From Geodermatophilaceae bacterium NBWT11 (GTDB lineage Bacteria > Actinomycetota > Actinomycetes > Mycobacteriales > Geodermatophilaceae), in NCBI GenBank assembly GCA_014218215.1, contig CP043652.1:248001-312000 (forward strand): a DNA stretch of 64,000 nucleotides, in the 5' to 3' direction. Positions 1 through 64,000 of this stretch are shown one piece after another; position 1 is the stretch's first letter, and every line of letters begins with the position of its first letter. Made by a program: the position numbers and the translations under genes. The notes beneath the pieces were generated by a model that saw nothing but the letters and a program-made list of their open reading frames with translations, searched no databases and was not told the DNA's origin.

Positions 1-1
1 C

Positions 2-742
2 CAGGCCGCCGGCTTCGAGACCGCATTCGACGCCTTCGCCGCCAACTGCGTGGCCCTGGTGAGCGGCTGCCCGGTGGGCGCCGACCCGCGCACGTTCGTC
101 AACGACCTGCTGACCCAGGCCGGTACGACGCCGATCGCGAGCAGCCGGGAGGGCGAGACCCGTCAGGCCACCCCGGGGCTGGTGCTGGCCGCCGTCCGCT
201 CGGCGCTGTACACCCCGGCCGCGTGGCCGCAGCTGGCCCAGTCGCTGGCCGCCGCGCAGGCCGGGGACGCCGCCGGCGTGCTGACCCTGGCCGACACCTT
301 CACCGGTCGCGGCGAGGACGGCACGTACACCAACACCATCGACGCGAACCTCACCGTGAGCTGCTCGGACACCGAGGAGAGCCACGATGCCGACGAGGTG
401 CGGGCCCTGGTCGCGGAGTGGAACACCACCTACCCGCTGTTCGGCGCCGACGCCGCCCTGGGCCTCTACACCTGCACGCCGTGGGAGGCCCCGCGCACCC
501 CGCTGCCCGACCGCACCGCCGAGGGCGCCGCCCCGATCCTGGTGGTCGGCACCCAGGGCGACCCGGTGACCCCGCTGCCCGGCGCCGTCGACATGGCCGA
601 GGACCTCACCTCCGGGGTGCTGCTGACCTGGCAGGGGTCCGGGCACACCGCCTACCCGCAGACCCAGTGCGTGACCGACGCGGTGAACAGCTACCTCGTC
701 GACCTGGTCGCCCCGCTCGACGGGCTGACCTGCCCCGCCTGA
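2..742 (+). CDS. TAP-like alpha/beta hydrolase (C-terminal part, 5' end outside window)
   Basis: The reading frame is open from base 2, so the gene begins upstream of the window; about 246 C-terminal codons are present. The last 80 residues match the TAP-like C-terminal domain of secreted actinobacterial tripeptidyl-aminopeptidase-type hydrolases: a strand ending in VVGTQGDPVTPLPGA, carrying the likely catalytic Asp, and GHTAYPQTQC, carrying the likely catalytic His. Paired cysteines fit an exported, disulfide-bonded enzyme. The nucleophile serine and any signal peptide would lie upstream and cannot be checked. The family cleaves N-terminal peptides or esters outside the cell; the substrate cannot be told. 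The internal GTG at 50 is not a credible start because homology-like sequence continues before it. Confidence 0.75.
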   Translation, partial: QAAGFETAFDAFAANCVALVSGCPVGADPRTFVNDLLTQAGTTPIASSREGETRQATPGLVLAAVRSALYTPAAWPQLAQSLAAAQAGDAAGVLTLADTFTGRGEDGTYTNTIDANLTVSCSDTEESHDADEVRALVAEWNTTYPLFGADAALGLYTCTPWEAPRTPLPDRTAEGAAPILVVGTQGDPVTPLPGAVDMAEDLTSGVLLTWQGSGHTAYPQTQCVTDAVNSYLVDLVAPLDGLTCPA

Positions 743-761
743 CCGCCTAGGGTCTCCGGTC

Positions 762-1817
762 GTGGCCAGCAGCAAGGACGCCGTCGTCCTGACCGTCGAC
801 GGGCACGAGGTCCGGGTGTCCAGCCCGGGCCGGGTGGTCTACGACGCCACCGACAGCACCCCGGCGGTCACCAAGCTGGCCGTCTGCGAGTACCTGGTCG
901 CCGTCGGCGAGCCGATGCTGCGCGCGCTGGGCGACCGCCCGACGGCCATGGAGCGCTGGCCCGACGGCTGGCACGAGGGCATGCGCCTGGCCACCGGACC
1001 CCGGGACCCCGATGCCGACGGCTTCTACCAGAAGCGGCTGCCCAAGGGCGCCCCCGACTGGATCGAGACCGCGCGCATCACCTTCCCCAGCGGCCGGACG
1101 GCGGACGAGCTCTGCCCCACCTCGACCGCCCACCTGGTGTGGGCCGCCCAGATGGGCACCCTGACCTTCCACCCGTGGCCGGTGCGCCGGCCCGACGTCG
1201 ACCACCCCGACGAGCTGCGCATCGACCTGGACCCCCAGCCGGGCTGCACCTTCGCCGACGTCCGCCGGGTCGCCGAGACCACCCGGGAGCTGCTCGCCGA
1301 GCTCGGGATGCGCGGGTACGCCAAGACCAGCGGCAACCGGGGCGTGCACGTCTACGTCCGGATCCGCCCCGAGCACCCCTTCGAGGACGTCCGGCACGCC
1401 GCCATCGGGCTGGGCCGTGAACTCGAGCGCCGGGACGACGGCGTGACCACCGCGTGGTGGAAGGAGGAGCGCGGCGAGCGGGTGTTCGTGGACTTCAACC
1501 AGAACAACCGGGACCGCACCATCGCCGGGGCCTGGAGCCTGCGGGCCCGCCCCGGCGCCCCGGTCAGCACGCCGCTGACCTGGGCCGACCTGGCCGAGCT
1601 GTCCGACCCGGCGACGCTGAACCTGACGACGGTGCCCGACCGGCTGGCCGACGGCGACCCCTGGGCCGATGTGGACGAGGTGGCCCACGACCTGGCCCCG
1701 CTGCTGGAGCTGTGGGAGACCCTGCCCGGCGGTGAGCTGCCCTTCCCGCCGGACTACCCGAAGATGCCCGGCGAGCCGATGCGGGTGCAGCCCTCGCGGG
1801 CCAAGAAGCAGGAGTGA
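762..1817 (+). CDS. LigD-type polymerase/primase domain protein (stand-alone)
   Basis: A 351-residue protein matching the polymerase domain of LigD, the archaeo-eukaryotic-primase-like enzyme of bacterial non-homologous end joining. Visible features are QKRLPKGAPDW around residue 90, the metal-binding pair in IDLDP (D155 and D157), the signature SGNRGVHVYV around 190-199, and a later Asp in VFVDFNQNNRDR. The family extends or primes DNA ends, often inserting ribonucleotides. There is no ATP-ligase or nuclease domain here and no Ku gene in the window, so this is a single-domain version that may work with unlinked partners or in another repair route. It starts with GTG 19 bases after the previous stop, and its stop overlaps the next gene by GTGA. 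Confidence 0.85.
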   Translation: MASSKDAVVLTVDGHEVRVSSPGRVVYDATDSTPAVTKLAVCEYLVAVGEPMLRALGDRPTAMERWPDGWHEGMRLATGPRDPDADGFYQKRLPKGAPDWIETARITFPSGRTADELCPTSTAHLVWAAQMGTLTFHPWPVRRPDVDHPDELRIDLDPQPGCTFADVRRVAETTRELLAELGMRGYAKTSGNRGVHVYVRIRPEHPFEDVRHAAIGLGRELERRDDGVTTAWWKEERGERVFVDFNQNNRDRTIAGAWSLRARPGAPVSTPLTWADLAELSDPATLNLTTVPDRLADGDPWADVDEVAHDLAPLLELWETLPGGELPFPPDYPKMPGEPMRVQPSRAKKQE

Positions 1818-2491
1818 CCCGCCGGTTCCTCCCGCTGGCCCTCACGTCGGTCGCCCTGCTGGTCTGGGGCGTGCTGGTGGTGCCGCGGCTGCCCCCGGCG
1901 CCGGGCGTGCGGACGACGGCGAACCTGCTGGCCGTCGCCGTGCTGCTCGCGGTGACCCGGCTCTCCCGCACCGAGCTGGGGCTGCGCCGGGAGCGGGCCG
2001 GGTCAGGCCTGCGCTGGGGCGGACTCGTGCTGGGCGTGGTCGGTGCGGCCTACGTCGTCGCCCTGCTGGTCCCGCCGCTGCATGAGCTGCTGGACGACGC
2101 GGCAGGAACCGAGACCACCGCCGAGCTGCTGCTGCGGGTGCTGGTGTTCATCCCGCTGGGCACCGTGCTGGCCGAGGAGCTCGCCTTCCGCGGCGTGCTG
2201 CTGGGCCTGGCGCTGCGGGTGCTCGGCCCGGTGCGCGCCGTCCTGGTCACCTCGGTGGTGTTCGGGCTGTGGCACCTGGCGACCGCCCGGACCCCGGACG
2301 CCGCGGTGCAGGACCCCGTGCTGAGCGCGGTGGCCGTGCTGGGCGTGGTCGCTGCGACCGCCGGCGCCGGGGTCGTCTTCGCGTTCCTCCGGCTGCGCAG
2401 CGGCAGCCTGCTCGCCCCGGTGGCCGCCCACCTGGCCACCAATGTGCTGGGCCTGCTGGCGGTGGCGATCGCCGTCCGCAGCGGGGGTTGA
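1814..2491 (+). CDS. CPBP family intramembrane metalloprotease
   Basis: A 225-residue integral membrane protein of the CPBP (Abi/CAAX protease) family. The three active-site motifs are visible: EELAFRG (E121, E122, R126), FGLWHL (F150, H154) and a C-terminal AHLATN carrying the third-motif His and Asn. Five to six hydrophobic helices cover most of the chain. Family members are glutamate-type intramembrane peptidases; many bacterial ones have unknown substrates, and some act in bacteriocin self-immunity or protein export. The GTG start overlaps the stop of the LigD-type gene by four bases, so the two are probably translated from one mRNA. A functional link between them is not obvious. Confidence 0.85.
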   Translation: MTRRFLPLALTSVALLVWGVLVVPRLPPAPGVRTTANLLAVAVLLAVTRLSRTELGLRRERAGSGLRWGGLVLGVVGAAYVVALLVPPLHELLDDAAGTETTAELLLRVLVFIPLGTVLAEELAFRGVLLGLALRVLGPVRAVLVTSVVFGLWHLATARTPDAAVQDPVLSAVAVLGVVAATAGAGVVFAFLRLRSGSLLAPVAAHLATNVLGLLAVAIAVRSGG

Positions 2492-2525
2492 CCGACGCTG
2501 GACACCCCGGATCTGGGTGCGGTGC

Positions 2526-2554
2526 TTTCGGAGTTGGCACGGTGTGGTTAGGGT
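2526..2554 (+). promoter_or_regulatory. Candidate housekeeping promoter of the cold-shock gene
   Basis: TTTCGG at 2526-2531 and TAGGGT at 2549-2554 are separated by 17 bases, a plausible weak sigma-70-type -35/-10 pair. This would give a leader of about 60 bases before the cold-shock start codon at 2620. No other promoter-like pair stands out in the 128-base gap. The match is by eye only. Confidence 0.3.
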
Positions 2555-2619
2555 TGAGGCGTCGGGAAGGCTCTGTAAGTGGCAGGACCCCGACGCACGA
2601 CCTCAGCTAGGAGCGAGCA

Positions 2620-2823
2620 ATGCCCGAAGGAACAGTGAAGTGGTTCAACGCCGAGAAGGGGTTTGGCTTTGCCACCCCCGATGGCGGCGGCCCGGACGTC
2701 TTCGTCCACTACTCGGCGATTCAGACCAGCGGGTACCGCTCGCTCGATGAGGGCCAGCGCATCTCGTTCGACGTCGAGCAGGGCCAGAAGGGCCCGCAGG
2801 CTGCGAACGTCAACCCGGTCTGA
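2620..2823 (+). CDS. cspA: Cold-shock protein, CspA family
   Basis: A 67-residue single cold-shock domain, the normal length for the family. It has the RNP1-type motif KGFGFA and the RNP2-type motif VFVHY, which bind single-stranded RNA or DNA. Such proteins act as RNA chaperones and antiterminators, and in actinomycetes are often abundant constitutively. An AGGAG Shine-Dalgarno lies six bases before the ATG. The gene is monocistronic: it has its own leader upstream and a strong hairpin at 2865-2900 downstream, facing a gene on the opposite strand. Confidence 0.95.
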
Positions 2824-2864
2824 TCTCCCGACCGGGCGGCTGACTCCAGCCACCTGAACCACCG

Positions 2865-2900
2865 GCAACGCCCCTCGACCTCCGGGTCGGGGGGCGTTGC
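2865..2900. terminator. Bidirectional hairpin terminator between cspA and the 2912-3364 gene
   Basis: Arms at 2865-2880 and 2885-2900 pair over 16 bases with one G-T wobble and a four-base loop (tccg). A short T-containing stretch follows on the plus strand. It lies between convergent genes and so can serve both. There is no long U-tract, as is common in high-GC actinobacteria. Confidence 0.8.
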
Positions 2901-2911
2901 TGTGTCTGCCC

Positions 2912-3364
2912 TCAGTGCGCCCGCGGCACGTACCCGCCGATGAGCGCGGACATGAGCAGTGCCCCGGCATCCGGGCCGACTGCGGCGGTGGCGTCGGCCA
3001 GCGCCTGCCAGCGGGCCCGCTCGACGTCGGTCGCGGCGTTCGCAGCACGGGCGCCCACCTGCTCGGTGAGCCGCTCCCACTCCGTCTGCGGGGTGGGCCA
3101 GAGCCCGGTGAGCCGGCGGGCCTCCCCCGAGATGCCGGTGACCCGGACGACCTCGCCGGCGTGGTTGGTCAGCGCGGCGACGTACCCGGTGTCGACCAGC
3201 CCGCGGATCGCGGCGACCACCTGGGGCCGCGGCAACCCGCTCGCCGGGACCACCTGGCCGAGGTAGGGGGCCCCGCCGTGCTCCGGGCTGTCGACCAGCC
3301 GGGCCACCGCCCGCAGCACCGGGAGGTCGCGGGTGAACCAGGAGTCGGACAGCGGGTCGGTCAT
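2912..3364 (-). CDS. Conserved actinobacterial protein of unknown function, winged-helix-like N-terminus
   Basis: A 150-residue soluble, helix-rich protein. I chose the ATG at 3364 because GAGAGGA lies four bases upstream; the frame remains open for 17 more codons but those are low-complexity. The first 80 residues (DLPVLRAVARLV ... SGLPRPQVVAAIRGLVDTGYV) read like a winged-helix or MarR-like unit in which a helix-turn-helix is followed by a short wing. The rest looks alpha-helical (WERLTEQVGARA...). There is no enzymatic motif. It could be a small DNA-binding regulator, but that is inference. It stands alone between the cspA terminator and a 200-base gap before the nuclease gene. Confidence 0.7.
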   Translation of the reverse strand: MTDPLSDSWFTRDLPVLRAVARLVDSPEHGGAPYLGQVVPASGLPRPQVVAAIRGLVDTGYVAALTNHAGEVVRVTGISGEARRLTGLWPTPQTEWERLTEQVGARAANAATDVERARWQALADATAAVGPDAGALLMSALIGGYVPRAH

Positions 3365-3572
3365 GGGGTCCTCTCGGGCACGGGCTCCCGGCCGGGTGCG
3401 GCCGAGCCCGTCCACGGTACGCAGTGCCCGGTGCGGGGCGGTGGTGGTGAGCGGAGGTCATGAGCACGGGGAAAGAGGTAACCCGTTGTTCATCGACACT
3501 CGCACAGCGCACTGACAGGATCGACCGGTCCCCCGCACCGGAACGGCCGCCCCCGCGGTCGTGAGGAGAACC

Positions 3573-6206
3573 GTGTCGACACCCCGCACCGCACGACCCG
3601 CCGTCCTCGGCCTGACGGTCGCCGCCGTCGTCGCCGGCGGCCTGGTCACCGCCGCCGCCCCCGCTGCCGCCGTCTCCCCCGACGTCGTCATCGCCGAGGT
3701 CTACGGCGGTGGTGGCAACAACGGCGCCACGCTGACCACCGACTTCATCGAGCTCCGCAATGACGCCGGCACGGCCGTCGACCTGACCGGGTGGTCGGTG
3801 CAGTACGCCTCGGCCGCCGGCACCACGTGGCAGACCACCCCGCTGACCGGCTCGATCGCCCCCGGCGGCCGCTACCTCGTCGCCGAGGCCAGCGGGTCCG
3901 GCGGCACCGTCCCGCTGGCCGGCGTGGACACCACCGGCACCATCGCGATGAGCGGCACCGCGGGCAAGGTGGCGCTGGTCCCCTCGGCCACCGCGCTGAC
4001 CTGCGGCACCGGCTGCGCCGGCACGCCCGCCGTGCGCGACCTGGTCGGCTGGGGGTCGACCGCGGTCGGCGGAGAGGGCGCCCCGGCCCCGGGCACGTCC
4101 AACGCCACCTCGGTCTCCCGCACCGGCCCGGACACCGACGTGAACGCCGCCGACTTCACCGCCGGCGCGCCCACCCCCCAGGGGTCCGGCGCCGCCCCGG
4201 AGCCGGAACCCGAGCCGCAGCCCGAGCCCACGCTGCCGACCTGTGCCACCACCGCCGTCCCGATCGGGAGCGTGCAGGGCACCGGGGAGACCTCCCCGGC
4301 CGCCGGCACCACCGTCACCGTCCGCGGCACGGTGGTCGGTGACCTGCAGACCGGTGGCTTCGGCGGGTTCCACGTCCAGGACGCCGGGGACGGCGACCCG
4401 GCCACCTCCGACGGCGTGTTCGCCTACGCCCCCGGTGGGCCCGAGGTCGCCCTGGGCGACGTCGTCACCGTGACCGGCACGGCCACCGAGTTCAACGGCA
4501 CCACCCAGCTCAGCGGCGCCCTCTACACCGTCTGCGGCACTGCCGAGCTCCCCGCCGCCACCGCGCTGCCGCTGCCCTCGAGCACCGAGCAGCGCGAGTC
4601 CCTCGAGGGCATGCTCGTCGCTCCCCCGGCCGACCTCACGGTCACCGAGGTCTACGGACTGAACACGTTCGGCGAGCTGCTGCTGGCCACCGGTGGGCGC
4701 ACGCTGTCCCCCACCGAGGCCGCCGAGCCCGGCCCGGCCGCCCAGGCCGTCGCCGCGGACAACGCCGCCCGCTCCATCACCCTGGACGACGGGGTGAGCA
4801 CGAACCTGGCCACCAGCGGCCAGGCGCCGCCCTTCCTCGCCCCGGGCGACCCGGTGCGGGTGGGTGACACCGCGGTGCTGGACCAGGCGTTCGTGCTCGG
4901 CTACGGCTTCGGCGAGTACCGCCTCCAGCCGGCCGACGGCACCGCGGCGGGCTCGACGTTCACCCCGACCAACCCGCGCACCGACGCCCCCGCGCCGGTC
5001 GGCGGTGACCTGCGGGTCGCCGACTACAACGTGCTGAACTACTTCGTCACCTTCGGCGGCCAGGCGCGCGGCGCCACCACGCCGGCCGAGCTCGCCCAGC
5101 AGCAGGCCAAGATCGTCGCCGGCCTCACCGCGCTGGACGCCGACGTGATCACCCTGCACGAGATCGAGAACTCCTCGGTCACGACCCCGGCCACCCCGTA
5201 CGCCGCGGTGGAGACCCTGCTCGCCGCGCTCGAGGCCGCCGACGGCAACAGCTGGGCCTACGTCCCGGCCAGCGAGGACAGCGACGTCATCACCAACGCG
5301 ATCGTCTACCGCACCGACGTCGTCACCGCGGTCGGCGCCCCCCGGGTGCCGGCCGACCTGAGCGCCTTCGACAACGCCCGCACCCCGATCGCCCAGACGT
5401 TCGAGCACGACGGCGAGCAGTTCACGGTGGTGTCGAACCACCTCAAGTCCAAGGGCAGCGGCTACGGGGCCGGCAACACCGACACCGGGGACGGGCAGGG
5501 CGCCTCCAACGCCGACCGGGTGGCCCAGGCCCAGGCACTGGTGGCCTTCGCTGCCGAGCTCTCGGCCATCGACCCGGACGTGCTGCTGACCGGTGACTTC
5601 AACTCCTACCGGTTCGAGGACCCGCTGGACGTGATCCGCGACGCCGGGTTCACCGACATGGGCCCGGTGCTGGCCGAGGGCCAGTACAGCTACGTCTTCG
5701 ACGGCGGCTCGGGCTCCCTGGACCACGTGTTCGCCTCGCCCTCGATGGTCGGCCAGCTCACCGGGCTGACCGTCTGGGACACCAACGCGACCGAGTCCTA
5801 CGCCTACCAGTACGACGGCTACGAGCCGCTGTACGCCGCCGACCCCTACCGGGCCAGCGACCACAACCCCACGGTCCTGGGCCTGTCCCTGGGCGAGGCC
5901 GACACCGCGGCCACCGCCACGGTCGGCACGGCGCGTCCCTTCCGGGGTGACCGGCTGACCGTCACCGGCACCGACTTCGCCGCCGGTGAGCGGGTCACGG
6001 TCACCATCGGCGGCCGCCCGGTCGGTTCCGGGACGGCGGACGACGCCGGCACGGTCACCCTCACCCCGCGGGTGCCGGTCCTGCTGGGCGCCGGCGAGCA
6101 GGCCGTCGTCCTCACCGGGTCCTCCGGGGAGACCGCGACCACGTCGATCACGCTGCGCTCGGTCTGGCAGGAGCTGATCGACCGGCTGCGCGGCCTCTTC
6201 GGCTGA
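3573..6206 (+). CDS. Secreted ExeM/NucH-like nuclease: lamin-tail, OB-fold, EEP nuclease and Ig-like domains
   Basis: About 877 residues. A Sec signal peptide occupies roughly residues 1-35 and ends in AAPAAAVS. Next come a lamin-tail domain (about 40-160, VVIAEVYGGGGNNG ... FIELRN), an EPEPEPQPEP linker, an OB-fold domain like those of extracellular nucleases (about 225-340), an endonuclease/exonuclease/phosphatase domain (about 480-780) and a C-terminal Ig-like domain. The nuclease motifs are visible: VADYNVLNYF, ITLHEIEN (metal Glu), SNHLKSKG, LLTGDFNSY and ASDHNPTVLGL. It probably degrades extracellular DNA or nucleotides for phosphate or nitrogen. The GTG at 3573 is preferred because GAGGAG lies four bases before it; GTG 3561 is the alternative. 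A strong hairpin follows. Confidence 0.85.
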   Translation: MSTPRTARPAVLGLTVAAVVAGGLVTAAAPAAAVSPDVVIAEVYGGGGNNGATLTTDFIELRNDAGTAVDLTGWSVQYASAAGTTWQTTPLTGSIAPGGRYLVAEASGSGGTVPLAGVDTTGTIAMSGTAGKVALVPSATALTCGTGCAGTPAVRDLVGWGSTAVGGEGAPAPGTSNATSVSRTGPDTDVNAADFTAGAPTPQGSGAAPEPEPEPQPEPTLPTCATTAVPIGSVQGTGETSPAAGTTVTVRGTVVGDLQTGGFGGFHVQDAGDGDPATSDGVFAYAPGGPEVALGDVVTVTGTATEFNGTTQLSGALYTVCGTAELPAATALPLPSSTEQRESLEGMLVAPPADLTVTEVYGLNTFGELLLATGGRTLSPTEAAEPGPAAQAVAADNAARSITLDDGVSTNLATSGQAPPFLAPGDPVRVGDTAVLDQAFVLGYGFGEYRLQPADGTAAGSTFTPTNPRTDAPAPVGGDLRVADYNVLNYFVTFGGQARGATTPAELAQQQAKIVAGLTALDADVITLHEIENSSVTTPATPYAAVETLLAALEAADGNSWAYVPASEDSDVITNAIVYRTDVVTAVGAPRVPADLSAFDNARTPIAQTFEHDGEQFTVVSNHLKSKGSGYGAGNTDTGDGQGASNADRVAQAQALVAFAAELSAIDPDVLLTGDFNSYRFEDPLDVIRDAGFTDMGPVLAEGQYSYVFDGGSGSLDHVFASPSMVGQLTGLTVWDTNATESYAYQYDGYEPLYAADPYRASDHNPTVLGLSLGEADTAATATVGTARPFRGDRLTVTGTDFAAGERVTVTIGGRPVGSGTADDAGTVTLTPRVPVLLGAGEQAVVLTGSSGETATTSITLRSVWQELIDRLRGLFG

Positions 6207-6220
6207 GCCGACCGCACCAC

Positions 6221-6273
6221 CGACCGGCCCGTCACCGGCGTCCCGACCAAGGGCGCCGGTGGCGGGCCGGTCG
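6221..6273 (+). terminator. Hairpin terminator after the secreted nuclease gene
   Basis: Arms 6221-6240 and 6254-6273 pair over 20 bases with one G-T wobble, enclosing a 13-base loop. It ends 13 bases before the msrB start codon, so msrB expression must start within or just after it, or depend on read-through. Confidence 0.75.
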
Positions 6274-6286
6274 TATCGTCGGGTGC

Positions 6287-6709
6287 ATGAGCCAGCACGT
6301 CGAGAACACACCCGCGGTGACCAAGACCGACGCCGAGTGGCGCACCCAGCTGTCCCCCGAGGAGTACGCCGTCCTGCGCCAGGCCGGCACCGAGCGGCCC
6401 TGGACCGGGGAGTACGTCGACACGAAGACCGTCGGCGTCTACCACTGCCGGGCCTGCGGGGCCGAGCTCTTCCGGTCGGAGACCAAGTTCGACAGCCACT
6501 GCGGCTGGCCGTCGTTCTACGAACCGTCCTCCCGGGACAACGTGGTGCTGCTGGAGGACCGCAGCCTGGGCATGCGCCGGGTCGAGGTGCAGTGCGGCAC
6601 CTGCCACAGCCACCTGGGCCACGTCTTCGAGGACGCGCCGCAGACCCCCACCGGGGACCGCTACTGCATCAACAGCGTGAGCATCGCCCTGGCCCCCGCC
6701 GAGGGCTGA
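6287..6709 (+). CDS. msrB: Peptide-methionine (R)-S-oxide reductase MsrB
   Basis: A 140-residue MsrB reducing the R-epimer of methionine sulfoxide in proteins. The structural zinc site is intact (C54/C57 in CRAC and C103/C106 in CGTC). The catalytic Cys is C127 in RYCINS, and HCGWPSF, GMRRVEV and HLGHVF are characteristic. C72 in HCGWPSF may be the resolving cysteine. The enzyme is cytosolic and repairs oxidative damage using thioredoxin. It is flanked by strong hairpins on both sides (6221-6273 and 6720-6760), so it is an independent unit. Confidence 0.95.
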   Translation: MSQHVENTPAVTKTDAEWRTQLSPEEYAVLRQAGTERPWTGEYVDTKTVGVYHCRACGAELFRSETKFDSHCGWPSFYEPSSRDNVVLLEDRSLGMRRVEVQCGTCHSHLGHVFEDAPQTPTGDRYCINSVSIALAPAEG

Positions 6710-6719
6710 CCATCGCATC

Positions 6720-6760
6720 ACGGAGGGGCACCCGGGCGACCTGCCCGGGTGCCCCTCCGT
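6720..6760 (+). terminator. Perfect 18-bp hairpin terminator after msrB
   Basis: Arms 6720-6737 and 6743-6760 are perfectly complementary with a five-base loop (gacct), followed by a T/G-rich stretch. It directly follows the msrB stop and precedes the small membrane protein gene by 24 bases. Confidence 0.85.
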
Positions 6761-6783
6761 CGTGTGTGCGGCAGGGTGGGCGG

Positions 6784-7074
6784 ATGACCGAGGCCCCGAC
6801 CCGCAGCCCCGTGGCGCGCATCCTGGGCTGGGTGACCGGTGCGGTCGTCGCCCTCCCCGCGCTGGCCGCCGCACCGTGGCTGGTCATCGGCCTCGCCTGG
6901 GGGTGGAGCGGCACCGACGGCAGCGGCACGACGACCGGTGAGACCGACTGGGGTCAGGTGCTCGGCTGCGCGGGTCTGCTCCTGGCCTCGGTCGCGGTTC
7001 CGGTGCTCGCCGGGATCGGGGTGTTCCGCGGCCTGGACTGGCTGATCCGGCAGTCGAGCACCGACCCGGACTGA
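6784..7074 (+). CDS. Small two-helix membrane protein, unknown function
   Basis: A 96-residue protein with two hydrophobic segments, about residues 13-42 (ILGWVTGAVVALPALAAAPW) and 58-82 (VLGCAGLLLASVAVPVLAGI), separated by a Gly/Thr-rich loop. There is no recognisable domain. The ATG at 6784 comes right after the msrB terminator. The stop lies five bases from the convergent hemQ stop. G/C-biased third positions and two well-formed membrane helices support it as a real gene. Confidence 0.65.
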   Translation: MTEAPTRSPVARILGWVTGAVVALPALAAAPWLVIGLAWGWSGTDGSGTTTGETDWGQVLGCAGLLLASVAVPVLAGIGVFRGLDWLIRQSSTDPD

Positions 7075-7078
7075 CCGG

Positions 7079-7795
7079 TCAGGCCAGCCCGGCCACCAGC
7101 TCCGCCGCCGTCCGCCGGCTCCCGGTGTAGAACGGGATCTCCTCGCGCACGTGCCGCCGGGCGCGGCTGGCCCGCAGGTCGCGCATGAGGTCCACGATCC
7201 GGAACAGCTCGTCGGCCTCGAAGGCCAGCATCCACTCGTAGTCGCCCAGCCCGAACGAGGCCACCGTGTTGGCCCGCACGTCGGGGTAGGGCCGGGCCTG
7301 CATGCCGTGCTCCTTGAGCATGTCCCGGCGCTCCTCGTCGGGGAGCAGGTACCACTCGTAGGAGCGGACGAACGGGTAGACGCAGACCCAGGCCCGCGGC
7401 TCCTCGTCGGCCAGGAACGCCGGGATGTGCGAGCGGTTGAACTCGGCCGGGCGGTGCAGGGCCATCTGCGACCAGACCGGCTCCAGCCGCTGCCCCAGCG
7501 CTGTCCGACGCAGCCGGGTGTAGGCACCCTGCAGGGCCTCGGCGGTCTCGGCGTGCCACCACACCATCACGTCGGCGTCGGCGCGCAGACCGGCCACGTC
7601 GTACAGCCCGCGGACGACGACGTCCTGTCCGGCCAGCTCCTCGACCAGGGCCGCGACCTCCGCCGCGGCCTCGTCTCGGGGCTCGTCGCCGAAGGGGCGG
7701 GCGAGCCGGAACACCGACCACATCGTGTAGCGGATCTGGGCGTTGAGCTCGTTGGCCCGCTTGCCGATGCTCTTCTGCTCGGGCTCCTCAGTCAT
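7079..7795 (-). CDS. hemQ: Coproheme decarboxylase ChdC (HemQ)
   Basis: About 238 residues of the chlorite-dismutase superfamily. The enzyme converts Fe-coproporphyrin III (coproheme) to heme b by two peroxide-dependent decarboxylations, the last step of the coproporphyrin-dependent pathway of Actinobacteria and Firmicutes. Diagnostic stretches are [41 protein letters not shown] (active-site Tyr), and MLKEHG, whose His is the likely heme ligand. ATG 7795 is preferred because GGAG lies ten bases upstream; ATG 7804 would sit one base from it. It is the last gene of hemE-hemY-hemQ, with a gap of about 30 bases after hemY. Confidence 0.93.
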
Positions 7796-7828
7796 GCCCG
7801 CCATTCTCCACCGGCGTCGGTGGGCACC

Positions 7829-9190
7829 TCAGGTGAGGCTGGCCACCGCCCGGCGGGCGTCCCGGATGCAGGCGGGCACGCCGACGCCGCGGTAGGCGGC
7901 GCCCGCCACGGCCAGGCCCGGGACGGCGGCGACCGCGGCGTCCACCGCGGCCACCCGCGCGGGGTGGCCGACCAGGTACTGCGGGAGTCCCCCGCCCCAG
8001 CGCACCAGGTGGGTCTCCACCGGCTCGGGACGCTCCAGGGCCAGCAGGTCGGCGACGTCGGCCACGACGGCGGCGGTGAGGTCGTCGTCCGCGCGCTGGA
8101 GCTGGTCCTCCTCCAGGTAGCGGCCCACCGAGGAGCGCACCCGCAGCAGACCGTCCTCGGACAGGTGCGGCCACTTCTGCGAGGACACCGTGACCCCCTT
8201 GACCAGCCGGCCGCTGACCGGCGGCACCAGCAGACCCGACCCCGAGGCGAGCTGCTGGCCGGGGAAGGCCATCGCGACCACGGCCATCGAGGCGTACGGG
8301 ATGCCCTGCAGCGGCTCCACGGCGTCCGGGGCGACGTCGGCGAGCAGCCGGGCGGCCTTGCCGGCCGGCACGGTGACGACGACCGAGTCAGCGGTGAGCA
8401 CCTCGCGGTCGGCGCCGACGGTGAGCTCGAACCCGGCACCGACCCGGCGCAGGCCGTGCGCCGGCGTCTTCAGCCGGAGGACCGCGCCGGAGGCGGCGAC
8501 CAGCGCGTCGGGCAGCGAGCCGATCCCCTCGGCGACGGTGGCGAAGACGGGGGCGTCGGCGGTGGCGCCCTCGCGGCTGCGTGCACCGGCGTCCCGGGCG
8601 GCCGCGGCGGCGGCCAGCACGGTGCCGTGCCGGGGCAGGTGGGCGGCCAGCGCTGGCATCGTGGCGGCCAGGGACAGCCGGTCGGCCTGCCCGGCGTAGA
8701 CCCCGCCCAGCAGCGGCTCGACCAGCCGGTCGACCACCTCGTCACCCAGCCGGTCGCGCAGCAGGGCACCCACCGGGGCGTCGTCGACGAAGTGCAGTGG
8801 CTGTAACGAGGCCTCGGCGCGCACCCGCGCGACGCCCTCGGGTGACAGCAGCGTCCCCAGGCCCTCGGCCGACGTGGGCACCCCGAGCAGGGTGCCGGCG
8901 GGCAGCGGGTGGCGGCCGTCGGGCAGCACGACGGCGGCCTGGGTGGTGCTGGGGGCGATCGCGGTCAGGCCCAGCTCCGCGATCAGCTCCAGCGCCTCGG
9001 GCACCCGGGCCAGCACCGCCTCGGGACCGGTGTCGTACCAGGCGCCGGCCAGCCGGACCCGGCCCAGCTTGCCCCCGACCCGGTCGCCGGCCTCCAGCAC
9101 GACCACCTCGTCGTCCGGGCGGGTGCGGGACCAGGCGTACGCCGCGGTGAGCCCGGTGATGCCGGCCCCGACCACCACGACCCGGCCCAT
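7829..9190 (-). CDS. hemY: Coproporphyrinogen III / protoporphyrinogen oxidase (HemY, CgoX)
   Basis: A 453-residue FAD-dependent oxidase. The N-terminal dinucleotide-binding motif VVVVGAGITGLTAAYAW is followed by the second FAD contact VVVLEAGDRVGGKLG; the C-terminal FAD-binding helix region is around VAGAAYRGVGVPACI. Because it sits directly beside hemQ, its physiological substrate is more likely coproporphyrinogen III (the CgoX reaction) than protoporphyrinogen IX. This follows from established knowledge of the coproporphyrin-dependent pathway. Its ATG overlaps the hemE stop by one base, so the two are translationally coupled. Confidence 0.92.
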   Translation of the reverse strand: MGRVVVVGAGITGLTAAYAWSRTRPDDEVVVLEAGDRVGGKLGRVRLAGAWYDTGPEAVLARVPEALELIAELGLTAIAPSTTQAAVVLPDGRHPLPAGTLLGVPTSAEGLGTLLSPEGVARVRAEASLQPLHFVDDAPVGALLRDRLGDEVVDRLVEPLLGGVYAGQADRLSLAATMPALAAHLPRHGTVLAAAAAARDAGARSREGATADAPVFATVAEGIGSLPDALVAASGAVLRLKTPAHGLRRVGAGFELTVGADREVLTADSVVVTVPAGKAARLLADVAPDAVEPLQGIPYASMAVVAMAFPGQQLASGSGLLVPPVSGRLVKGVTVSSQKWPHLSEDGLLRVRSSVGRYLEEDQLQRADDDLTAAVVADVADLLALERPEPVETHLVRWGGGLPQYLVGHPARVAAVDAAVAAVPGLAVAGAAYRGVGVPACIRDARRAVASLT

Positions 9191-10275
9191 CAGCGGGTGG
9201 TGAGCTCGTGCACCAGCTCGACGGCGTGGGTGATCGCGCCCGGGTCGGTGTCGGGCAGCACGCCGTGGCCCAGGTTGAACACGTGGCCCCGGGCTGCGCG
9301 GCCCTGCTCGACGATCCGGCGCACCTCGCGGTCCAGGGTCTCCCGGTCGGCCAGCAGCACGGCCGGGTCGAGGTTGCCCTGCAGGGAGTACCCGGGACCG
9401 ACCCGGCGGGCGGCCTCGTCCAGCGGCACCCGCCAGTCGACGCCCACGACGTCGGCGCCGGCGTCCCCGATCAGCGGCAGCAGCTCACCGGTGCCCACCC
9501 CGAAGTGGATGCGGGGCACGTCGCGCACCCCGGCGGCCCGGTCGCCCAGGCCGTCGAAGACCGCCCGGGAGTGCGGCAGCACCCGGGTGGCGTAGTCGGA
9601 CGCCGAGAGCACGCCGGCCCAGGAGTCGAACAGCTGCACGGCCGAGGCCCCGGCGTCGACCTGGGTGCGCAGGAAGACCGATGCGGAGACCGAGAGCTTG
9701 GCCAGCAGCCGCTCCCAGGCCTGCGGCTCGGCGTACATGAAGGCCTTGGTGCGAGCGTGCTCCTTGGAGGGCCCGCCCTCGATCAGGTAGGTGGCGAGGG
9801 TGAAGGGGGCGCCGGCGAAGCCGATCAGCGGGGTGTGGCCCAGCTCGGCGGTCAGCCGGGACACCGCGGTGGCCAGGAAGCCCAGCGCCTCGGGCTCCAG
9901 GTCGGGCAACGCGTCGACGTCGGCGACGCTGCGCACCGGGTTCGCGATGACCGGGCCGACACCGGGCTTGATGTCGATGTCGATGCCGGCGACCACCAGC
10001 GGCAGCACGATGTCGGAGAACAGGATCGCGGCGTCCACCCCGTGCCGGCGGACCGGCTGCAGGGTGATCTCGGTGACCAGGTCGGGGTCCTGGCAGGCCG
10101 CCAGCATCGCGGTGCCGGCGCGCAGCGCGCGGTACTCCGGCAGCGACCGGCCGGCCTGGCGCATGAACCACACCGGGGTGCGGCGGACCTCCCGACCGAG
10201 TGCTGCGCGCACCAGGTCGGAGTCGGCCGGTCCGGTCGTCTCGGTCGGGGTCCCGGGTGTCGCAGCTGTGCCCAC
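9190..10275 (-). CDS. hemE: Uroporphyrinogen decarboxylase HemE
   Basis: A 361-residue enzyme converting uroporphyrinogen III to coproporphyrinogen III. Both family signatures are present: [16 protein letters not shown] near residue 40 and [16 protein letters not shown] near 145. FDSWAGVLS and [10 protein letters not shown] are also typical. The open frame extends far upstream, but GTG 10275 is the best start: GGGAGGA lies nine bases before it, and it gives the usual family length. It is the first gene of the heme operon and is divergent from the DUF3000 gene, with about 105 bases for both promoters. Confidence 0.95.
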
Positions 10276-10380
10276 GACCGGCCATCCTCCCAGACCCCGG
10301 GGCGTCCGGCGTGCGGGCATGATCACCCGGGCGGCGCGTCGGGAGGGGTGGGCCCGTGAGCACCGGCCTACATTGCGGAC

Positions 10381-11001
10381 GTGGAGCAGCAGCGCAGTCC
10401 GGACGACGCGGCCGGGACCCCCGCTCCCCCCGCCGACTTCCAGGCGGCCCTGGACTCCCTGGCCACCGTGCGCTCCCGGCCGGAGATCGTGCTCGAGCAC
10501 ATCCCGGCCCCGCAGCGGCTGGCCCCCTGGTCGCACGCGGTGGGCGCCCGGGTCGCCGAGCCCGGCGAGATCGCCGGCGAGGACGAGGTCGAGATCGCCA
10601 GCGGCCGCTTCATCGTGCTCTTCGACCCGGCCGGTCACGAGGCCTGGGACGGCACCACCCGCTGCGTCGGCTACGTCTCGGCGGTGACCGATGAGACCAT
10701 GGTCGACGACCAGATGTTCTCCGAGGTCGCCTGGAGCTGGCTCACCGAGGCCCTGGTCGACCACGACGCCGGGCACCACTCCGTGGGCGGCACCGTCACC
10801 CGCACCGCCTCGACCCGGTTCGGCGACATCGCCGGCCCCGAGCACTCCGTCGACGTGGAGATCCGGGCGTCCTGGACCGCCAGCGACACCGACCTCGACC
10901 GGCACCTCGACGCCTGGCTCGAGGTGCTGGGCAACGCCGCCGGCCTGCCCCCGCCCGGGGTGCACCTGATCAACCGGGCGACCGGCGGCAGCGGCTCGTA
11001 G
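10381..11001 (+). CDS. DUF3000 domain protein
   Basis: A 206-residue soluble acidic protein of the DUF3000 family, found in Actinobacteria next to hemE. Recognisable stretches are [21 protein letters not shown] and the acidic [22 protein letters not shown]. There is no catalytic motif, membrane segment or signal peptide. The function is unknown; constant position between hemE and an RNase D gene suggests a housekeeping role. The GTG at 10381 begins a short leaderless-like 5' end. A hairpin at 11009-11034 follows the stop. Confidence 0.85.
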
Positions 11002-11008
11002 ACTCGCC

Positions 11009-11034
11009 GCCGTTGCTCCATCCGGAGCAACGGC
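11009..11034 (+). terminator. Small perfect hairpin after the DUF3000 gene
   Basis: Arms 11009-11019 and 11024-11034 pair perfectly over 11 bases around the loop atcc. It sits in the 70-base gap between the DUF3000 gene and the response regulator and probably attenuates read-through. Confidence 0.6.
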
Positions 11035-11071
11035 CGCTGGGCCGAACGACCGCCGCACCGCACGTGGAGAC

Positions 11072-11821
11072 ATGCCCGATCACCTGAGGACCCCCCGGGG
11101 ACCCGCCCGCCCGGACGGTGCGGTGCTGCCCCCGGACGCCACCGCGCTCGTCGTGGACCCCGCGCCGCTGGTGCGCGAGGCCCTGGCGGCCCGGTTGCGT
11201 GACCTGGGGGCCCGGGAGGTCGAGGAGGCCGCCTCGCTGGAGGAGGCCCGGGTGCGGGCGCACGTCTCGGGGCCGCGGGCCCTGTGCGTGCTGGACGTCG
11301 ACCTGCCCGAGGTGGGCCGGGACGCCGGTCCCGAGGGCAACCGCGGTACCGACGGGCCCCGCGACCCCGGCCGCGGCCTGGAGCTGCTGCCCACGCTGCA
11401 GGCCGACGGCTGGCCGGTCACGGTCGTGCTCACCGCGGTCACCGACCCCGCTGTCGTCCGGGCGGCCTTCCTGGCCGGCGTGGCCGGGTACCTGCTCAAG
11501 TCCTCGCCCCTGACCACCCTCACCGAGGGGCTGCGCTGCGCGCTGTCCGGTGAGGTCTACGCCGACCCCGGCATCGCCAGCAGCCTCGCGCTGGGGCTCA
11601 CCCGGGCCGGCCCCGACGACGGGACCGGCGAGCTGTCGGTCCGCGAACGCGACATCCTCCGGCTCGTCGCCGAAGGACACACGAACAAGGAGATCGGTGC
11701 CCTGGTGGACCTGTCCGCACTCACCGTGAAGAGCCACCTGTCCCGCATCGCCCGCAAGCTGGGCACCGGCGACCGGGCGCACATGGTCGCCCTCGGGATC
11801 CGCAGCGGGGTGATCGCGTGA
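11072..11821 (+). CDS. Response regulator, NarL/LuxR type
   Basis: A 249-residue two-domain regulator. The receiver domain (about 25-155) has the phosphoacceptor Asp in [11 protein letters not shown] and the conserved Lys in YLLKSS. It carries an unusual Gly/Asp-rich insertion ([20 protein letters not shown]) just after the phospho-Asp loop. The C-terminal LuxR helix-turn-helix is [20 protein letters not shown] ... [14 protein letters not shown]. No histidine kinase is encoded nearby, so it is an orphan in this window. Its stop overlaps the GTG of the RNase D gene by four bases, suggesting co-translation. Confidence 0.88.
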
Positions 11822-13053
11822 GCGAGGAGACGGTGACCCCCGTCGAGGAGCCCGAGTCCACCGCCGTCCCCCTGCTGGCCCCCCGCGACGGGCTGACCCC
11901 GGTGATCGAGACCTCCACCGCGCTGGTCGGCTACGCCGGGGCGCTGGCCGCCGGCAGCGGGCCGGTGGCCGTCGACGCCGAGCGGGCCTCGGGCTACCGG
12001 TACGGGCAGAAGGCCTACCTGGTGCAGCTGCGCCGTGCCGGGGCCGGGACGGGGCTGATCGACCCGGTGCCGCTGCCCGACCTGAGCCCGGTGCAGCAGG
12101 CCATCGGGGACGCCGAGTGGGTGCTGCACGCCGCCAACCAGGACCTGCCCTGCCTGGCCGAGATCGGCCTGGTGCCCACCCGGCTGTTCGACACCGAGCT
12201 CGCCGCCCGGCTCACCGGTCAGCCCCGGGTGGGGCTGGGCGCGGTCGTGGAGTCCCTGCTCGGGTTCAGCCTGCAGAAGGGCCACTCCGCCGCCGACTGG
12301 TCGACCCGTCCGCTGCCGGCCGACTGGCTGGTCTACGCCGCCCTCGACGTCGAGGTGCTCGTCGACCTGCGGGACGCCCTCGCCTCCATCCTCGAGGAGC
12401 AGGGCAAGACCGAGTGGGCCCGGCAGGAGTTCGCGGCCATCCTCGCCGCCGGACCGGCTGCCCCGCGGGTCGACCCGTGGCGGCGCACCTCGGGCATGCA
12501 CGGGCTGCGCAGCCGACGGCAGCTCGCCGTCCTCCGGGCCCTGTGGGAGGCCCGTGACCTGCTGGCCCGCCGCCGGGACGTGGCGCCGGGCCGGGTGCTG
12601 CCGGACTCGGCGATCGTGGCCGCGGTCGCGGCGGACCCCAAGAGCGACGCCGAGCTGTCGGACCTGCCGGTCTTCCGCGGCCGGGCCAACCGCAAGCTCG
12701 CCTCGACCTGGTACGCCGCGCTGCAGAAGGGCCGCGCCGTCCCCGACGGCGACCTGCCGCCGCACAGCCTGCCCGGCGACGGCCCGCCGCCGGTGAACCG
12801 CTGGGCCGACCGCGACCCCGCGGCGCACAAGCGGCTGCAGGCCGCCCGCGCCGGGCTGGCCGCGCTCGCCGAGCAGTGGACGGTGCCGGTGGAGAACCTG
12901 CTGACCCCGGACCTGGTGCGCCGGCTGATGTGGAGCCCGCCCGCCGAGGTGACCCCGGAGGCGGTCGCTGCGTTCCTGCGCGAGGGCGGCGCCCGACCCT
13001 GGCAGGTCGAGCTGACCGTCGACCCCCTGACCGAGGCCGCCGCCACCGCCTGA
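11818..13053 (+). CDS. rnd: RNase D-like 3'-5' exoribonuclease with HRDC domain
   Basis: A 411-residue protein. The DEDD exonuclease motifs are visible: VAVDAERASG (first Asp/Glu), HAANQDLPCL (second Asp region) and YAALDVEVLVDL (last Asp). An HRDC domain follows (about 225-300, LRSRRQLAVLRALWEARDLLA). It trims RNA 3' ends, for example tRNA precursors and structured RNA. The GTG start overlaps the response regulator stop by four bases. A small hairpin (13053-13073) lies between it and the convergent gene. Confidence 0.9.
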   Translation: MSEETVTPVEEPESTAVPLLAPRDGLTPVIETSTALVGYAGALAAGSGPVAVDAERASGYRYGQKAYLVQLRRAGAGTGLIDPVPLPDLSPVQQAIGDAEWVLHAANQDLPCLAEIGLVPTRLFDTELAARLTGQPRVGLGAVVESLLGFSLQKGHSAADWSTRPLPADWLVYAALDVEVLVDLRDALASILEEQGKTEWARQEFAAILAAGPAAPRVDPWRRTSGMHGLRSRRQLAVLRALWEARDLLARRRDVAPGRVLPDSAIVAAVAADPKSDAELSDLPVFRGRANRKLASTWYAALQKGRAVPDGDLPPHSLPGDGPPPVNRWADRDPAAHKRLQAARAGLAALAEQWTVPVENLLTPDLVRRLMWSPPAEVTPEAVAAFLREGGARPWQVELTVDPLTEAAATA

Positions 13054-13073
13054 CGAGGAGGGCCGCTCCTCGT
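13053..13073. terminator. Short hairpin between convergent RNase D and thiamine-binding genes
   Basis: An 8-base perfect stem (13053-13060 with 13066-13073) around a five-base loop spans nearly the whole 27-base gap between the two stop codons. It may serve both directions. Confidence 0.45.
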
Positions 13074-13080
13074 CCGGCGG

Positions 13081-13371
13081 TCAGCGGAACTTGTGGGTCA
13101 GGGAGTCCATGGTGCGGGCGACCTGGGCGATCTTGACGTGGCTGATGCCGCCGGTGGCCCCGGCGGCCAGCATCGCCTCGTGTGCGGCTCGCAGGGTGGC
13201 CCACACGTCGTCGGCCGGGCCCTCGAGGGTGGTGCCGAGGGCGCCCACCTCGTAGCGCAGCCCGGACGCCTGGACCACCGCGATGGCGGCCTCGACGTGG
13301 GCGTGCGGGTCCTCCGGCGTCCCGGGCGGGGACGGCGCGACCTGGATCTCGGCGATCACGGTGTCGCTCAC
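13081..13371 (-). CDS. MTH1187/YkoF-type thiamine-binding family protein
   Basis: A 96-residue ferredoxin-like-fold protein of the thiamine-binding (formerly DUF77) family. Typical features are the start [16 protein letters not shown], a middle segment [13 protein letters not shown], and the end [14 protein letters not shown]. Members bind thiamine or related pyrimidines as small dimers; none is known to be catalytic. The GTG start overlaps the dxs stop by four bases (13368-13371). The coupling makes sense because Dxs needs thiamine diphosphate and its product is a thiamine precursor. That functional link is inference. Confidence 0.75.
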
Positions 13372-15278
13372 TGCTGCTCCCCCACCGGCACGGAGACGTC
13401 GTCGCGGTCGACGATCTTGGACGCCCACTCGACGATCCGCCGGGCGAGGTCCTGCTCGGTGAGGCCGTGCTCGGCGAGCACCTCGCTGCGGCTGCCGTGC
13501 TCGAGGAACTGCTGGGGCAGGCCCACGGTGCGCAGCGGGACGTCGCACTCGGCGTCGCGCAGCGCGGTGGCCAGGGTGTCCCCCACGCCGCCGGAGCGTC
13601 CGCCGTCCTCGACGGTGACGACCAGCCGGTGCTCGGCGGCCATCGCGACCAGCTCGGGCGAGGCGGGCAGCACCCAGCGCGGGTCGACGACGGTGACGTC
13701 GATGCCCTGCCGGGCGGCCCGCTCGGCGGCAGCCAGGCCCATCGGCACCAGCGACCCGCAGGCCACCAGCAGCACCTCCCGGGCCTCGGAGCGGCGCAGC
13801 ACGTCGACCGGGCCGCGGCGCTCCAGCGAGGGGATGTCCGGCGGGACGGCGCCCTTGGGGAAGCGCAGCACGGTGGGCCCGTCGGCGACCGCGAGGGCCT
13901 CGCGCAGTGCCTCGGTGAGGGTGGCCTCGTCGCGCGGCATGGCCATCCGCAACCCGGGGACGACCGCGCAGATCGAGGTGTCCCACATGCCGTTGTGCGA
14001 GGCGCCGTCGGTGCCGGTGACCCCGGCCCGGTCGAGCACGACGGTGACCGGCTGGCGGTGCAGCGCGACGTCCATCAGCAGCTGGTCGAAGGCCCGGTTG
14101 AGGAACGTCGAGTAGATCGCCACGACCGGGTGCAGGCCGGCCATCGCCAGTCCGGCGGCCGAGGTCAGCGCGTGCTGCTCGGCGATGCCGACGTCGAAGG
14201 TCCGCTCGGGGAACCGCTCGGCGAAGGGGGCCAGCCCGGTGGGGTGCAGCATCGCCGCGGTGATCGCGACGACGTCGGAGCGCTCCCCGCCGATCTCCAC
14301 CAGCTCGTCGGAGAACGCCGAGGTCCAGTCGCGGCCGGCCGCGGCGGAGGAGACCCCGCTGTCGGGGTCGAAGACGCCGGTGGCGTGCCAGGCGTCGATG
14401 AGGTCGGTCTCGGCCGGGGCGTACCCGAAGCCCTTGGTGGTCACCGCGTGCACGATCACCGGACCACCGAAGGCCCGCGCCCGGCGCAGCGCGGACTCCA
14501 TGCCGGCGACGTCGTGGCCGTCGACCGGGCCGACGTACTTCATGCCCAGGTCCTCGAACATGCCCTGCGGGCTCAGGACGTCCTTGAGGCCCTTCTTGAT
14601 CGCGTGCAGCGCGTCGTAGAGAGTGCTGCCGACGACCGGGGCCTTGGTGAGGGTCTGCCGGACGGCGTCGAGCACCTGCTCGTAGCCCGGCCGCAGCCGC
14701 AGGGTGGCCAGCGCGTCGGCCACCCCGCCGATCGTCGGGGAGTAGGAGCGGCCGTTGTCGTTGACCACGATCACCACCGGCCGGTCCTGCGCGGCGGCGA
14801 TGTTGTTCAGCGCCTCCCAGGCCATGCCACCGGTCAGCGCGCCGTCGCCGATCACGGCCACCACGGGCCGGACGTCGCCCCGGACGGCGAAGGCCTTGGC
14901 CAGCCCGTCGGCGTAGGACAGCGAGGTCGAGGCGTGGCTGTTCTCGACCCAGTCGTGCTCGCTCTCGGCCCGGGAGGGGTACCCGGACATGCCACCGCGC
15001 TGGCGGAGGCCGGTGAAGCCCTCGAGCCGGCCGGTGAGCAGCTTGTGCACGTAGGCCTGGTGGCCGGTGTCGAAGACCACCGGTTCGCGCGGGGAGTCGA
15101 AGACCCGGTGGATGGCGATGGTCAGCTCGACGGTGCCCAGGTTGGGGCCCAGGTGTCCGCCGGTCTTGGCCACGTTGGTCACCAGGGCGTCACGGATCTC
15201 GGCGGCGAGCACCGGGAGCTGGTCGGGCGCCAGTGCCCGCACGTCGGCGGGCCCGGTCACGGAACGGAGCAACGACAC
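13368..15278 (-). CDS. dxs: 1-deoxy-D-xylulose-5-phosphate synthase Dxs
   Basis: About 636 residues. Dxs condenses pyruvate and glyceraldehyde 3-phosphate, the first step of the MEP isoprenoid pathway, and also feeds thiamine and pyridoxal synthesis. It has the thiamine diphosphate motif [16 protein letters not shown], the early signature [14 protein letters not shown] and [12 protein letters not shown], and the transketolase C-terminal domain ([18 protein letters not shown]). I chose GTG 15278 (protein VSLLRSVTG...) because it gives the usual family length; the open frame runs 31 codons further with no family-like sequence. GGAAGGA lies 12 bases upstream. Confidence 0.95.
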
Positions 15279-15352
15279 GGCGGGAACGGGTCCTTCCAGA
15301 GGGGGTGGAGCGAGATCGACTGTAGCCGCGGGGGCCGGACCGAGCCGGGTGG

Positions 15353-15766
15353 TCAGAGGCGGGGCACCCACCGCTCCCCCCGCAGCGCGCCCCCCACCAT
15401 CTCCACGCCACGGGCCGCCGCGGCCAACCGGGCGCCCTCCCGCTCGTACGCCGAGACGGCCGCCTCCATGGCCTCCGGGGGCAGGTCGTCGGCCAGCTCC
15501 ACCCGCACCGTGCGCCAGCCGGCGCGGGCCGCCTCGAGCCCGGCGGTCACGTGGTCCCCGGCGAAGCGGGCCAGCAGCACCGGGTAGCGGCGCAGCACCT
15601 CGTGGGCGCGGTACTCCGGGGGCACCAGGTCGTACAGCCAGGCGATGGCGGTGCGCTCCCAGTCCGGGGCACCCGGCGGGCGGACCTCCGCGGGCCAGCC
15701 GGGCGGGGCGGTGCCGTCCCGGCCCAGCCCCTGGCGGGAGGGCTCGGCGCGGCCGGTCGACGTCAC
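15353..15766 (-). CDS. Conserved hypothetical protein upstream of dxs
   Basis: A 137-residue soluble protein with no family I recognise. The C-terminal 90 residues are ordered-looking ([53 protein letters not shown]) and predicted mostly helical. The N-terminus is Pro/Arg-rich. The start is GTG 15766, with another GTG immediately before it at 15769. It lies 75 bases upstream of the dxs start on the same strand, so may be cotranscribed. Gene-like third-position GC and conserved aromatic residues support it as real. Confidence 0.65.
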
Positions 15767-15798
15767 CACCCGAGTGTGCACCGGCGGTCCGACACCGG

Positions 15799-16425
15799 TC
15801 AGGACAGCAGCGCCGTCCGGAGGTCCTCCCCCACCGACCGGGCCGCCGGACCCGACGGGTGCACGCCGTCGTCGCTGTCGCCGGGGGCGTACCCGCCGTC
15901 CGGGGCCCGGACGGCGGTCATCGGGTCCACCCACTGCCAGCCCTGCTCCCGGGCGAGGCGCTGCAGCCGGCGGTCCAGCGCGCGCACCTCCGGGCCCCGG
16001 CCGTCCTCCGGCGCGACCGCCGAGAGCAGCACCCGCGGCACCCCGGCGGTCCCGGCGATCGCCACCAGGTGGTCGAGCACCTCGTCGGTGGGCACGTCGA
16101 GGTCGACGTCGTTGTTCCCGGCCATCAGCACCAGCACGTCGGCGTCCATCGGCTGCACGCCCGCGGCCATGTCCGCCGTGGTGGCCCCCGCGTGCGCCCA
16201 GCCGCCGAGCACGTCCACGCCGTCCCCGGTCGCCCACCAGGCCCAGGAGTCCTCGCCGATCTGCCCGGTGTCGAAGTCCGGGCTGTCCGCCTCGGTGATC
16301 GAGTCGCCCACGGCCACCACCCGCAGCACCGGGGACGACGCCGGCACCGCCCGCGGCGTCGCGACCGGCGCGGCACACCCGGCGAGCACCAGCACCCCGC
16401 CGACCAGGGCCGCCGCCCGCCTCAC
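15799..16425 (-). CDS. SGNH/GDSL-type hydrolase lipoprotein
   Basis: A 208-residue protein. The N-terminus is a lipoprotein signal with lipobox LAGC near residue 16. The SGNH blocks follow: [11 protein letters not shown] (catalytic Ser, block I), a Gly in AGATTADMA (block II), [10 protein letters not shown] (block III Asn) and DGVHPSG (block V Asp/His). Such enzymes hydrolyse acyl or acetyl esters on lipids or glycans at the outer face of the membrane. The GTG start overlaps the stop of the DUF2156 gene by four bases, so it is the last gene of a three-gene coupled operon with that synthase and the 18914-20218 esterase. Confidence 0.82.
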
Positions 16426-18917
16426 CGGGCACCGGACCCGGCGTGCTCGCGGACCGGCGCGGAGGCGGCCGGGCGGGCCCGCCGTCCGGCCAGCACGGCG
16501 CGGACCAGCCGCACTGCCTGGGCCGGCCCCAGGTACGGCAGGTAGGCCCGGGAGACCGCGCGGGCGATCCGCGGCAGGTCGGCCGGCCCGGGGTAGACCA
16601 GCCACAGCGCACGGTGCCGGGGCTGGAACTTGGCCTTGAACGCCAGCAGGGAGCGGAACCCGTAGACCGGCTCCATCCACCGCCCGGTGGTCTCCAGCAG
16701 TCGGGCCAGCAGGGCCGCCTCCGGCTCGCCCCCGGGCAGCGCCAGCGGGGCGCCGGACAGGCTGCACCACAGCGCACCCTCGGCCTGGAAGGCCAGCGCC
16801 GCGGTGCCGACGAGGAACTCCGTCGTCCCGGGCGGGCAGCCCGGTGCCCGCCGCATCAGGTCCAGCGTCCAGCCGACCGGCACGCCGTCGCGGTGCGCGG
16901 GCAGCCAGCTGGTCACCCCGTGCACCCGCCCGTCCGGGGCGAGGGCCAGCAGGCACCGGACGGCGGGGTCGGCGAGCTCGTCCAGCCCGCCCAGGGTGAA
17001 CCCCATCTCGGGGAGCCCCTTGCCGGCCAGCCACTCCTCCGACGCGCGGGCCACCTGCTCGCGCAGTGCCAGCGGTGCGCTCGCCCAGGTCACCCACCGG
17101 GCCTCGACGCCGTCCCGGGCGGCCCGGTTGACCGCCGTCCGCACGTCCTGCCAGCGCTTGCCCACGAAGGCCAGCTCGCCCAGCGGCAGCCAGGTCTCCG
17201 ACGCCACCTGCACCCGGTGCGCCCCGGGCAGGGAGGTGGTGACGGCGTCGGCGGTGTCGCCGGTCACCGAGTACCAGCACGGCGTCCAGCCCCGGGCGGT
17301 GCACCAGGCGGTGAACCCGGCGACCGCCTCGACCCGGGCCGCGGGCGGGCCGACCGGGTCCCCGGTGGTCAGCGCGACCCCGCCGACCACCCGGAACGCG
17401 ACGGCCGCGGACCCGTCGGGGGTGAACCACCAGCGGTTGCCCACCCAGGTGGTCATGAACGACAACGGGCCGTCGCCGTGCCGGTCGACCAGGGCGCGGG
17501 CCCGGGCGGCGTCCCCCCGGGGCACCGCCGGGCGCACGACGGCCCACGCGGTGCCCAGCAGCACCGCCCAGCAGGCCACCCCCGTCCAGTCGGCCAGCAC
17601 CCGGGCGGGCCCGTGCAGCGGGACCAGCCGGGGTGCCACCTCGCCCAGCCACCCCGGGGGCAGCAGCCGGGCGGGGAGGTCCAGCAGGAGCCGGCCCACC
17701 CCGGGCGGGTGCGCCCAGTCCCCCGCCAGCAGCGCCCCGGTGGCCAGGTACCCGGCCACGACCGCGGCGAGCCCGGCACCGGCCAGCACCGACCACCGGC
17801 GGGCGGTCCCCGGGGCGGCCGGGACGGCGAACCGCGACCGGGTCGACAGCAGGAGCCCCAGCACCGCGCCGGGCGCGACCACCGGAGCCCACAGCGACAC
17901 CGCCGGCAGGCTGGAGCGGTCGGCGCCCAGCGCGGTGAGCGCGTCGGCGGGGTGGCCGAGCACCGCGACCACGACGACGACGCCGACCAGCGCGAGGGCG
18001 GCGGAGAACAGCACCGCACCGACCCAGGCCGCCCGTCGTCCGCGCCGGAGCCCCTCGGCGAGCACCAGCTGCACCACCACCGGCAGCACCGAGAGCAGGG
18101 CGGGCCCGGGGCCCGCCAGGTGCGCCCGGGCCAGCAGCACCCGGCAGGCTGCCCGGTCACCGCCGCCGGCGCAGACCCGGTGCAGCACCTCCGCGGACGG
18201 GCGTCCGGAGACGAAGAGGTGGGAGACCACCGCCCACGGGCCCTCCGGGGTCCGCGACAGCGCGGCGAGCAGCGGACCGACCGCCGCGGCCGCCACGATG
18301 AGCGCGACCAGGGCCCGGGACTCCCGGCGGCTCACCGGGCCGCGGTCGGGTGACCGGCCCCGCCGCCGGGCCAGCACGACCCCACCGACCAGCCCGAGCG
18401 CGGCGCCGGCAGCGCGGTGCACGTCGCCCGCCGTGCCGGAGTAGAGCACCAGCATCGAGAGCACCACCCCCAGGCCCAGGCGCAGCCGGCGGCGGCCCAG
18501 CGGCGAGGCCCACGCTGAGGCCGCCGCGACGGCGGCCAGCACCCCGGGCAACGGCCCGGTCACGCCGGCCCCGGCGAGCAGGCCACCCCACCGGTCCCCC
18601 GTCCCGGCGAGGGCGGCCACCACCCCGGTGCCCACCAGCCCGGCCCCCACCTGCCCCGCGACGAGGGCGAGGCCGGTGCACCGGGTGCCCCAGCGGTGCT
18701 CGACGGGGCCCAGGAGTGCCACCACCACCAGCGCCGTCCCCAGCGCGGTGCGCGGGGTGGCCGCGGTGGGCAGTGCGGTCAGCAGCGTCCACCAGCGACC
18801 GGCGGACAACGGGCCGACGCCGGTGGCCCAGGAGGCCGGCGAGCCGAGCACCGCGCCGGCCAGCAGGGTGCCCACCAGCCCGGCGGTGAGCGGCACCCGG
18901 CGCAGCACCCCGGTCAC
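16422..18917 (-). CDS. Rhomboid-like membrane domain fused to DUF2156 (MprF-type aminoacyl-lipid synthase) domain
   Basis: An 831-residue protein. The N-terminal ~200 residues resemble a rhomboid fold (GRWWTLLTALPTA, then GPVEHRWGTR). The catalytic GxSG is replaced by GVTGPLPG, although a His remains in DVHRAAGAALGLVGG, so it is probably a pseudoprotease or a bundle of other function. Further membrane helices run to about residue 500. The C-terminal ~330 residues (MTTWVGNRWWFTPDG ... FVGKRWQDVRTAVNRA ... FKAKFQPRHRALWLVYPG) match the DUF2156 dual-GNAT domain of MprF-type enzymes, which move an amino acid from aminoacyl-tRNA onto phosphatidylglycerol or diacylglycerol. It overlaps the esterase gene upstream and the SGNH gene downstream, each by GTGA. 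Confidence 0.82.
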   Translation of the reverse strand: MTGVLRRVPLTAGLVGTLLAGAVLGSPASWATGVGPLSAGRWWTLLTALPTAATPRTALGTALVVVALLGPVEHRWGTRCTGLALVAGQVGAGLVGTGVVAALAGTGDRWGGLLAGAGVTGPLPGVLAAVAAASAWASPLGRRRLRLGLGVVLSMLVLYSGTAGDVHRAAGAALGLVGGVVLARRRGRSPDRGPVSRRESRALVALIVAAAAVGPLLAALSRTPEGPWAVVSHLFVSGRPSAEVLHRVCAGGGDRAACRVLLARAHLAGPGPALLSVLPVVVQLVLAEGLRRGRRAAWVGAVLFSAALALVGVVVVVAVLGHPADALTALGADRSSLPAVSLWAPVVAPGAVLGLLLSTRSRFAVPAAPGTARRWSVLAGAGLAAVVAGYLATGALLAGDWAHPPGVGRLLLDLPARLLPPGWLGEVAPRLVPLHGPARVLADWTGVACWAVLLGTAWAVVRPAVPRGDAARARALVDRHGDGPLSFMTTWVGNRWWFTPDGSAAVAFRVVGGVALTTGDPVGPPAARVEAVAGFTAWCTARGWTPCWYSVTGDTADAVTTSLPGAHRVQVASETWLPLGELAFVGKRWQDVRTAVNRAARDGVEARWVTWASAPLALREQVARASEEWLAGKGLPEMGFTLGGLDELADPAVRCLLALAPDGRVHGVTSWLPAHRDGVPVGWTLDLMRRAPGCPPGTTEFLVGTAALAFQAEGALWCSLSGAPLALPGGEPEAALLARLLETTGRWMEPVYGFRSLLAFKAKFQPRHRALWLVYPGPADLPRIARAVSRAYLPYLGPAQAVRLVRAVLAGRRARPAASAPVREHAGSGAR

Positions 18918-20218
18918 GACGGCAGACCGGTGTGCGCCGCCAGCCAGGGGAGGGCCTGCTGGAAGCCCGGGCCCCACACGTCCCAGGAGTGCCCGCCCGG
19001 GATCTCCGTGCTGGTGACGTCGACCCCGGCGGCCCGCAGCGCAGCGGTCACCTGACGGGCCTGCGGGCGGTACTCGTCGTCCCCGGCGCCGACGGTGAGG
19101 TACGCCGAGAGCTCCGGGTACCGCCGGGCGGCGAGTTCGTGCAGCGGGTCGACGGCGTCGAAGGCCGCGGTGTCGCCGCCGAAGGTGGCGGCCACCGTGG
19201 CGGTGGCATCGCCCAGGGTGGGGCCGGCCTGGCCCGAGGCGTCGAAGAAGGTCGGGAACAGGCCGGGGTGGGCAACGGCGAGCTGCAGGGCGCAGGTGCC
19301 GCCGTAGGAGAACCCGCCGACCGCCCAGTGCGCACGGTCGGGGTCCACCTGCAGCGTGTGGGTGATCCAGGCCGGCACGTCCTGGCTGAGGTAGGTGTCG
19401 GCCTTCCCCAGCGCGGAGTCCAGGCACAGCGGGTTGGTGACCTCCCCGCCCAGGTCGTCGGGCATCACCACCACCGGTGCGAGGCCGTGGTGGGCGTCGG
19501 CCCAGGCGTCCAGCCGCTGGGCGATGCCGCCGCCGTCGATCCAGTCCCGGGGGCTGCCCGGCTGGCCGCCGAGCACCACCCACACCGGCAGCAGCGGCCG
19601 GTGCGCGGTGAGGTACGCCGGCGGCAGGTAGACCCAGGCGGCCCGGGCCGGGAAGCCCGAGGCGGTCGCCGGGATCGTCACCTGGGACAGCGCCCCGGTC
19701 GTCGGCACGTCCCCCGGCGGGGTCCAGTCCGCCGGGGTCACCGGTGCGGCGGTGTCGCCGGTGAGCACCTCCTGGGCGTCCACCTCGTCGTAGGGCGGCA
19801 GCTGCAGGGCTGCGGCCACGGTGGGGTACGGCTGGTAGACCCGGTTGACCCCGTTGGCGGCGCCGAGCACCACGGCGAGGACGGCGACCACGGTCAGCGC
19901 CCGCCGCCACCAGCGCTGCCCGGGCCAGGACACCACGGCCAGCGCGAGACCGAGCAGGCCCAGGCCGATCCACAGGAAGACCAGCCACGGCAGCCCGTCC
20001 GGGAACGGCTTCAGCACCCGGAGCAGCACCCACACCAGACCCAGGCCCAGGCCCGCGACCAGCACCGCGAGCGGCACCCGGCGGGTGAGCCACCGACGGC
20101 TGCGGTGCGAGGTGACGAGCACGAGCAGCCCGACCACGACCGCCAGCACCAGCGCGGTCGCCAGCGGACCGGTCACCAGGTGCAGCCCGGTGAACCAGCG
20201 CCACGCCCGTCCGGCCAC
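18914..20218 (-). CDS. Membrane-anchored esterase D/mycolyltransferase-like alpha/beta hydrolase
   Basis: A 434-residue protein with four N-terminal membrane helices (to about residue 125) and a C-terminal esterase domain. The nucleophile elbow is GGFSYGGTC, with a likely acid in VGAGDDEY and the His in PGGHSWDVW. The Arg-rich loop SHRSRRWLTRR between helices 1 and 2 predicts that this loop is cytoplasmic and the esterase domain faces outside. The GTG 20218 has GGAGGAGG five bases upstream, the best ribosome site in the region. It is first in the operon with the aminoacyl-lipid synthase. Similar esterases beside such synthases hydrolyse aminoacylated lipids; the role here is inferred. Confidence 0.83.
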   Translation of the reverse strand: MAGRAWRWFTGLHLVTGPLATALVLAVVVGLLVLVTSHRSRRWLTRRVPLAVLVAGLGLGLVWVLLRVLKPFPDGLPWLVFLWIGLGLLGLALAVVSWPGQRWWRRALTVVAVLAVVLGAANGVNRVYQPYPTVAAALQLPPYDEVDAQEVLTGDTAAPVTPADWTPPGDVPTTGALSQVTIPATASGFPARAAWVYLPPAYLTAHRPLLPVWVVLGGQPGSPRDWIDGGGIAQRLDAWADAHHGLAPVVVMPDDLGGEVTNPLCLDSALGKADTYLSQDVPAWITHTLQVDPDRAHWAVGGFSYGGTCALQLAVAHPGLFPTFFDASGQAGPTLGDATATVAATFGGDTAAFDAVDPLHELAARRYPELSAYLTVGAGDDEYRPQARQVTAALRAAGVDVTSTEIPGGHSWDVWGPGFQQALPWLAAHTGLPS

Positions 20219-20337
20219 CGGGTCCTCCTCCCGTGCGGGTGGTCCGGTCGACCGCCCGGCAGGAAGGTCGGCCGCGGTGCTGGGGGGTCCCTGCACGCCG
20301 GTGGTGAGCTGGCTGCGGGTCGGGGTCCCCAGCGAGG

Positions 20338-22185
20338 GTGCAGCCGGTCCCCAGCCGCACGCCAGCCCGGCGGCCCACCTTGCGGCCCGTGACCCTCGTT
20401 GACGTCCGGCCGCCCGCGCCGGTGCCCGCCCCACCGCGGGCCCGCCGCCGGGCGCGTCCCGACCGGGTGGCGCTGGGCCTGCTGCTGGCCGGGACGACCG
20501 CGCTGTACACGGTGGCGCTGCCCCGGTCGGGCTGGGGCAACGCGTTCTACGCCGGGGCAGCCCAGGCCGGGGCGGCGAGCTGGCGCGCCTGGTTCTACGG
20601 CGCCTCGGACGCCCCGGGCTCGATCACCGTGGACAAGCCCCCGGCCGCGCTGTGGGTCATGGGCCTGTCGGTGCGGCTGTTCGGGCTCTCGAGCTGGTCG
20701 CTGCTGGTGCCCGAGGCGCTGATGGGCGTGGCTGCGGTGGCGGTGCTGGCGGCCACCGTGCGCCGGCTGCTGGGCCCGTGGCCGGGGGTGCTGGCCGGCC
20801 TGCTGCTCGCCCTCACCCCGGTGGTCACCCTGGTCTTCCGGTACGACAACCCCGATGCGCTGCTGACCCTGCTGCTCGTGCTGGCCGGGTGGGCCACCAG
20901 CCGGGCGCTGGAGGACGGCCGGACCCGCTGGCTGCTGTTGGCCGGGGTGGTCGTCGGGTTCGGGTTCCTGACCAAGTCGCTGCAGGCGTTCCTGGTGCTG
21001 CCCGGGCTGGCCGGTGCGTACCTGGTCGCCGGTCCGCCGCGGCTGCGTCGTCGGCTGGGTCAGCTGGTGCTCGCCGGGGTGGCCCTGGTCGTCGCGGCCG
21101 GGTGGTGGCTGCTGGTGGTCGCGCTGGTCCCCCGGGCCGACCGGCCGTGGGTGGGCGGCACCGCCGACGACAGCCCGCTCGGCCTGGCCCTCGGCTACAA
21201 CGGGCTGGGCCGGCTCGACGGCGACGAGTCCGCCGGCGGCGCCGGGCTGCACCACGGGCCCAGCACCCTGGGCCGGTTGTTCGGCAGCGCCGGCGACCAG
21301 GCCGGGTGGCTGCTGCCCACCGCGCTGCTGGCCCTCGTCGCCGGGCTCTGGCTGGTCCGCCGGGCCCCGCGCACCGACCGGGTGCGGGCCGCGCTGCTGC
21401 TCTGGGGCGGGTGGCTGCTGGTCAGCGCCGTGGTCCTCGGGCTGATGAAGGGCATCGAGCACAGCTACTACGCGGTGGTGCTCGGTCCCGCGGTCGCCGC
21501 GCTGGTCGCCGTCACCGGCACCCTCCTGTGGCGCCGACGCGACCGCACCGCCCGGGTGCTGCTGGCCCTCGGCGTGCTGACCGCGGTCGCCTGGGCCGCC
21601 ACCCTCGTCGTGCTGCGGATCGGTGGGTCGCTCGGGCTGGTCCTCGCGATCGCCGCGACCGGCGGGCCGGCCGTCGTCGGGCTGCTGGGGCGGCGGCGCA
21701 CGTGGGTGGCCGGACTCGCCGTCCTGGCGGTGTCCCTGGGGCCGCTGGCCTGGTCGGTGGGCACCGCCGCCCGGGCGCACACCGGCAGCAACGTGGTCGC
21801 CGAGCCTCCCCCGCGGACGGCAGCCGGCTGGTCGGCCCCCCGCCGGGACGGCGCGGGCATCAGCGAGCGCGCACTGCGGCTGATCGAGCAGGGCGCCGAG
21901 GGCTGGACCTGGGCCGCGGCGACCACCGGGCACCACGGCGCCTCGATCCAGCTCGCCGCCGGCGTCCCGGTGATGGACGTCGGCGGCTTCGCCGGCCAGG
22001 ACCCCTCCCCCACGTTCGACCAGTTCGTCGCCGACGTCACCGCGCACCGGGTGCACTGGTGGGTGGCCGGGCTCTCCGGCGGCCCCGACGCCCTGCGGAT
22101 CCAGACCTGGGTCGCCGCGCACGCCACCCGGGTCCCGGCCGGGGAGACCACCCTGTACGACCTGTCCGCCCTGGCGACGGGCTGA
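20338..22185 (+). CDS. GT39/ArnT-like membrane glycosyltransferase
   Basis: About 615 residues with roughly a dozen membrane helices. The N-terminal region shows the GT-C pattern of lipid-linked sugar transferases: NAFYAGAAQAG, a periplasmic loop with SITVDKPPAALWVMG (the DKPP motif) and LVFRYDNPDALLT. A periplasmic C-terminal domain follows (HHGASIQLAAGVPVMDVGGF ... ETTLYDLSAL). GT39-like YkcB/ArnT proteins use polyprenyl-phosphate sugars to modify envelope glycans or lipids outside the cell. It is divergent from the esterase operon (119 bases apart). GTG 20338 and GTG 20389 are both possible starts; the conserved part begins after both. Confidence 0.85.
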   Translation: MQPVPSRTPARRPTLRPVTLVDVRPPAPVPAPPRARRRARPDRVALGLLLAGTTALYTVALPRSGWGNAFYAGAAQAGAASWRAWFYGASDAPGSITVDKPPAALWVMGLSVRLFGLSSWSLLVPEALMGVAAVAVLAATVRRLLGPWPGVLAGLLLALTPVVTLVFRYDNPDALLTLLLVLAGWATSRALEDGRTRWLLLAGVVVGFGFLTKSLQAFLVLPGLAGAYLVAGPPRLRRRLGQLVLAGVALVVAAGWWLLVVALVPRADRPWVGGTADDSPLGLALGYNGLGRLDGDESAGGAGLHHGPSTLGRLFGSAGDQAGWLLPTALLALVAGLWLVRRAPRTDRVRAALLLWGGWLLVSAVVLGLMKGIEHSYYAVVLGPAVAALVAVTGTLLWRRRDRTARVLLALGVLTAVAWAATLVVLRIGGSLGLVLAIAATGGPAVVGLLGRRRTWVAGLAVLAVSLGPLAWSVGTAARAHTGSNVVAEPPPRTAAGWSAPRRDGAGISERALRLIEQGAEGWTWAAATTGHHGASIQLAAGVPVMDVGGFAGQDPSPTFDQFVADVTAHRVHWWVAGLSGGPDALRIQTWVAAHATRVPAGETTLYDLSALATG

Positions 22186-22194
22186 TCGCAGGGG

Positions 22195-23445
22195 TCAGGG
22201 ACGGAGCGGCTCCAGCAGCGCCACGCACTCCACGTGCGCGGTCATCGGGAAGGCATCAAAGGCCCGCAGGCCGGTGACCGACCAGCCGGCCTCGGCGAAC
22301 ACGGCCACGTCGCGGGCCAGGGACGCCGGGTCGCAGGCCACGTAGACGACGGCCCGGGCGCCGGAGTCGGCGAGCACGGCGCTGACCTCCCTGCCGGCAC
22401 CGGCGCGCGGCGGATCGAGGACGACGACGTCGGGCGGGCCGTCGAGCTCGGCCAGCAGCCCGGTCAGCCCCTCGGCGTCCACCGCCCCCTGCCAGACCTC
22501 GGCCTGGGGCAGGTCGGACAGGTTGTCCGCAGCCGCGGCGCAGGCCCCGGCGTCGTACTCGACGCAGACCACCTGCCCCCCGACCCCGACACCGGGGGCC
22601 AGCGAGCCGCCGAACAGGCCGGCGCCGGCGTAGAGGTCCAGCACCCGCTCGCCCTCGACGACGGCGGCGTACCCGGCGACCGCCCCCATCAGGGCGTCGG
22701 CCGCGGCCGGGTGCACCTGCCAGAAGCCGGTGCCCTCGACCTGCCAGTCGCGGTCCCAGGCACGGCGTTCGGCCCGCTGCCCGTCCGCGGCGGCGGCCGC
22801 GGGCGGCCGGACCACCTTCGTGGACTGGGCGTGGCCGCGACGGTCCAGCCGGGTGGTGGTGACGCCGCCGACCGAGTCGACGGCGACGTCGACCGCCCCG
22901 GCGCCGCCCCAGGTGCGGCCCAGCACCGCCGCGACCGCCGGCTCGACGGTGATCGGACAGTCGCTGAGCACGTGCACGTCCCGTGAGCGGTGCGGCCGCA
23001 GGCCGGGGCGCCCCTCGCGGTCGACGGCGAACCGGGCCCGGGAGCGCCAGCGCAGCGCGCCACCGGGCAGCTCCTCGACGTCCAGCGACACGTCCATGCC
23101 GGCGAGGCGGGCGAACTGCTCGGCGATCACGTCGCCCTTGAGGCGGCGCTGGGCGACCGGGTCGACGTGCTGCCAGTCGCACCCGCCGCACCGGCCGGGG
23201 CCGGACTCCGGGCAGGGTCGCTCGACCCGGTCCGGGGAGGCCTCGAGCACCTCGACGGCGTCGGCGCGGCAGTAACCCGGGTGCCGGTCCTCGGTGACCG
23301 CGACGACGACGCGCTCGCCGGGCAGCGCGTGCCGGACGAAGACCACCCGGCCCTCGTGCCGGGCCACGCAGTGTCCGCCGTGCGCGACCGGCCCCACGGT
23401 GACCTCGAACCGCTCCCCCAGCCAGGAAGGCCCCTGGTCCCTCAC
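22195..23445 (-). CDS. TRAM-domain class I SAM RNA uracil methyltransferase (TrmA/RlmC/RlmD family)
   Basis: A 416-residue protein. An N-terminal TRAM domain (about 10-65, FEVTVGPVAHGGHCVARHEG) is followed by an iron-sulfur-type cysteine cluster (CPESGPGRCGGC). The SAM-binding fold carries VLDLYAGAGLFGGSLA, and VLDPPRAGAG and VYVACDPASLARD carry the catalytic residues, with the Cys of ACDP as nucleophile. These enzymes make 5-methyluridine in rRNA or tRNA; the exact target cannot be told from sequence. The GTG start overlaps the stop of the KimA-like transporter by four bases, an arrangement also seen in mycobacteria. Confidence 0.88.
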   Translation of the reverse strand: MRDQGPSWLGERFEVTVGPVAHGGHCVARHEGRVVFVRHALPGERVVVAVTEDRHPGYCRADAVEVLEASPDRVERPCPESGPGRCGGCDWQHVDPVAQRRLKGDVIAEQFARLAGMDVSLDVEELPGGALRWRSRARFAVDREGRPGLRPHRSRDVHVLSDCPITVEPAVAAVLGRTWGGAGAVDVAVDSVGGVTTTRLDRRGHAQSTKVVRPPAAAAADGQRAERRAWDRDWQVEGTGFWQVHPAAADALMGAVAGYAAVVEGERVLDLYAGAGLFGGSLAPGVGVGGQVVCVEYDAGACAAAADNLSDLPQAEVWQGAVDAEGLTGLLAELDGPPDVVVLDPPRAGAGREVSAVLADSGARAVVYVACDPASLARDVAVFAEAGWSVTGLRAFDAFPMTAHVECVALLEPLRP

Positions 23446-25469
23446 GCGCTGTCCGGGTCGTCCACGATGCCGCGCCGCAGGTCGCCCGGGGCGGGGCCGG
23501 CGTTGCGCTGGAGCTCCTCGTCGCGGTCCCGCGACCCCTCCAGCTGCCAGGGCACCGTCGTGATCATCACGCCGGGCTGGAACTGGAGCCGGGAGCGCAG
23601 CCGCAGCGCGCTCTGGTTGTGCAGCACGTTCTCCCACCAGTGGCCGACCACGTACTGCGGCACGAAGACGACGACGAGCTCGCGCGGGCTGTCCCGGCGG
23701 ATGTCCTTGACGAAGTCGACGACCGGGCGGGTGATCTCCCGGTAGGGCGACTCCAGCACCGTCAGCGGGATCGGGATGTCGTAGCGGTCCCAGTCGGCCT
23801 GCAGCGACCGGGTGTCGGCGTCGTCCACGTTGACCGTCAGCGCGGTGAGCTGGTCGGGGCGGGTGGCCCGGGCGAACGCCAGCGCCCGCAGCGTCGGCTT
23901 GTGCACCTTGTTGACCAGCACGACCGCGTGCACCTTGGAGGGCAGGGTGCGGGAGTCTCCGCTGGGCACGAGCTGGTCGGCGACGTGGGTGTAGTGCCGG
24001 TTGATCTGGCGCATGAGCAGGTAGATGAACGGCATCACCAGGATGACCAGCCACGCGCCCCGGGTGAACTTGGTGAGCACGATGATGACCAGCACGACGG
24101 TGGTGAGCGACCCGCCGATGGTGTTGATCACCTGGGAGCGGCGCATCTGCTTGCGCTCGGCGCCCTCGGCGGTCTTCATCTCCCGGTTCCAGTGCCGGAC
24201 CATGCCCCACTGGCCGATGGTGAAGCTGGTGAACACCCCGATGATGTAGAGCTGGATCAGCCGGGTGGAGTCGGCCTGGAAGGCCACGATCAGCAACGCG
24301 GCGAACCCGGCCAGCAGCAGGATGCCGTTGCTGTACACCAGCTTGTCGCCGCGGGTGTGCAGCTGCTTGGGCATGTAGCGGTCCTGGGCCAGCACCGAGC
24401 CCAGCAGCGGGAAGCCGTTGAACGCGGTGTTCGCGGCCAGGATCAGCACCAGCGCGGTGGCCGCCTGGATGTAGAAGAACCCGATCGAGGTGTCCCCGCC
24501 GAAGACGGCGCTGGCGACCTGGGCGATGACCGTGCGCTGCGGCTCGGTCTCGCAGTTCGTGAACCCCTCGAGGTCGCAGGGGAACTCGGCGTACTTGACC
24601 CCGGAGAACAGCGCGAGCGCGGTCACGCCGGCGAACATCGTGGCGGCGATCCCGCCCATCAGCGCCAGCGTGGTGGCCGCGTTCTTCGACTTCGGGGGCT
24701 TGAAGGCCGGCACCCCGTTGGCGATCGCCTCGACCCCGGTCAGCGCGGTGCAGCCCGAGGCGAAGGCGCGCAGCGCGAAGAACAGCAGGGCGACGCCGGT
24801 GAGGTTGTCGAAGCCCGGCTCCGGCGTGATCGTGTACGCCGCGCTCTCGGCGACCAGGGAGGCGTCCCGGAAGAAGTACTCGATGAACCCGGTGACGATC
24901 ATGACCATGATCCCGGCCACGAACAGGTACGTGGGGACGGCGAAGCTCTTGCCCGACTCCCGCAGGCCCCGCAGGTTCGCCGCGGCCAGGAACCCGACCA
25001 GGACGACGGCGATCAGCACGCGGTGCTGGGCCAGCTGCGGGAACGCCGAGATGATGTTGTCGGTGCCGGCGCTGACCGACACGGCCACGGTGAGCACGTA
25101 GTCGGTGAGCAGCGCGCTGGCGACCACCAGCGAGGCGAACCGGCCGTGGTTCTTGGCCGCGACCTCGTAGTCCCCGCCGCCGGAGGGGTAGGCGTGCACC
25201 ACCTGGCGGTAGGACAGCACCACCACGACCAGCAGCAGGACGACGGCGACGGCCAGCCAGGGCGCCAGGAACAGGAACGCCGTCCCCGCGAGGGTCAGCA
25301 CGATGAGGATCTCCTGGGTGGCGTAGGCCACCGAGGAGAGCGGGTCGCTGGCGAAGATCGGCAGCGCGAGCCGCTTGGGCAGGAGGGACTCGCCGGCCCG
25401 GTCGCTGCGGACGGGACGCCCGAGGACCAGGCGCTTGGGGAGTTGCCCGAGGTCGGACAGCGAAGGCAC
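23442..25469 (-). CDS. APC-superfamily transporter, KimA/YdaO-like (probable K+ uptake)
   Basis: A 675-residue protein: about 12 membrane helices then a cytosolic C-terminal domain of roughly 200 residues. The N-terminus has LALPIFASDPLSSVAYATQE, the segment characteristic of KimA-type members rather than ordinary amino-acid permeases. YPSGGGDYEVAAKN follows helix 2. The C-terminal domain (VVLVNKVHKPTLRALAFARA ... DDADTRSLQADW) looks like a nucleotide-binding (USP-like) fold. KimA is a K+/H+ symporter in Bacillus subtilis. Two TrkA-type RCK genes start 135 bases away on the opposite strand, which supports potassium as the substrate; amino-acid transport remains possible. GTG 25469 is used; the frame is open upstream. 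Confidence 0.75.
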   Translation of the reverse strand: MPSLSDLGQLPKRLVLGRPVRSDRAGESLLPKRLALPIFASDPLSSVAYATQEILIVLTLAGTAFLFLAPWLAVAVVLLLVVVVLSYRQVVHAYPSGGGDYEVAAKNHGRFASLVVASALLTDYVLTVAVSVSAGTDNIISAFPQLAQHRVLIAVVLVGFLAAANLRGLRESGKSFAVPTYLFVAGIMVMIVTGFIEYFFRDASLVAESAAYTITPEPGFDNLTGVALLFFALRAFASGCTALTGVEAIANGVPAFKPPKSKNAATTLALMGGIAATMFAGVTALALFSGVKYAEFPCDLEGFTNCETEPQRTVIAQVASAVFGGDTSIGFFYIQAATALVLILAANTAFNGFPLLGSVLAQDRYMPKQLHTRGDKLVYSNGILLLAGFAALLIVAFQADSTRLIQLYIIGVFTSFTIGQWGMVRHWNREMKTAEGAERKQMRRSQVINTIGGSLTTVVLVIIVLTKFTRGAWLVILVMPFIYLLMRQINRHYTHVADQLVPSGDSRTLPSKVHAVVLVNKVHKPTLRALAFARATRPDQLTALTVNVDDADTRSLQADWDRYDIPIPLTVLESPYREITRPVVDFVKDIRRDSPRELVVVFVPQYVVGHWWENVLHNQSALRLRSRLQFQPGVMITTVPWQLEGSRDRDEELQRNAGPAPGDLRRGIVDDPDSA

Positions 25470-25603
25470 GAGCGGATGGTACGGACGGTGCGTGCGCGGA
25501 CCCGCCCGACGGACCGCGGTCGTGTCGTGCAGCGGGTGTACGTTCGCGCGCTGTACGCCTCGGCGGTCCACGCCGGGGGGCCGGACCCGCGGGGAGAACC
25601 TCA

Positions 25604-26272
25604 GTGCACGTGGTCGTCATGGGCTGCGGTCGGGTCGGCTCGGCCATCGCCCGCCGTCTCGAGGAGATCGGCCACAGCGTCGCGGTCATCGACCAGAACG
25701 CCGAGGCCTTCCGTCGCCTCGGCCCGGAGTTCGAGGGCCGCCAGGTCACCGGCCTGGGCTTCGACCGGCAGACGCTGCTGGACGCCGGCATCGACTCCGC
25801 CGGGGCGTTCGCCGCGGTCAGCAGCGGTGACAACTCCAACATCATCGCCGCGCGGGTGGCCCGGGAGACCTTCGGCGTCGAGCACGTCGTCGCCCGGATC
25901 TACGACTCCAAGCGGGCCGAGGTCTACGAGCGGATGGGCATCCCCAGCGTCGCCACCGTCCCGTGGACGGTGAACCGGCTGATGCGCGAGCTGCTCAGCG
26001 TCAAGGTCACCGAGATCTGGCGCGAGCCCACCGGCAAGGTGCTGCTCATGCGGGTCACGGTCACCGACGGCTGGGTCGGCCGCCCGCTGGCCGACCTCGA
26101 GCGCGCCACCGGCGCCCGCGCCGCCTGGCTGGTCCGCTTCGGCGACGCCCAGCTCCCCCGCGCCAGCACCGTGCTGCAGACCGGTGACCACCTCGTGGTC
26201 GCCGCCACCGACGACATCGCCGCCCAGGTGCACGACGCGGTCGAGAACGTCCCCGCAGGAGGACAGCACTGA
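25604..26272 (+). CDS. ceoB: TrkA-type RCK potassium-uptake regulatory protein (CeoB-like)
   Basis: A 222-residue cytosolic protein with an N-terminal RCK_N (TrkA-N) Rossmann domain, VVVMGCGRVGSAIARRLEEI, that binds NAD(H) or ATP. The acidic end of strand 2 is VIDQN. A C-terminal RCK_C domain spans roughly residues 135-215 (WREPTGKVLLMRVTVTDGWV). Such proteins gate Trk/Ktr-type or other K+ transporters. No TrkH/KtrB channel gene is in the window, so the KimA-like gene next door is the obvious partner. It is followed directly by the paralogous gene at 26272, overlapping by one base. Confidence 0.88.
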   Translation: MHVVVMGCGRVGSAIARRLEEIGHSVAVIDQNAEAFRRLGPEFEGRQVTGLGFDRQTLLDAGIDSAGAFAAVSSGDNSNIIAARVARETFGVEHVVARIYDSKRAEVYERMGIPSVATVPWTVNRLMRELLSVKVTEIWREPTGKVLLMRVTVTDGWVGRPLADLERATGARAAWLVRFGDAQLPRASTVLQTGDHLVVAATDDIAAQVHDAVENVPAGGQH

Positions 26273-26940
26273 TGCGCATCGCCATCGTGGGGGCCGGCGC
26301 GGTCGGCCGGTCCATCGCCGGGGAGCTGCTGGGCAACGGGCACACCGTGATGCTCATCGAGAAGAACGGCGCCAAGGTGCGCGCCAAGTCCGTCCCCGGC
26401 GCCGAGTGGGTGCAGGCCGACGCCTGCGAGGTCACCGCGCTGGAGGAGGCCAACCTGTCCAGCTGCGACGTGGTCATCGCCGCCACCGGCGACGACAAGG
26501 CCAACCTGGTCGTCTCGCTGCTGGCCAAGACCGAGTTCGCGGTCGCCCGGGTCGTCGCCCGGGTCAAGGACCCGCGCAACGAGTGGCTCTACACCGAGGC
26601 GTGGGGCGTCGACGTCGCCGTCTCCACCCCGCGGGTGCTCGCCGCCCTCGTCGAGGAGGCGTTCACCGTCGGCGACGTCGTCCGGCTGATGAGCTTCCGC
26701 AAGGGCGCGGCCAACCTCTCCGAGATCACCCTCGCCGAGGACACCCCGTGGGTGGGCCGTCCGCTCCGCGACGTGCCGCTGCCCCGGGAGACCGTGCTCA
26801 CCGCGATCCTGCGCGGCGAGCGGGTCATCACGCCCACCCCCGACGAGCCCCTCGAGGCCGGGGACGAGCTGCTGTTCGTGCTGCACGGCGATGTCGAGGA
26901 GGAGCTCCAGCGCCTGCTCTGCCGCGACGGCAACTGTTGA
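26272..26940 (+). CDS. ceoC: TrkA-type RCK potassium-uptake regulatory protein (CeoC-like)
   Basis: A 222-residue paralogue of the preceding gene with the same RCK_N plus RCK_C layout. The glycine-rich loop is IAIVGAGAVGRSIAGELL with the acidic residue in LIEKNG; RCK_C covers about residues 138-218. Its ATG shares one base with the ceoB stop, so the two subunits are probably made together and may form a heteromeric ring. The stop codon lies in a conserved intergenic hairpin element (26939-27008) shared with the convergent DUF3159 gene. Confidence 0.88.
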   Translation: MRIAIVGAGAVGRSIAGELLGNGHTVMLIEKNGAKVRAKSVPGAEWVQADACEVTALEEANLSSCDVVIAATGDDKANLVVSLLAKTEFAVARVVARVKDPRNEWLYTEAWGVDVAVSTPRVLAALVEEAFTVGDVVRLMSFRKGAANLSEITLAEDTPWVGRPLRDVPLPRETVLTAILRGERVITPTPDEPLEAGDELLFVLHGDVEEELQRLLCRDGNC

Positions 26941-27008
26941 AGGACCCCGGTGCCCCCCACCCCTCGCTGACGCTCGGGGCGGGACCCTGCACCGGGGCCG
27001 CGTTCCAG
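26939..27008. repeat. Intergenic hairpin repeat, copy A (convergent terminator)
   Basis: A 70-base element starting inside the ceoC stop codon. It opens with GAAGGACCCC and closes with GGGGCCGCGTTCCAG. A 9-base outer stem pairs 26945-26953 with 26989-26997. The interior carries C-rich then G-rich segments around GACGCT. A second copy follows sigA at 36513-36579. The four distal stem bases are shared, and the five inner ones differ between copies but stay complementary, so the hairpin is conserved rather than the sequence. It probably terminates ceoC and the DUF3159 gene. Confidence 0.65.
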
Positions 27009-27012
27009 GCGG

Positions 27013-27786
27013 TTACGTGGCCCCGGCGGCGGGAGGCGTGCGGTGGCGGTGCAGGCGGGCGACGGCCCACAGGGTGACGACGAGCGCCACGGCGGTCACC
27101 GGCAGCCCGAGCACCAGGGACGCGGTGCCGAGCAGCTCCACCTGGTCCTGCCAGTACAGGACCCCCTGGACGGCGAAGCGGACCAGGAAGGTCATCGCCC
27201 ACATCAGCGTCAGCCAGGAGTAGGCCCGGACCATCCGCCGGTCGGTGCGCCAGTGCCGCTCGGCGACGGCGTCGGGCTCCTGGTCGGCCGGCGCGGCACC
27301 CGCGGCGGCCTTCTCCTTGAGCCGGCCGGACAACTTCCCGCCGCCCATGCTGTCGCGCAGGCTGTGCGTGGCCATCGACCCGAGGTGGCTGGGGGCCAGG
27401 AACTCCGCGGCCACCCCGACCAACGGCCAGCGCACCACGATCGAGCCCAGCAGCACCACGCCGAGCGCGGCGTTGCGGATCAGGCCGGGGACGAAGAAGT
27501 CCCGCGCCTCCCCCGACACCCGGGCGATGGCCACCGCGATCGCGACGCCGATCAGCCCGGAGAACGCCTGCTGCACGCTCTCCTTGCGCACCAGCCGCAG
27601 CCCGAAGACCAGCACGGCGGCACCGACCGCGGCCCAGATGCCGACGGTCAGCCCGCCGATGGAGTTGGCGACGACGAAGGCGATCGTGGGCAGCGAGACG
27701 TCGATCATCCCGCGCCAGCCGCCGAGCTGGTCCAGGACCATCTGACGGTCGACCACCGGGGCCTTGCGGCCGTCGGTGGAGCTCAC
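27013..27786 (-). CDS. DUF3159 family membrane protein
   Basis: A 257-residue protein with about five membrane helices (for example MIDVSLPTIAFVVANSIGG and TVGIWAAVGAAVLVFGLRLV near the N-terminus, and paired helices at the C-terminus). Features of the actinobacterial DUF3159 family include GLIGVAIAVAIARVSGEARD, FFVPGLIRNAALG and a Lys-rich cytosolic loop. The function is unknown; septum-formation inhibitor-like and transporter-like roles have been guessed. It is the last gene in dut-DUF3710-hydrolase-OB-DUF3159, its GTG overlapping the OB-fold gene stop by four bases. The TAA stop is rare in this GC-rich window. Confidence 0.85.
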   Translation of the reverse strand: MSSTDGRKAPVVDRQMVLDQLGGWRGMIDVSLPTIAFVVANSIGGLTVGIWAAVGAAVLVFGLRLVRKESVQQAFSGLIGVAIAVAIARVSGEARDFFVPGLIRNAALGVVLLGSIVVRWPLVGVAAEFLAPSHLGSMATHSLRDSMGGGKLSGRLKEKAAAGAAPADQEPDAVAERHWRTDRRMVRAYSWLTLMWAMTFLVRFAVQGVLYWQDQVELLGTASLVLGLPVTAVALVVTLWAVARLHRHRTPPAAGAT

Positions 27787-28160
27787 CCGGCGCTCAGCTC
27801 GTACCAGGGGTTGTAGACGACCTGGCGCCCCTCGAAGGAGGCGAACCGGCCGCGGGCGGTGAGCGTGCGGCCGGGCTCGATGCCCGGGATGCGCCGGCGA
27901 CCCAGCCAGACCAGCGTCACCGAGCCCGAGCCGTCGAACAGCTCGGCCTCCAGGGTCGGCACGGTCTCCCGCGGGGTGTAGACGACGGACTTGAGCCGCC
28001 CGGTCACGGTCACCACCTGCCCCTTGCGGCAGGCGCTGACCGGCTCGCACCCGGCCGTGGCGACGTCGGACTGCAGCTCCTGGGCGTCGATGGTCCGGTC
28101 GTCGGCCGTCAGCTTGTGCAGCTTGCGGGACAACCAGCTCGGCGCGCGGGTCTCGGTCAC
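27783..28160 (-). CDS. OB-fold nucleic-acid-binding domain protein
   Basis: A 125-residue protein consisting mainly of one OB-fold of the tRNA_anti/RecG-wedge type (about 45-122): GQVVTVTGRLKSVVYTP, EAELFDGSGSVTLVWLGRR and TARGRFASFEGRQVVYNPWY. OB folds of this type bind single-stranded nucleic acid; no catalytic residues are present. The partner or target is unknown. It is coupled by GTGA overlaps both upstream (hydrolase) and downstream (DUF3159), an order kept in many actinobacteria. Confidence 0.85.
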   Translation of the reverse strand: MTETRAPSWLSRKLHKLTADDRTIDAQELQSDVATAGCEPVSACRKGQVVTVTGRLKSVVYTPRETVPTLEAELFDGSGSVTLVWLGRRRIPGIEPGRTLTARGRFASFEGRQVVYNPWYELSAG

Positions 28161-28936
28161 GGCCCCAGCGTAGGACGGTGCGGGCCCGCTGTCCGGTGTC
28201 GGTCCAGCCACGTCGTGGTGATCTGCCAGGCAGGTCCGGCCACGTCGATGACCACCATGTGGTCGCCGTCGACCAGCGCGACCTCGGCGGCGGGGTCCAC
28301 CTCGGCGTACCGCCGGCTCTGCTCCGGCGGCACGGTGGTGTCGGCCTCGCCGTGCACGCACAGCACGGGCACCCCGGTGGGGGCCATTCGGGTCGGGGAC
28401 GCCGCGGCGTACCGGTCCGGGTGCTCGGCGGGCGAGCCGCCCAGGAAGTCCGTGACCGCGCCGTCGCCCATCCGCTGACCGGCCGCGAGCTCGAGGTCGA
28501 GCACGCCGGCCTGCAGCACCGCCGCGGTGACCCGGGTGCGCGGGTCCGCGCCGGGGGCTCCGGCGGGGAGCAGGTGCCGGCCGGCGGCCCAGCCGGCCAG
28601 GTGGCCACCGGCGGAGTGCCCGACGACGGCGAGCACCGAGAGGTCCAGCCGGTCGGCGTCGGGGAGGTCGGGCAGCAGGTCCAGCGCCGCGGCGACGTCG
28701 TCCAGGGTCGTGGGCCACCCGCCGCCGGTGCCGACCCGGCGGTACTCGACGGCGACGGCGGCCCAGCCGCGGGCGGCCAGGTCGGCGGCCAGCGGCCGGG
28801 CCAGGTCGACCCCGTAGGCCGCGCGCCAGAACCCGCCGTGCAGGACGACGGCCACCGGCGCCGGGTCCGACCCGGCCGGCAGGGTGAGCTCGAGGAACTG
28901 CTGCTCGTCGGCCCCGTAGGCGTGGGTGGTGGTCAC
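28157..28936 (-). CDS. Alpha/beta hydrolase (esterase/lipase-like)
   Basis: A 259-residue cytosolic alpha/beta hydrolase. The oxyanion-hole segment is VVLHGGFWRAAYG, the nucleophile elbow VVGHSAGGHLAG, the likely acid in HGEADTTVPPEQS, and the His in DGDHMVVID. It resembles kynurenine-formamidase/BD-FAE-like esterases (HGGFW then GHSAGGHL). The natural substrate cannot be deduced. GTGA overlaps link it to the DUF3710 gene upstream and the OB-fold gene downstream. Confidence 0.85.
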   Translation of the reverse strand: MTTTHAYGADEQQFLELTLPAGSDPAPVAVVLHGGFWRAAYGVDLARPLAADLAARGWAAVAVEYRRVGTGGGWPTTLDDVAAALDLLPDLPDADRLDLSVLAVVGHSAGGHLAGWAAGRHLLPAGAPGADPRTRVTAAVLQAGVLDLELAAGQRMGDGAVTDFLGGSPAEHPDRYAAASPTRMAPTGVPVLCVHGEADTTVPPEQSRRYAEVDPAAEVALVDGDHMVVIDVAGPAWQITTTWLDRHRTAGPHRPTLGP

Positions 28937-29697
28937 GCGGTAGGCGGCTCGGGGAGCGTGGCGGCCGGCCGCGCTCCCGCGGCGGGCGCGCCGGCCTTGG
29001 CCGCCGCCTGCTGGCGGGCGACCTGCTCGGCCGCCTGCGGGGGCAGGGTCATCGGCAGCTGCTCGCGCACCGGCATCGGCTCGGACCCCCGGACGACGAC
29101 GATCCCGCGGAAGGCGTCCTCCAGCGCGGCACCGGCCTCCGGGCTCTCGGCAGCGGCCTCCGGGCTCTCGGCAGCGGCGCCGCTGATCATCCCGCGCAGG
29201 AACCAGCGCGGACCGTCGACGCCGATGAAGCGGGTCGCCCGCGCCACGGGCTGGGGCGGCGTCGTCTGGCCCGGCTGCTGCGGCGGGGTGGCCCGCACGT
29301 GGCCGGCCAGCTCGGGGCCGAAGGGCCCGTCCTGCTCGGTGAGCGAGCCGCCCTGGCCGCTGGCGCTGGTGGCCAGGTCGGCGCGGACGCCGTCCCAGAT
29401 GCCGCCGGCGCGCGGCGCGGCGAAGGCCGACACCTGCAGCAGCGAGTCCCCGGCGCGCAGGCTGGCGCCGATCACCTTCTGACTGGCGTTCACGTCGACC
29501 CGCAGCTCCATGCCGGGCACCGCGGGCAGCTTCAGCGACCCCAGGTCGACCCGGGTGACGCCGTCCTCGGGGGCGTCGGCGGAGTCCCACGGCCCGGTGG
29601 TCTCGTCCTGCTCGCGCTCGCGCACCTGCGGCTCCGGGGGCACGCCCCGCTCCCGCACGCTGCGCTCGATCCGGTTGCGCCGCCGTCCGAACGGCAT
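28933..29697 (-). CDS. DUF3710 domain protein
   Basis: A 254-residue protein of the actinobacterial DUF3710 family. A basic N-terminus (MPFGRRRNRIERS) leads into a core with VDLGSLKLPAVPGMELRVDV, ISLRAGD-like (VIGASLRAGDSLLQVSAF) and GVDGPRWFLRGMI. The C-terminus is Ala/Pro-rich. Function unknown; it is constantly next to dut. A perfect 21-base tandem duplication (29134-29175) has doubled a seven-residue Ser-Pro-Glu-Ala-rich unit in a linker. The start lies one base from the dut stop. Confidence 0.85.
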   Translation of the reverse strand: MPFGRRRNRIERSVRERGVPPEPQVREREQDETTGPWDSADAPEDGVTRVDLGSLKLPAVPGMELRVDVNASQKVIGASLRAGDSLLQVSAFAAPRAGGIWDGVRADLATSASGQGGSLTEQDGPFGPELAGHVRATPPQQPGQTTPPQPVARATRFIGVDGPRWFLRGMISGAAAESPEAAAESPEAGAALEDAFRGIVVVRGSEPMPVREQLPMTLPPQAAEQVARQQAAAKAGAPAAGARPAATLPEPPTA

Positions 29698-29698
29698 G

Positions 29699-30187
29699 TC
29701 AGTCCTGCCCCTCTGTCGTGTCCGTGGTGGTGGGTGCTGTGAACCCGCCGGTCGAGCCGTGCCCGCCGGCGCCGCGCTCGCTGTCGGGCAGCTGGGCGAC
29801 CGGCGTGAAGACCGCGCGGACGACGGGCTGGACGACCAGCTGGGCGATCCGGTCGCCGCGGCGGAGCCGGATCGTCGTGCTCGGGTCGGTGTTGACCAGG
29901 TTGACCCGGATCTCCCCGCGGTAGCCGCTGTCCACCGTGCCCGGCGCGTTGACCAGGCTCAGTCCGTGCCGGTGGGCCAGGCCCGAGCGGGGGTGCACGA
30001 AGCCCGCGTACCCCTCGGGGATGGCCACCGACACCCCGGTGCCCACCAGCGCCCGCTGGTGCGGCGCGAGCTCCACGTCCTCGGTGGTGACCAGGTCCGC
30101 ACCGGCGTCCCCGGGCAGGGCGTAGGCCGGCGCGACCGCGCCCGGGGCGAGTGCCACCGGGACGGTCACGGTCGGTTCGTCGGGCAC
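29699..30187 (-). CDS. dut: dUTP diphosphatase (dUTPase)
   Basis: A 162-residue trimeric dUTPase that converts dUTP to dUMP and keeps uracil out of DNA. The motifs are visible in order: [11 protein letters not shown] (motif 1), [16 protein letters not shown] (motifs 2 and 3, with [11 protein letters not shown]), [13 protein letters not shown] (motif 4) and [10 protein letters not shown] (motif 5, the P-loop-like tail). The GTG 30187 gives the normal length. It heads the five-gene minus-strand operon running down to the DUF3159 gene. Confidence 0.95.
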
Positions 30188-30216
30188 GACGGCGAGGCTA
30201 GACCGGGTGGCCCGGC

Positions 30217-31143
30217 TCACCGGGCAGGGTGGCCCGTGCCCGGGAGCGCCGTCCGCAGGTCGGCCAGCACGGCCTCGGCCAGCTGTGTGGTGGCCTTGCG
30301 GTTGCTGCGGGCGGCCAGCCCTGCGCCGATCAGCAGCGGAGCCGCCGAGGACACGTTGCGGGCCAGCCGGCGGGTGACCCGACGACGGAGCGCGTTCACC
30401 CCGGCGGAGCCGATCTGGGCGATCAGCCCGCCGGTGCGTGCCCCGCCCTCTACGGCCCGCTGCTGGGTCCAGGCGGTCAGGTAGGCCCCGGCCCGCGAGC
30501 GCGCGTCCCCGGTGGCGGGCCGGCCGTAGAGCTCGTGCAGCTCGCCGATGAGCACGACCTCCACAGCGGCCACCAGCACGGTCTCCGCGCCCAGCTCCAG
30601 CGGCAGGGCCACCAACGAGGGGGTGGCGAACCACTGGGCGGCCGTGAGCCCCCCGGTGGCCGCGCCCACCCCGGCGGTCAGCCGGGCGGCGCGGGCGACC
30701 AGCCGGTCGGCGATCTCGCCGTCGGTGGACCCGGGGTGGGCGGCCCGGATCTTCTCCCGGTCCCGGATCGGCAGCCGCGGGGCCGCCGTGCGGAGCAGGT
30801 CGGTCAGCACCGTCCCGGGGTGCCAGCCCGAGCCGGTGGAGTCCTCCGGCGCCCGGGCCGGGCCGTCGTCCGTGCCGGTCCGCGCGCCGCGGACGGCCGA
30901 GGCGACCGCTCCGACGACGTCCTTGAGCGTGTCGGTCGGCTTGGCCTTCGCGGTCGAGCCGTCGGCGGCCTCCCGGTCGCCGAGGAGCCCGGCGACGGCG
31001 TCGGCGAGGGACCGGGCAGCACCGCCCAGTCCCCCGCCCGCCGTCTCCTCGCCCGCGGGCGCACCGGCGACCGGGCGTGGCCGCGGGACGTCCCGGGCCG
31101 GCGCGGTCCGCGGCGTCCCGTCCTGCGTCGGTCCCCCGGTCAC
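30217..31143 (-). CDS. Hypothetical protein, membrane-associated helical C-terminal half
   Basis: A 308-residue protein. The first ~110 residues are low-complexity and disordered (Pro/Gly/Ala-rich). The C-terminal ~200 residues look helical with amphipathic or hydrophobic stretches ([57 protein letters not shown]). This is reminiscent of EcsC-like or lipid-associated helical proteins but no family can be named. The GTG 31143 directly follows the DUF4193 stop at 31154 on the same strand, so cotranscription is likely. Confidence 0.65.
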
Positions 31144-31153
31144 CGTCGGGCGG

Positions 31154-31453
31154 TCAGGCGCAGTCGCGGCAGACGAGCTGGTCGCCCTTGGTGCTGGCCA
31201 GCCGGCTGCGGTGGTGCACCAGGAAGCAGCGCGAGCAGGTGAACTCGTCCTCCTGCTTGGGCAGCACGCGGACGGTCAGCTCCTCGTTGCTGAGGTCGGC
31301 GCCGGGCAGCTCGAGGGCCTCGTTGTAGTCGGTCTCGTCGACGTCGACCGAGGAGGACTGCGCCTCGGCCCGTCGGGCCTTGAGCTCCTCGAGGCTGTCC
31401 TCGCCGGCCTCGTCGGACTCGTTGCGGCGCGGGGCGTCGTAATCGGTGGCCAT
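31154..31453 (-). CDS. DUF4193 family protein with zinc-ribbon-like C-terminus
   Basis: A 99-residue protein typical of DUF4193, widespread and near-essential in actinobacteria. The acidic N-terminal half (SLEELKARRAEAQSSSVDVD) precedes a likely metal-binding tail with CSRCFLVHHRSRLA ... CRDC. A purine-rich ribosome site (GAAAGAGGGG) precedes the ATG. The 295 bases between it and the divergent phosphotransferase gene hold no further gene that I can support. Function unknown. Confidence 0.88.
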   Translation of the reverse strand: MATDYDAPRRNESDEAGEDSLEELKARRAEAQSSSVDVDETDYNEALELPGADLSNEELTVRVLPKQEDEFTCSRCFLVHHRSRLASTKGDQLVCRDCA

Positions 31454-31748
31454 GGGGTGCCCCTCTTTCCTTCGTGGTCGCGGGCCTCGTGTGCCCGCTC
31501 GTCTGGTCGCACCCCGGCCGCCTCGTGAGCGGCCATGGTGTCTGGGTCGTGCACCGCGGTCACGGCGGTCGGCGGGCCCCCCGGGTCCTCCGCGCGCACC
31601 GCTGTCCGACTCCGGCAGCCCCCCAACGCGGCGGGCGGGGACTTTGTGCCCGGCAGCGCGGTGCTCACACACCACACCGCCGCGCCGCTCCCCACACCAC
31701 CGCCGACGGGTCGTCCGGGGGTGGGGCGGCGAAGGCTACCCTGCGCCG

Positions 31749-32794
31749 ATGACCGCCGTCGTGGGTGCTGATCCAGGGGTCGTCGGCCCCTACCTGGCCA
31801 CCGTCCTGGCCGATGACCGGTGGCGGGAGGTCGACGTCGACCTGATCGCCGCGGGCATGTCCAACCTCACGTACGTGGTGACCCCCCGCGGGGTCCGGAG
31901 TCCGACGCGGTGATCCTCCGCCGTCCCCCGACCGGCGCCGTCCTGGCCACCGCGCACGACATGGTCCGCGAGCACAGGGTGATCAGCGCCCTGGGGGACA
32001 CCGCCGTGCCGGTGCCCCGCACGCTGCACCTGTGCACCGACACCGAGGTCCTCGGGGCGCCGTTCTACGTGATGGAGCGCGTCGTCGGCGTGCACGTGGT
32101 GGACGCGCTGCCCGCCGGCTTCGCCGACACCCCCGAGGAGCGCCGGGCGCTGGGCGACGGCCTGGTCGACGTGCTGGCCGACCTGCACGCGGTCGACCCG
32201 GCAGCCGTGGGCCTGGGCGACTTCGGTCGGCCCGAGGGCTTCCTGGCCCGTCAGGTGCGCCGCTGGACCACCCAGTGGGAGGCGACCCGGGACACCGACC
32301 GCCCCGACCTGGACGCGCTGGCCGCGCGGCTGGCTGCGACCGTGCCCGAGACCCGGCGGACCGGGATCGTGCACGGGGACTACCGGATGGACAACTGCCT
32401 GCTCGACCCCGAGGTCCCCGGCCGGGTCCGGGCGGTGCTGGACTGGGAGATGTCCACCCTGGGCGACCCGCTGACCGACCTGGGCATGCTGTTCGTCTAC
32501 TGGCCCGAGGCCGGTGAGGAGCGGAAGGTGGCGCTCTCCCCGGTGACGACCCTGCCCGGCTTCCCGACCCGGCTCGAGGTCGCCGAGCGCTACGCCGCGC
32601 GCAGCGGCACCGACCTCGGTGACCTGTCCTGGTACGTGGGCTTCGCCTACTTCAAGTTCGCCTCGATCCTGGCCGGGATCGTGGCCCGCAACGCCGCCGG
32701 CGCCATGGCCGGCAAGGACGCCACGGGGTACGCCGAGAAGATCGGCCCGTGCGTCGAGCTGGGACGCGCCGCGCTCGAGGACGGTGCCGTCTGA
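31749..32794 (+). pseudogene. Phosphotransferase (APH/FadE36-like kinase fold), frameshifted
   Basis: Two overlapping frames encode one protein. ATG 31749 begins the N-terminal part, ending with AAGMSNLTYVVTP. The rest resumes in another frame as ESDAVILRRPPTGAVLATAH and runs to 32794. The break lies at a run of six Cs near 31882-31887; a seventh C would restore a continuous ~349-residue protein. The intact remainder has the aminoglycoside-phosphotransferase motifs VHGDYRMDNCLLD and VLDWEMSTLGDP. Related actinobacterial proteins lie near fatty-acid degradation genes. The lesion may be a real mutation or a homopolymer sequencing error; the remaining coding sequence shows no other decay, which favours recency or error. 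Confidence 0.75.
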
Positions 32795-32852
32795 CCCCGG
32801 CCGGGCGCACTACAGTCCGCGGCACCACAGTCCAGCCCCGAGTGGAGCGCAG

Positions 32853-33389
32853 TTGAGCGAGTCAGGCGACCGGCCTCCCGTCCGCTCCCGCAGCGGCCGT
32901 CGTCCCATCCCGCCGTTGATCTTCCTGCTGGTGCTCGCACTGGCCGCCCTCGGCGTGTGGTGGAACGTGCTGCGCGACGCCCAGCAGGCCGAGGCCGCCC
33001 AGGCCGCCGCGTGCACCACGGCGGCCGAGGCGCCGCCGGCGCTGGACCCCGCCAGCCTCCAGGTCCGGGTCTTCAACGCCACCGACCAGGCCGGTCTGGC
33101 CCAGGCCGTGGCCGCCACCCTGCAGTCGCGCGGCTTCGTCGTCACCGAGGTGGCCAACGACTCCTCCGGCCGTGAGGTCACCGGGGTCGGCGAGCTCCGG
33201 CACGGTCCCCGCGGCAACGACGCAGCCCGTTACCTGGCGGTCTTCCTGCCCGGCGTGGGCGACCTGCCCGACACCCGGGCCGACTCCGTCGTCGACCTGG
33301 TCGTCGGCCCGGAGTTCGTCGAGCTGGCCACGCCCGAGCAGGTGGCGGCCACCCTCTCCCCCGTCGCGAGCGCCGAAGCCGCCTGTTAG
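32853..33389 (+). CDS. cei: LytR C-terminal-domain protein, Cei-like envelope integrity protein
   Basis: A 178-residue protein with a short cytosolic basic N-terminus, one membrane helix (about 21-42, PPLIFLLVLALAALGVWWNV) and an extracytoplasmic LytR_C domain (LQVRVFNATDQAGLAQAVAA ... SRGFVVTEVAND ... YLAVFLPGVGDL). The start is TTG 32853 with GGAG five to six bases upstream. The position before suhB-ppgK-sigA matches the mycobacterial cei gene, needed for cell-envelope integrity. The stop overlaps the convergent SuhB gene by four bases. Confidence 0.85.
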   Translation: MSESGDRPPVRSRSGRRPIPPLIFLLVLALAALGVWWNVLRDAQQAEAAQAAACTTAAEAPPALDPASLQVRVFNATDQAGLAQAVAATLQSRGFVVTEVANDSSGREVTGVGELRHGPRGNDAARYLAVFLPGVGDLPDTRADSVVDLVVGPEFVELATPEQVAATLSPVASAEAAC

Positions 33390-34216
33390 GGGTGCAGCTC
33401 CTCGAGCAGCCCCTGCAGGTCGGCGGCGATGCTCGGGGCGGCGGCCACGGCCATCGGCTCGGCGAACGGGGTGTCCCGCAGCCCGCTGAGCACCAGGCCG
33501 GCCTCGGCCGCGACCAGGGCGCCGGCCGCGTGGTCCCAGGGCTTGAGGTCCAGCTCGTAGTAGGCGTCCACCCGACCGTCCGCGGCCGCGCAGAGGTCCA
33601 GTGAGGCGCAGCCGGCCCGGCGGATGTCCCGGACCCGGGTGACCAGCTCGGCGACGACGGCGCCCTGGGCGCGGCGCTGCTCGACCCGGTAGCCGAACCC
33701 GGTGGCCACGAGGGTCTGCTCCAGCGACACCGGGCTGCTCCCCCGCAGCCGCCGCGGCTGCGCGCCGGGCGAGGTCAGCCACGAGCCCCGGCCGCGCACC
33801 GCCGTCCACACCTCGCCGGAGGCGGCGTCGTGCACCACCCCGACCCGGGTGACCCCGTCGACCTCCGCGGCGATGGAGACGGCGTAGCCGGCGAAGCCGT
33901 ACAGGAAGTTGACCGTGCCGTCGATCGGGTCGATCACCCAGCGCACCCCGCTCGTCGACTCCCGCGCGGCGCCCTCCTCGCCCAGCACTCCGTCGTCGGG
34001 GCGGGCGGCCAGCAGCCGGTCCACCACGAGCTGCTCGCTGGCCCGGTCCACGGCGGTCACCACGTCCACCGGGCTGCTCTTGGTGTCCACCTGGGCCGAC
34101 GCGGTCGCCCGCCCCGCGGCGACCAGCTCGGCGGCCTCGGCAGCGGTGCTGCGGGCCAGGGCGAGGAGGTCGTCGAGCAGCTGGTCGTCGGGGGTCTGGA
34201 CCGGTGTCGTCGTCAC
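33386..34216 (-). CDS. suhB: Inositol monophosphatase family protein (SuhB)
   Basis: A 276-residue Mg2+/Li+-sensitive phosphatase. The metal-binding motifs are LGEEGAA, WVIDPIDGTVNFLYGF (the family signature) and WDHAAGALVAAEAG near the C-terminus. In actinobacteria these enzymes dephosphorylate inositol-1-phosphate for phosphatidylinositol and mycothiol synthesis; some act on related sugars. The start is ATG 34216. It is convergent with the Cei-like gene and divergent from ppgK (62 bases). Confidence 0.9.
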   Translation of the reverse strand: MTTTPVQTPDDQLLDDLLALARSTAAEAAELVAAGRATASAQVDTKSSPVDVVTAVDRASEQLVVDRLLAARPDDGVLGEEGAARESTSGVRWVIDPIDGTVNFLYGFAGYAVSIAAEVDGVTRVGVVHDAASGEVWTAVRGRGSWLTSPGAQPRRLRGSSPVSLEQTLVATGFGYRVEQRRAQGAVVAELVTRVRDIRRAGCASLDLCAAADGRVDAYYELDLKPWDHAAGALVAAEAGLVLSGLRDTPFAEPMAVAAAPSIAADLQGLLEELHP

Positions 34217-34278
34217 GACGGGTGATCCTGCCGGAGTCGGTGCACACCAGCAGCGGTGAGGATCACTAGCCTGTCCGC

Positions 34279-35022
34279 GTGCAGGGCTTCGGAGTGGACG
34301 TCGGTGGCAGTGGCATCAAGGGGTGCCTGGTCGACCTCGAGCGGGGTGAGCTGGTCGGGGAACGGGTGCGCATCCCCACCCCGCAACCCGCGCTCCCCGA
34401 CCCGGTCTACGACGTGATCGGCGACATCGTGGGCCAGTTCGGGTGGGAGGGACGCATCGGCGTCACGTACCCGGGCGTCATGAAGAGCGGCGTGGCCTAC
34501 ACCGCCGCCAACATGGACCCCACCTGGATCGGCACCGACATGGCCGCCGGTCTGGAGACCCGGATCCCGGGCACGGTGCAGACCCTCAACGACGCCGACG
34601 CCGCCGGGCTCGCCGAGATGGCCTACGGGGCCGGCAAGGGCCAGCGCGGCCTGGTCCTCATGCTCACCTTCGGCACCGGCATCGGCAGCGCGCTGTTCAT
34701 CGACGGCCGGCTGGTCCCCAACACCGAGTTCGGGCACATCGAGGTCGACGGGCACGACGGGGAGAAGGCCGCCTCGGCCGCCGCCCGCGAGCGCGAGGAC
34801 CTCTCCTACCCCGACTGGGCGAAGCGGGTCGACCGTTACCTGGACACCCTCGAGCGTGGGCTGTGGCCCGACCTCATCGTGGTCGGCGGCGGGGTGAGCA
34901 AGAAGGCGCACAAGTGGGTGCCGCTGCTGTCCACCCGCACCCGCGTCGTCCCCGCCCAGCTGCTCAACGACGCCGGCATCGTCGGCGCCGCTCTCGCCGC
35001 CGAGGAGCGCATCGGCCAGTAG
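34279..35022 (+). CDS. ppgK: Polyphosphate/ATP glucokinase PpgK (ROK family)
   Basis: A 247-residue ROK kinase phosphorylating glucose with polyphosphate or ATP. The phosphate-binding motif is GVDVGGSGIKGCLVD, the catalytic Asp is in TLNDADAAGLAE, the second phosphate loop is LTFGTGIGSALF, and the adenosine region is VVGGGVSKKAHK. It has the short actinobacterial length and the polyphosphate-type pattern TEFGHIEVDG. The GTG 34279 start is used. It lies just before sigA, as in mycobacteria. Confidence 0.93.
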   Translation: MQGFGVDVGGSGIKGCLVDLERGELVGERVRIPTPQPALPDPVYDVIGDIVGQFGWEGRIGVTYPGVMKSGVAYTAANMDPTWIGTDMAAGLETRIPGTVQTLNDADAAGLAEMAYGAGKGQRGLVLMLTFGTGIGSALFIDGRLVPNTEFGHIEVDGHDGEKAASAAAREREDLSYPDWAKRVDRYLDTLERGLWPDLIVVGGGVSKKAHKWVPLLSTRTRVVPAQLLNDAGIVGAALAAEERIGQ

Positions 35023-35182
35023 CCGGTGGTCCTCCCCCGGGGGACACCCGAGGCGGTGCCGTACCGCAACCGGTGGTGGCCTTCGTCACGCTCGTTACAC
35101 TGACAGCGCCGGCAACCGTCCTCGGTGGTGAGACCTCGGTCTCCCCGTGGCGGCGCCACCCCAGCACGGGAAGGGAAGTCGA

Positions 35183-36511
35183 GTGCCCGCCGCCAAGTCC
35201 GCAGCACCCTCCGTCGCACCCGTCGAGTCCGCTGCCGACGCAGCCGGCTCCACGACCACCCGGACCACGCGCTCCCCCGCCCGGAAGTCCAGCCGCACCA
35301 AGCCGACCATCTCGGCCTCCCCCGGCCAGGACCCGCCCGAGGGCACGGTGCTGACCGCCGTCACCACCCCCGAGGGCGCGGCTGCAGCCGTCGTCGCCGG
35401 CTCGACCGGGCTGACGCTGGACGCCGCCGCCGTCGTCGGCAAGGACGGCGTCGCCGAGGACAAGGACGACGACGAGACCGACGGCGGCACCGACACCGCC
35501 AAGGACGGCGCCCCCTCCACCGAGTTCGTCTGGGAGGACGAGGAGGAGTCCGAGGCGCTGCGCAAGGCGCGCAAGGACGCCGAGCTCACGGCCTCCGCCG
35601 ACTCGGTCCGCGCCTACCTCAAGCAGATCGGCAAGGTCGCGCTGCTCACCGCCGAGGAGGAGGTCGACCTCGCCAAGCGGATCGAGGCCGGGCTCTACGG
35701 CTCCGAGCGGCTCAAGCAGGTCGAGGCCGAGGGCACGAAGCTGACCCCGCAGATGCGCCGGGACCTCAACTGGATCACCCGGGACGGCGAACGGGCCAAG
35801 AACCACCTGCTGGAGGCGAACCTCCGTCTGGTGGTCTCGCTGGCCAAGCGGTACACCGGCCGCGGCATGGCCTTCCTGGACCTGATCCAGGAGGGCAACC
35901 TCGGGCTCATCCGCGCGGTGGAGAAGTTCGACTACACCAAGGGCTACAAGTTCTCCACGTACGCGACGTGGTGGATCCGCCAGGCGATCACCCGCGCGAT
36001 GGCCGACCAGGCGCGCACCATCCGCATCCCGGTGCACATGGTCGAGGTCATCAACAAGCTCGGCCGCATCCAGCGCGAGCTCCTGCAGGACCTGGGCCGC
36101 GAGCCCACGCCCGAGGAACTGGCCAAGGAGATGGACATCACCCCCGAAAAGGTGCTGGAGATCCAGCAGTACGCCCGGGAGCCGATCAGCCTCGACCAGA
36201 ACATCGGCGACGAGGGCGACAGCCAGCTCGGTGACTTCATCGAGGACTCCGAGGCCGTCGTCGCCGTCGACGCGGTCAGCTTCACCCTCATGCAGGACCA
36301 GCTGACCAACGTGCTGCAGACCCTGTCCGAGCGGGAGGCCGGCGTGGTCAAGCTGCGCTTCGGGCTCACCGACGGCCAGCCGCGGACCCTCGACGAGATC
36401 GGCCAGGTCTACGGGGTCACCCGGGAGCGGATCCGCCAGATCGAGTCCAAGACGATGTCCAAGCTGCGCCACCCCAGCCGTTCCCAGGTGCTCCGCGACT
36501 ACCTGGACTGA
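35183..36511 (+). CDS. sigA: Principal RNA polymerase sigma factor SigA (HrdB/RpoD type)
   Basis: A 442-residue group 1 sigma factor. A long Ala/Lys/Asp-rich region 1.1 extension (1-135) precedes region 1.2 ([20 protein letters not shown]), region 2 ([18 protein letters not shown] and [18 protein letters not shown]), region 3 ([20 protein letters not shown]) and region 4 ([20 protein letters not shown]). I chose GTG 35183, preceded by AAGGGAAG at suitable spacing. TACACT at 35096-35101 is a candidate -10 element without a clear -35. The stop is followed at once by copy B of the hairpin repeat. Confidence 0.96.
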
Positions 36512-36512
36512 G

Positions 36513-36579
36513 GAAGGACCCCTCCGCCCCCCAGCCGACGCTCCGCGCCGGCCGGGGCCCTGCGGAGGGGCCGTTCCAG
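36513..36579 (+). repeat. Intergenic hairpin repeat, copy B (terminator after sigA)
   Basis: A 67-base element beginning two bases after the sigA stop codon. It opens with GAAGGACCCC and ends GGGGCCGTTCCAG, as copy A does. The outer 9-base stem pairs 36519-36527 with 36562-36570. Its inner five stem bases (tccgc/gcgga) differ from copy A (ggtgc/gcacc) on both arms together. Most likely a transcription terminator for sigA. Confidence 0.65.
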
Positions 36580-36925
36580 TCGCTCCCGACGGGTGAGGGC
36601 GGTCCGGGTTGGGACGACGGTGCACGGGTATCGGCGTACCGTGGGAGGGGTCAGCAGAGCAGCGGACCCCGCGTCGACCCCCTGGGTCGGCGGACCACAG
36701 ATCCATCCCGCACGTGCACCACGAACACCCTGTAGGACCACCAAGTCCAGCGACGTCCCCTGCTCACCCGCTCCAGCACGACGGCCCACCGGGCCCCGAC
36801 AGACCGCGATCGGCGAGTCGGGATCCAACTGGGTCGGATCGGGAACACCGGGGGCCATCCTGGCGCTGTGCAGGAGGCCGATCCGCAAGCGCGGGTCCGT
36901 GCGGTAGAGAGCGAGTGATGACCAG
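36580..36925. other. 346-bp non-coding leader upstream of the DUF7455 gene
   Basis: No open frame here has the third-position GC bias of the neighbours. The only sizeable frame (36593-36907, plus) has mixed codon ends and no recognisable sequence. Near the 3' end, GGAACACC at 36842-36849 begins a 34-base stretch matching the sigB upstream promoter-like region (42801-42835) at 29 positions with one gap. It may be the promoter and long leader of the DUF7455 gene. Several short complementary segments could fold, but I see no known RNA family. Confidence 0.5.
36842..36875 (+). promoter_or_regulatory. Possible ECF-type promoter shared with sigB
   Basis: GGAACA at 36842 is followed by a segment resembling the sigB upstream site, including an identical GTGCAGGA at its end. 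The -10-like position reads GCTG rather than CGTT, with spacing one base shorter, so activity as a SigE/SigH-type promoter is uncertain. Confidence 0.25.
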
Positions 36926-37141
36926 ATGACCGAGACCCTGACGACGAGCCCGCCCACCGACGACCTGGTCGTGCCCTTCCACTGTGACCGCTGCGGGGCA
37001 CTCGCCAAGGTGCGGGTGGTCCTCCCCAGTGGCAGCGACCTCGTCTTCTGCGGGCACCACGCCCGTGAGTACGACGCCAAGCTCCGCGACCTGTCCGCCG
37101 ACATCATCGACGCAGACAGCGAGCAGCCCGTCTCCAGCTGA
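36926..37141 (+). CDS. DUF7455 family small protein
   Basis: A 71-residue protein. The core is FHCDRCGALAKVRVVLPSGS then LVFCGHHAREYDAKL: a CxxC pair and a CxHH cluster suggest a bound zinc ion. The C-terminus is acidic. The family is restricted to actinobacteria and typically sits between sigA and neighbouring housekeeping genes; no function is known to me. The ATG 36926 lies after a long leader. A 17-base hairpin (37182-37238) follows. Confidence 0.82.
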   Translation: MTETLTTSPPTDDLVVPFHCDRCGALAKVRVVLPSGSDLVFCGHHAREYDAKLRDLSADIIDADSEQPVSS

Positions 37142-37181
37142 TCGAGACGCTATCGTCGCCACCAGCGATGGAGCTCTCACC

Positions 37182-37238
37182 TGACGACGCCGCCGGCGCT
37201 CCGATCCCCACCAGGGTCGGGCACCGGCGGCGTCGTCA
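37182..37238 (+). terminator. Hairpin terminator after the DUF7455 gene
   Basis: Arms 37182-37198 and 37222-37238 pair over 17 bases with one mismatch, enclosing a 23-base loop. It isolates the DUF7455 gene from the VanW-type gene starting at 37284. Confidence 0.7.
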
Positions 37239-37283
37239 CGCTCAGGGTGTGTCCCTGGACCAGATCGAGGCGGAGAACACCCG

Positions 37284-39650
37284 ATGAGCGACCCGAACCC
37301 CCGCGACGGCGACCAGCCGGAGCAGGAGCCGGTGGCCGACGCCCCGTCCGCCCAGGACGAGGACAGCACCCAGCGCCTCGCGGCCGACGGAACCGTGGGC
37401 TCCGCCCGACCCGGCACCCCCGAGGCCCCGGCCGCACCCCGGCCTGCCGCTGCCGTCCCCCCGGTGCAGCAGCTCCCGCTGTCGCCCCGACGCCGCTCCC
37501 GCGACGAGCCCGCGCCCACGCCGGTCCCGGTCGAGCAGCTGCCCACCAGCGAGCTCCCGTCCGCCCGCCCGGCCGACGCGACCGTCGAGGCCGGCCCGAC
37601 GGACGTGGCGGAGGAGACCCCCGCCCCGGTCCCGGCGCGGCCCGCCGGCCCGGTGATCCCCGAGCGCGAGGACGACGACGCCCCCACCGCGGTGGTCCCG
37701 GCGGCGGTCGTCCCGGCCGGCATCTTCGACGACGGACCGCGCGAGCCCGACGAGGACCCGACGGACGAGGACGACGCGACCACCGTCGTCCCGGCCGCGG
37801 CCGACACCCCACCCCCTGCTCCTCCGGTCGAGGACGACGGCACCGCCGACGAGCCGGGCCGACGCTGGTGGAAGCGGCCCGCGGTGCTCGCTCCCGTCGG
37901 CCTGCTGGTGGTCCTCGGCGTCGCGTACGGCGCCGACCTGCTGGTGGCCGGTGACGACGTGCCCCGCAACACCGTGGTGGCCGGCGTCGACATCGGCGGG
38001 ATGTCGCCCGTGGCCGCTGCCGACACCCTCACCGCCGACCTGGCGCCGCGCGTCACCGCCGACCACGTGATCGTCGCCGACGACGTCCAGGGCGTCCTCT
38101 CCCCCGCGACCGCCGGCATCACCCTGGACGTCGACGCCACGGTGGACGCTGCGGGCGGTCAGCCGCTGAACCCGTGGACCCGCCTGACCTCGCTGTTCGG
38201 CGATCGGCAGGTCACCCCGGTGGTCACCGGGGACGAGACCGCGCTCGACGCCCAGCTCGAGCAGTTCGCCGGCGGGGTCGACCGCGCCCCCAGCGACGCC
38301 ACCATCGCCGTGGAGGGCACCACCGCCTCCGTCGTCCCCGCCGTGACCGGCCGGATGCTCGACCGGGCCGGCGCCGCCGACGCGGTCACCGAGGCGCTGG
38401 CCTCCGGCGGAGACCCGGAGACCCCGATCGAGCTGCCGGTGGAGACCACCGACGTCCTGGTGCACGAGGACGCCGCCCAGCAGGCCCTCGACCAGACCGT
38501 GACCCCCGCGCTGTCGGGACCGGTCACCGTGGTCGGCGACGACGGCAGCGCCAGCGCGGAGGTCGGCGTCGAGGCCATCGCCGGCGCGCTGGTCTTCACC
38601 GGCCAGGAGGACGGCTCCCTGGCCGTGACCCTGGACCCGGCGGCCCTGCAGGCGTCCCTCGGTGACGAGCTCGGCGAGTTCGGCACCCCGGCCCAGGACG
38701 CGGAGTTCCAGGTCACCGGCAACGCCATCGCCGTCGTCCCCTCCGTGGACGGCACCGGCATCGACCCCACCGTGCTGGCCGGGCAGCTGCTGCCCGTGCT
38801 CACCCAGCCCGCCCCCCGACAGGTCACGGCGACCCTGGGCCCGGTGCCGGCGGACTTCACCACCGACGAGGCCAACGCACTCGGCATCACCGAGCAGATC
38901 AGCACCTTCACCACGAACTTCACCAACTCGGCCAGCGGCACCAACATCCGCGTCGTGGCCGGCGAGGTCGACGGTGCGGTCGTGCTGCCCGGGGACACCT
39001 TCAGCCTGAACGGCTACACCGGCCCCCGCGGCGAGGCCGAGGGCTACGTGCCCGCCGGCGTGATCAACAACGGTGAGTTCACCCAGGCGGTCGGCGGGGG
39101 CATCAGCCAGTTCGCCACCACGATGTTCAACGCCGTGTTCTTCGCCGGGCTCGAGGACGTCTTCCACAAGCCGCACAGCTACTACATCAGCCGCTACCCG
39201 GCCGGCCGCGAGGCCACCGTGTACTACGACTCGATCGACCTGTCCTGGCGCAACGACAGCCCGACCGGGGTCTACGTGCAGGCGGTCTGGCAGCCCGGCG
39301 CCCTCACGGTCACGTTCTGGGGCACCCAGCGCTACGAGATCGAGTCGGTCAGCAGCGACCGGTACAACGTGCGCACCCCGGTGGTCCAGGAGAAGCCCGA
39401 CGACGGCAACTGCTCCCCGCAGGGCGGCGCCAACGGGTTCGACATCACCGTCACCCGGGTGTTCAAGGACCCCGCGACCGGTCAGCAGATCCGCACCGAG
39501 GACTTCCAGACGCGGTACGCGGCCGAGCCGGTCATCCGGTGCATCCCGGTCGCGCCCCCCGCTGCACCGGAGTCCACCGCTCCGGCGGCACCGGCCACCC
39601 CGGCCGGACGACGTCCGGTGCGCCCCCGCGCGGTCGGGGTCACCAGCTGA
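37284..39650 (+). CDS. VanW family protein with peptidoglycan-binding-like domains
   Basis: A 788-residue membrane-anchored protein. The first ~190 residues are a disordered acidic/Pro-rich cytosolic tail (many Asp, Glu, Pro). One membrane helix follows (about 200-222, AVLAPVGLLVVLGVAYGADLL). The outside part contains two or three repeats of the PG_binding_4/YoaR-like type (NTVVAGVDIGGMSPVAAADT is the opening unit). The C-terminal VanW domain (about 545-760) shows SLNGYTGPRGEAEGYVPAG, QAVGGGISQFATTMFNAVFF and SYYISRYPAGREATVYYDS. VanW proteins occur in some vancomycin-resistance clusters and in envelope loci; the biochemical role is unsettled. A hairpin (39652-39684) follows. Confidence 0.88.
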   Translation: MSDPNPRDGDQPEQEPVADAPSAQDEDSTQRLAADGTVGSARPGTPEAPAAPRPAAAVPPVQQLPLSPRRRSRDEPAPTPVPVEQLPTSELPSARPADATVEAGPTDVAEETPAPVPARPAGPVIPEREDDDAPTAVVPAAVVPAGIFDDGPREPDEDPTDEDDATTVVPAAADTPPPAPPVEDDGTADEPGRRWWKRPAVLAPVGLLVVLGVAYGADLLVAGDDVPRNTVVAGVDIGGMSPVAAADTLTADLAPRVTADHVIVADDVQGVLSPATAGITLDVDATVDAAGGQPLNPWTRLTSLFGDRQVTPVVTGDETALDAQLEQFAGGVDRAPSDATIAVEGTTASVVPAVTGRMLDRAGAADAVTEALASGGDPETPIELPVETTDVLVHEDAAQQALDQTVTPALSGPVTVVGDDGSASAEVGVEAIAGALVFTGQEDGSLAVTLDPAALQASLGDELGEFGTPAQDAEFQVTGNAIAVVPSVDGTGIDPTVLAGQLLPVLTQPAPRQVTATLGPVPADFTTDEANALGITEQISTFTTNFTNSASGTNIRVVAGEVDGAVVLPGDTFSLNGYTGPRGEAEGYVPAGVINNGEFTQAVGGGISQFATTMFNAVFFAGLEDVFHKPHSYYISRYPAGREATVYYDSIDLSWRNDSPTGVYVQAVWQPGALTVTFWGTQRYEIESVSSDRYNVRTPVVQEKPDDGNCSPQGGANGFDITVTRVFKDPATGQQIRTEDFQTRYAAEPVIRCIPVAPPAAPESTAPAAPATPAGRRPVRPRAVGVTS

Positions 39651-39651
39651 C

Positions 39652-39684
39652 CCGTCCGGGTGGGCGTGGCGACACGCCGGACGG
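39652..39684 (+). terminator. Interrupted hairpin after the VanW-type gene
   Basis: An outer 6-base stem (39652-39657 with 39679-39684) and an inner 6-base stem (39663-39668 with 39673-39678) stack with a five-base bulge on one side and a gcga loop. It immediately follows the stop codon. Confidence 0.5.
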
Positions 39685-39706
39685 TTGGCCCGTGCACACT
39701 GGTGCG

Positions 39707-40798
39707 GTGGCGACCGTCCTCCCTCCCGGGTCCCCGGTGGACGGCGACCTGCCCGAACACCCGGACACGGGGCTGACCGCCACGGCCGGTGGCGCCACCC
39801 GGGTCGACGCCCCGCCCACCGTGGCCCGCAGCTGGCACCCCCGTGACCTGGTGGCCATGGTCACCGCACCGGTCCGGGTGCCGCTGCAGGTGCTCGGAAA
39901 GACCATCGCCAAGGCCTGGCACGACCGCATCCTGGGGCTGAGCGCCGAGGCGTCGTTCTGGCAGGTGCTGTCGGTCCCGCCGCTGCTCATCGGACTGCTC
40001 GGCTCGCTGGGCTACCTCGGGGTGTTCATCGGGGACAGCGCGGTCACCGAGATCGAGGACCGGCTCGTGGACCTCGCCTCGGAGGCACTGACCCCCACGG
40101 TCGTGGAGACCCTCGTCCAGCCGACGCTGACCGACATCCTCGGGTCGGGTCGGCTCGACGTGGTCAGCGTCGGGTTCCTGCTGTCGCTCTGGGCCGGGTC
40201 GTCGGCGACGGCGACGTTCGTCAACACCATCGTCATCGCCTACGACCAGCGCGACGTCCGCGGCCCGATCCGCACCCGGCTCATGGCCCTGGGGCTGTTC
40301 GTCGTGGGCCTGCTGGTCGCCGTGCTGTCCCTGCCCCTGCTGGTGCTGGGTCGCACGGCCCTGGTCGCGCTGCTGCCGGTCGGCTGGCAGGACACCGCGA
40401 CCGTGCTGGTCAACGCCGTCTACTGGCCGCTGGTCCTGGTGCTGCTGGTGATCGTGCTGACCAGCCTCTACCACGTGGCCCTGCCCCGGCGGCTGCCGTG
40501 GCTGCGGCACCTGCTGGGGGCCGTGTTCGCGGTGGCGTTCTTCATCGCCGCGGCGCTGCTGCTGCGCACCTACGTGGCCGACATCCTCACCACCGCGCTC
40601 CCCTACGGCGCGCTGGCCGCGCCCATCGCGGCGCTGCTGTTCTGCTTCTTCCTCGGCATGTCGATCCTGCTGGGCGCCGAGCTCAACGCCACCGTCGAGG
40701 CCCGCTGGCCGGCCGGCCAGCGCCGGCACGACCGCCGCCGACGCCGCCGCCGCGCCGCCAAGATCCAGCTCGAGGCCCGCAAGATGGGCTTGCGCTAG
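39707..40798 (+). CDS. YihY/virulence factor BrkB family membrane protein
   Basis: A 363-residue protein with six membrane helices and an Arg-rich C-terminal tail (RRHDRRRRRRRAAK). The family pattern is visible: LSAEASFWQVLSVPPLLIGL in helix 1, LWAGSSATATFVNTIVIAYD in the middle and YHVALPRRLPWLRHLLGAVF later. These proteins were once called RNase BN in error; their transport or lipid role is unproven. GTG 39707 is used; GTG 39692 is possible. Its stop is two bases from the convergent DUF3039 gene, and both stops lie in an A/T-rich palindrome. Confidence 0.88.
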   Translation: MATVLPPGSPVDGDLPEHPDTGLTATAGGATRVDAPPTVARSWHPRDLVAMVTAPVRVPLQVLGKTIAKAWHDRILGLSAEASFWQVLSVPPLLIGLLGSLGYLGVFIGDSAVTEIEDRLVDLASEALTPTVVETLVQPTLTDILGSGRLDVVSVGFLLSLWAGSSATATFVNTIVIAYDQRDVRGPIRTRLMALGLFVVGLLVAVLSLPLLVLGRTALVALLPVGWQDTATVLVNAVYWPLVLVLLVIVLTSLYHVALPRRLPWLRHLLGAVFAVAFFIAAALLLRTYVADILTTALPYGALAAPIAALLFCFFLGMSILLGAELNATVEARWPAGQRRHDRRRRRRRAAKIQLEARKMGLR

Positions 40799-40813
40799 CT
40801 CATTTTTTGAGCT
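40797..40813. terminator. A/T-rich palindrome spanning two convergent stop codons
   Basis: The arms agctca (40797-40802) and tgagct (40808-40813) enclose five Ts. The element covers the end of the YihY stop and the stop of the DUF3039 gene, including its two terminal AAA lysine codons. It is markedly A/T-rich for this genome and may form a small bidirectional terminator; the stem is only six bases. Confidence 0.4.
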
Positions 40814-41024
40814 GGGCGTAGACCTCCTTGCAGGGCTCGCACACCGGGCTGCCGGGCTTGGCGCTCTTGGTGACCGGGAAGACCTCGCCGCACAGGGCCT
40901 CGACCATGGTGCCCATGACCGCGCTCTCGGCGATCTTGTTCTTCTTGACGTAGTGGAAGACCTCGGGCCCCTGGTCGGTGCTGGAGTCGCGGACGTCGGG
41001 CCGCTCGAGGATCTCGGTGCTCAC
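40800..41024 (-). CDS. DUF3039 family small protein
   Basis: A 74-residue protein of the actinobacterial DUF3039 family: FHYVKKNKIAESAVMGTMVE, then ALCGEVFPVTKSAKPGSPVCEPCKEVY. The Cys residues (CG...CEPC) suggest a zinc-binding site. The protein ends in two lysines encoded by AAA AAA, unusual codons here. GTG 41024 is the start. It follows the terminator of the DUF3099 gene and so likely has its own promoter in 41025-41090. Confidence 0.87.
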   Translation of the reverse strand: MSTEILERPDVRDSSTDQGPEVFHYVKKNKIAESAVMGTMVEALCGEVFPVTKSAKPGSPVCEPCKEVYAQLKK

Positions 41025-41090
41025 GGTGTGCTCCCTGCGTGGGTGGTGGTGGCCTGCCCGCCCATGATGGCAGCCGGGCCGGGGACGACG

Positions 41091-41122
41091 GAGGGGCCGC
41101 ACCCGGTCGGGTGCGGCCCCTC
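41091..41122 (-). terminator. Hairpin terminator after the DUF3099 gene
   Basis: Arms 41091-41104 and 41109-41122 pair perfectly over 14 bases around ggtc. It lies 33 bases beyond the DUF3099 stop on the minus strand. Confidence 0.8.
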
Positions 41123-41154
41123 GGCCGTGCGGTGCAGTGGTGCCGGCGGGTGTC

Positions 41155-41493
41155 TCAGCCGTCGATGACCCGGCCGGCGCTGGGCCGGCTCTCCAGGATC
41201 CGGTCGGGCGCGGGGACCTTGTACCGGTTGACGTCGAGCTTCTTCTTCGGCGGCCGGTCGTTGGCCATCACCACCGCGATCCACGGCAGCACCGTGCCCA
41301 GCACCGCGAACACGGCCATGAGCCAGACGGTCTGGTAGAAGACGCAGGCGAGCACCAAGCTCACCATGCGGATGAGCATCGTGACGACGTACCGCTTCTT
41401 GCGGGCGTCGTGCTGGTCGGCGCGACTCGGCTCGGCCTCGGTGATGAGGACCGGCTCGGACGAGCGGTTCGTGTGCTGCTGGCTCGAGGCCAC
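41155..41493 (-). CDS. DUF3099 family membrane protein
   Basis: A 112-residue protein with a polar N-terminus (SSEPVLITEAEPSRADQH), two membrane helices (about 38-82, YVVTMLIRMVSLVLACVFYQ and AVFAVLGTVLPWIAVVMAND) and a basic cytosolic tail (RPPKKKLDVNRYK). This is the DUF3099 layout. GTG 41493 is chosen because GGGAAG lies six bases before it, whereas the GTG at 41499 would abut it. It resides between sigA and sigB as in mycobacteria. Function unknown. Confidence 0.85.
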   Translation of the reverse strand: MASSQQHTNRSSEPVLITEAEPSRADQHDARKKRYVVTMLIRMVSLVLACVFYQTVWLMAVFAVLGTVLPWIAVVMANDRPPKKKLDVNRYKVPAPDRILESRPSAGRVIDG

Positions 41494-41661
41494 GGACACC
41501 TTCCCTGTCGCTGGCCGGGGTGATCGGGTGGACGCGGGTCGGCGTCGGGCACGTGGTGTGCGGGCGACCGGCCCCGGAGCTCCCCGGCTCCTGTGGCCCA
41601 TCGTGCCACCGTGTCCCGGGACGTGCAGCCACCCGGGTGCCAACGGCGCTTCCGCTGGCCC

Positions 41662-42258
41662 TCAGGCCGTGGGGTCCCCTGCCTTGGCGGCCTTCGCCGC
41701 GGCCTTCACCTGCTGCTTGAACGCCCGGACCTCCCCCAGCGACACCGGGTCGGTGACGTCGGCCACCGAGCGCCGGGCGCCGTCGTCCCCGTAGTCGCCG
41801 GCGGCCTCGCGCCAGCCGGGCGGGGTGACGCCGTACTGCTTGCCCAGCAGCGCCACCAGGATCTTCGCCTTCTGCGCCCCGAAGCCGGGCAGCTCGCCGA
41901 TCCGCCGGAGCAGGGTGGCGCCGTCCGGGACGTCGCCCCAGAGGCCCTCGGCCCGGCCGTCGTACCGCTCCACGAGCAGCCGGCACACCGCCTGGGTGCG
42001 CTCGGCCATCGAGCCGGGGTAGCGGTGCACGGCGGGCGGGCCGGTGAAGACCTCCTTGAGGCGTTCGGGCGCGACCTCCGCCAGGTCCTGCGCCGACAGG
42101 GTCGACACCCCCAGCCGCTGGGCGAGCAGCGCCGGCCCGGCGAAGGCCCGCTCCATCGGGAACTGCTGGTCCAGCAGCATCCCCAGCACGAGCGCGAGGG
42201 GGTCGCGGCCGAGGAGCTCGTCCGCGGCGGGGTCCTGGGCGATCCGGATGTCGGGCAC
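41662..42258 (-). CDS. HhH-GPD type base-excision DNA glycosylase-like protein
   Basis: A 198-residue protein of the HhH-GPD superfamily (endonuclease III/AlkA/MutY fold). The helix-hairpin-helix is [19 protein letters not shown]. The N-terminal helix bundle includes [20 protein letters not shown]. The usual catalytic Asp is not obvious in the GDYGDD stretch after the hairpin, so activity is uncertain. There is no iron-sulfur cluster. RefSeq-style naming for such proteins is 'HhH-GPD-type base excision DNA repair protein'. It is divergent from dtd by 42 bases, with GTG 42258 as start. Confidence 0.8.
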
Positions 42259-42300
42259 CCCGTCATCCTGCCGTGTCGCCGTCCCGGCAGGATCGGGTCC

Positions 42301-42732
<432 letters not shown>

Positions 42733-42800
42733 AGCGGGTCGTGTCTGGGCACAGGGTGGCCAGCGACACCCTGGCCGTCAGCTGTGAACGTGGTCGGCCA

Positions 42801-42827
42801 GGAACACCAGGGGGCGTTCCCGCCGTT
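42801..42827 (+). promoter_or_regulatory. Predicted ECF-sigma (SigE/SigH/SigR-type) promoter of sigB
   Basis: GGAAC at 42801-42805 and CGTT at 42824-42827 are separated so that 19 bases lie between GGAAC and GTT, matching the GGAACA-N17-CGTT consensus of actinobacterial stress ECF sigma factors. Transcription would start near 42835, leaving a leader of about 135 bases before the sigB GTG. In mycobacteria sigB is known to be under SigE/SigH control, so a promoter here is expected. Confidence 0.5.
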
Positions 42828-42972
42828 GTGCAGGACGTACCACACGGGGTGAGAACCCCGCGGAGGCACCCGCCGGGAGGTGGGCGGACCGGTCCCCCGG
42901 TCGACACGCCCGGCAGGACCGCCAGCACCACCGGCGGACATCCGACCCCAGAGGCAAGGACGAAGACACATC

Positions 42973-43956
42973 GTGACGCTGCTGCAGTCCTCCCCCACCG
43001 ACACCCTCGAGGTGCGCACTCCGCGCCGTGCGCCGGACACCAGCGGACTGGTGTCGACGGACCTGGTGCGCGTCTACCTCAACACCATCGGCAAGACCCC
43101 CCTGCTGACCGCCGTCGAGGAGGTCGAGCTGGCCAAGCGCATCGAGGCCGGCCTCTACGCCGAGCGCCTCCTCGTCGAGAAGCAGCTCAAGCCGGCCGCC
43201 AAGCGGGACTACAAGCTGCTCGTCGCCGACGGCAAGGCCGCCAAGCGCCACCTGCTGGAGGCCAACCTCCGCCTCGTGGTGTCGGTCGCCAAGCGGTACA
43301 CCGGGCACGGCATGACGTTCCTGGACCTCATCCAGGAGGGCAACGTCGGCCTGATCCGGGCCGTGGAGAAGTTCGACTACGCCAAGGGCTTCAAGTTCTC
43401 CACCTACGCGACCTGGTGGATCCGTCAGGCGATCACCCGGGCGATGGCCGACAGCGGTCGCACCATCCGGCTGCCCGTCCACCTGGCCGAGCAGGTCAAC
43501 AAGGTGGTGCGCACCCGGCGCCGGATGCACCAGGAGCTGGAGCGGGAGCCCACCGCCGAGGAGCTCGGCCTCGAGCTGGACATGACCGAGGAGCGGATCA
43601 TCGAGCTCCTGGAGTACAGCCGCGACCTGGTCTCCCTCGACCAGACCGTCGGTGCCGACGAGGAGTCCCGGCTCGGTGACTTCATCGAGGACGCCGACGC
43701 CGCCGTGGCCGAGGACGCCGTGGCCTTCCAGATGATGAAGGGCGACGTGCGCACCGTGCTCGGCACCCTGGAGGACCGCGAGCGTGACGTCGTCATCATG
43801 CGGTTCGGCCTGGACGGCGAGCAGCCCCGCACCCTGGAGCAGATCGGCAAGCGCTTCGGGCTGTCCCGCGAGCGGGTCCGCCAGATCGAGCGCGAGACGA
43901 TGAGCAAGCTGCGCGCCCCGGACCGGGCGGACGCCCTGCGCGACTACCTGGCCTGA
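42973..43956 (+). CDS. sigB: Primary-like (group 2) sigma factor SigB
   Basis: A 327-residue sigma factor lacking the long region 1.1. Regions 1.2 ([20 protein letters not shown]), 2 ([36 protein letters not shown]), 3 and 4 ([20 protein letters not shown]) are intact and very close to SigA in this window. It directs stationary-phase or stress transcription. The GTG 42973 is the most consistent start although no strong Shine-Dalgarno is seen. A stress-type promoter lies at 42801-42827, and a perfect 17-base hairpin follows. Confidence 0.93.
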
Positions 43957-43966
43957 CGCGAACCCC

Positions 43967-44004
43967 GGAGCCCCGGTCACCCCTCGTGGGGTGACCGGGG
44001 CTCC
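43967..44004. terminator. Perfect 17-bp bidirectional terminator between sigB and the Pat-like gene
   Basis: Arms 43967-43983 and 43988-44004 pair perfectly around the loop tcgt, in a gap of 56 bases between convergent stops. Confidence 0.85.
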
Positions 44005-44012
44005 GTCGTGTC

Positions 44013-46745
44013 TCAGGACCCGGTGAACATCCGCCGCGGGCCGGGGTCGACCCGCGCCGTGGGCGGACCGACCCGCACGGCGGCCCCGGCCACGACCAGC
44101 GAGCGCCCGCCGTGCCACGGGTTCGGCGGGCCCACGATCACCGGCTCCAGGGACAGCGACAGCACCTCGGGCAGGTCGTCGGCGAGCTGGGCGATGCGCA
44201 GCAGCAGTTCCTCCAGCGCCGGGACGTCGACCCGCTCGCTGCCCCGGTAGCCGTCCAGCAGCGGCCAGGCCCGAGGTGCCCGCACCAGCTCGGCGGCGTC
44301 GGTGTCGGTCAACGGCAGGGTGCGGAACGCCCGGTCGCCGAGCAGGTCCGTCGCCACCCCGCCCAGGCCGAAGCTGACCAGCGCCCCGAAGGACGGGTCG
44401 TCGACCACCTCGACCACGGTGGCCACCCCGGGGGCGGCCATCTCCTGCACGATCACCGGGTCGCCCGAGGGGATGGCCTCGAACCCGATCCGGACGTCCT
44501 CGGCGTCGCGCAGGTCCAGCCGGACCCCGCCGAGGTCGGAGCGGTGCCGCAGCCACGGGGCGGTGGACTTGAGCACCACCGGGTAGCCGATCTCCTCGGC
44601 GGCGGCGACCGCGGCGTCGGCGTCGGTGACCCGCCGGGTGCCCAGCAGCGGCACCCCGTAGGCGGCCAGCAGGGCGATGACCTCCTCGTCGGTGAGGTCC
44701 CGACCGCCGCCGTCGGCGAGCGCGCCCACCACCACGGCGCGGGCCGCAGCCTCGTCGATGCCCTCGAGCTCGGGCACCGTGCCGGCGGGGCGACGCCGCC
44801 AGCGGGCGTACTCCGCCATCCGGGCCAGGGCGATGACCGCCCGCTCCGGGGTGGAGAACGAGGGCACCGAGCCACGCTCGGGCATCCCGTCCTCCCCGCG
44901 CACCACCAGGTCGGCGTGGATGCCGTCGGTGGAGAGGAAGTTGGCGACCAGCGGCTTGGTGGACCCGATCGACACCTCGCGGAGCACCCGGCCGTAGGGC
45001 TGCACCCCCCGCACCAGCGGCGGCAGGAACACGGCGATGACCGCGTCCACCGTCTCGTCGTCCAGAGCGGCCTGGAGCGCGGCCCGGAACTCCTCGGGCC
45101 CGGCCTGGGTGCCGATGTCGACCGGGCGCTCGTGCGCCAGGGCCAGGCCCTGCTCAAGCACGGCGTCGGCGACCAGCACCCCCACCGCGGTGGAGTTGCC
45201 GACCACGGCGACCCGGTCACCGGCCGGCAATGGCTGGTGGGCCAGCAGCGTGCCGACGTCGAACAGCTCGGCCAGGGTCTCCACCCGGATCACCCCGGCG
45301 GAGGCGAACAGCGCCGCCACCGACTGCTCGGGGACGGTCACGCTGGTGCCGGCCAGCCCCGCGGTCATGCCCACGTGCCGGCCGCTCTTGACCGCCACGA
45401 CCGGCTTCGTGCGGCCCACCCGGCGGGCGAGCCGGGCGAACTTGCGCGGGTTGCCGAAGCTCTCCAGGTGCAGCAGCACGACCTCCGTGCCCGGGTCGGT
45501 GGCCCAGTACTGGAGCATGTCGTTGCCGCTGACGTCGGCCCGGTTGCCGGCGGAGACGAAGCTGGACAGCCCGATCCCGCGGTCCCGGGCCCGCTCCAGC
45601 AGCATCACGCCCAGCGCACCGGACTGGGCGAAGAACCCGACCCGACCGCGGCCGGGCACCTGCGGGGCGAGGCTGGAGTTCAGCCGCACCGCGGGGTCGG
45701 TGTTGACCACGCCGAGGCAGTTGGGGCCCACGACGCGCATGCCGCTGGCCCGGGCTGCGGCCACGAACCGGCGCTCGGCGGCGCGGCCCTCGGGGCCGGT
45801 CTCGCCGAACCCGCCGGAGATGACGATCAGGCCCTTGACGTGCTTGCGCCGGCAGGCCTCGACGACCCCGGGCACCTCGTCGGCGGGCACGGCCAGGATC
45901 GCGAGGTCCACGTCGTCCGGGATGTCCTCGATGGTGGCGTGCGCCGGCACCCCGGCCACGTGCCGGACCGCCGGGTTGACCGGGTAGATCGGCCCGGCGA
46001 ACCCGTAGTCGAGCAGGTGCCGCAGCACGGCGTGCCCGATCTTGGTGACGTCGTTGCTCGCACCGACGACGGCGACCGACCCCGGGGTGAGCAGCCGACC
46101 GATGGACCGGGACTCGCTGCGCTGCTCGCGCTCCCAGGTCACCGCCAGCGCCTGTTCGGTGGGCGCGATCGGGAAGGTCAGGTGGACGACGCCGTCCTCG
46201 TAGGAGCGACGGGCCTCGTAGCCGGCGTCCAGGAACACCCGGACCATCCCGGAGTTCTGGCTGAGCACCTCGGCGACGAACCGGGTGATGCCCTTCTCCC
46301 GGGCGGCGGCGGCGAGGTGCTCCAGCAGCACCGAGCCCAGACCACGCCGCTGGTGGGCGTCCTCGACGAGGAAGGCGACCTCGGCGTCGTCGGTGTCGGG
46401 GTAGCGGTCGTAGCGGCCCACGCCGATGAGCTCGTCGCCCAGCAGCACCACGAAGGCGACCCGGGCGACGTGGTCGACGTGGGTGAACCGGTAGAGGTCC
46501 TTGTCCGACAGCCTCTTCATCGGCCCGAAGAACCGGTAGTAGCGGGTCTGGTCGGAGCTGCGCTCCATCAGCCCGACGATGCCGTCGGCGTCCTCGGGGG
46601 TGATGGGGCGCAGGTGCACGGTGCCGCCGTCGGCGGCCACCACGTCGGCCTCCCACCCGGGGGGCGGCGTGGAGTGCTCGGGCACCGTCGGGTCCCCGAC
46701 GATCGGCGGCGGCGCGGGAGCGGTCGGCTCCTCGGGGCTAGTCAC
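44013..46745 (-). CDS. GNAT acyltransferase fused to ADP-forming acyl-CoA synthetase domains (Pat-like protein lysine acetyltransferase)
   Basis: A 910-residue protein. The N-terminal GNAT domain (about 40-195) has the acetyl-CoA loop HQRRGLGSVLLEHLAAAA. A CoA-binding domain follows (about 215-330, VAVVGASNDVTKIGHAVLRH), then a succinyl-CoA-synthetase-like flavodoxin domain (QSGALGVMLLERARDRGI) and an ATP-grasp domain (about 680-905). The phosphorylated His expected after the SHTG-type motif is not seen (MTAGLAGTS instead), as in Pat proteins that no longer ligate acetate. It should acetylate and inactivate acyl-CoA synthetases. The GTG start overlaps the acuC stop by eight bases. Confidence 0.87.
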   Translation of the reverse strand: MTSPEEPTAPAPPPIVGDPTVPEHSTPPPGWEADVVAADGGTVHLRPITPEDADGIVGLMERSSDQTRYYRFFGPMKRLSDKDLYRFTHVDHVARVAFVVLLGDELIGVGRYDRYPDTDDAEVAFLVEDAHQRRGLGSVLLEHLAAAAREKGITRFVAEVLSQNSGMVRVFLDAGYEARRSYEDGVVHLTFPIAPTEQALAVTWEREQRSESRSIGRLLTPGSVAVVGASNDVTKIGHAVLRHLLDYGFAGPIYPVNPAVRHVAGVPAHATIEDIPDDVDLAILAVPADEVPGVVEACRRKHVKGLIVISGGFGETGPEGRAAERRFVAAARASGMRVVGPNCLGVVNTDPAVRLNSSLAPQVPGRGRVGFFAQSGALGVMLLERARDRGIGLSSFVSAGNRADVSGNDMLQYWATDPGTEVVLLHLESFGNPRKFARLARRVGRTKPVVAVKSGRHVGMTAGLAGTSVTVPEQSVAALFASAGVIRVETLAELFDVGTLLAHQPLPAGDRVAVVGNSTAVGVLVADAVLEQGLALAHERPVDIGTQAGPEEFRAALQAALDDETVDAVIAVFLPPLVRGVQPYGRVLREVSIGSTKPLVANFLSTDGIHADLVVRGEDGMPERGSVPSFSTPERAVIALARMAEYARWRRRPAGTVPELEGIDEAAARAVVVGALADGGGRDLTDEEVIALLAAYGVPLLGTRRVTDADAAVAAAEEIGYPVVLKSTAPWLRHRSDLGGVRLDLRDAEDVRIGFEAIPSGDPVIVQEMAAPGVATVVEVVDDPSFGALVSFGLGGVATDLLGDRAFRTLPLTDTDAAELVRAPRAWPLLDGYRGSERVDVPALEELLLRIAQLADDLPEVLSLSLEPVIVGPPNPWHGGRSLVVAGAAVRVGPPTARVDPGPRRMFTGS

Positions 46746-47919
46746 GGGGGTCGTCCGGGTCGAGGCCGAACAGCGGGAAGGTGGCCGCGCGCGTGCGGCT
46801 GATGGCCCGGTCGACCCGGTTCTCGGTGAAGGGGTCCCAGCGCTGGAAGCCGGTCCACCCGCCCTCGGTCATCGAGGCCGGGGGCTCGGTGCGCAGCCCG
46901 CGGGCCAGCACGTCGCGCACCCAGGAGTCCGGCACCGGCGTCGTCGGCGACAGCGGGTCACCGCCCATCTCGGCGAGCAGGTGCGTCCAGGCCCGCGGCA
47001 CGCAGCGCACCAGTCCGTAACCGCCGCCGCCCAGGGCGACCCACTTGCCGTCGCAGACCTCGTGGACCAGGTCGTGCACCGCCCGGTAGGAGGCGCGCTG
47101 GCCGTCCACGGTGAGCCCGAGGTCGGCCATCGGGTCCTCGTGGTGGGCGTCGCAGCCGCACTGGGTGACCACGATCTGCGGCGCGAAGGCCCGGACGACG
47201 CTGGGGACGACCGCGTGGAAGGCGCGCAGCCACCCCGAGTCGTCGGTGCCGTTGGGGAGCCCGAGGTTGACCGCCGTCCCCGGTGCCTTCTCCGACCCGG
47301 TCTCCTCGGGGAACCCGGTACCCGGCCACAGGGTGAGCGGCGTCTGGTGGATGCTCACCGTCAGCACCCGCGGGTCGTCGTAGAAGGCAGCCTGCACGCC
47401 GTCACCGTGGTGCACGTCGAGGTCGACGTAGGCGATCCGCTCGTAGCCCTGGCCCAGCAGCCACGCGATCGCGATCGCGGCGTCGTTGAAGACGCAGAAG
47501 CCGGCCGCCCGGTCGCGCATGGCGTGGTGCAGCCCGCCGGCGATGTTGGCCGCGTGCTGCGCCTTGCCCTCGTGCACCAGCCGCGCGGCGGTGACCGACC
47601 CGCCGGCGATGAGCGCGGAGGACTCGTACATGCCCTCGAAGACCGGGTTGTCGTCGGTGTCCAGACCGTGCCCGGCGCCCTGCGGGTCCAGCGGGGCCTT
47701 CTGCACGGCGTCCAGGTAGCCCTCGTCATGGACCAGGGTGAGCAGGTCCCGTCCGGCGGTCTCGGGCGCCACTACGGTGATGCGGTCGTTGGACAGCACC
47801 CCGAGCTGCTCGGCCAGCCGCATCGTGAGGTCCAGCCGGACCGGGTGCATCGGGTGGTCCCCACCCATCGTGTAGCCCAGCAGCGCGTCGTCCCACACCA
47901 CCGAGACGGCGTCACTCAC
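46738..47919 (-). CDS. acuC: Acetoin utilization protein AcuC, class I-like lysine deacetylase
   Basis: A 393-residue zinc deacetylase of the histone-deacetylase family. Active-site motifs are [11 protein letters not shown] (the HH pair), [14 protein letters not shown] (metal Asp/His), [18 protein letters not shown] (metal Asp) and [12 protein letters not shown] (Tyr). AcuC proteins remove acetyl groups from acetyl-CoA synthetase lysines, reversing Pat. Here the acuC stop overlaps the start of the Pat-like gene by eight bases, so the opposing enzymes are coupled. The start is GTG 47919, divergent from ideR. Confidence 0.93.
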
Positions 47920-48065
47920 GGTCGTTCCCAGCGGTCGGCCTCATCGCCTCATCACCGACCGGACGCTACCGGGGTCGGGGGCGTCGCGCGCCGCCTCGCG
48001 CGGCTGCCCGGGATGGCGCGGCCCCCGTAGAGTCGGGGCAGACCCCGACGGAGGAGCCTGCTGCT

Positions 48066-48761
48066 GTGAACGACCTCATCGACACCACCGAGATGTACCT
48101 CCGCACCGTCTTCGAGCTCGAGGAGGAGGGGATCACCCCCCTCCGCGCCCGCATCGCCGAGCGCCTGCACCAGAGCGGCCCCACCGTGAGCCAGACGGTG
48201 GCCCGGATGGAGCGCGACGGACTGCTCTCCGTCGAGGGCGACCGCCACCTGCAGCTGTCCCCGGAGGGCCGCGCGCTGGCCACCGCGGTGATGCGCAAGC
48301 ACCGGCTGGCCGAGTGCCTGCTCGTGGACGTGATCGGTCTGGACTACGCCGACGTGCACGAGGAGGCCTGCCGCTGGGAGCACGTGATGAGCGAGGCCGT
48401 GGAGCGCAAGCTGCTGACGCTGCTGGGCAACCCGCACGTGTCGCCGTTCGGCAACCCCATCCCCGGCCTGGACGCCCTCGGCGGCGCCGCGACGCCGTCG
48501 CAGGACGCGCTGACCCTGCTCTCCACCTCGGCCACCCCCGAGGGCGCCCCGGTGGTGGTGCGCCGGATCTCCGAGCAGCTGCAGGAGGACGCCGACCTGC
48601 TCCGCTCCCTGGCCGACCAGGGCGTCCGCCCGGGCAGCACCGTGACGGCCTCGCTGGTCGGCGGCCAGGTGGCCATCGACGGAGAGGTGCTGTCCCCCGG
48701 GGTCGCCCAGCACGTGTTCGTCAGCCCCGCCGAGGTGGAGGAGCCGGTCTCCGCCGGCTGA
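48066..48761 (+). CDS. ideR: Iron-dependent transcriptional repressor IdeR (DtxR family)
   Basis: A 231-residue DtxR-family repressor. Counting from the GTG start, every expected metal ligand is in place: M10, C102, E105 and H106 (primary site), and H79, E83 and H98 (ancillary site). The winged helix (24-60) carries [20 protein letters not shown]. The C-terminal SH3-like domain is about 150-225. With Fe2+ bound it represses siderophore and uptake genes. No iron-box-like palindrome was found in this window. It is divergent from acuC (146 bases). Confidence 0.96.
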
Positions 48762-48830
48762 GCCCCGGGCCCGGCCGGGTGCCCCGATTTCGTTCGCCGG
48801 GCTCACGACCGGGTCACTAGGCTGGGCGGC

Positions 48831-50885
48831 ATGACCGACCACACGGCTGACCAGCCGGAGCCCGCACCCACCCCCTTCCACCGGCTGTCCGACTTCGTCG
48901 CGCTGCCGCGGCTGGGCGGGTTGGCCCTGTCGCCGGACGGCTCCCGGCTGGTCACCTCGATCGCGACGCTGGCCGCGGACCGGAAGACCTGGCAGTCGGC
49001 GCTGTGGGAGCTCGACCCGACCGGACGGGCCGACGCCCGGCGGCTGACCCGCAGCAGCCCCGGCGAGTCCGGCCCGGTGTTCGCCCCTGACGGCTCGTTG
49101 CTGTTCACCTCGGCTCGCCCCGACCCCGACGCCGGCAAGGACGCCGGGGAGCCCAAGCCCGCGCTGTGGACCCTGCCCGCCGAGGGCGGCGAGGCCCGGT
49201 TGGTGCTCGGCCGGAAGAACGGGGTGTCCGGCGTCGACGTGGCCGCCGACACCGGCGCCGTCGTCGTGGTCGCCTCCACGACCCCGGGCACCGCGGACGC
49301 CGAGGGCGACGACGCCCGCCGGACCGCCCGGAAGGACGCCGGGGTGTCGGCGATCCTGCACGAGGCCTACCCGGTGCGGTACTGGGACCACGACCTGGGA
49401 CCGACGGTGCCGCACGTGTTCTTCCTCGACGCCCTGCCGGCCGAGGGGGCCGACGCACCCACCTGGCGTGACCTCACCCCGGACGCCGGGCCCCCGAACG
49501 GGGCCGGCAGCGACGTCGCGCTCTCCCCCGACGGCCGCTGGGTGGCCCGCAGCGAGGAGGTGCCCGACGGCGCCGCGTCGTGGCGGAACCGTCTCGTGGT
49601 CACCGACACCGCGTCCGGGGAGACCCGCGTGCTGGTCGACGACCCGGCCGCCGACGTGTCCGGGGCGTCCTGGTCGCCGGACTCCACCCGCGTGGTCGCG
49701 GTCCGGGAGAGCGTCACCACCCAGGAGCTGCCGCCGGACTACACGCTGCTGCTCGTCGACGTCGCCGCCGGGACCAGCACCGACCTGACGGCGGGCTTCG
49801 ACCGGTGGCCGTCGGCGCCGCAGTTCGATGCCGCGGGCGAGGCCGTGTACTTCCTCGCCGACGAGGACGGCCGGCACGCGCTGTTCCGCGTGGTCGAGGG
49901 CGAGGCCCCGGTGCGGCTGACCCGGGACGGCGCGTACAGCGACCTGCAGGTGGCGCGGGACGGGTCGGCGCTCTACGCGCTGCGCTCGGCCTACGACTCC
50001 CCGCCGGTGCCGGTGCGGCTGGACCCCACGGCGACCGACCAGCAGCCCGACCCGCTGCCCAACCCGGGCACGATCGCTGCCTACCCGGGCACCCTGCGTG
50101 AGCTGCGGGCCACCGCGGCCGACGGTGCCGAGGTCCAGTCCTGGCTCGTGCTGCCCGAGGGCGCCACCGCCGAGCAGCCCGCCCCGCTGGTGCTGTGGAT
50201 CCACGGCGGGCCGCTGATGAGCTGGAACGGCTGGTCGTGGCGGTGGACGCCGTGGGTGCTGGCCGCCCGCGGCTATGCGGTGCTGCTGCCCAACCCGGCG
50301 CTGTCCCAGGGCTTCGGGCAGGACTTCGTCCGCCGCGGGTGGGGCAACTGGGGGGCCGCGCCGTACACCGACCTGATGACCGCGGTGGACGCCGCGGTGG
50401 AGCTGCCCGAGGTCGACGGCACCCGGACGGCGGCGATGGGCGGCTCGTTCGGCGGCTACATGGCCAACTGGGTCGCCACCCAGACCGACCGGTTCGACGC
50501 GATCGTCACCCACGCCAGCCTCTGGCACCTGGACGGCTTCATCGGGGCCACCGACGCCGCCTACTACTGGGAGAAGGAGTTCGGCGACCCGCTCACCGAG
50601 CCGGCCCGCTACGAGGCGAACTCCCCGCACCGGTACGCCGACGCGATCACCACGCCGATGCTCGTGATCCACGGCGACAAGGACTACCGGGTGCCGATCG
50701 GCGAGGGCCTGCGGCTCTGGTACGACTTGCAGAAGCGCGGGGTGCCCTCGAAGTTCCTCTACTTCCCGGACGAGAACCACTGGGTGCTCACCCCCGGCAA
50801 CGCGGTGGTCTGGTACGAGACGGTGCTGGCGTTCCTGGCCGAGCACGTGCTCGGTGCGGACTGGGAGCGTCCTGCGCTGCTCTGA
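48831..50885 (+). CDS. S9 family serine peptidase (prolyl oligopeptidase/acylaminoacyl-peptidase type)
   Basis: A 684-residue cytosolic enzyme. The N-terminal ~420 residues form WD40-like TolB/beta-propeller repeats (SPDGSRLVTSIAT, FAPDGSLLFTSARP, SPDGRWVARSEEV, FDAAGEAVYFLADE). The C-terminal peptidase domain contains VLWIHGGPLMSWNG, the nucleophile in GGSFGGYMANWVAT, the acid in HGDKDYRVPIGEG and the His in FPDENHWVLTPGN. It cleaves short peptides or N-acylated amino acids. It follows ideR but there are 69 bases between, so cotranscription is uncertain. Confidence 0.93.
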   Translation: MTDHTADQPEPAPTPFHRLSDFVALPRLGGLALSPDGSRLVTSIATLAADRKTWQSALWELDPTGRADARRLTRSSPGESGPVFAPDGSLLFTSARPDPDAGKDAGEPKPALWTLPAEGGEARLVLGRKNGVSGVDVAADTGAVVVVASTTPGTADAEGDDARRTARKDAGVSAILHEAYPVRYWDHDLGPTVPHVFFLDALPAEGADAPTWRDLTPDAGPPNGAGSDVALSPDGRWVARSEEVPDGAASWRNRLVVTDTASGETRVLVDDPAADVSGASWSPDSTRVVAVRESVTTQELPPDYTLLLVDVAAGTSTDLTAGFDRWPSAPQFDAAGEAVYFLADEDGRHALFRVVEGEAPVRLTRDGAYSDLQVARDGSALYALRSAYDSPPVPVRLDPTATDQQPDPLPNPGTIAAYPGTLRELRATAADGAEVQSWLVLPEGATAEQPAPLVLWIHGGPLMSWNGWSWRWTPWVLAARGYAVLLPNPALSQGFGQDFVRRGWGNWGAAPYTDLMTAVDAAVELPEVDGTRTAAMGGSFGGYMANWVATQTDRFDAIVTHASLWHLDGFIGATDAAYYWEKEFGDPLTEPARYEANSPHRYADAITTPMLVIHGDKDYRVPIGEGLRLWYDLQKRGVPSKFLYFPDENHWVLTPGNAVVWYETVLAFLAEHVLGADWERPALL

Positions 50886-50905
50886 CCCCTCCACGCCCTG
50901 ATCGC

Positions 50906-51979
50906 TCACCCGGCCCGGCGCCCCTCGGCGACGGGCCGGTGGTCCGTGGCGTCCAGCCCGGCGAGGAAGCGGCGGAGGTCGTGCGGGGGCAGGGCCGCGG
51001 CCAGCGCCGCCCGGAGCGTCAGCGCGAACGGGTGGCCGGGCTGCCCGTCCAGGGCCCGGTCCAGGGCGATCGAGGCGGTGGTGCCGTCACCGCGGCTCCA
51101 CGCCGTCACCGCGAGCAGGGTGGCCGGGGCGACGTCCAGCGGGGCGGGGACCCGGCGGAGGACCTCGGTCCACAGCGTCTCGGCCGCTGCGGCGTCCTCC
51201 CCGAGCCCGAGGGTCAGCGCGCGGCCGCGCAGCTCGGTGTCCCCGACCGCCCACGCGACCCGGGCCAGCGCCTCGTCGTCCGGCTGCGTCCGGCTGCCGG
51301 GGCGGCACAGCTCCAGGGCGGTGAGCACCGACGCCCAGGACTCCTCGGCCCACTGCTCCCACCCCACCTGCGACAGCCGGGCCGCGTGACCGGCCCCGAC
51401 CCGGGCGCAGACCCGGGCCGCCGCCGCGGCGGCCGGCCCGGAGACGCGGGCGGTCCGGGCCACGAGGGCGGCCCGGTCGGGGGCGGTCACCTGCCCGGCG
51501 TAGGCGCTCGCCGCGGCCAGGGCGCTGGTCCCGGTGGGCAGCGTCCGTCCGGCGCCGTCCGCGGGGTCGTCGTAGTCCCAGCAGCGTCCCCCGCGCACCA
51601 GCAGCGTCTCGGTCACCCGGATGCCGGCGCGCACCAGCGCAGCGGTCACCTCGTGCAGGAGAGCGAGCCGCGGCAGTGTCGACCCCTGCAGGACCGGCCA
51701 CGGCTCGTCGGGGTCCTCGGTGACCACGAGCACGACCGCCACGGTGGGCCGCCCAGGACGCAGCGCGTCGACCAGCTCGCCCGCCAGCGCCCGTTCGCGA
51801 CCGGGAGGTGGCAGGTCCACGCGCAGCGTGAGACCCACCCGCCGGTCCCCGCCGAGCGCGACGACGACCAGCGACTCCTCGGGGGCGAACCCCAGGAGCT
51901 GTGGCAGTGCGGCGGCGATGCCGGGGCCGGCGCTGACCTGGACGCAGGGACGGTCGGGGGGCGGGAGGTCGTGGTCCAT
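50906..51979 (-). CDS. DUF4192 family protein
   Basis: A 357-residue cytosolic protein. The DUF4192 signature is near the N-terminus: GIAAALPQLLGFAPEESLVV, then GLTLRVDLPP. A middle segment reads ETLLVRGGRCWDYDDP, and a long helical C-terminal half of TPR-like repeats (LRGRALTLGLGEDAAAAETL ... HPFALTLRAALAAALPP) follows. The family is restricted to actinobacteria; its function is unknown. The ATG 51979 start is clear. Confidence 0.85.
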   Translation of the reverse strand: MDHDLPPPDRPCVQVSAGPGIAAALPQLLGFAPEESLVVVALGGDRRVGLTLRVDLPPPGRERALAGELVDALRPGRPTVAVVLVVTEDPDEPWPVLQGSTLPRLALLHEVTAALVRAGIRVTETLLVRGGRCWDYDDPADGAGRTLPTGTSALAAASAYAGQVTAPDRAALVARTARVSGPAAAAAARVCARVGAGHAARLSQVGWEQWAEESWASVLTALELCRPGSRTQPDDEALARVAWAVGDTELRGRALTLGLGEDAAAAETLWTEVLRRVPAPLDVAPATLLAVTAWSRGDGTTASIALDRALDGQPGHPFALTLRAALAAALPPHDLRRFLAGLDATDHRPVAEGRRAG

Positions 51980-52064
51980 GCCGGCAGCCTGGCCGCGACC
52001 GGAGCCGTTGGGCCGTCCGGTGCCGCCCCTGGGGATCGACCCCCCGGATGTGGACGACGACGAG

Positions 52065-52102
52065 CAGGGCCGCCCCCCGGTGTGCTCCGGGGGACGGCCC
52101 TG
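52065..52102 (-). terminator. Hairpin terminator after the 52120-52890 lipoprotein gene
   Basis: Arms 52065-52080 and 52087-52102 pair over 16 bases with one mismatch and a six-base loop, 18 bases downstream of the minus-strand stop. Confidence 0.7.
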
Positions 52103-52119
52103 TCGGGGTGGTGCCGGGG

Positions 52120-52890
52120 TCAGTCGAGTGCGTCGGCCTGGTACTCGTAGGCCTGCTGCAGGAGCGGGCCGAACGAGGCCTCGTCGACGGTGCCGCCCAG
52201 GCTGGTGCTGGTCAGGGTGAGGAGCCGGTCGCCGTCGGCCACGATGCCGACCAGCGCCGGGATGGAGATGGCCGTGCCGTCCGGCCCGGTCACCGTGGTG
52301 GTGTAGCTGACCGCGGCCGACCCGTCCCCGAGGTCGGGCACGTCGACGGCGGTGAAGCTGACGGTGGCGGTGCCGATCTCCGGGGAGGTGATGGTGGCCT
52401 CGGGGCAGGTCTCGGCGGCGGAGGCGAGGTCACCGACGGGGTCCTCGACCGAGCCGCCCGAGGTGAGCAGCTGCACGACGATCGAGGACGCGGACTGGGC
52501 GCTCTGCGCGGCGAAGTCGTCGAAGTCCTCGAGGCCGGGCTGGCTGTCCTGCACGGCGGCGGCGCAGGACTCCGGGGTGATGGTGAGGCCCTCGGTGTCG
52601 GCGGCGAGCGCGGCGCCGGCGGCCAGCTCCTCCTCGCTGAGCGGGGCGACGGTGGCGTCGGCCCCGAAGGCGTCGGCGGGGAGCAGCCCCGCCGTGAGGT
52701 CCACCGGGGCGGCGGACTCCTCGGACTCCGAGGTCGACGCCGCGGACGAGGAGTCCGACGACGCCGGGGAGGCGGAGCCCTCCTCCGTGCTGCCGCAGCC
52801 GGCGAGCACGAGCGCGGTCGACAGACCGGTGGCGAGGACCAGCGGGGTCCGGGACAGACGGGCGCGGTGCAGGATGATCACGCGCGACAT
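52120..52890 (-). CDS. Putative lipoprotein, paralogue A (sensor-like extracytoplasmic domain)
   Basis: A 256-residue lipoprotein. The signal peptide ends at the lipobox LAGC (Cys about 32), followed by a Ser/Glu-rich linker and a ~190-residue extracytoplasmic domain starting DLTAGLLPADAFG. Shared segments with the adjacent gene at 52925 are ITPESCAAAVQ, CPEATITSPEIG, DVPDLGDGSAAV and GIVADGDRLLTL. The fold resembles DUF5642/PknH-sensor-like domains with a conserved Cys pair, but I cannot name a function. The 34-base gap from the next gene is short enough for one mRNA. Confidence 0.8.
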   Translation of the reverse strand: MSRVIILHRARLSRTPLVLATGLSTALVLAGCGSTEEGSASPASSDSSSAASTSESEESAAPVDLTAGLLPADAFGADATVAPLSEEELAAGAALAADTEGLTITPESCAAAVQDSQPGLEDFDDFAAQSAQSASSIVVQLLTSGGSVEDPVGDLASAAETCPEATITSPEIGTATVSFTAVDVPDLGDGSAAVSYTTTVTGPDGTAISIPALVGIVADGDRLLTLTSTSLGGTVDEASFGPLLQQAYEYQADALD

Positions 52891-52924
52891 CCGATCACGG
52901 CCCGTCTCGGACCGCGCTCCCGGG

Positions 52925-53665
52925 TCAGCCCAGCGTGTCGGCGGCGTGACCCACCGCAGTCGCGAGCAGCTCGTCGAACGCGGCGGCGTCGGTGGTGCCG
53001 AGCCCGCCGCGGACCAGGGTCAGCACGCGGTCCCCGTCGGAGACGACGCCGAGCATCGCCGCCGCGGTCATCGGGGTGCCACCGGGCTGGGTGAGGGTGG
53101 CCGTCACCGGGACGACGGCTGCGGCGTCGCCGAGGTCGGGGGTGGTGACGGCGCCGTAGGTGACCACGGCATCGCCCATCGGCGTGGTGATCGTGGCCGT
53201 GGGGCAGGCGGCGACCGCGTCGGTCAGCGTGCCGACGACCGTGTCGGCCGGCCCGCCGACGGTCAGGAGCTCGGCGGTCGCGGCGAAGCCGGCGCGGGCG
53301 ACCTGTCCGGCGGCGTCGGTGATGGCGGCGGGGTCCCCGAGGGCGGAGACGGCGGCCTGCACGGCGGTGACGCACGTGTCGGGGGTGACCGTCACCGAGC
53401 CGGGGTCGACCCCGGCGGCCTGGCCCTGCGCGGAACCGAGCGCCTCCTGCAGCTGACCGGCGGTCACCGGGGTGACCTCGGCACCGGGGGCGAACTCCTC
53501 GGCGGGCAGCAGACCGTCGGCGAGCTCTGCGGCGTCGTCGGTGGCTGCGGCCGGCTGCACCGAGACGGACGCGGCGGAGTCGGCCTGCGACGTCGTCCCG
53601 CAGCCGGCCAGCAGCAGGGAGGCGGAGGCGGCAGCGGCGAGCGGGAGGAACAGGGTGCGACGCAT
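52925..53665 (-). CDS. Putative lipoprotein, paralogue B (sensor-like extracytoplasmic domain)
   Basis: About 246 residues with lipobox LAGC (Cys about 22) and the same domain plan as the neighbouring lipoprotein: GLLPAEEFAPG, VTPDTCVTAVQ, CPTATITTPMG, TTPDLGDAAAV and GVVSDGDRVLTL. The two genes are clearly tandem duplicates that have diverged. ATG 53665 is preferred; a GTG at 53701 would add 12 residues before the signal sequence. A role in sensing or binding a small ligand at the membrane is plausible but unproven. Confidence 0.8.
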   Translation of the reverse strand: MRRTLFLPLAAAASASLLLAGCGTTSQADSAASVSVQPAAATDDAAELADGLLPAEEFAPGAEVTPVTAGQLQEALGSAQGQAAGVDPGSVTVTPDTCVTAVQAAVSALGDPAAITDAAGQVARAGFAATAELLTVGGPADTVVGTLTDAVAACPTATITTPMGDAVVTYGAVTTPDLGDAAAVVPVTATLTQPGGTPMTAAAMLGVVSDGDRVLTLVRGGLGTTDAAAFDELLATAVGHAADTLG

Positions 53666-53736
53666 CTCCCGACGGTAAGGGTTCGGGGCCGCTGCGCGCA
53701 CGGAGACCGTCGCACCCGCTCGTTACAGTCCGCCGC

Positions 53737-54960
53737 ATGGGACGGTCGCTGCGCATCGCACTCCTGTCCTACCGCTCCAAGCCGCACAGCGGCGGGCAGG
53801 GCGTGTACGTCCGGGCGTTGTCCCGGGAGCTCCGCGAGCTGGGCCACCGGGTCGAGGTCGTCAGCGGGCAGCCCTGGCCCGAGCTGGACGACGGGGTGCC
53901 GCTGACGAAGCTGCCGAGCCTGGACCTCTACCGGGAACCCGACCCGTTCCGCACCCCGCACTGGCGGGAGTTCCGCGACTGGGTCGACGTCGCCGAGTAC
54001 GCCGCGATGTGCACCGCGGCCTTCCCCGAGCCGCTGACCTTCTCGCTGCGCGCGGCCCGGATGCTGCGGGCCCGCCGGCACGAGTTCGACCTCGCGCACG
54101 ACAACCAGTCGCTGGGGTGGGGGCTCCTGCGCACCGGGCTGCCGACCGTGGCCACCGTGCACCACCCGGTCGCCATCGACCGCCGGCTCGAGCTCGACGC
54201 AGCGACGTCGCTGCGCCGCCGGGTCACGCTGCGCCGCTGGTACGCCTTCACCGGCATGCAGGCCAAGGTCGCCCGGCGGCTCGACGGCGTCACGACCGTG
54301 TCGACCAACAGCCGCACCGACATCGGCACCCACCTGGGGCTGGCCCCCGAACGGGTGGAGGTCATCCCGGTGGGCATCGACCCCGACGTGTTCACCCCGG
54401 TCGACCGGCCGCGGGACGACGCGCACGTCGTGGTCACCACCAGCGCCGACGTCCCGCTCAAGGGCCTCGTACCGCTGCTGGAGGCGGTCGCCAAGCTGCG
54501 CACCGAGCGCGAGTTGCGGCTCACCGTGGTCGGCTCGGCGAAGCCGGGCGGGCTGGCCGCGGTGGCGGTCGACCGGCTGGGGCTGGCGGACGCCGTCCGC
54601 TTCACCGGGCCGCTCCCCCAGGCCGAGCTGGTCGCGGTGCTGCAGTCGGCCACGGTCGCCGCCGTCCCGTCGCTGTACGAGGGCTTCTCGCTGCCGGCCA
54701 TCGAGGCGATGGCCTGCGGCACGCCGCTGGTCGCCACCGACGCCGGCGCGCTGCCCGAGGTGGTCGGTGACGCGGCGGTGCAGGTCCCGGCGGGGGACGT
54801 CGACGCCCTCGCGGCCGCGCTGGCCCGGGTGCTCGACGACCCTGCGCTCCAGCGGCACCTGGGCACCGCCGGCCGGGCCCGGGTGCTGGAGAACTACACG
54901 TGGCGGGCGACCGCCGTGGCCACGGCCGCCTGGTACGAGGAGGTGCTGGCCCGGTGCTGA
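53737..54960 (+). CDS. Glycosyltransferase family 4 protein
   Basis: A 407-residue GT-B retaining transferase. The N-terminal domain has the glycine-rich donor/acceptor loop SKPHSGGQGVYVRALSREL. The C-terminal domain has VIPVGIDPDVFTPV, SADVPLKGLVPLLEAV and the E-x7-E motif EGFSLPAIEAMACG. The acceptor is unknown. It is the first gene of a four-gene plus-strand cassette; its stop overlaps the start of the methyltransferase gene. Likely an envelope or secondary glycolipid pathway. Confidence 0.9.
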   Translation: MGRSLRIALLSYRSKPHSGGQGVYVRALSRELRELGHRVEVVSGQPWPELDDGVPLTKLPSLDLYREPDPFRTPHWREFRDWVDVAEYAAMCTAAFPEPLTFSLRAARMLRARRHEFDLAHDNQSLGWGLLRTGLPTVATVHHPVAIDRRLELDAATSLRRRVTLRRWYAFTGMQAKVARRLDGVTTVSTNSRTDIGTHLGLAPERVEVIPVGIDPDVFTPVDRPRDDAHVVVTTSADVPLKGLVPLLEAVAKLRTERELRLTVVGSAKPGGLAAVAVDRLGLADAVRFTGPLPQAELVAVLQSATVAAVPSLYEGFSLPAIEAMACGTPLVATDAGALPEVVGDAAVQVPAGDVDALAAALARVLDDPALQRHLGTAGRARVLENYTWRATAVATAAWYEEVLARC

Positions 54961-55664
54961 CCGTCGACTACGACCGCCTGGACGTGCGGGCCGGGCACAC
55001 CGTGCTCGACCTGGGGTGCGGCGAGGGCCGACACGCCTTCGAGGCCTACCGGCGGGGCGCGACGGTGGTGGCACTGGACTGGGGCACGTCCGAGGTGACG
55101 ACGACGCAGACCTGGCTCGGTGCCATCGACGCGGCCGGCGAGGCGCCGGCCGGGGCCGTGGCCACAGCGGTGCGCGGTGACCTGCTGCACCTGCCGGTGC
55201 CCGACGTCAGCGTGGACCGGGTGATGGCCTCGGAGGTGCTCGAGCACATCCCCGACGACGCGGCGGCCTTCGCCGAGATCGCCCGGGTGCTCAAGCCCGG
55301 CGGGCGGGTCGCGGTGACCGTGCCCCGGTACGGGCCCGAGCGGGTCTGCTGGGCGCTGAGCGAGGAGTACCACGCCAACGAGGGCGGCCACATCCGGGTC
55401 TACCGGGCCGACACCGTGCGGGCCCGGCTGCGGGCGGCCGGGCTGGTGCCCGGTGGCAGCCACCACGCGCACTCCCTGCACGCGCCGTACTGGTGGCTCA
55501 AGTGCGCGGTCGGCGTGGAGCGGGACACCGCCGTCGTCCGCGCCTACCACCGCCTCCTGGTGTGGGACCTGACGAAGCGCCCGTGGGCGACCCGGACGGC
55601 GGAGCGGCTGCTGGACCCGGTGATCGGCAAGAGCCTGGTCGTCTACGCCGACAAGCCCGCGTGA
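54954..55664 (+). CDS. Class I SAM-dependent methyltransferase
   Basis: A 236-residue methyltransferase with motif I VLDLGCGEGRHAFEAYRRGA, an acidic end of strand 2 (VALDWG), RGDLLHLPVPD, and the post-motif EVLEHIPDD ... LKPGGRVAVTVP. It resembles UbiE/Methyltransf_11 enzymes acting on small molecules or lipids. The GTG 54954 lies inside the end of the glycosyltransferase gene (overlap of seven bases), and the stop overlaps the next gene by GTGA. Tight coupling indicates a shared pathway. Confidence 0.9.
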   Translation: MLTVDYDRLDVRAGHTVLDLGCGEGRHAFEAYRRGATVVALDWGTSEVTTTQTWLGAIDAAGEAPAGAVATAVRGDLLHLPVPDVSVDRVMASEVLEHIPDDAAAFAEIARVLKPGGRVAVTVPRYGPERVCWALSEEYHANEGGHIRVYRADTVRARLRAAGLVPGGSHHAHSLHAPYWWLKCAVGVERDTAVVRAYHRLLVWDLTKRPWATRTAERLLDPVIGKSLVVYADKPA

Positions 55665-56704
55665 GCGACCTCCCCGAGGTGCCCGGCGTGCTGGACGCCG
55701 GCCAGGTCGCGGAGACGGTGGCGGCGATCGCCGCCGAGCAGTCCGCGGACGGGATGCTGCCCTGGTGGCGGGGCGGTCAGCTGGACGCCTGGGACTCCGT
55801 CGAGGCAGCGATGGCGCTGGCCGTGGGCGGTGAGCACGACCGGGCCGCGGCCGCGCTGGACTGGCTGTGCGACCGGCAGGGTCCGACCGGGGGCTTCCCC
55901 GCCGAGTGGCGCGACGGCGCGGTCACCGCGCCCGGGGTGGAGAGCAACCACGCCGGCTACCTCGCGGTCGGCGTGCGACACCACGGGCTGGTCACCGGGG
56001 ACGAGCAGGCCCAGGAGCGCTGGTGGCCGCACGTGCGGCGGGCGCTGGACCTGGTGACGACGATGCAGCTGCCCAGCGGCGGGATCGGCTGGGCCCTGCG
56101 CCCCGACGGCACGCCCGACGACACCGCCCTGCTCACCGGCAACGCCAGCCTGCTCCAGGCGCTGCGCTGCGGCATCGCGCTCGCCGACGCGCGCGACGAC
56201 CCGCAGCCGCACTGGGACCTGGCCGCCGCCGACCTGCAGACCGCGCTCACCGGCCGGCCGGACGCCTTCGCCGACCGGTCGCGGTTCTCGATGGACTGGT
56301 ACTACCCGGTGCTCGGTGGGGCGCTGACCGGGCCAACCGCCCGGGCCCGGCTGGCCGGGAGCTGGGACGCCTTCGTCGTCCCCGGGCTGGGCGTGCGGTG
56401 CGTGGCCGACCGGCCGTGGGTGACCGGGGCGGAGACCTGCGAGCTGGCGATCGCGCTCGCCGCGGCCGGGCAGCGGGACGCCGGGATCGAGCAGCTCGCC
56501 GCGATGCAGCACCTGCGGGACGACGACGGCGGTTACTGGACCGGCTACGTCTTCGCCGACGACGCCGTCTGGCCGGTCGAGCGGACGACGTGGACGGCGG
56601 CCGCGGTGGTCCTGGCGGCCGACGCGCTGTCCGGGGCGACCCCGGGGGCCCGCCTGTTCACCGACCCCGCGCGCCCGGGTCAGGTCGTCGGGGAGCACCG
56701 CTGA
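55661..56704 (+). CDS. Prenyltransferase/squalene-cyclase-like alpha-alpha-barrel protein
   Basis: A 347-residue protein made of alpha-hairpin repeats such as AAIAAEQSADGMLPWWRGGQ, LDWLCDRQGPTGGFPAEWRD and TMQLPSGGIGWALRPDGT. Each unit has a QxxxGG(F/W)-like pattern typical of terpene cyclase/prenyltransferase barrels. The last two repeats end with AMQHLRDDDGGYWTG. The DxDD protonation motif of squalene-hopene cyclases is not evident, so a true cyclase reaction is doubtful; it may bind a lipid or isoprenoid. It is coupled by GTGA to the methyltransferase gene. Confidence 0.75.
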   Translation: MSDLPEVPGVLDAGQVAETVAAIAAEQSADGMLPWWRGGQLDAWDSVEAAMALAVGGEHDRAAAALDWLCDRQGPTGGFPAEWRDGAVTAPGVESNHAGYLAVGVRHHGLVTGDEQAQERWWPHVRRALDLVTTMQLPSGGIGWALRPDGTPDDTALLTGNASLLQALRCGIALADARDDPQPHWDLAAADLQTALTGRPDAFADRSRFSMDWYYPVLGGALTGPTARARLAGSWDAFVVPGLGVRCVADRPWVTGAETCELAIALAAAGQRDAGIEQLAAMQHLRDDDGGYWTGYVFADDAVWPVERTTWTAAAVVLAADALSGATPGARLFTDPARPGQVVGEHR

Positions 56705-56709
56705 GCCGG

Positions 56710-56997
56710 GTGCGGGGCGCCCTCGACTGGCTGTTCGTCGACCGCACCGACCCGGAGCGCCGCTGGGTTCTGGGCCAGTGGCCCAACGTCATGATCCTGG
56801 TGTTCCTGGTGCTCACCGTGATCGCCTCGTTCGTCGCCGACGACGGGGCATGGGGCACCGCGCTGTACGTCGGCACCCGGATCGCGATCCTCTGGTGGGC
56901 CGCCGACGAGCTGTTCCGCGGGGTGAACCCGTTCCGCCGGCTCACCGGCGCAGGGGTGCTGGTGTTCGTGCTGGCGGGGGTCGCCCAGCGGCTCTAG
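56710..56997 (+). CDS. Small membrane protein following the cyclase-like gene
   Basis: A 95-residue protein with two or three helices: VMILVFLVLTVIASFVADD, ALYVGTRIAILWWAADELF and GVLVFVLAGVAQRL. The start is uncertain. GTG 56710 is used, but GGGAG lies five bases before a CTG at 56701, which is in frame and would overlap the previous stop. No family is recognised. It is the last gene of the glycosyltransferase-methyltransferase-cyclase-like cassette and its stop overlaps that of the convergent gene at 56994. Confidence 0.65.
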   Translation: MRGALDWLFVDRTDPERRWVLGQWPNVMILVFLVLTVIASFVADDGAWGTALYVGTRIAILWWAADELFRGVNPFRRLTGAGVLVFVLAGVAQRL

Positions 56998-57353
56998 GCC
57001 GGTGGCACCGGACCGAGGACCGCGAGGCTGGCGATCACGGTCGGCTCGTCGGGGGCGAGGAACACGACGCACGAGGGGTGACCCCCGGCCGCCTCGATGC
57101 CGATCAGCCGGAGGGTCCGGTGCTCGGTCGCGGTCAGCTGCTGCGCCGCCTCGTCGAAGCCGAGCGTCGGCAGGCCGATGCGCGCCACGTGCGACGCACG
57201 GCGCCGGTAGATCGTCGCCACGTGTGCCGTGGTCGTCGGAGGCCGGTCGGCCCCGTCGACGCGCGTGGTCGCGTCGTCGAGAAGCGCCAGGCACGTCGGG
57301 ACGGCCGCCCCACCCGCGCGGACGAGTGCTGTCCGGAGCTCCTCGACGGTCAC
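56994..57353 (-). CDS. Hypothetical protein paired with the putative immunity protein
   Basis: A 119-residue soluble protein of unknown family (TVEELRTALVRAGGAAVPTC ... PTLGFDEAAQQLTATEH ... HPSCVVFLAPDEPTVIASL). A mix of helices and strands is likely, with no catalytic motif visible. GTG 57353 overlaps the stop of the upstream putative immunity gene by four bases, so the two are co-translated. It may be a companion of that protein; nothing else can be said. Confidence 0.7.
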   Translation of the reverse strand: MTVEELRTALVRAGGAAVPTCLALLDDATTRVDGADRPPTTTAHVATIYRRRASHVARIGLPTLGFDEAAQQLTATEHRTLRLIGIEAAGGHPSCVVFLAPDEPTVIASLAVLGPVPPA

Positions 57354-57880
57354 GAGTCGAAGACCGACCAGCAGATCGCGTTGCGGGCCCGCTGGTCCTC
57401 CAGCACGAGCTGCAGGACGGCGTCGGGGAGCCGGTCGCGCTGCCAGCGGCACTCCTGCTCCCCTGCCTCCGGGCCCTCGGCCGCCCGCACGGCCTTGATC
57501 GCGTACGCGGCGGCACCCAGGTCGTGTTCGGCGACGTGCGCGACCGCGCCGGCCTGACCCGCGGCGTAGGCGGCGTGCCGGGCGGCGCCACGCAGGTCCT
57601 GGGCCGCGCCCATCGCGTGCCCGCCGCGTGCCCGGGCCTGCATCATCGGCAGCTCGCCGCGGGTCCAGGCCCGGGCGGCCTCGACCGCGGCCCGCGGTCG
57701 GACGTCGTCCGGCCGGACCGCCTCGAACAGCGGCAGCACGTGCTCGGCGCAGTCGGCGGCCCAGAGGGCGAGCAGGTGGTGGTCGGCGTCGGTGAGCGTG
57801 CCGCCGCGCCGGACGGTCACCAGCCGCGGGTCGCGGACCTCCGGGAGGATCACGTCCGGCGCTCCGGGCGGGCCTGCCAC
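57350..57880 (-). CDS. Putative immunity protein (Imm5-like family)
   Basis: A 176-residue helical protein. The segments VTVRRGGTLTDADHHLLALW, CAEHVLPLFEA and RPRAAVEAARAWTRGELPMM match the family annotated as 'putative immunity protein', proposed to neutralise polymorphic toxins. AAGQAGAVAHVAEHDLGAAAY and the C-terminal RWQRDRLPDAVLQLVLEDQ are typical. No toxin, WXG100 protein or secretion gene is nearby, so the assignment is by family only; such proteins are common in genomes without an obvious toxin partner. GTG 57880 is the start. Confidence 0.72.
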   Translation of the reverse strand: MAGPPGAPDVILPEVRDPRLVTVRRGGTLTDADHHLLALWAADCAEHVLPLFEAVRPDDVRPRAAVEAARAWTRGELPMMQARARGGHAMGAAQDLRGAARHAAYAAGQAGAVAHVAEHDLGAAAYAIKAVRAAEGPEAGEQECRWQRDRLPDAVLQLVLEDQRARNAICWSVFDS

Positions 57881-57931
57881 GCGAGGTCCCGACGCGTCAT
57901 GCCGGGGAGCGTACGGCGGTCTTGCCCCTGG

Positions 57932-58264
57932 TCAGGCGTGCTCGATGCAGGTGCGGGCGGCAGGGCGGGCGGCCAGGCGGGCCTCGCCGATGGGCCGGCC
58001 GCAGACCTCGCAGCGGCCGTAGCTGCCGGCGGCGACGCGGGCGGTCGCGGCGTCGATCTCGGCCAGGCGCGCGGTGGCCTGGGCGAGGACGGCGCCCAGC
58101 TGGGCGCGCTCGAAGCCGATGGTGGCGCCCTCGGGGTCGTGCTCGTCGTCGGCGTTGTCCCCGCGGGAGGCCTCCACGACGGCGGCGTACTCGGCGGTGA
58201 GCGCCTCGATCTGGGCCTGGGTGGCGGCCCGGGCCTGGGCGAGCACGTCCTCGGGAGTGGTCAC
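57932..58264 (-). CDS. TraR/DksA-type zinc-finger protein
   Basis: A 110-residue protein. An N-terminal coiled-coil-like helical region (AQARAATQAQIEALTAEYAA ... LGAVLAQATARLAEIDAA) precedes a zinc finger YGRCEVCGRPIGEARLAA ... RTCIEH, in which the fourth ligand appears to be His. These proteins bind the secondary channel of RNA polymerase and modulate rRNA and stress genes. GTG 58264 gives the family start VTTPEDVLAQ; the frame is open ten codons more. It is divergent from the HNH gene. Confidence 0.85.
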   Translation of the reverse strand: MTTPEDVLAQARAATQAQIEALTAEYAAVVEASRGDNADDEHDPEGATIGFERAQLGAVLAQATARLAEIDAATARVAAGSYGRCEVCGRPIGEARLAARPAARTCIEHA

Positions 58265-58368
58265 CGGACCATGGTCCTCCGACACGGGGCGCATCCGTCC
58301 GAGAACACCGAGACAGGGCCTCTGAGCTGCGGTTTTGGCTGGTCTGGGGCAACATCCTGCGGTAGACT

Positions 58369-58384
58369 TCGAACACCTGATCGA
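58369..58384 (+). promoter_or_regulatory. lexA box: Predicted LexA (SOS) box upstream of the HNH gene
   Basis: TCGAACACCTGATCGA matches the actinobacterial SOS-box consensus TCGAAC-N4-GTTCGA at 11 of 12 defined bases. TAGACT, a likely -10 element, lies directly upstream at 58363-58368, so bound LexA would block transcription. The HNH start codon is 18 bases downstream. In mycobacteria, several 13E12-family genes carry LexA boxes. Confidence 0.6.
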
Positions 58385-58401
58385 ACGGTCTGGGAGGTGT
58401 C

Positions 58402-59619
58402 GTGAGCGAACTGCGGTCCGCCATCGACGCGCTCTCGGCTGATGACCTGCACGCGCTGGTGGCCGGGCAGCTGCTGGACCGGACGGCGGAGCTGGTGCAG
58501 TCGATCAACCGGCTCAACTCCGAGCTGATCCGAACCGTCCGGCACGCCGACGTGGTCGACGCCGCGGAGCACGACGGGCTGAGGACGATGCAGTCGCTGC
58601 TGCGCGGACACCACCACTGGTCGGCCGGAGCTGCGTCGGCGGTGGTCAGGGCCGGGCGGGTGCTGGAGCACCTGCCACGGTTGGAAGCCGCCTTCGCTGA
58701 GGGGGCGGTCACCGCCGCCCAGGTCGGGGTCGTGGCCCACGCGCTGCGCCCGTGTGACATCGCGGCGGCCGCGGAGCAGGACATCGACCTGGACGCCTTC
58801 GACGAGGCCTGGACCGAGGTCGCTCGCACGCTGCCGCACGCGAAGCTCGCGACCGCGGTCAACGCGTTCCGCCACGCCCTGGACCCCGACGGGCCCGAGC
58901 CCGACCCCACCGAGGAGCGCCGGTTCACCAAGACCCGGCACGCCAACGGGTCAGGGTCTGGTCGCTTCGACCTCGACGCCGTGGGGTTCGAGAAGGTCCA
59001 GGCGGTGATCGAGTCGATGGTGCAGGCCGACCGGCCCCTGGGGGACGTGCGGAACCGCTCGCAGCAGCAGGCCGACGCGTTGGTGCAGTGGGCCGACAAC
59101 ACCCTCGCCGCGGGTGACCTGCCGTTCTTACGCACGGTCAAGCCGCAGGTGATGGTCACCATCGACCTCGACGACCTCATGGAACCGACCACGGGACCCG
59201 ACACCGCGACCACGGGCTTCGGTGCCACCATCTCCGCCGCCCGGGCTCGGTGGATCGCCTGCGACTCCGCGGTCACCCGGATCGTGATGGGCCCCGACGG
59301 GCTCCCCCTCGACGTCGGGCGCACCAAGCGCGTCGTGCCACCGCACATCCGCAAGGCCGTCGAGGCCAGGGACGGACACTGCGTCTTCGCCGGCTGCTTC
59401 AACCCGACCCACTGGTGCGATGTGCACCACCTGGCCGAATGGCTCCGCGACGACGGCGACACCTCGCTGGACAACTCAGCGCTGCTCTGCGAACGGCACC
59501 ACACCAAGGTCCACCACGGGTTCCGCGTCGAACGCGACGACGGAGCACCACGGGGGAAGCGATGGCGCACGTTCCGACCCGACGGCACCGAGATCGTCGT
59601 GGACCGCCTGCTCAGCTGA
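58402..59619 (+). CDS. 13E12-repeat-family HNH endonuclease (DUF222 + HNH)
   Basis: A 405-residue protein. The N-terminal DUF222 domain covers about 30-290 (ALVAGQLLDRTAELVQSINR ... AAFAEGAVTAAQVGVVAHAL). A C-terminal HNH nuclease follows: HCVFAGCFNPTHWCDVHHL, then LDNSALLCERHHTKVHHGF, with Cys pairs for a structural zinc. These multicopy actinobacterial genes behave like selfish elements in mycobacteria, where the 13E12 repeats hold phage-like attachment sites; their biological role is unclear. It is preceded by a likely SOS box. The GTG 58402 follows GGGAGG. Confidence 0.9.
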   Translation: MSELRSAIDALSADDLHALVAGQLLDRTAELVQSINRLNSELIRTVRHADVVDAAEHDGLRTMQSLLRGHHHWSAGAASAVVRAGRVLEHLPRLEAAFAEGAVTAAQVGVVAHALRPCDIAAAAEQDIDLDAFDEAWTEVARTLPHAKLATAVNAFRHALDPDGPEPDPTEERRFTKTRHANGSGSGRFDLDAVGFEKVQAVIESMVQADRPLGDVRNRSQQQADALVQWADNTLAAGDLPFLRTVKPQVMVTIDLDDLMEPTTGPDTATTGFGATISAARARWIACDSAVTRIVMGPDGLPLDVGRTKRVVPPHIRKAVEARDGHCVFAGCFNPTHWCDVHHLAEWLRDDGDTSLDNSALLCERHHTKVHHGFRVERDDGAPRGKRWRTFRPDGTEIVVDRLLS

Positions 59620-59683
59620 TGCCGTCAGCCCACGTCAGCGCCCCGTCACCGCGACGTCAGCGGCGGGGCCGACGGTGGGCACC

Positions 59684-60649
59684 ATGACGCACACCATCGA
59701 GGCCGAGGGCCTCACCCTCAGCTACGGCAGCACGAAGGCCCTGGACGGGGTCGACCTCACCGTCCCGGCCGGCACGGTGCTCGGCGTGCTGGGCCCCAAC
59801 GGCGCGGGCAAGACCACCGCCGTCCGGGTGCTCTCCACCCTCCTGCGGGCCGACGCCGGCAGCGCCCGGGTCGCGGGCTTCGACGTCCGCACCCAGCCGC
59901 AGGAGGTCCGCCGCCGGATCGGGCTCACCGGGCAGTACGCCTCGGTCGACGAGGACCTCACCGGCGCCCAGAACGTCGCCATGATCGGTCGGCTGCTCGG
60001 CATGTCCCGCCCGGCTGCCAAGGCCCGCGCGGCCGAGCTGCTCGCCGGCTTCAGCCTCTCCGACGCCGCCGACCGCTCCGCCAAGACCTACTCCGGCGGC
60101 ATGCGCCGACGCCTGGACCTCGCCGCCAGCCTCGTCGGCCGCCCGCAGGTGCTCTTCCTCGACGAGCCCACCACCGGCCTGGACCCGCGCAGCCGCACCG
60201 AGGTGTGGGACGTCGTCCGCCGCCTGGTCACCGACGGCACGTCGGTGCTGCTGACCACCCAGTACCTCGAGGAGGCCGACGAACTCGCCGACGACATCGT
60301 CGTCTTCGACACCGGCCGGGCCGTCGCCCACGGCACCAGCGACGAGCTCAAGCACCGCACCGGCGCGCAGACCCTCACCGTGCGACCCCGCGACCGGGCC
60401 GACACCCCGACCGTGCTGGCCGTCCTCGAGCAGGTCACCGGCGCCACCCCGGCCCTCGACGGACACGGCACCGCCTCGGTCCCGGTCCGCAACGAGGCCC
60501 TGCTGGGCACCGTGCTCGACCTGCTCACCACCCAGGGCGTCGGGCTCTCCGAGCTCGCCGTCCGCCTCCCCAGCCTCGACGAGGTCTTCCTCGCCCTCAC
60601 CGGGCACGCCACCCCGTCCGACACCCCCGAGAAGGAGGCCGTGGCATGA
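59684..60649 (+). CDS. ABC transporter ATP-binding protein, DrrA type
   Basis: A 321-residue ATPase. Walker A is GPNGAGKTT, the signature YSGGMRRRLDLAAS, Walker B VLFLDEPTTGLDP and the H-loop replaced by LTTQYLEEAD, as in DrrA-type ATPases, which carry Gln in place of the usual His. The C-terminal extension (PSLDEVFLALTGH) is typical of daunorubicin-resistance ATPases. Together with the next gene it forms a two-component exporter for an antibiotic or lipid. ATG 59684 is used. The stop overlaps the permease start by ATGA. Confidence 0.92.
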   Translation: MTHTIEAEGLTLSYGSTKALDGVDLTVPAGTVLGVLGPNGAGKTTAVRVLSTLLRADAGSARVAGFDVRTQPQEVRRRIGLTGQYASVDEDLTGAQNVAMIGRLLGMSRPAAKARAAELLAGFSLSDAADRSAKTYSGGMRRRLDLAASLVGRPQVLFLDEPTTGLDPRSRTEVWDVVRRLVTDGTSVLLTTQYLEEADELADDIVVFDTGRAVAHGTSDELKHRTGAQTLTVRPRDRADTPTVLAVLEQVTGATPALDGHGTASVPVRNEALLGTVLDLLTTQGVGLSELAVRLPSLDEVFLALTGHATPSDTPEKEAVA

Positions 60650-61464
60650 CCACCGCCACCCGACCCGCCCCCCGCTTCGACGTCCCCGAGATCGCTTCCG
60701 CCCCCCGGCTGCCCGCCGTGCAGCAGGCGCTCACCCTCGCCTGGCGCAACGTGGTGAAGATCCGCCACCAGCCCGAGGCGCTGATGGACGTCAGCCTCCA
60801 GCCGATCATCTTCACGGTGCTGTTCGTCTTCGTCTTCGGCGGCGCGATCGCCGGCGACTGGCGGGACTACCTCACCTACCTGGTGCCCGGCATCCTCGTG
60901 CAGACCCTGATGTTCGCCACCGGCGGCATCGGCGTCGCGCTGAACAACGACATCACCAAGGGCGTCTTCGACCGCTTCCGCAGCCTGCCGATCGCCCGGT
61001 CGGCGCCGCTGGTCGGCGCGGTGCTGGCCGACGTCGTCCGGTTCGTCACCGCGATCACCGTGCTGCTGGCGTTCACCGCCCTGCTGGGCTTCCGGACGAC
61101 GCAGGGCCTGCCCGCGGCCGCCCTGGCCGTGGTGGTCGCGATCGGCTTCGCGATGTGCCTGTCCTGGGTGTTCGTCTGGATCGGGCTCACCGTCCGCTCC
61201 GCCGGCGCGGTGCAGGGCGTGGGCTTCCTGGCCACCTTCCCGCTCACCTTCGGCAGCACCGCGCTGGTCTCGGCCGACACGCTGCCCGGCTGGCTGGCCG
61301 CCTTCACCCGCAACAACCCGGTCACCCACGTCATCGACACCGTCCGTGGGCTGCTGCTGGGCGGCCCGGTCGCCGAGCCGCTGGCCTGGACCGCCGGCTG
61401 GTCGGCCCTGCTGCTGGTGGTCTTCGTGCCGCTGGCCATGCGCGCCTACCGCCGGCGCGTCTGA
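60646..61464 (+). CDS. ABC-2 type transporter permease, DrrB type
   Basis: A 272-residue permease with six membrane helices and the DrrB pattern: ALTLAWRNVVKIRHQPEALM, GDWRDYLTYLVPGILVQTLM, KGVFDRFRSLPIARSAPLVG and RNNPVTHVIDTVRGLLLGG. It pairs with the overlapping ATPase gene to form an exporter; such pairs sit in antibiotic clusters or stand alone for multidrug resistance. No biosynthetic genes are adjacent. GAAGGAGG precedes the ATG by six bases. Confidence 0.92.
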   Translation: MTTATRPAPRFDVPEIASAPRLPAVQQALTLAWRNVVKIRHQPEALMDVSLQPIIFTVLFVFVFGGAIAGDWRDYLTYLVPGILVQTLMFATGGIGVALNNDITKGVFDRFRSLPIARSAPLVGAVLADVVRFVTAITVLLAFTALLGFRTTQGLPAAALAVVVAIGFAMCLSWVFVWIGLTVRSAGAVQGVGFLATFPLTFGSTALVSADTLPGWLAAFTRNNPVTHVIDTVRGLLLGGPVAEPLAWTAGWSALLLVVFVPLAMRAYRRRV

Positions 61465-61477
61465 GCCCGAGGACGAC

Positions 61478-63058
61478 ATGGACCCGCTGACCACCACCCT
61501 CGCCCTCGCCGTCCTCGCGGTGCTCGTCGTCGTGGCCGCCTCGGCCCTCGGCGAGCGCCTCGGGGTCGCCGCCCCGCTGCTGCTGGTGGGGGCCGGGGTG
61601 GTGGCCAGCCTGGTCCCGGGGTTCCCGGCGGTCGAGGTCGAGCCCGAGTGGGTGCTCGCCGGCCTGCTCCCCCCGCTGCTCTACTCCGCCGCCGTCTCGG
61701 TCCCGGCCATGGACCTGCGCCGCGAGCTGTCCGCCGTCAGCGGCCTGTCGATCGTCCTGGTCGTGTTGAGCTCGTTAGCCCTCGGCGGCTTCTTCGCCCT
61801 GGTCGTCCCCGGGCTCGGGCTCGCCTGGGGTGTGGCGCTGGGTGCGGTGGTCAGCCCCACCGACGCCGTCGCCACCTCCATCGCCCGCCGGCTCGGCGTC
61901 CCCGCCCGCGCCGTGACGATCCTGGACGGCGAGGGACTGCTCAACGACGCCACCGCCCTCGTCGTGCTGCGGGCCGCGATCGCCGCGGCGGCCACCGGGG
62001 TCTCGCTGTGGGGCGTGGCCGGCCGGTTCGTCTGGGCCGTCGCCGGCGCCGCGCTGATCGGCGTGCTGGTCGGCCGGATCGGGCTCTGGGTGCGCTCCCG
62101 GCTGCACGAGGTCCCGGCCACCACGGCACTGTCCTTCGCCGTCCCGTTCGTCGCCGCCATCCCGGCCGAGCTGGCCGGGGCGTCCGGGCTGGTGGCCGCC
62201 GTCCTGGCCGGGCTGACCACCGGCTGGCGCGCCCCGCGGGTGCTCTCCCCCGGCGCCCGGCTGTCCGACGCGCAGAACTGGGGATGCGTCGAGATGCTGC
62301 TCGAGGGGGCGGTCTTCCTGCTCATGGGCCTGCAGCTGGTCGGGATCGTCCGCGACGTGCAGGCCGACCACGCCGGCGTCGGGACCGCGCTGGGCATCGC
62401 CGCCGGCGCCCTGCTGCTCACCGTCGTCGTCCGGGCGGTCTACGTGAGCCTGCTGTTCCTCGGCCAACGCACCCGGACCGGCCGCGCCGAGCAGCGCAGG
62501 GACGTGTTCGCCCGGTTGCACGCCGGGGAGGAGGTGGGCCACCGCAAGCCCCGGCGCACCCCCACCGAGCGGCAGGTCGCGCAGTTCCGCTCGCGGGTCG
62601 CCCGCGCCCTCGCCGACCTCGACCACCTGCTCGCGCACCCCCTGGACGCCCGGCAGGGCGCCGTCGTGGTGTGGGCGGGGATGCGCGGTGCGATCACCCT
62701 GGCCGCCGCCCAGACGCTGCCCGCGGAGACCCCCGCCCGTCCGCTGCTGCTGCTGGTGGCCGTCGCGGTCGCGGTGGGGTCGTTGCTGCTGCAGGGCGCG
62801 ACCCTGCCGTGGGTGGTCCGGCGGCTGCTGCCCGGCCACACCACCGTCGCCGATCCCGCCCAGTGGGACGTCGTCCGTGCCCGGCTGGACGACGCGGCCG
62901 CCGGCACGACCGACCCGGTGGCCGTCCTGGACGCCCAGCGGGCCGCCCTGCTCGACGAGCGCGACCTGGGCCGGCTGGAGTCCGCCGTGCTGACCGCGGC
63001 GCTGGCCGAGCTGGACGCCGACCAGATCGCGCTGGAGGTCAGAGCCCGCGCGGGCTGA
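61478..63058 (+). CDS. Na+/H+ antiporter (CPA1 family)
   Basis: A 526-residue antiporter with about 12 membrane helices in the first 400 residues. Conserved ion-binding motifs are VSPTDAVATSIARRLGVP and LDGEGLLNDATALVVLRAA. A long cytosolic loop (about 335-400, Arg-rich) separates the last helices, and an amphipathic C-terminal tail follows. It exchanges cytosolic Na+ or K+ for H+ and serves pH and salt tolerance. The start is ATG 61478, 13 bases after the permease stop. It overlaps the convergent gene by 20 bases. Confidence 0.9.
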   Translation: MDPLTTTLALAVLAVLVVVAASALGERLGVAAPLLLVGAGVVASLVPGFPAVEVEPEWVLAGLLPPLLYSAAVSVPAMDLRRELSAVSGLSIVLVVLSSLALGGFFALVVPGLGLAWGVALGAVVSPTDAVATSIARRLGVPARAVTILDGEGLLNDATALVVLRAAIAAAATGVSLWGVAGRFVWAVAGAALIGVLVGRIGLWVRSRLHEVPATTALSFAVPFVAAIPAELAGASGLVAAVLAGLTTGWRAPRVLSPGARLSDAQNWGCVEMLLEGAVFLLMGLQLVGIVRDVQADHAGVGTALGIAAGALLLTVVVRAVYVSLLFLGQRTRTGRAEQRRDVFARLHAGEEVGHRKPRRTPTERQVAQFRSRVARALADLDHLLAHPLDARQGAVVVWAGMRGAITLAAAQTLPAETPARPLLLLVAVAVAVGSLLLQGATLPWVVRRLLPGHTTVADPAQWDVVRARLDDAAAGTTDPVAVLDAQRAALLDERDLGRLESAVLTAALAELDADQIALEVRARAG

Positions 63059-64000
63059 CCAGCACCGCCCCGACCTCGTCCAGCGCGGCCGCCCGGCCCA
63101 CGGCCACCCCGGCAGCCTCCGCCGCCTCCGCGGTGGCCGCGCCCAGCGCCGTGGCGAGCCGGACCCGCAGCGCCGCGGCGGCCGGGTCGCCGCGGTCGGC
63201 CCGGCCGCGCACCGCCTCGGCCAGTCCGAGCAGCCGGGCCGAGGCCGCCGGCTCCCCGGCGGCCTCGGCCACCACCGCGCGGCCGACCAGCACGGTCGCC
63301 AGCACCGGGATGTCTCCCGCGCTCTGCGCCGCCCCCTGCTGCGCCTGCGCCAGGAGCTCCTCGGCCTCGGCCACGGCGCCCCGGCCGGCCAGCACCTGGG
63401 CCCGCACGGTCCGCACGAGCGCACCGATCTGGTCCAGGCCCGCGCCCGCTGCCTCGGCGAGCCGGCCCACCGCCGCGCGGCTGGTCCGGTCGGCCTGCTC
63501 GAGGTCGTCGGCCAGCAGCGCCACCTGCGCCCGGGCCGCCTCGCCGTAGGCGAGCCCGGTGCCCCCGGTCCGTGCCAGGGGCACGAGGACCTCGTCCAGG
63601 TCCGCCTCGGCGCCGGCCAGCTCACCGGCCGCGGCGCGCAGCAGGGCCAGCCGGACCCGGAGCATGGGCGAGTCGTCGGAGGTGCCCAGCTCGTCGGAGC
63701 AGCGCAACGCCTCCGTCACCAGCTCCGTCGCCCGGGCCAGGTCGCCGTCCTGGGCGGCGATCTGGCCCAGCGCGGCCGCGGTGACCGACATCCCCCAGCG
63801 GTCGCCCAGCTCGCGGAAGGCCGCCCGGGCGGTCTGCAGGTCCTCGGACAGGGTCTCGTAGCGCCCGTCGTTCTCCGCGGCCATGCCGACCGCGGCGCGG
63901 ACGACGGCCCGCACCCACGGGTCGGGGTGCGCGGCCGGACGGTCCAGCCCCTCCGGCCGACCGAGGAACACCGAGGCCAGGGCCCAGCTGACCGCGGCGA
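63039..64000 (-). CDS. C-terminal part of a large TPR-containing regulator (BTAD/LuxR-ATPase type), incomplete
   Basis: About 320 residues visible; the frame runs to the window edge and continues beyond. The sequence is a series of 30-40-residue helical units with TPR-like spacing (DLQTARAAFRELGDRWGMSV, GDLARATELVTEALRCSDEL, LARTGGTGLAYGEAARAQVA). The first visible segment, WVRAVVRAAVGMAAENDGRY, is common in SARP/AfsR- or MalT-type regulators whose N-terminus binds DNA and ATP. No DNA-binding domain is visible here, so the class is inferred. The stop overlaps the antiporter stop. Confidence 0.7.
   Translation of the reverse strand, partial: AAVSWALASVFLGRPEGLDRPAAHPDPWVRAVVRAAVGMAAENDGRYETLSEDLQTARAAFRELGDRWGMSVTAAALGQIAAQDGDLARATELVTEALRCSDELGTSDDSPMLRVRLALLRAAAGELAGAEADLDEVLVPLARTGGTGLAYGEAARAQVALLADDLEQADRTSRAAVGRLAEAAGAGLDQIGALVRTVRAQVLAGRGAVAEAEELLAQAQQGAAQSAGDIPVLATVLVGRAVVAEAAGEPAASARLLGLAEAVRGRADRGDPAAAALRVRLATALGAATAEAAEAAGVAVGRAAALDEVGAVLVSPRGL

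Follow-up and report, generated by a model that had tools for sequence, protein, structure and literature searches.

In 2015, Smith et al. reportedly found that an upstream esterase is needed to form alanyl-phosphatidylglycerol (Ala-PG), and not to hydrolyse it. As described by Gill et al. 2023 (PMC10580965), the synthase AlaDAGS yields alanyl-diacylglycerol (Ala-DAG), and Ala-PG in C. glutamicum stems from a downstream pathway involving amino acid transfer from diacylglycerol (DAG) to phosphatidylglycerol (PG), the esterase gene being pesT. In Pseudomonas, PMC7916210 describes PA0920/PA0919; as in the locus studied here, the gene for a synthase is accompanied by that for an extracytoplasmic enzyme, and the architecture is different.

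Our locus lies in a window of 64,000 nucleotides (C1:248001-312000 of the 4.59 Mb single-contig genome of Geodermatophilaceae bacterium NBWT11). The initial annotation placed three genes here with GTGA at both junctions and a GT39 gene divergently beside them; the sequence confirms the coordinates and both overlaps, with all three genes on the minus strand (Table 1), and the divergent gene carries PMT_2 (E 6.5e-35) and YkcB_C (E 3.5e-16) domains. Pfam assigns PF00756 to the esterase (E 5.1e-18), PF09924 to the synthase (E 5.8e-73) and PF13472 to the SGNH protein (E 1.2e-14). The cassette and PesT/AlaDAGS have in common that a membrane esterase with PF00756 is paired with a DUF2156 synthase other than LysX; the cassette differs in its direct 4-nt overlaps and in an additional, coupled SGNH lipoprotein.

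Table 1. Features of the cassette and its surroundings (positions in the window).
Feature	Position	Strand	Remarks
Esterase/transacylase (PesT-like)	18914..20218	-	4 TM + extracytoplasmic PF00756 alpha/beta hydrolase domain (predicted)
DUF2156 (LPG_synthase_C) membrane synthase	16422..18917	-	831 aa, 12 predicted TM, N-in/C-in
Pseudo-rhomboid domain of synthase	18348..18902	-	about residues 6-190; overlooked in the initial annotation
Second TM domain of synthase	17538..18311	-	about residues 203-460; invariant Cys pair 249/258, outside loop
Cytoplasmic aminoacyltransferase (PF09924) domain	16593..17498	-	residues 474-775
SGNH (PF13472) lipoprotein	15799..16425	-	lipobox LAGC; conserved GDS, G(N/S)ND, DGxH blocks
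GTGA stop/start overlap, esterase-synthase	18914..18917	-	
GTGA stop/start overlap, synthase-SGNH	16422..16425	-	
GT39-type glycosyltransferase, divergent from cassette	20338..22185	+	PMT_2 + YkcB_C
Accessory unit (4 genes)	15725..22206	.	replaced by 72 bp in G079, the nearest relative sampled

The esterase and the synthase belong together. Within the family, a full-length synthase orthologue is present in 18 of 112 genomes, with a piece at a contig end in one more. The esterase adjoins the synthase in all 17 orthologous loci read, and a 4-nt ATGA or GTGA overlap is available at the junction in every one of them; by this adjacency and these overlaps, the association is more than chance. A wider survey took in the best 80 of 574 confirmed named actinobacterial loci, with start codons picked by script. 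The esterase occurs in 63 of these 80, a recurrence that bears out the annotated coupling of a putative aminoacyl-lipid synthase to a predicted extracytoplasmic esterase. In 55 it immediately precedes the synthase in the same orientation: 17 of these overlap it, 19 are separated from it by up to 100 bp, 18 by up to 300 bp and one by more. In another eight it is placed otherwise, and in the other 17 it was not found in the sequence covered; 13 of these have at least 1.5 kb of sequence upstream and four have less. Across the 298 genomes of the order, the esterase is matched in 161 and the synthase in 167 (E of 0.001 or less). The pair is old and widespread in actinobacteria, and the third gene is not; since the pair is best matched to PesT/AlaDAGS, the cassette is of a known kind.

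The same esterase family also turns up beside other synthases. In a mycobacterium-like genome (L184:2393-7123), a member sits directly downstream of LysX, from which it follows that the family pairs with several synthase types. In a Corynebacterium-like genome (L185:2590-6334), a longer DUF2156 protein, of canonical MprF type by eye, adjoins a member, and at L187:3858-8109 the neighbour of an esterase with 52 percent identity to the window's is a DUF2156 protein that is shorter and has no rhomboid-like domain.

Residues S304, D380 and H410 are invariant in 38 aligned esterase relatives, and we propose from this conservation that they form the catalytic triad. Two cysteines, C265 and C309, are likewise invariant in the 38 esterases, and an extracytoplasmic disulfide is possible. 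Positive-inside charges, averaged over alignments, place the esterase domain outside after four TM segments, so that the topology first read from the single sequence is upheld as a prediction.

The synthase was annotated as an aminoacyl-lipid synthase of the MprF kind; that assignment stands as a prediction, whereas its architecture, with a rhomboid-like N-terminal domain, had been missed. The protein has the PF09924 synthase domain of the MprF/LPG synthase superfamily, and its residues 203-792 align with residues 348-860 of R. tropici MprF. In common with canonical MprF it has a DUF2156 domain with an adjoining TM domain. Canonical MprF carries in addition the PF03706 flippase, whereas a pseudo-rhomboid occupies that place in the window's synthase; PF03706 was not found by Pfam at E up to 1, and since PF09924 alone was listed at that threshold, we do not file the protein as a canonical MprF. 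The mycobacterial and corynebacterial LysX proteins share the DUF2156 domain and MprF-like TM domain. LysX was rejected as an identity for the cassette synthase, which lacks a C-terminal LysRS, ends after DUF2156 and, at 127 bits, falls far short of the cut-off score of 742.

Topology bears on a further comparison. According to PMC8974105, fusion data place the DUF2156 domain of mycobacterial LysX2 outside the cell, and an extracytoplasmic domain with a different chemistry could be imagined here too. LysX2, however, has three or four segments, whereas the window's synthase has 12 hydrophobic segments, and alignment-averaged positive-inside charges place its DUF2156 domain inside: the charged loops 73-81, 133-144, 185-201, 288-301 and 359-374 all lie on one side, shared with that domain. 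We therefore rejected the LysX2-like arrangement, which on this predicted pattern is very improbable indeed.

The N-terminal domain of the synthase has, in its structural model, a six-helix rhomboid fold. Aligned by hhalign with genuine rhomboids, the domain gives 94.4 percent, whereas two TM controls give 0.3 and 0.8 percent; the genuine rhomboids had been chosen by their dyad motif, so that the dyad in them is no independent result. With E values as high as 5 admitted, PF01694 is reported in 61 of 69 relatives (lowest 1.4e-7) and is absent for the window's own copy. With Foldseek alone, no hit of the model reaches E 0.001 (the best has 0.013), but the first 34 rows are all chains of the rhomboid superfamily, and a second look at these rows with VIA-align separated the rhomboid chains clearly. 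An hhalign value of 99.2 between the middle TM domain and the N-terminal alignment was set aside as evidence, since it reflects residues common to both cuts.

The domain is not an active rhomboid protease, as it lacks the Ser-His catalytic dyad. The serine position holds Ser in 25 of 69 relatives and Leu123 in the window; the histidine position holds Arg in 63 of the 69 (Arg168 in the window) and His in none. Unlike GlpG-type proteases, it is also fused to an aminoacyltransferase, and without a dyad and with this fusion it resembles the inactive rhomboids, iRhom and Derlin. In the literature searched, which took in few subscription journals, we found no description of a rhomboid fused to MprF, LysX or lysylphosphatidylglycerol synthase, and PMC6656915 mentions rhomboid and MprF of different proteins. 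In that literature, the pseudo-rhomboid in this class of synthases appears to be previously unrecognised.

The domain extends to the Corynebacterium side of the comparison. It occurs in nine of the 30 DUF2156 loci fetched from the Corynebacterium-like genus, the long LysX-type frames being without it, and additionally in a Corynebacterium-like locus, L183, where about 3 kb separates the esterase from the synthase. In the tree, the L183 synthase groups within the full-length actinobacterial clade (SH-aLRT 95), on a long branch. C. glutamicum AlaDAGS may share the architecture of the window's synthase, although the Corynebacterium AlaDAGS proteins of Gill et al. 2023 (PMC10580965) have six predicted TM segments against 12 here, a count made on other proteins with another predictor.

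A second DUF2156 gene in the same genome, at about G000:C1:1633592-1635904 (L218:5093-7405), encodes a rhomboid-like domain at the opposite, C-terminal, end. This part, when cut out, reaches PF01694 at E 2.9e-4 and 21.5 bits, just below the cut-off of 22.6, which three orthologues from the same genus exceed; hhalign gives 97.5 to the N-terminal domains and 94.8 to genuine rhomboids. The C-terminal fusion is full length in eight of 112 genomes and keeps the histidine position in all eight. A LysX-like identity was discarded here as well, there being a rhomboid-like domain in place of LysRS. On sequence comparison, rhomboid-like domains and DUF2156 are thus joined in two orders, N-terminal in the cassette and C-terminal in the second system. 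At about L218:5093-5180, the last 30 residues of the second protein match short stretches elsewhere in the genome and in G081 and G099, as if the end of the gene had been supplied by a dispersed short DNA repeat.

Inactive rhomboids, Derlins among them, have been proposed to thin or open the membrane. By analogy, the dead rhomboid might stand in for the MprF flippase and thin or open the membrane, so that aminoacyl-DAG reaches the outer leaflet, the transacylase loads PG and the SGNH lipoprotein edits the product; we hold this full sequence of events to be speculative and rather doubtful. A PF03706 flippase gene (E 5.7e-18) overlaps the start of the second DUF2156 gene, and the presence of both flippase and rhomboid-like domain in that system weakens the idea of a plain flippase replacement.

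The SGNH lipoprotein is a lineage addition to the known pair. It lies downstream of the synthase in 11 of the 17 sister loci; three of the six without it end within 0.9 kb, whereas L033, L035 and L041 have at least 2.7 kb of sequence and no SGNH gene, so that it is present in 11 of 14 testable loci. The synthase-SGNH junction is a 4-nt overlap in nine of the 11, a one-base overlap in L036 and of unclear start in L034. Four blocks, which we take to be the GDS, Gly, N and DxxH blocks of SGNH hydrolases, are kept in all 12 aligned orthologues. The lipobox noted at the outset is indeed there, and its cysteine is kept in 11 of the 12, L044 being the exception. Relatives of at least 53 percent identity occur in 13 family genomes, all of which also have a synthase match, whereas less similar relatives are frequent (any match: 52 of the 112 family genomes). 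No solved structure matched the SGNH sequence at E under 0.34.

Beyond the family, L153, with an ATGA overlap, and L163 have an SGNH lipoprotein gene downstream of the synthase; both are Paenarthrobacter and together make up two of the six Arthrobacter/Paenarthrobacter loci among the best 80 of 574. The first profile picked up SGNH relatives in just five of those 80 loci, L153 and four from Geodermatophilaceae, the L163 copy being detected only once L153 had joined the profile; none was found in six further loci, L270-L275. The three genes therefore do co-occur elsewhere, and the proposal that the SGNH protein is an extra gene beyond the known pairs holds good. Its recurrence in Paenarthrobacter supports a functional link with the pair. 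What appears new relative to the known pair is this addition, together with the unrecognised pseudo-rhomboid of the synthase class.

The cassette had also been said to interrupt a conserved gene order, and spacing agrees. In a survey of the gap between orf137 and the APC permease across 56 genomes, three of which have the two genes on different contigs, the gap does not exceed 3.5 kb in 36 of 41 cassette-free genomes with both genes on one contig and 3.7-10.9 kb in the remaining five, 5.7-7.9 kb in eight genomes with the cassette at this site, and 1.9-3.0 kb in four with the cassette elsewhere. G079 belongs to the same genus, and of the 56 genomes it is the one whose two flanking genes are most identical to those of the window; there the flanks of the unit are only 72 bp apart, with 89 percent DNA identity on both sides. 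From this junction we conclude that the SGNH protein, synthase, esterase and GT39 were gained or lost there together: the three coupled genes stand as described, and the unit that moves here has four genes, GT39 included, which the initial annotation had not seen. The G079 locus (L239, G079:C25:131500-138500) is a clean absence of the whole four-gene unit, a natural deletion or a pre-insertion state.

The membership of GT39 in this unit is one reason to consider that the aminoacyl group is placed by DUF2156 not on a membrane lipid but on a glycolipid, a glycan precursor of the envelope or a peptide, with esterase, SGNH protein and GT39 tailoring the same envelope component; another is the resemblance of the DUF2156 fold to Fem enzymes and aminoacyl-tRNA-dependent peptide synthases. 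GT39, however, adjoins the cassette in only six of the 17 sister loci, and DUF2156 is matched best, in fold as in sequence, by lipid synthases, which leaves this reading improbable.

We consider it probable, with moderate confidence, that the cassette is a PesT/AlaDAGS-type accessory module for aminoacyl-lipids in a soil actinobacterium, for which we infer the activities, the amino acid and the lipid as follows. The cytoplasmic DUF2156 domain would charge a neutral lipid, most likely diacylglycerol, with an amino acid (probably alanine) supplied by aminoacyl-tRNA. The product would cross to the outer leaflet along a path surrounded by the pseudo-rhomboid and the six-helix MprF-like domain. Outside, the membrane-anchored PF00756 esterase would act mainly as a transacylase, passing the aminoacyl group from DAG to an acceptor such as PG, and the SGNH lipoprotein would remove or re-route the acyl group, or trim the lipid. 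Against the transacylase step stands the fact that PF00756 members are mostly hydrolases; against the PesT/AlaDAGS assignment stand the 17 of 80 loci (best 80 of 574) with no esterase in the sequence covered and the three of 14 testable loci without SGNH.

The initial annotation instead saw a make-and-remove module, in which the synthase makes the aminoacyl-lipid and the esterase and SGNH lipoprotein hydrolyse it outside, setting its level. The hydrolase folds of both proteins, with intact catalytic residues, are compatible with this, and its premise that neighbouring esterases hydrolyse the product has a precedent in PA0919 of the Pseudomonas pair PA0920/PA0919 (PMC7916210). For Corynebacterium the premise does not fit: by Gill et al. 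2023 (PMC10580965), Ala-PG in C. glutamicum arises by transfer from DAG to PG, and the paired esterase is, reportedly also in Smith et al. 2015, tied to the formation of Ala-PG, not to its loss. Since Ala-PG is thought there to be made by passing alanine from Ala-DAG to PG, making and handing on fits better than making and removing, and we find the latter unsupported and unlikely.

On the PesT/AlaDAGS reading, the repeated occurrence of the SGNH lipoprotein suggests a third step in aminoacyl-lipid handling, and G079, naturally without the cassette, offers a ready comparison for lipidomics. The dead rhomboid in the synthase is a candidate that can be tested for a part in substrate access or transfer, by which aminoacylated DAG and PG may reach the outer leaflet in actinobacteria. 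The two fusion orders, if true, would mark a general partnership of rhomboid folds with lipid aminoacylation.
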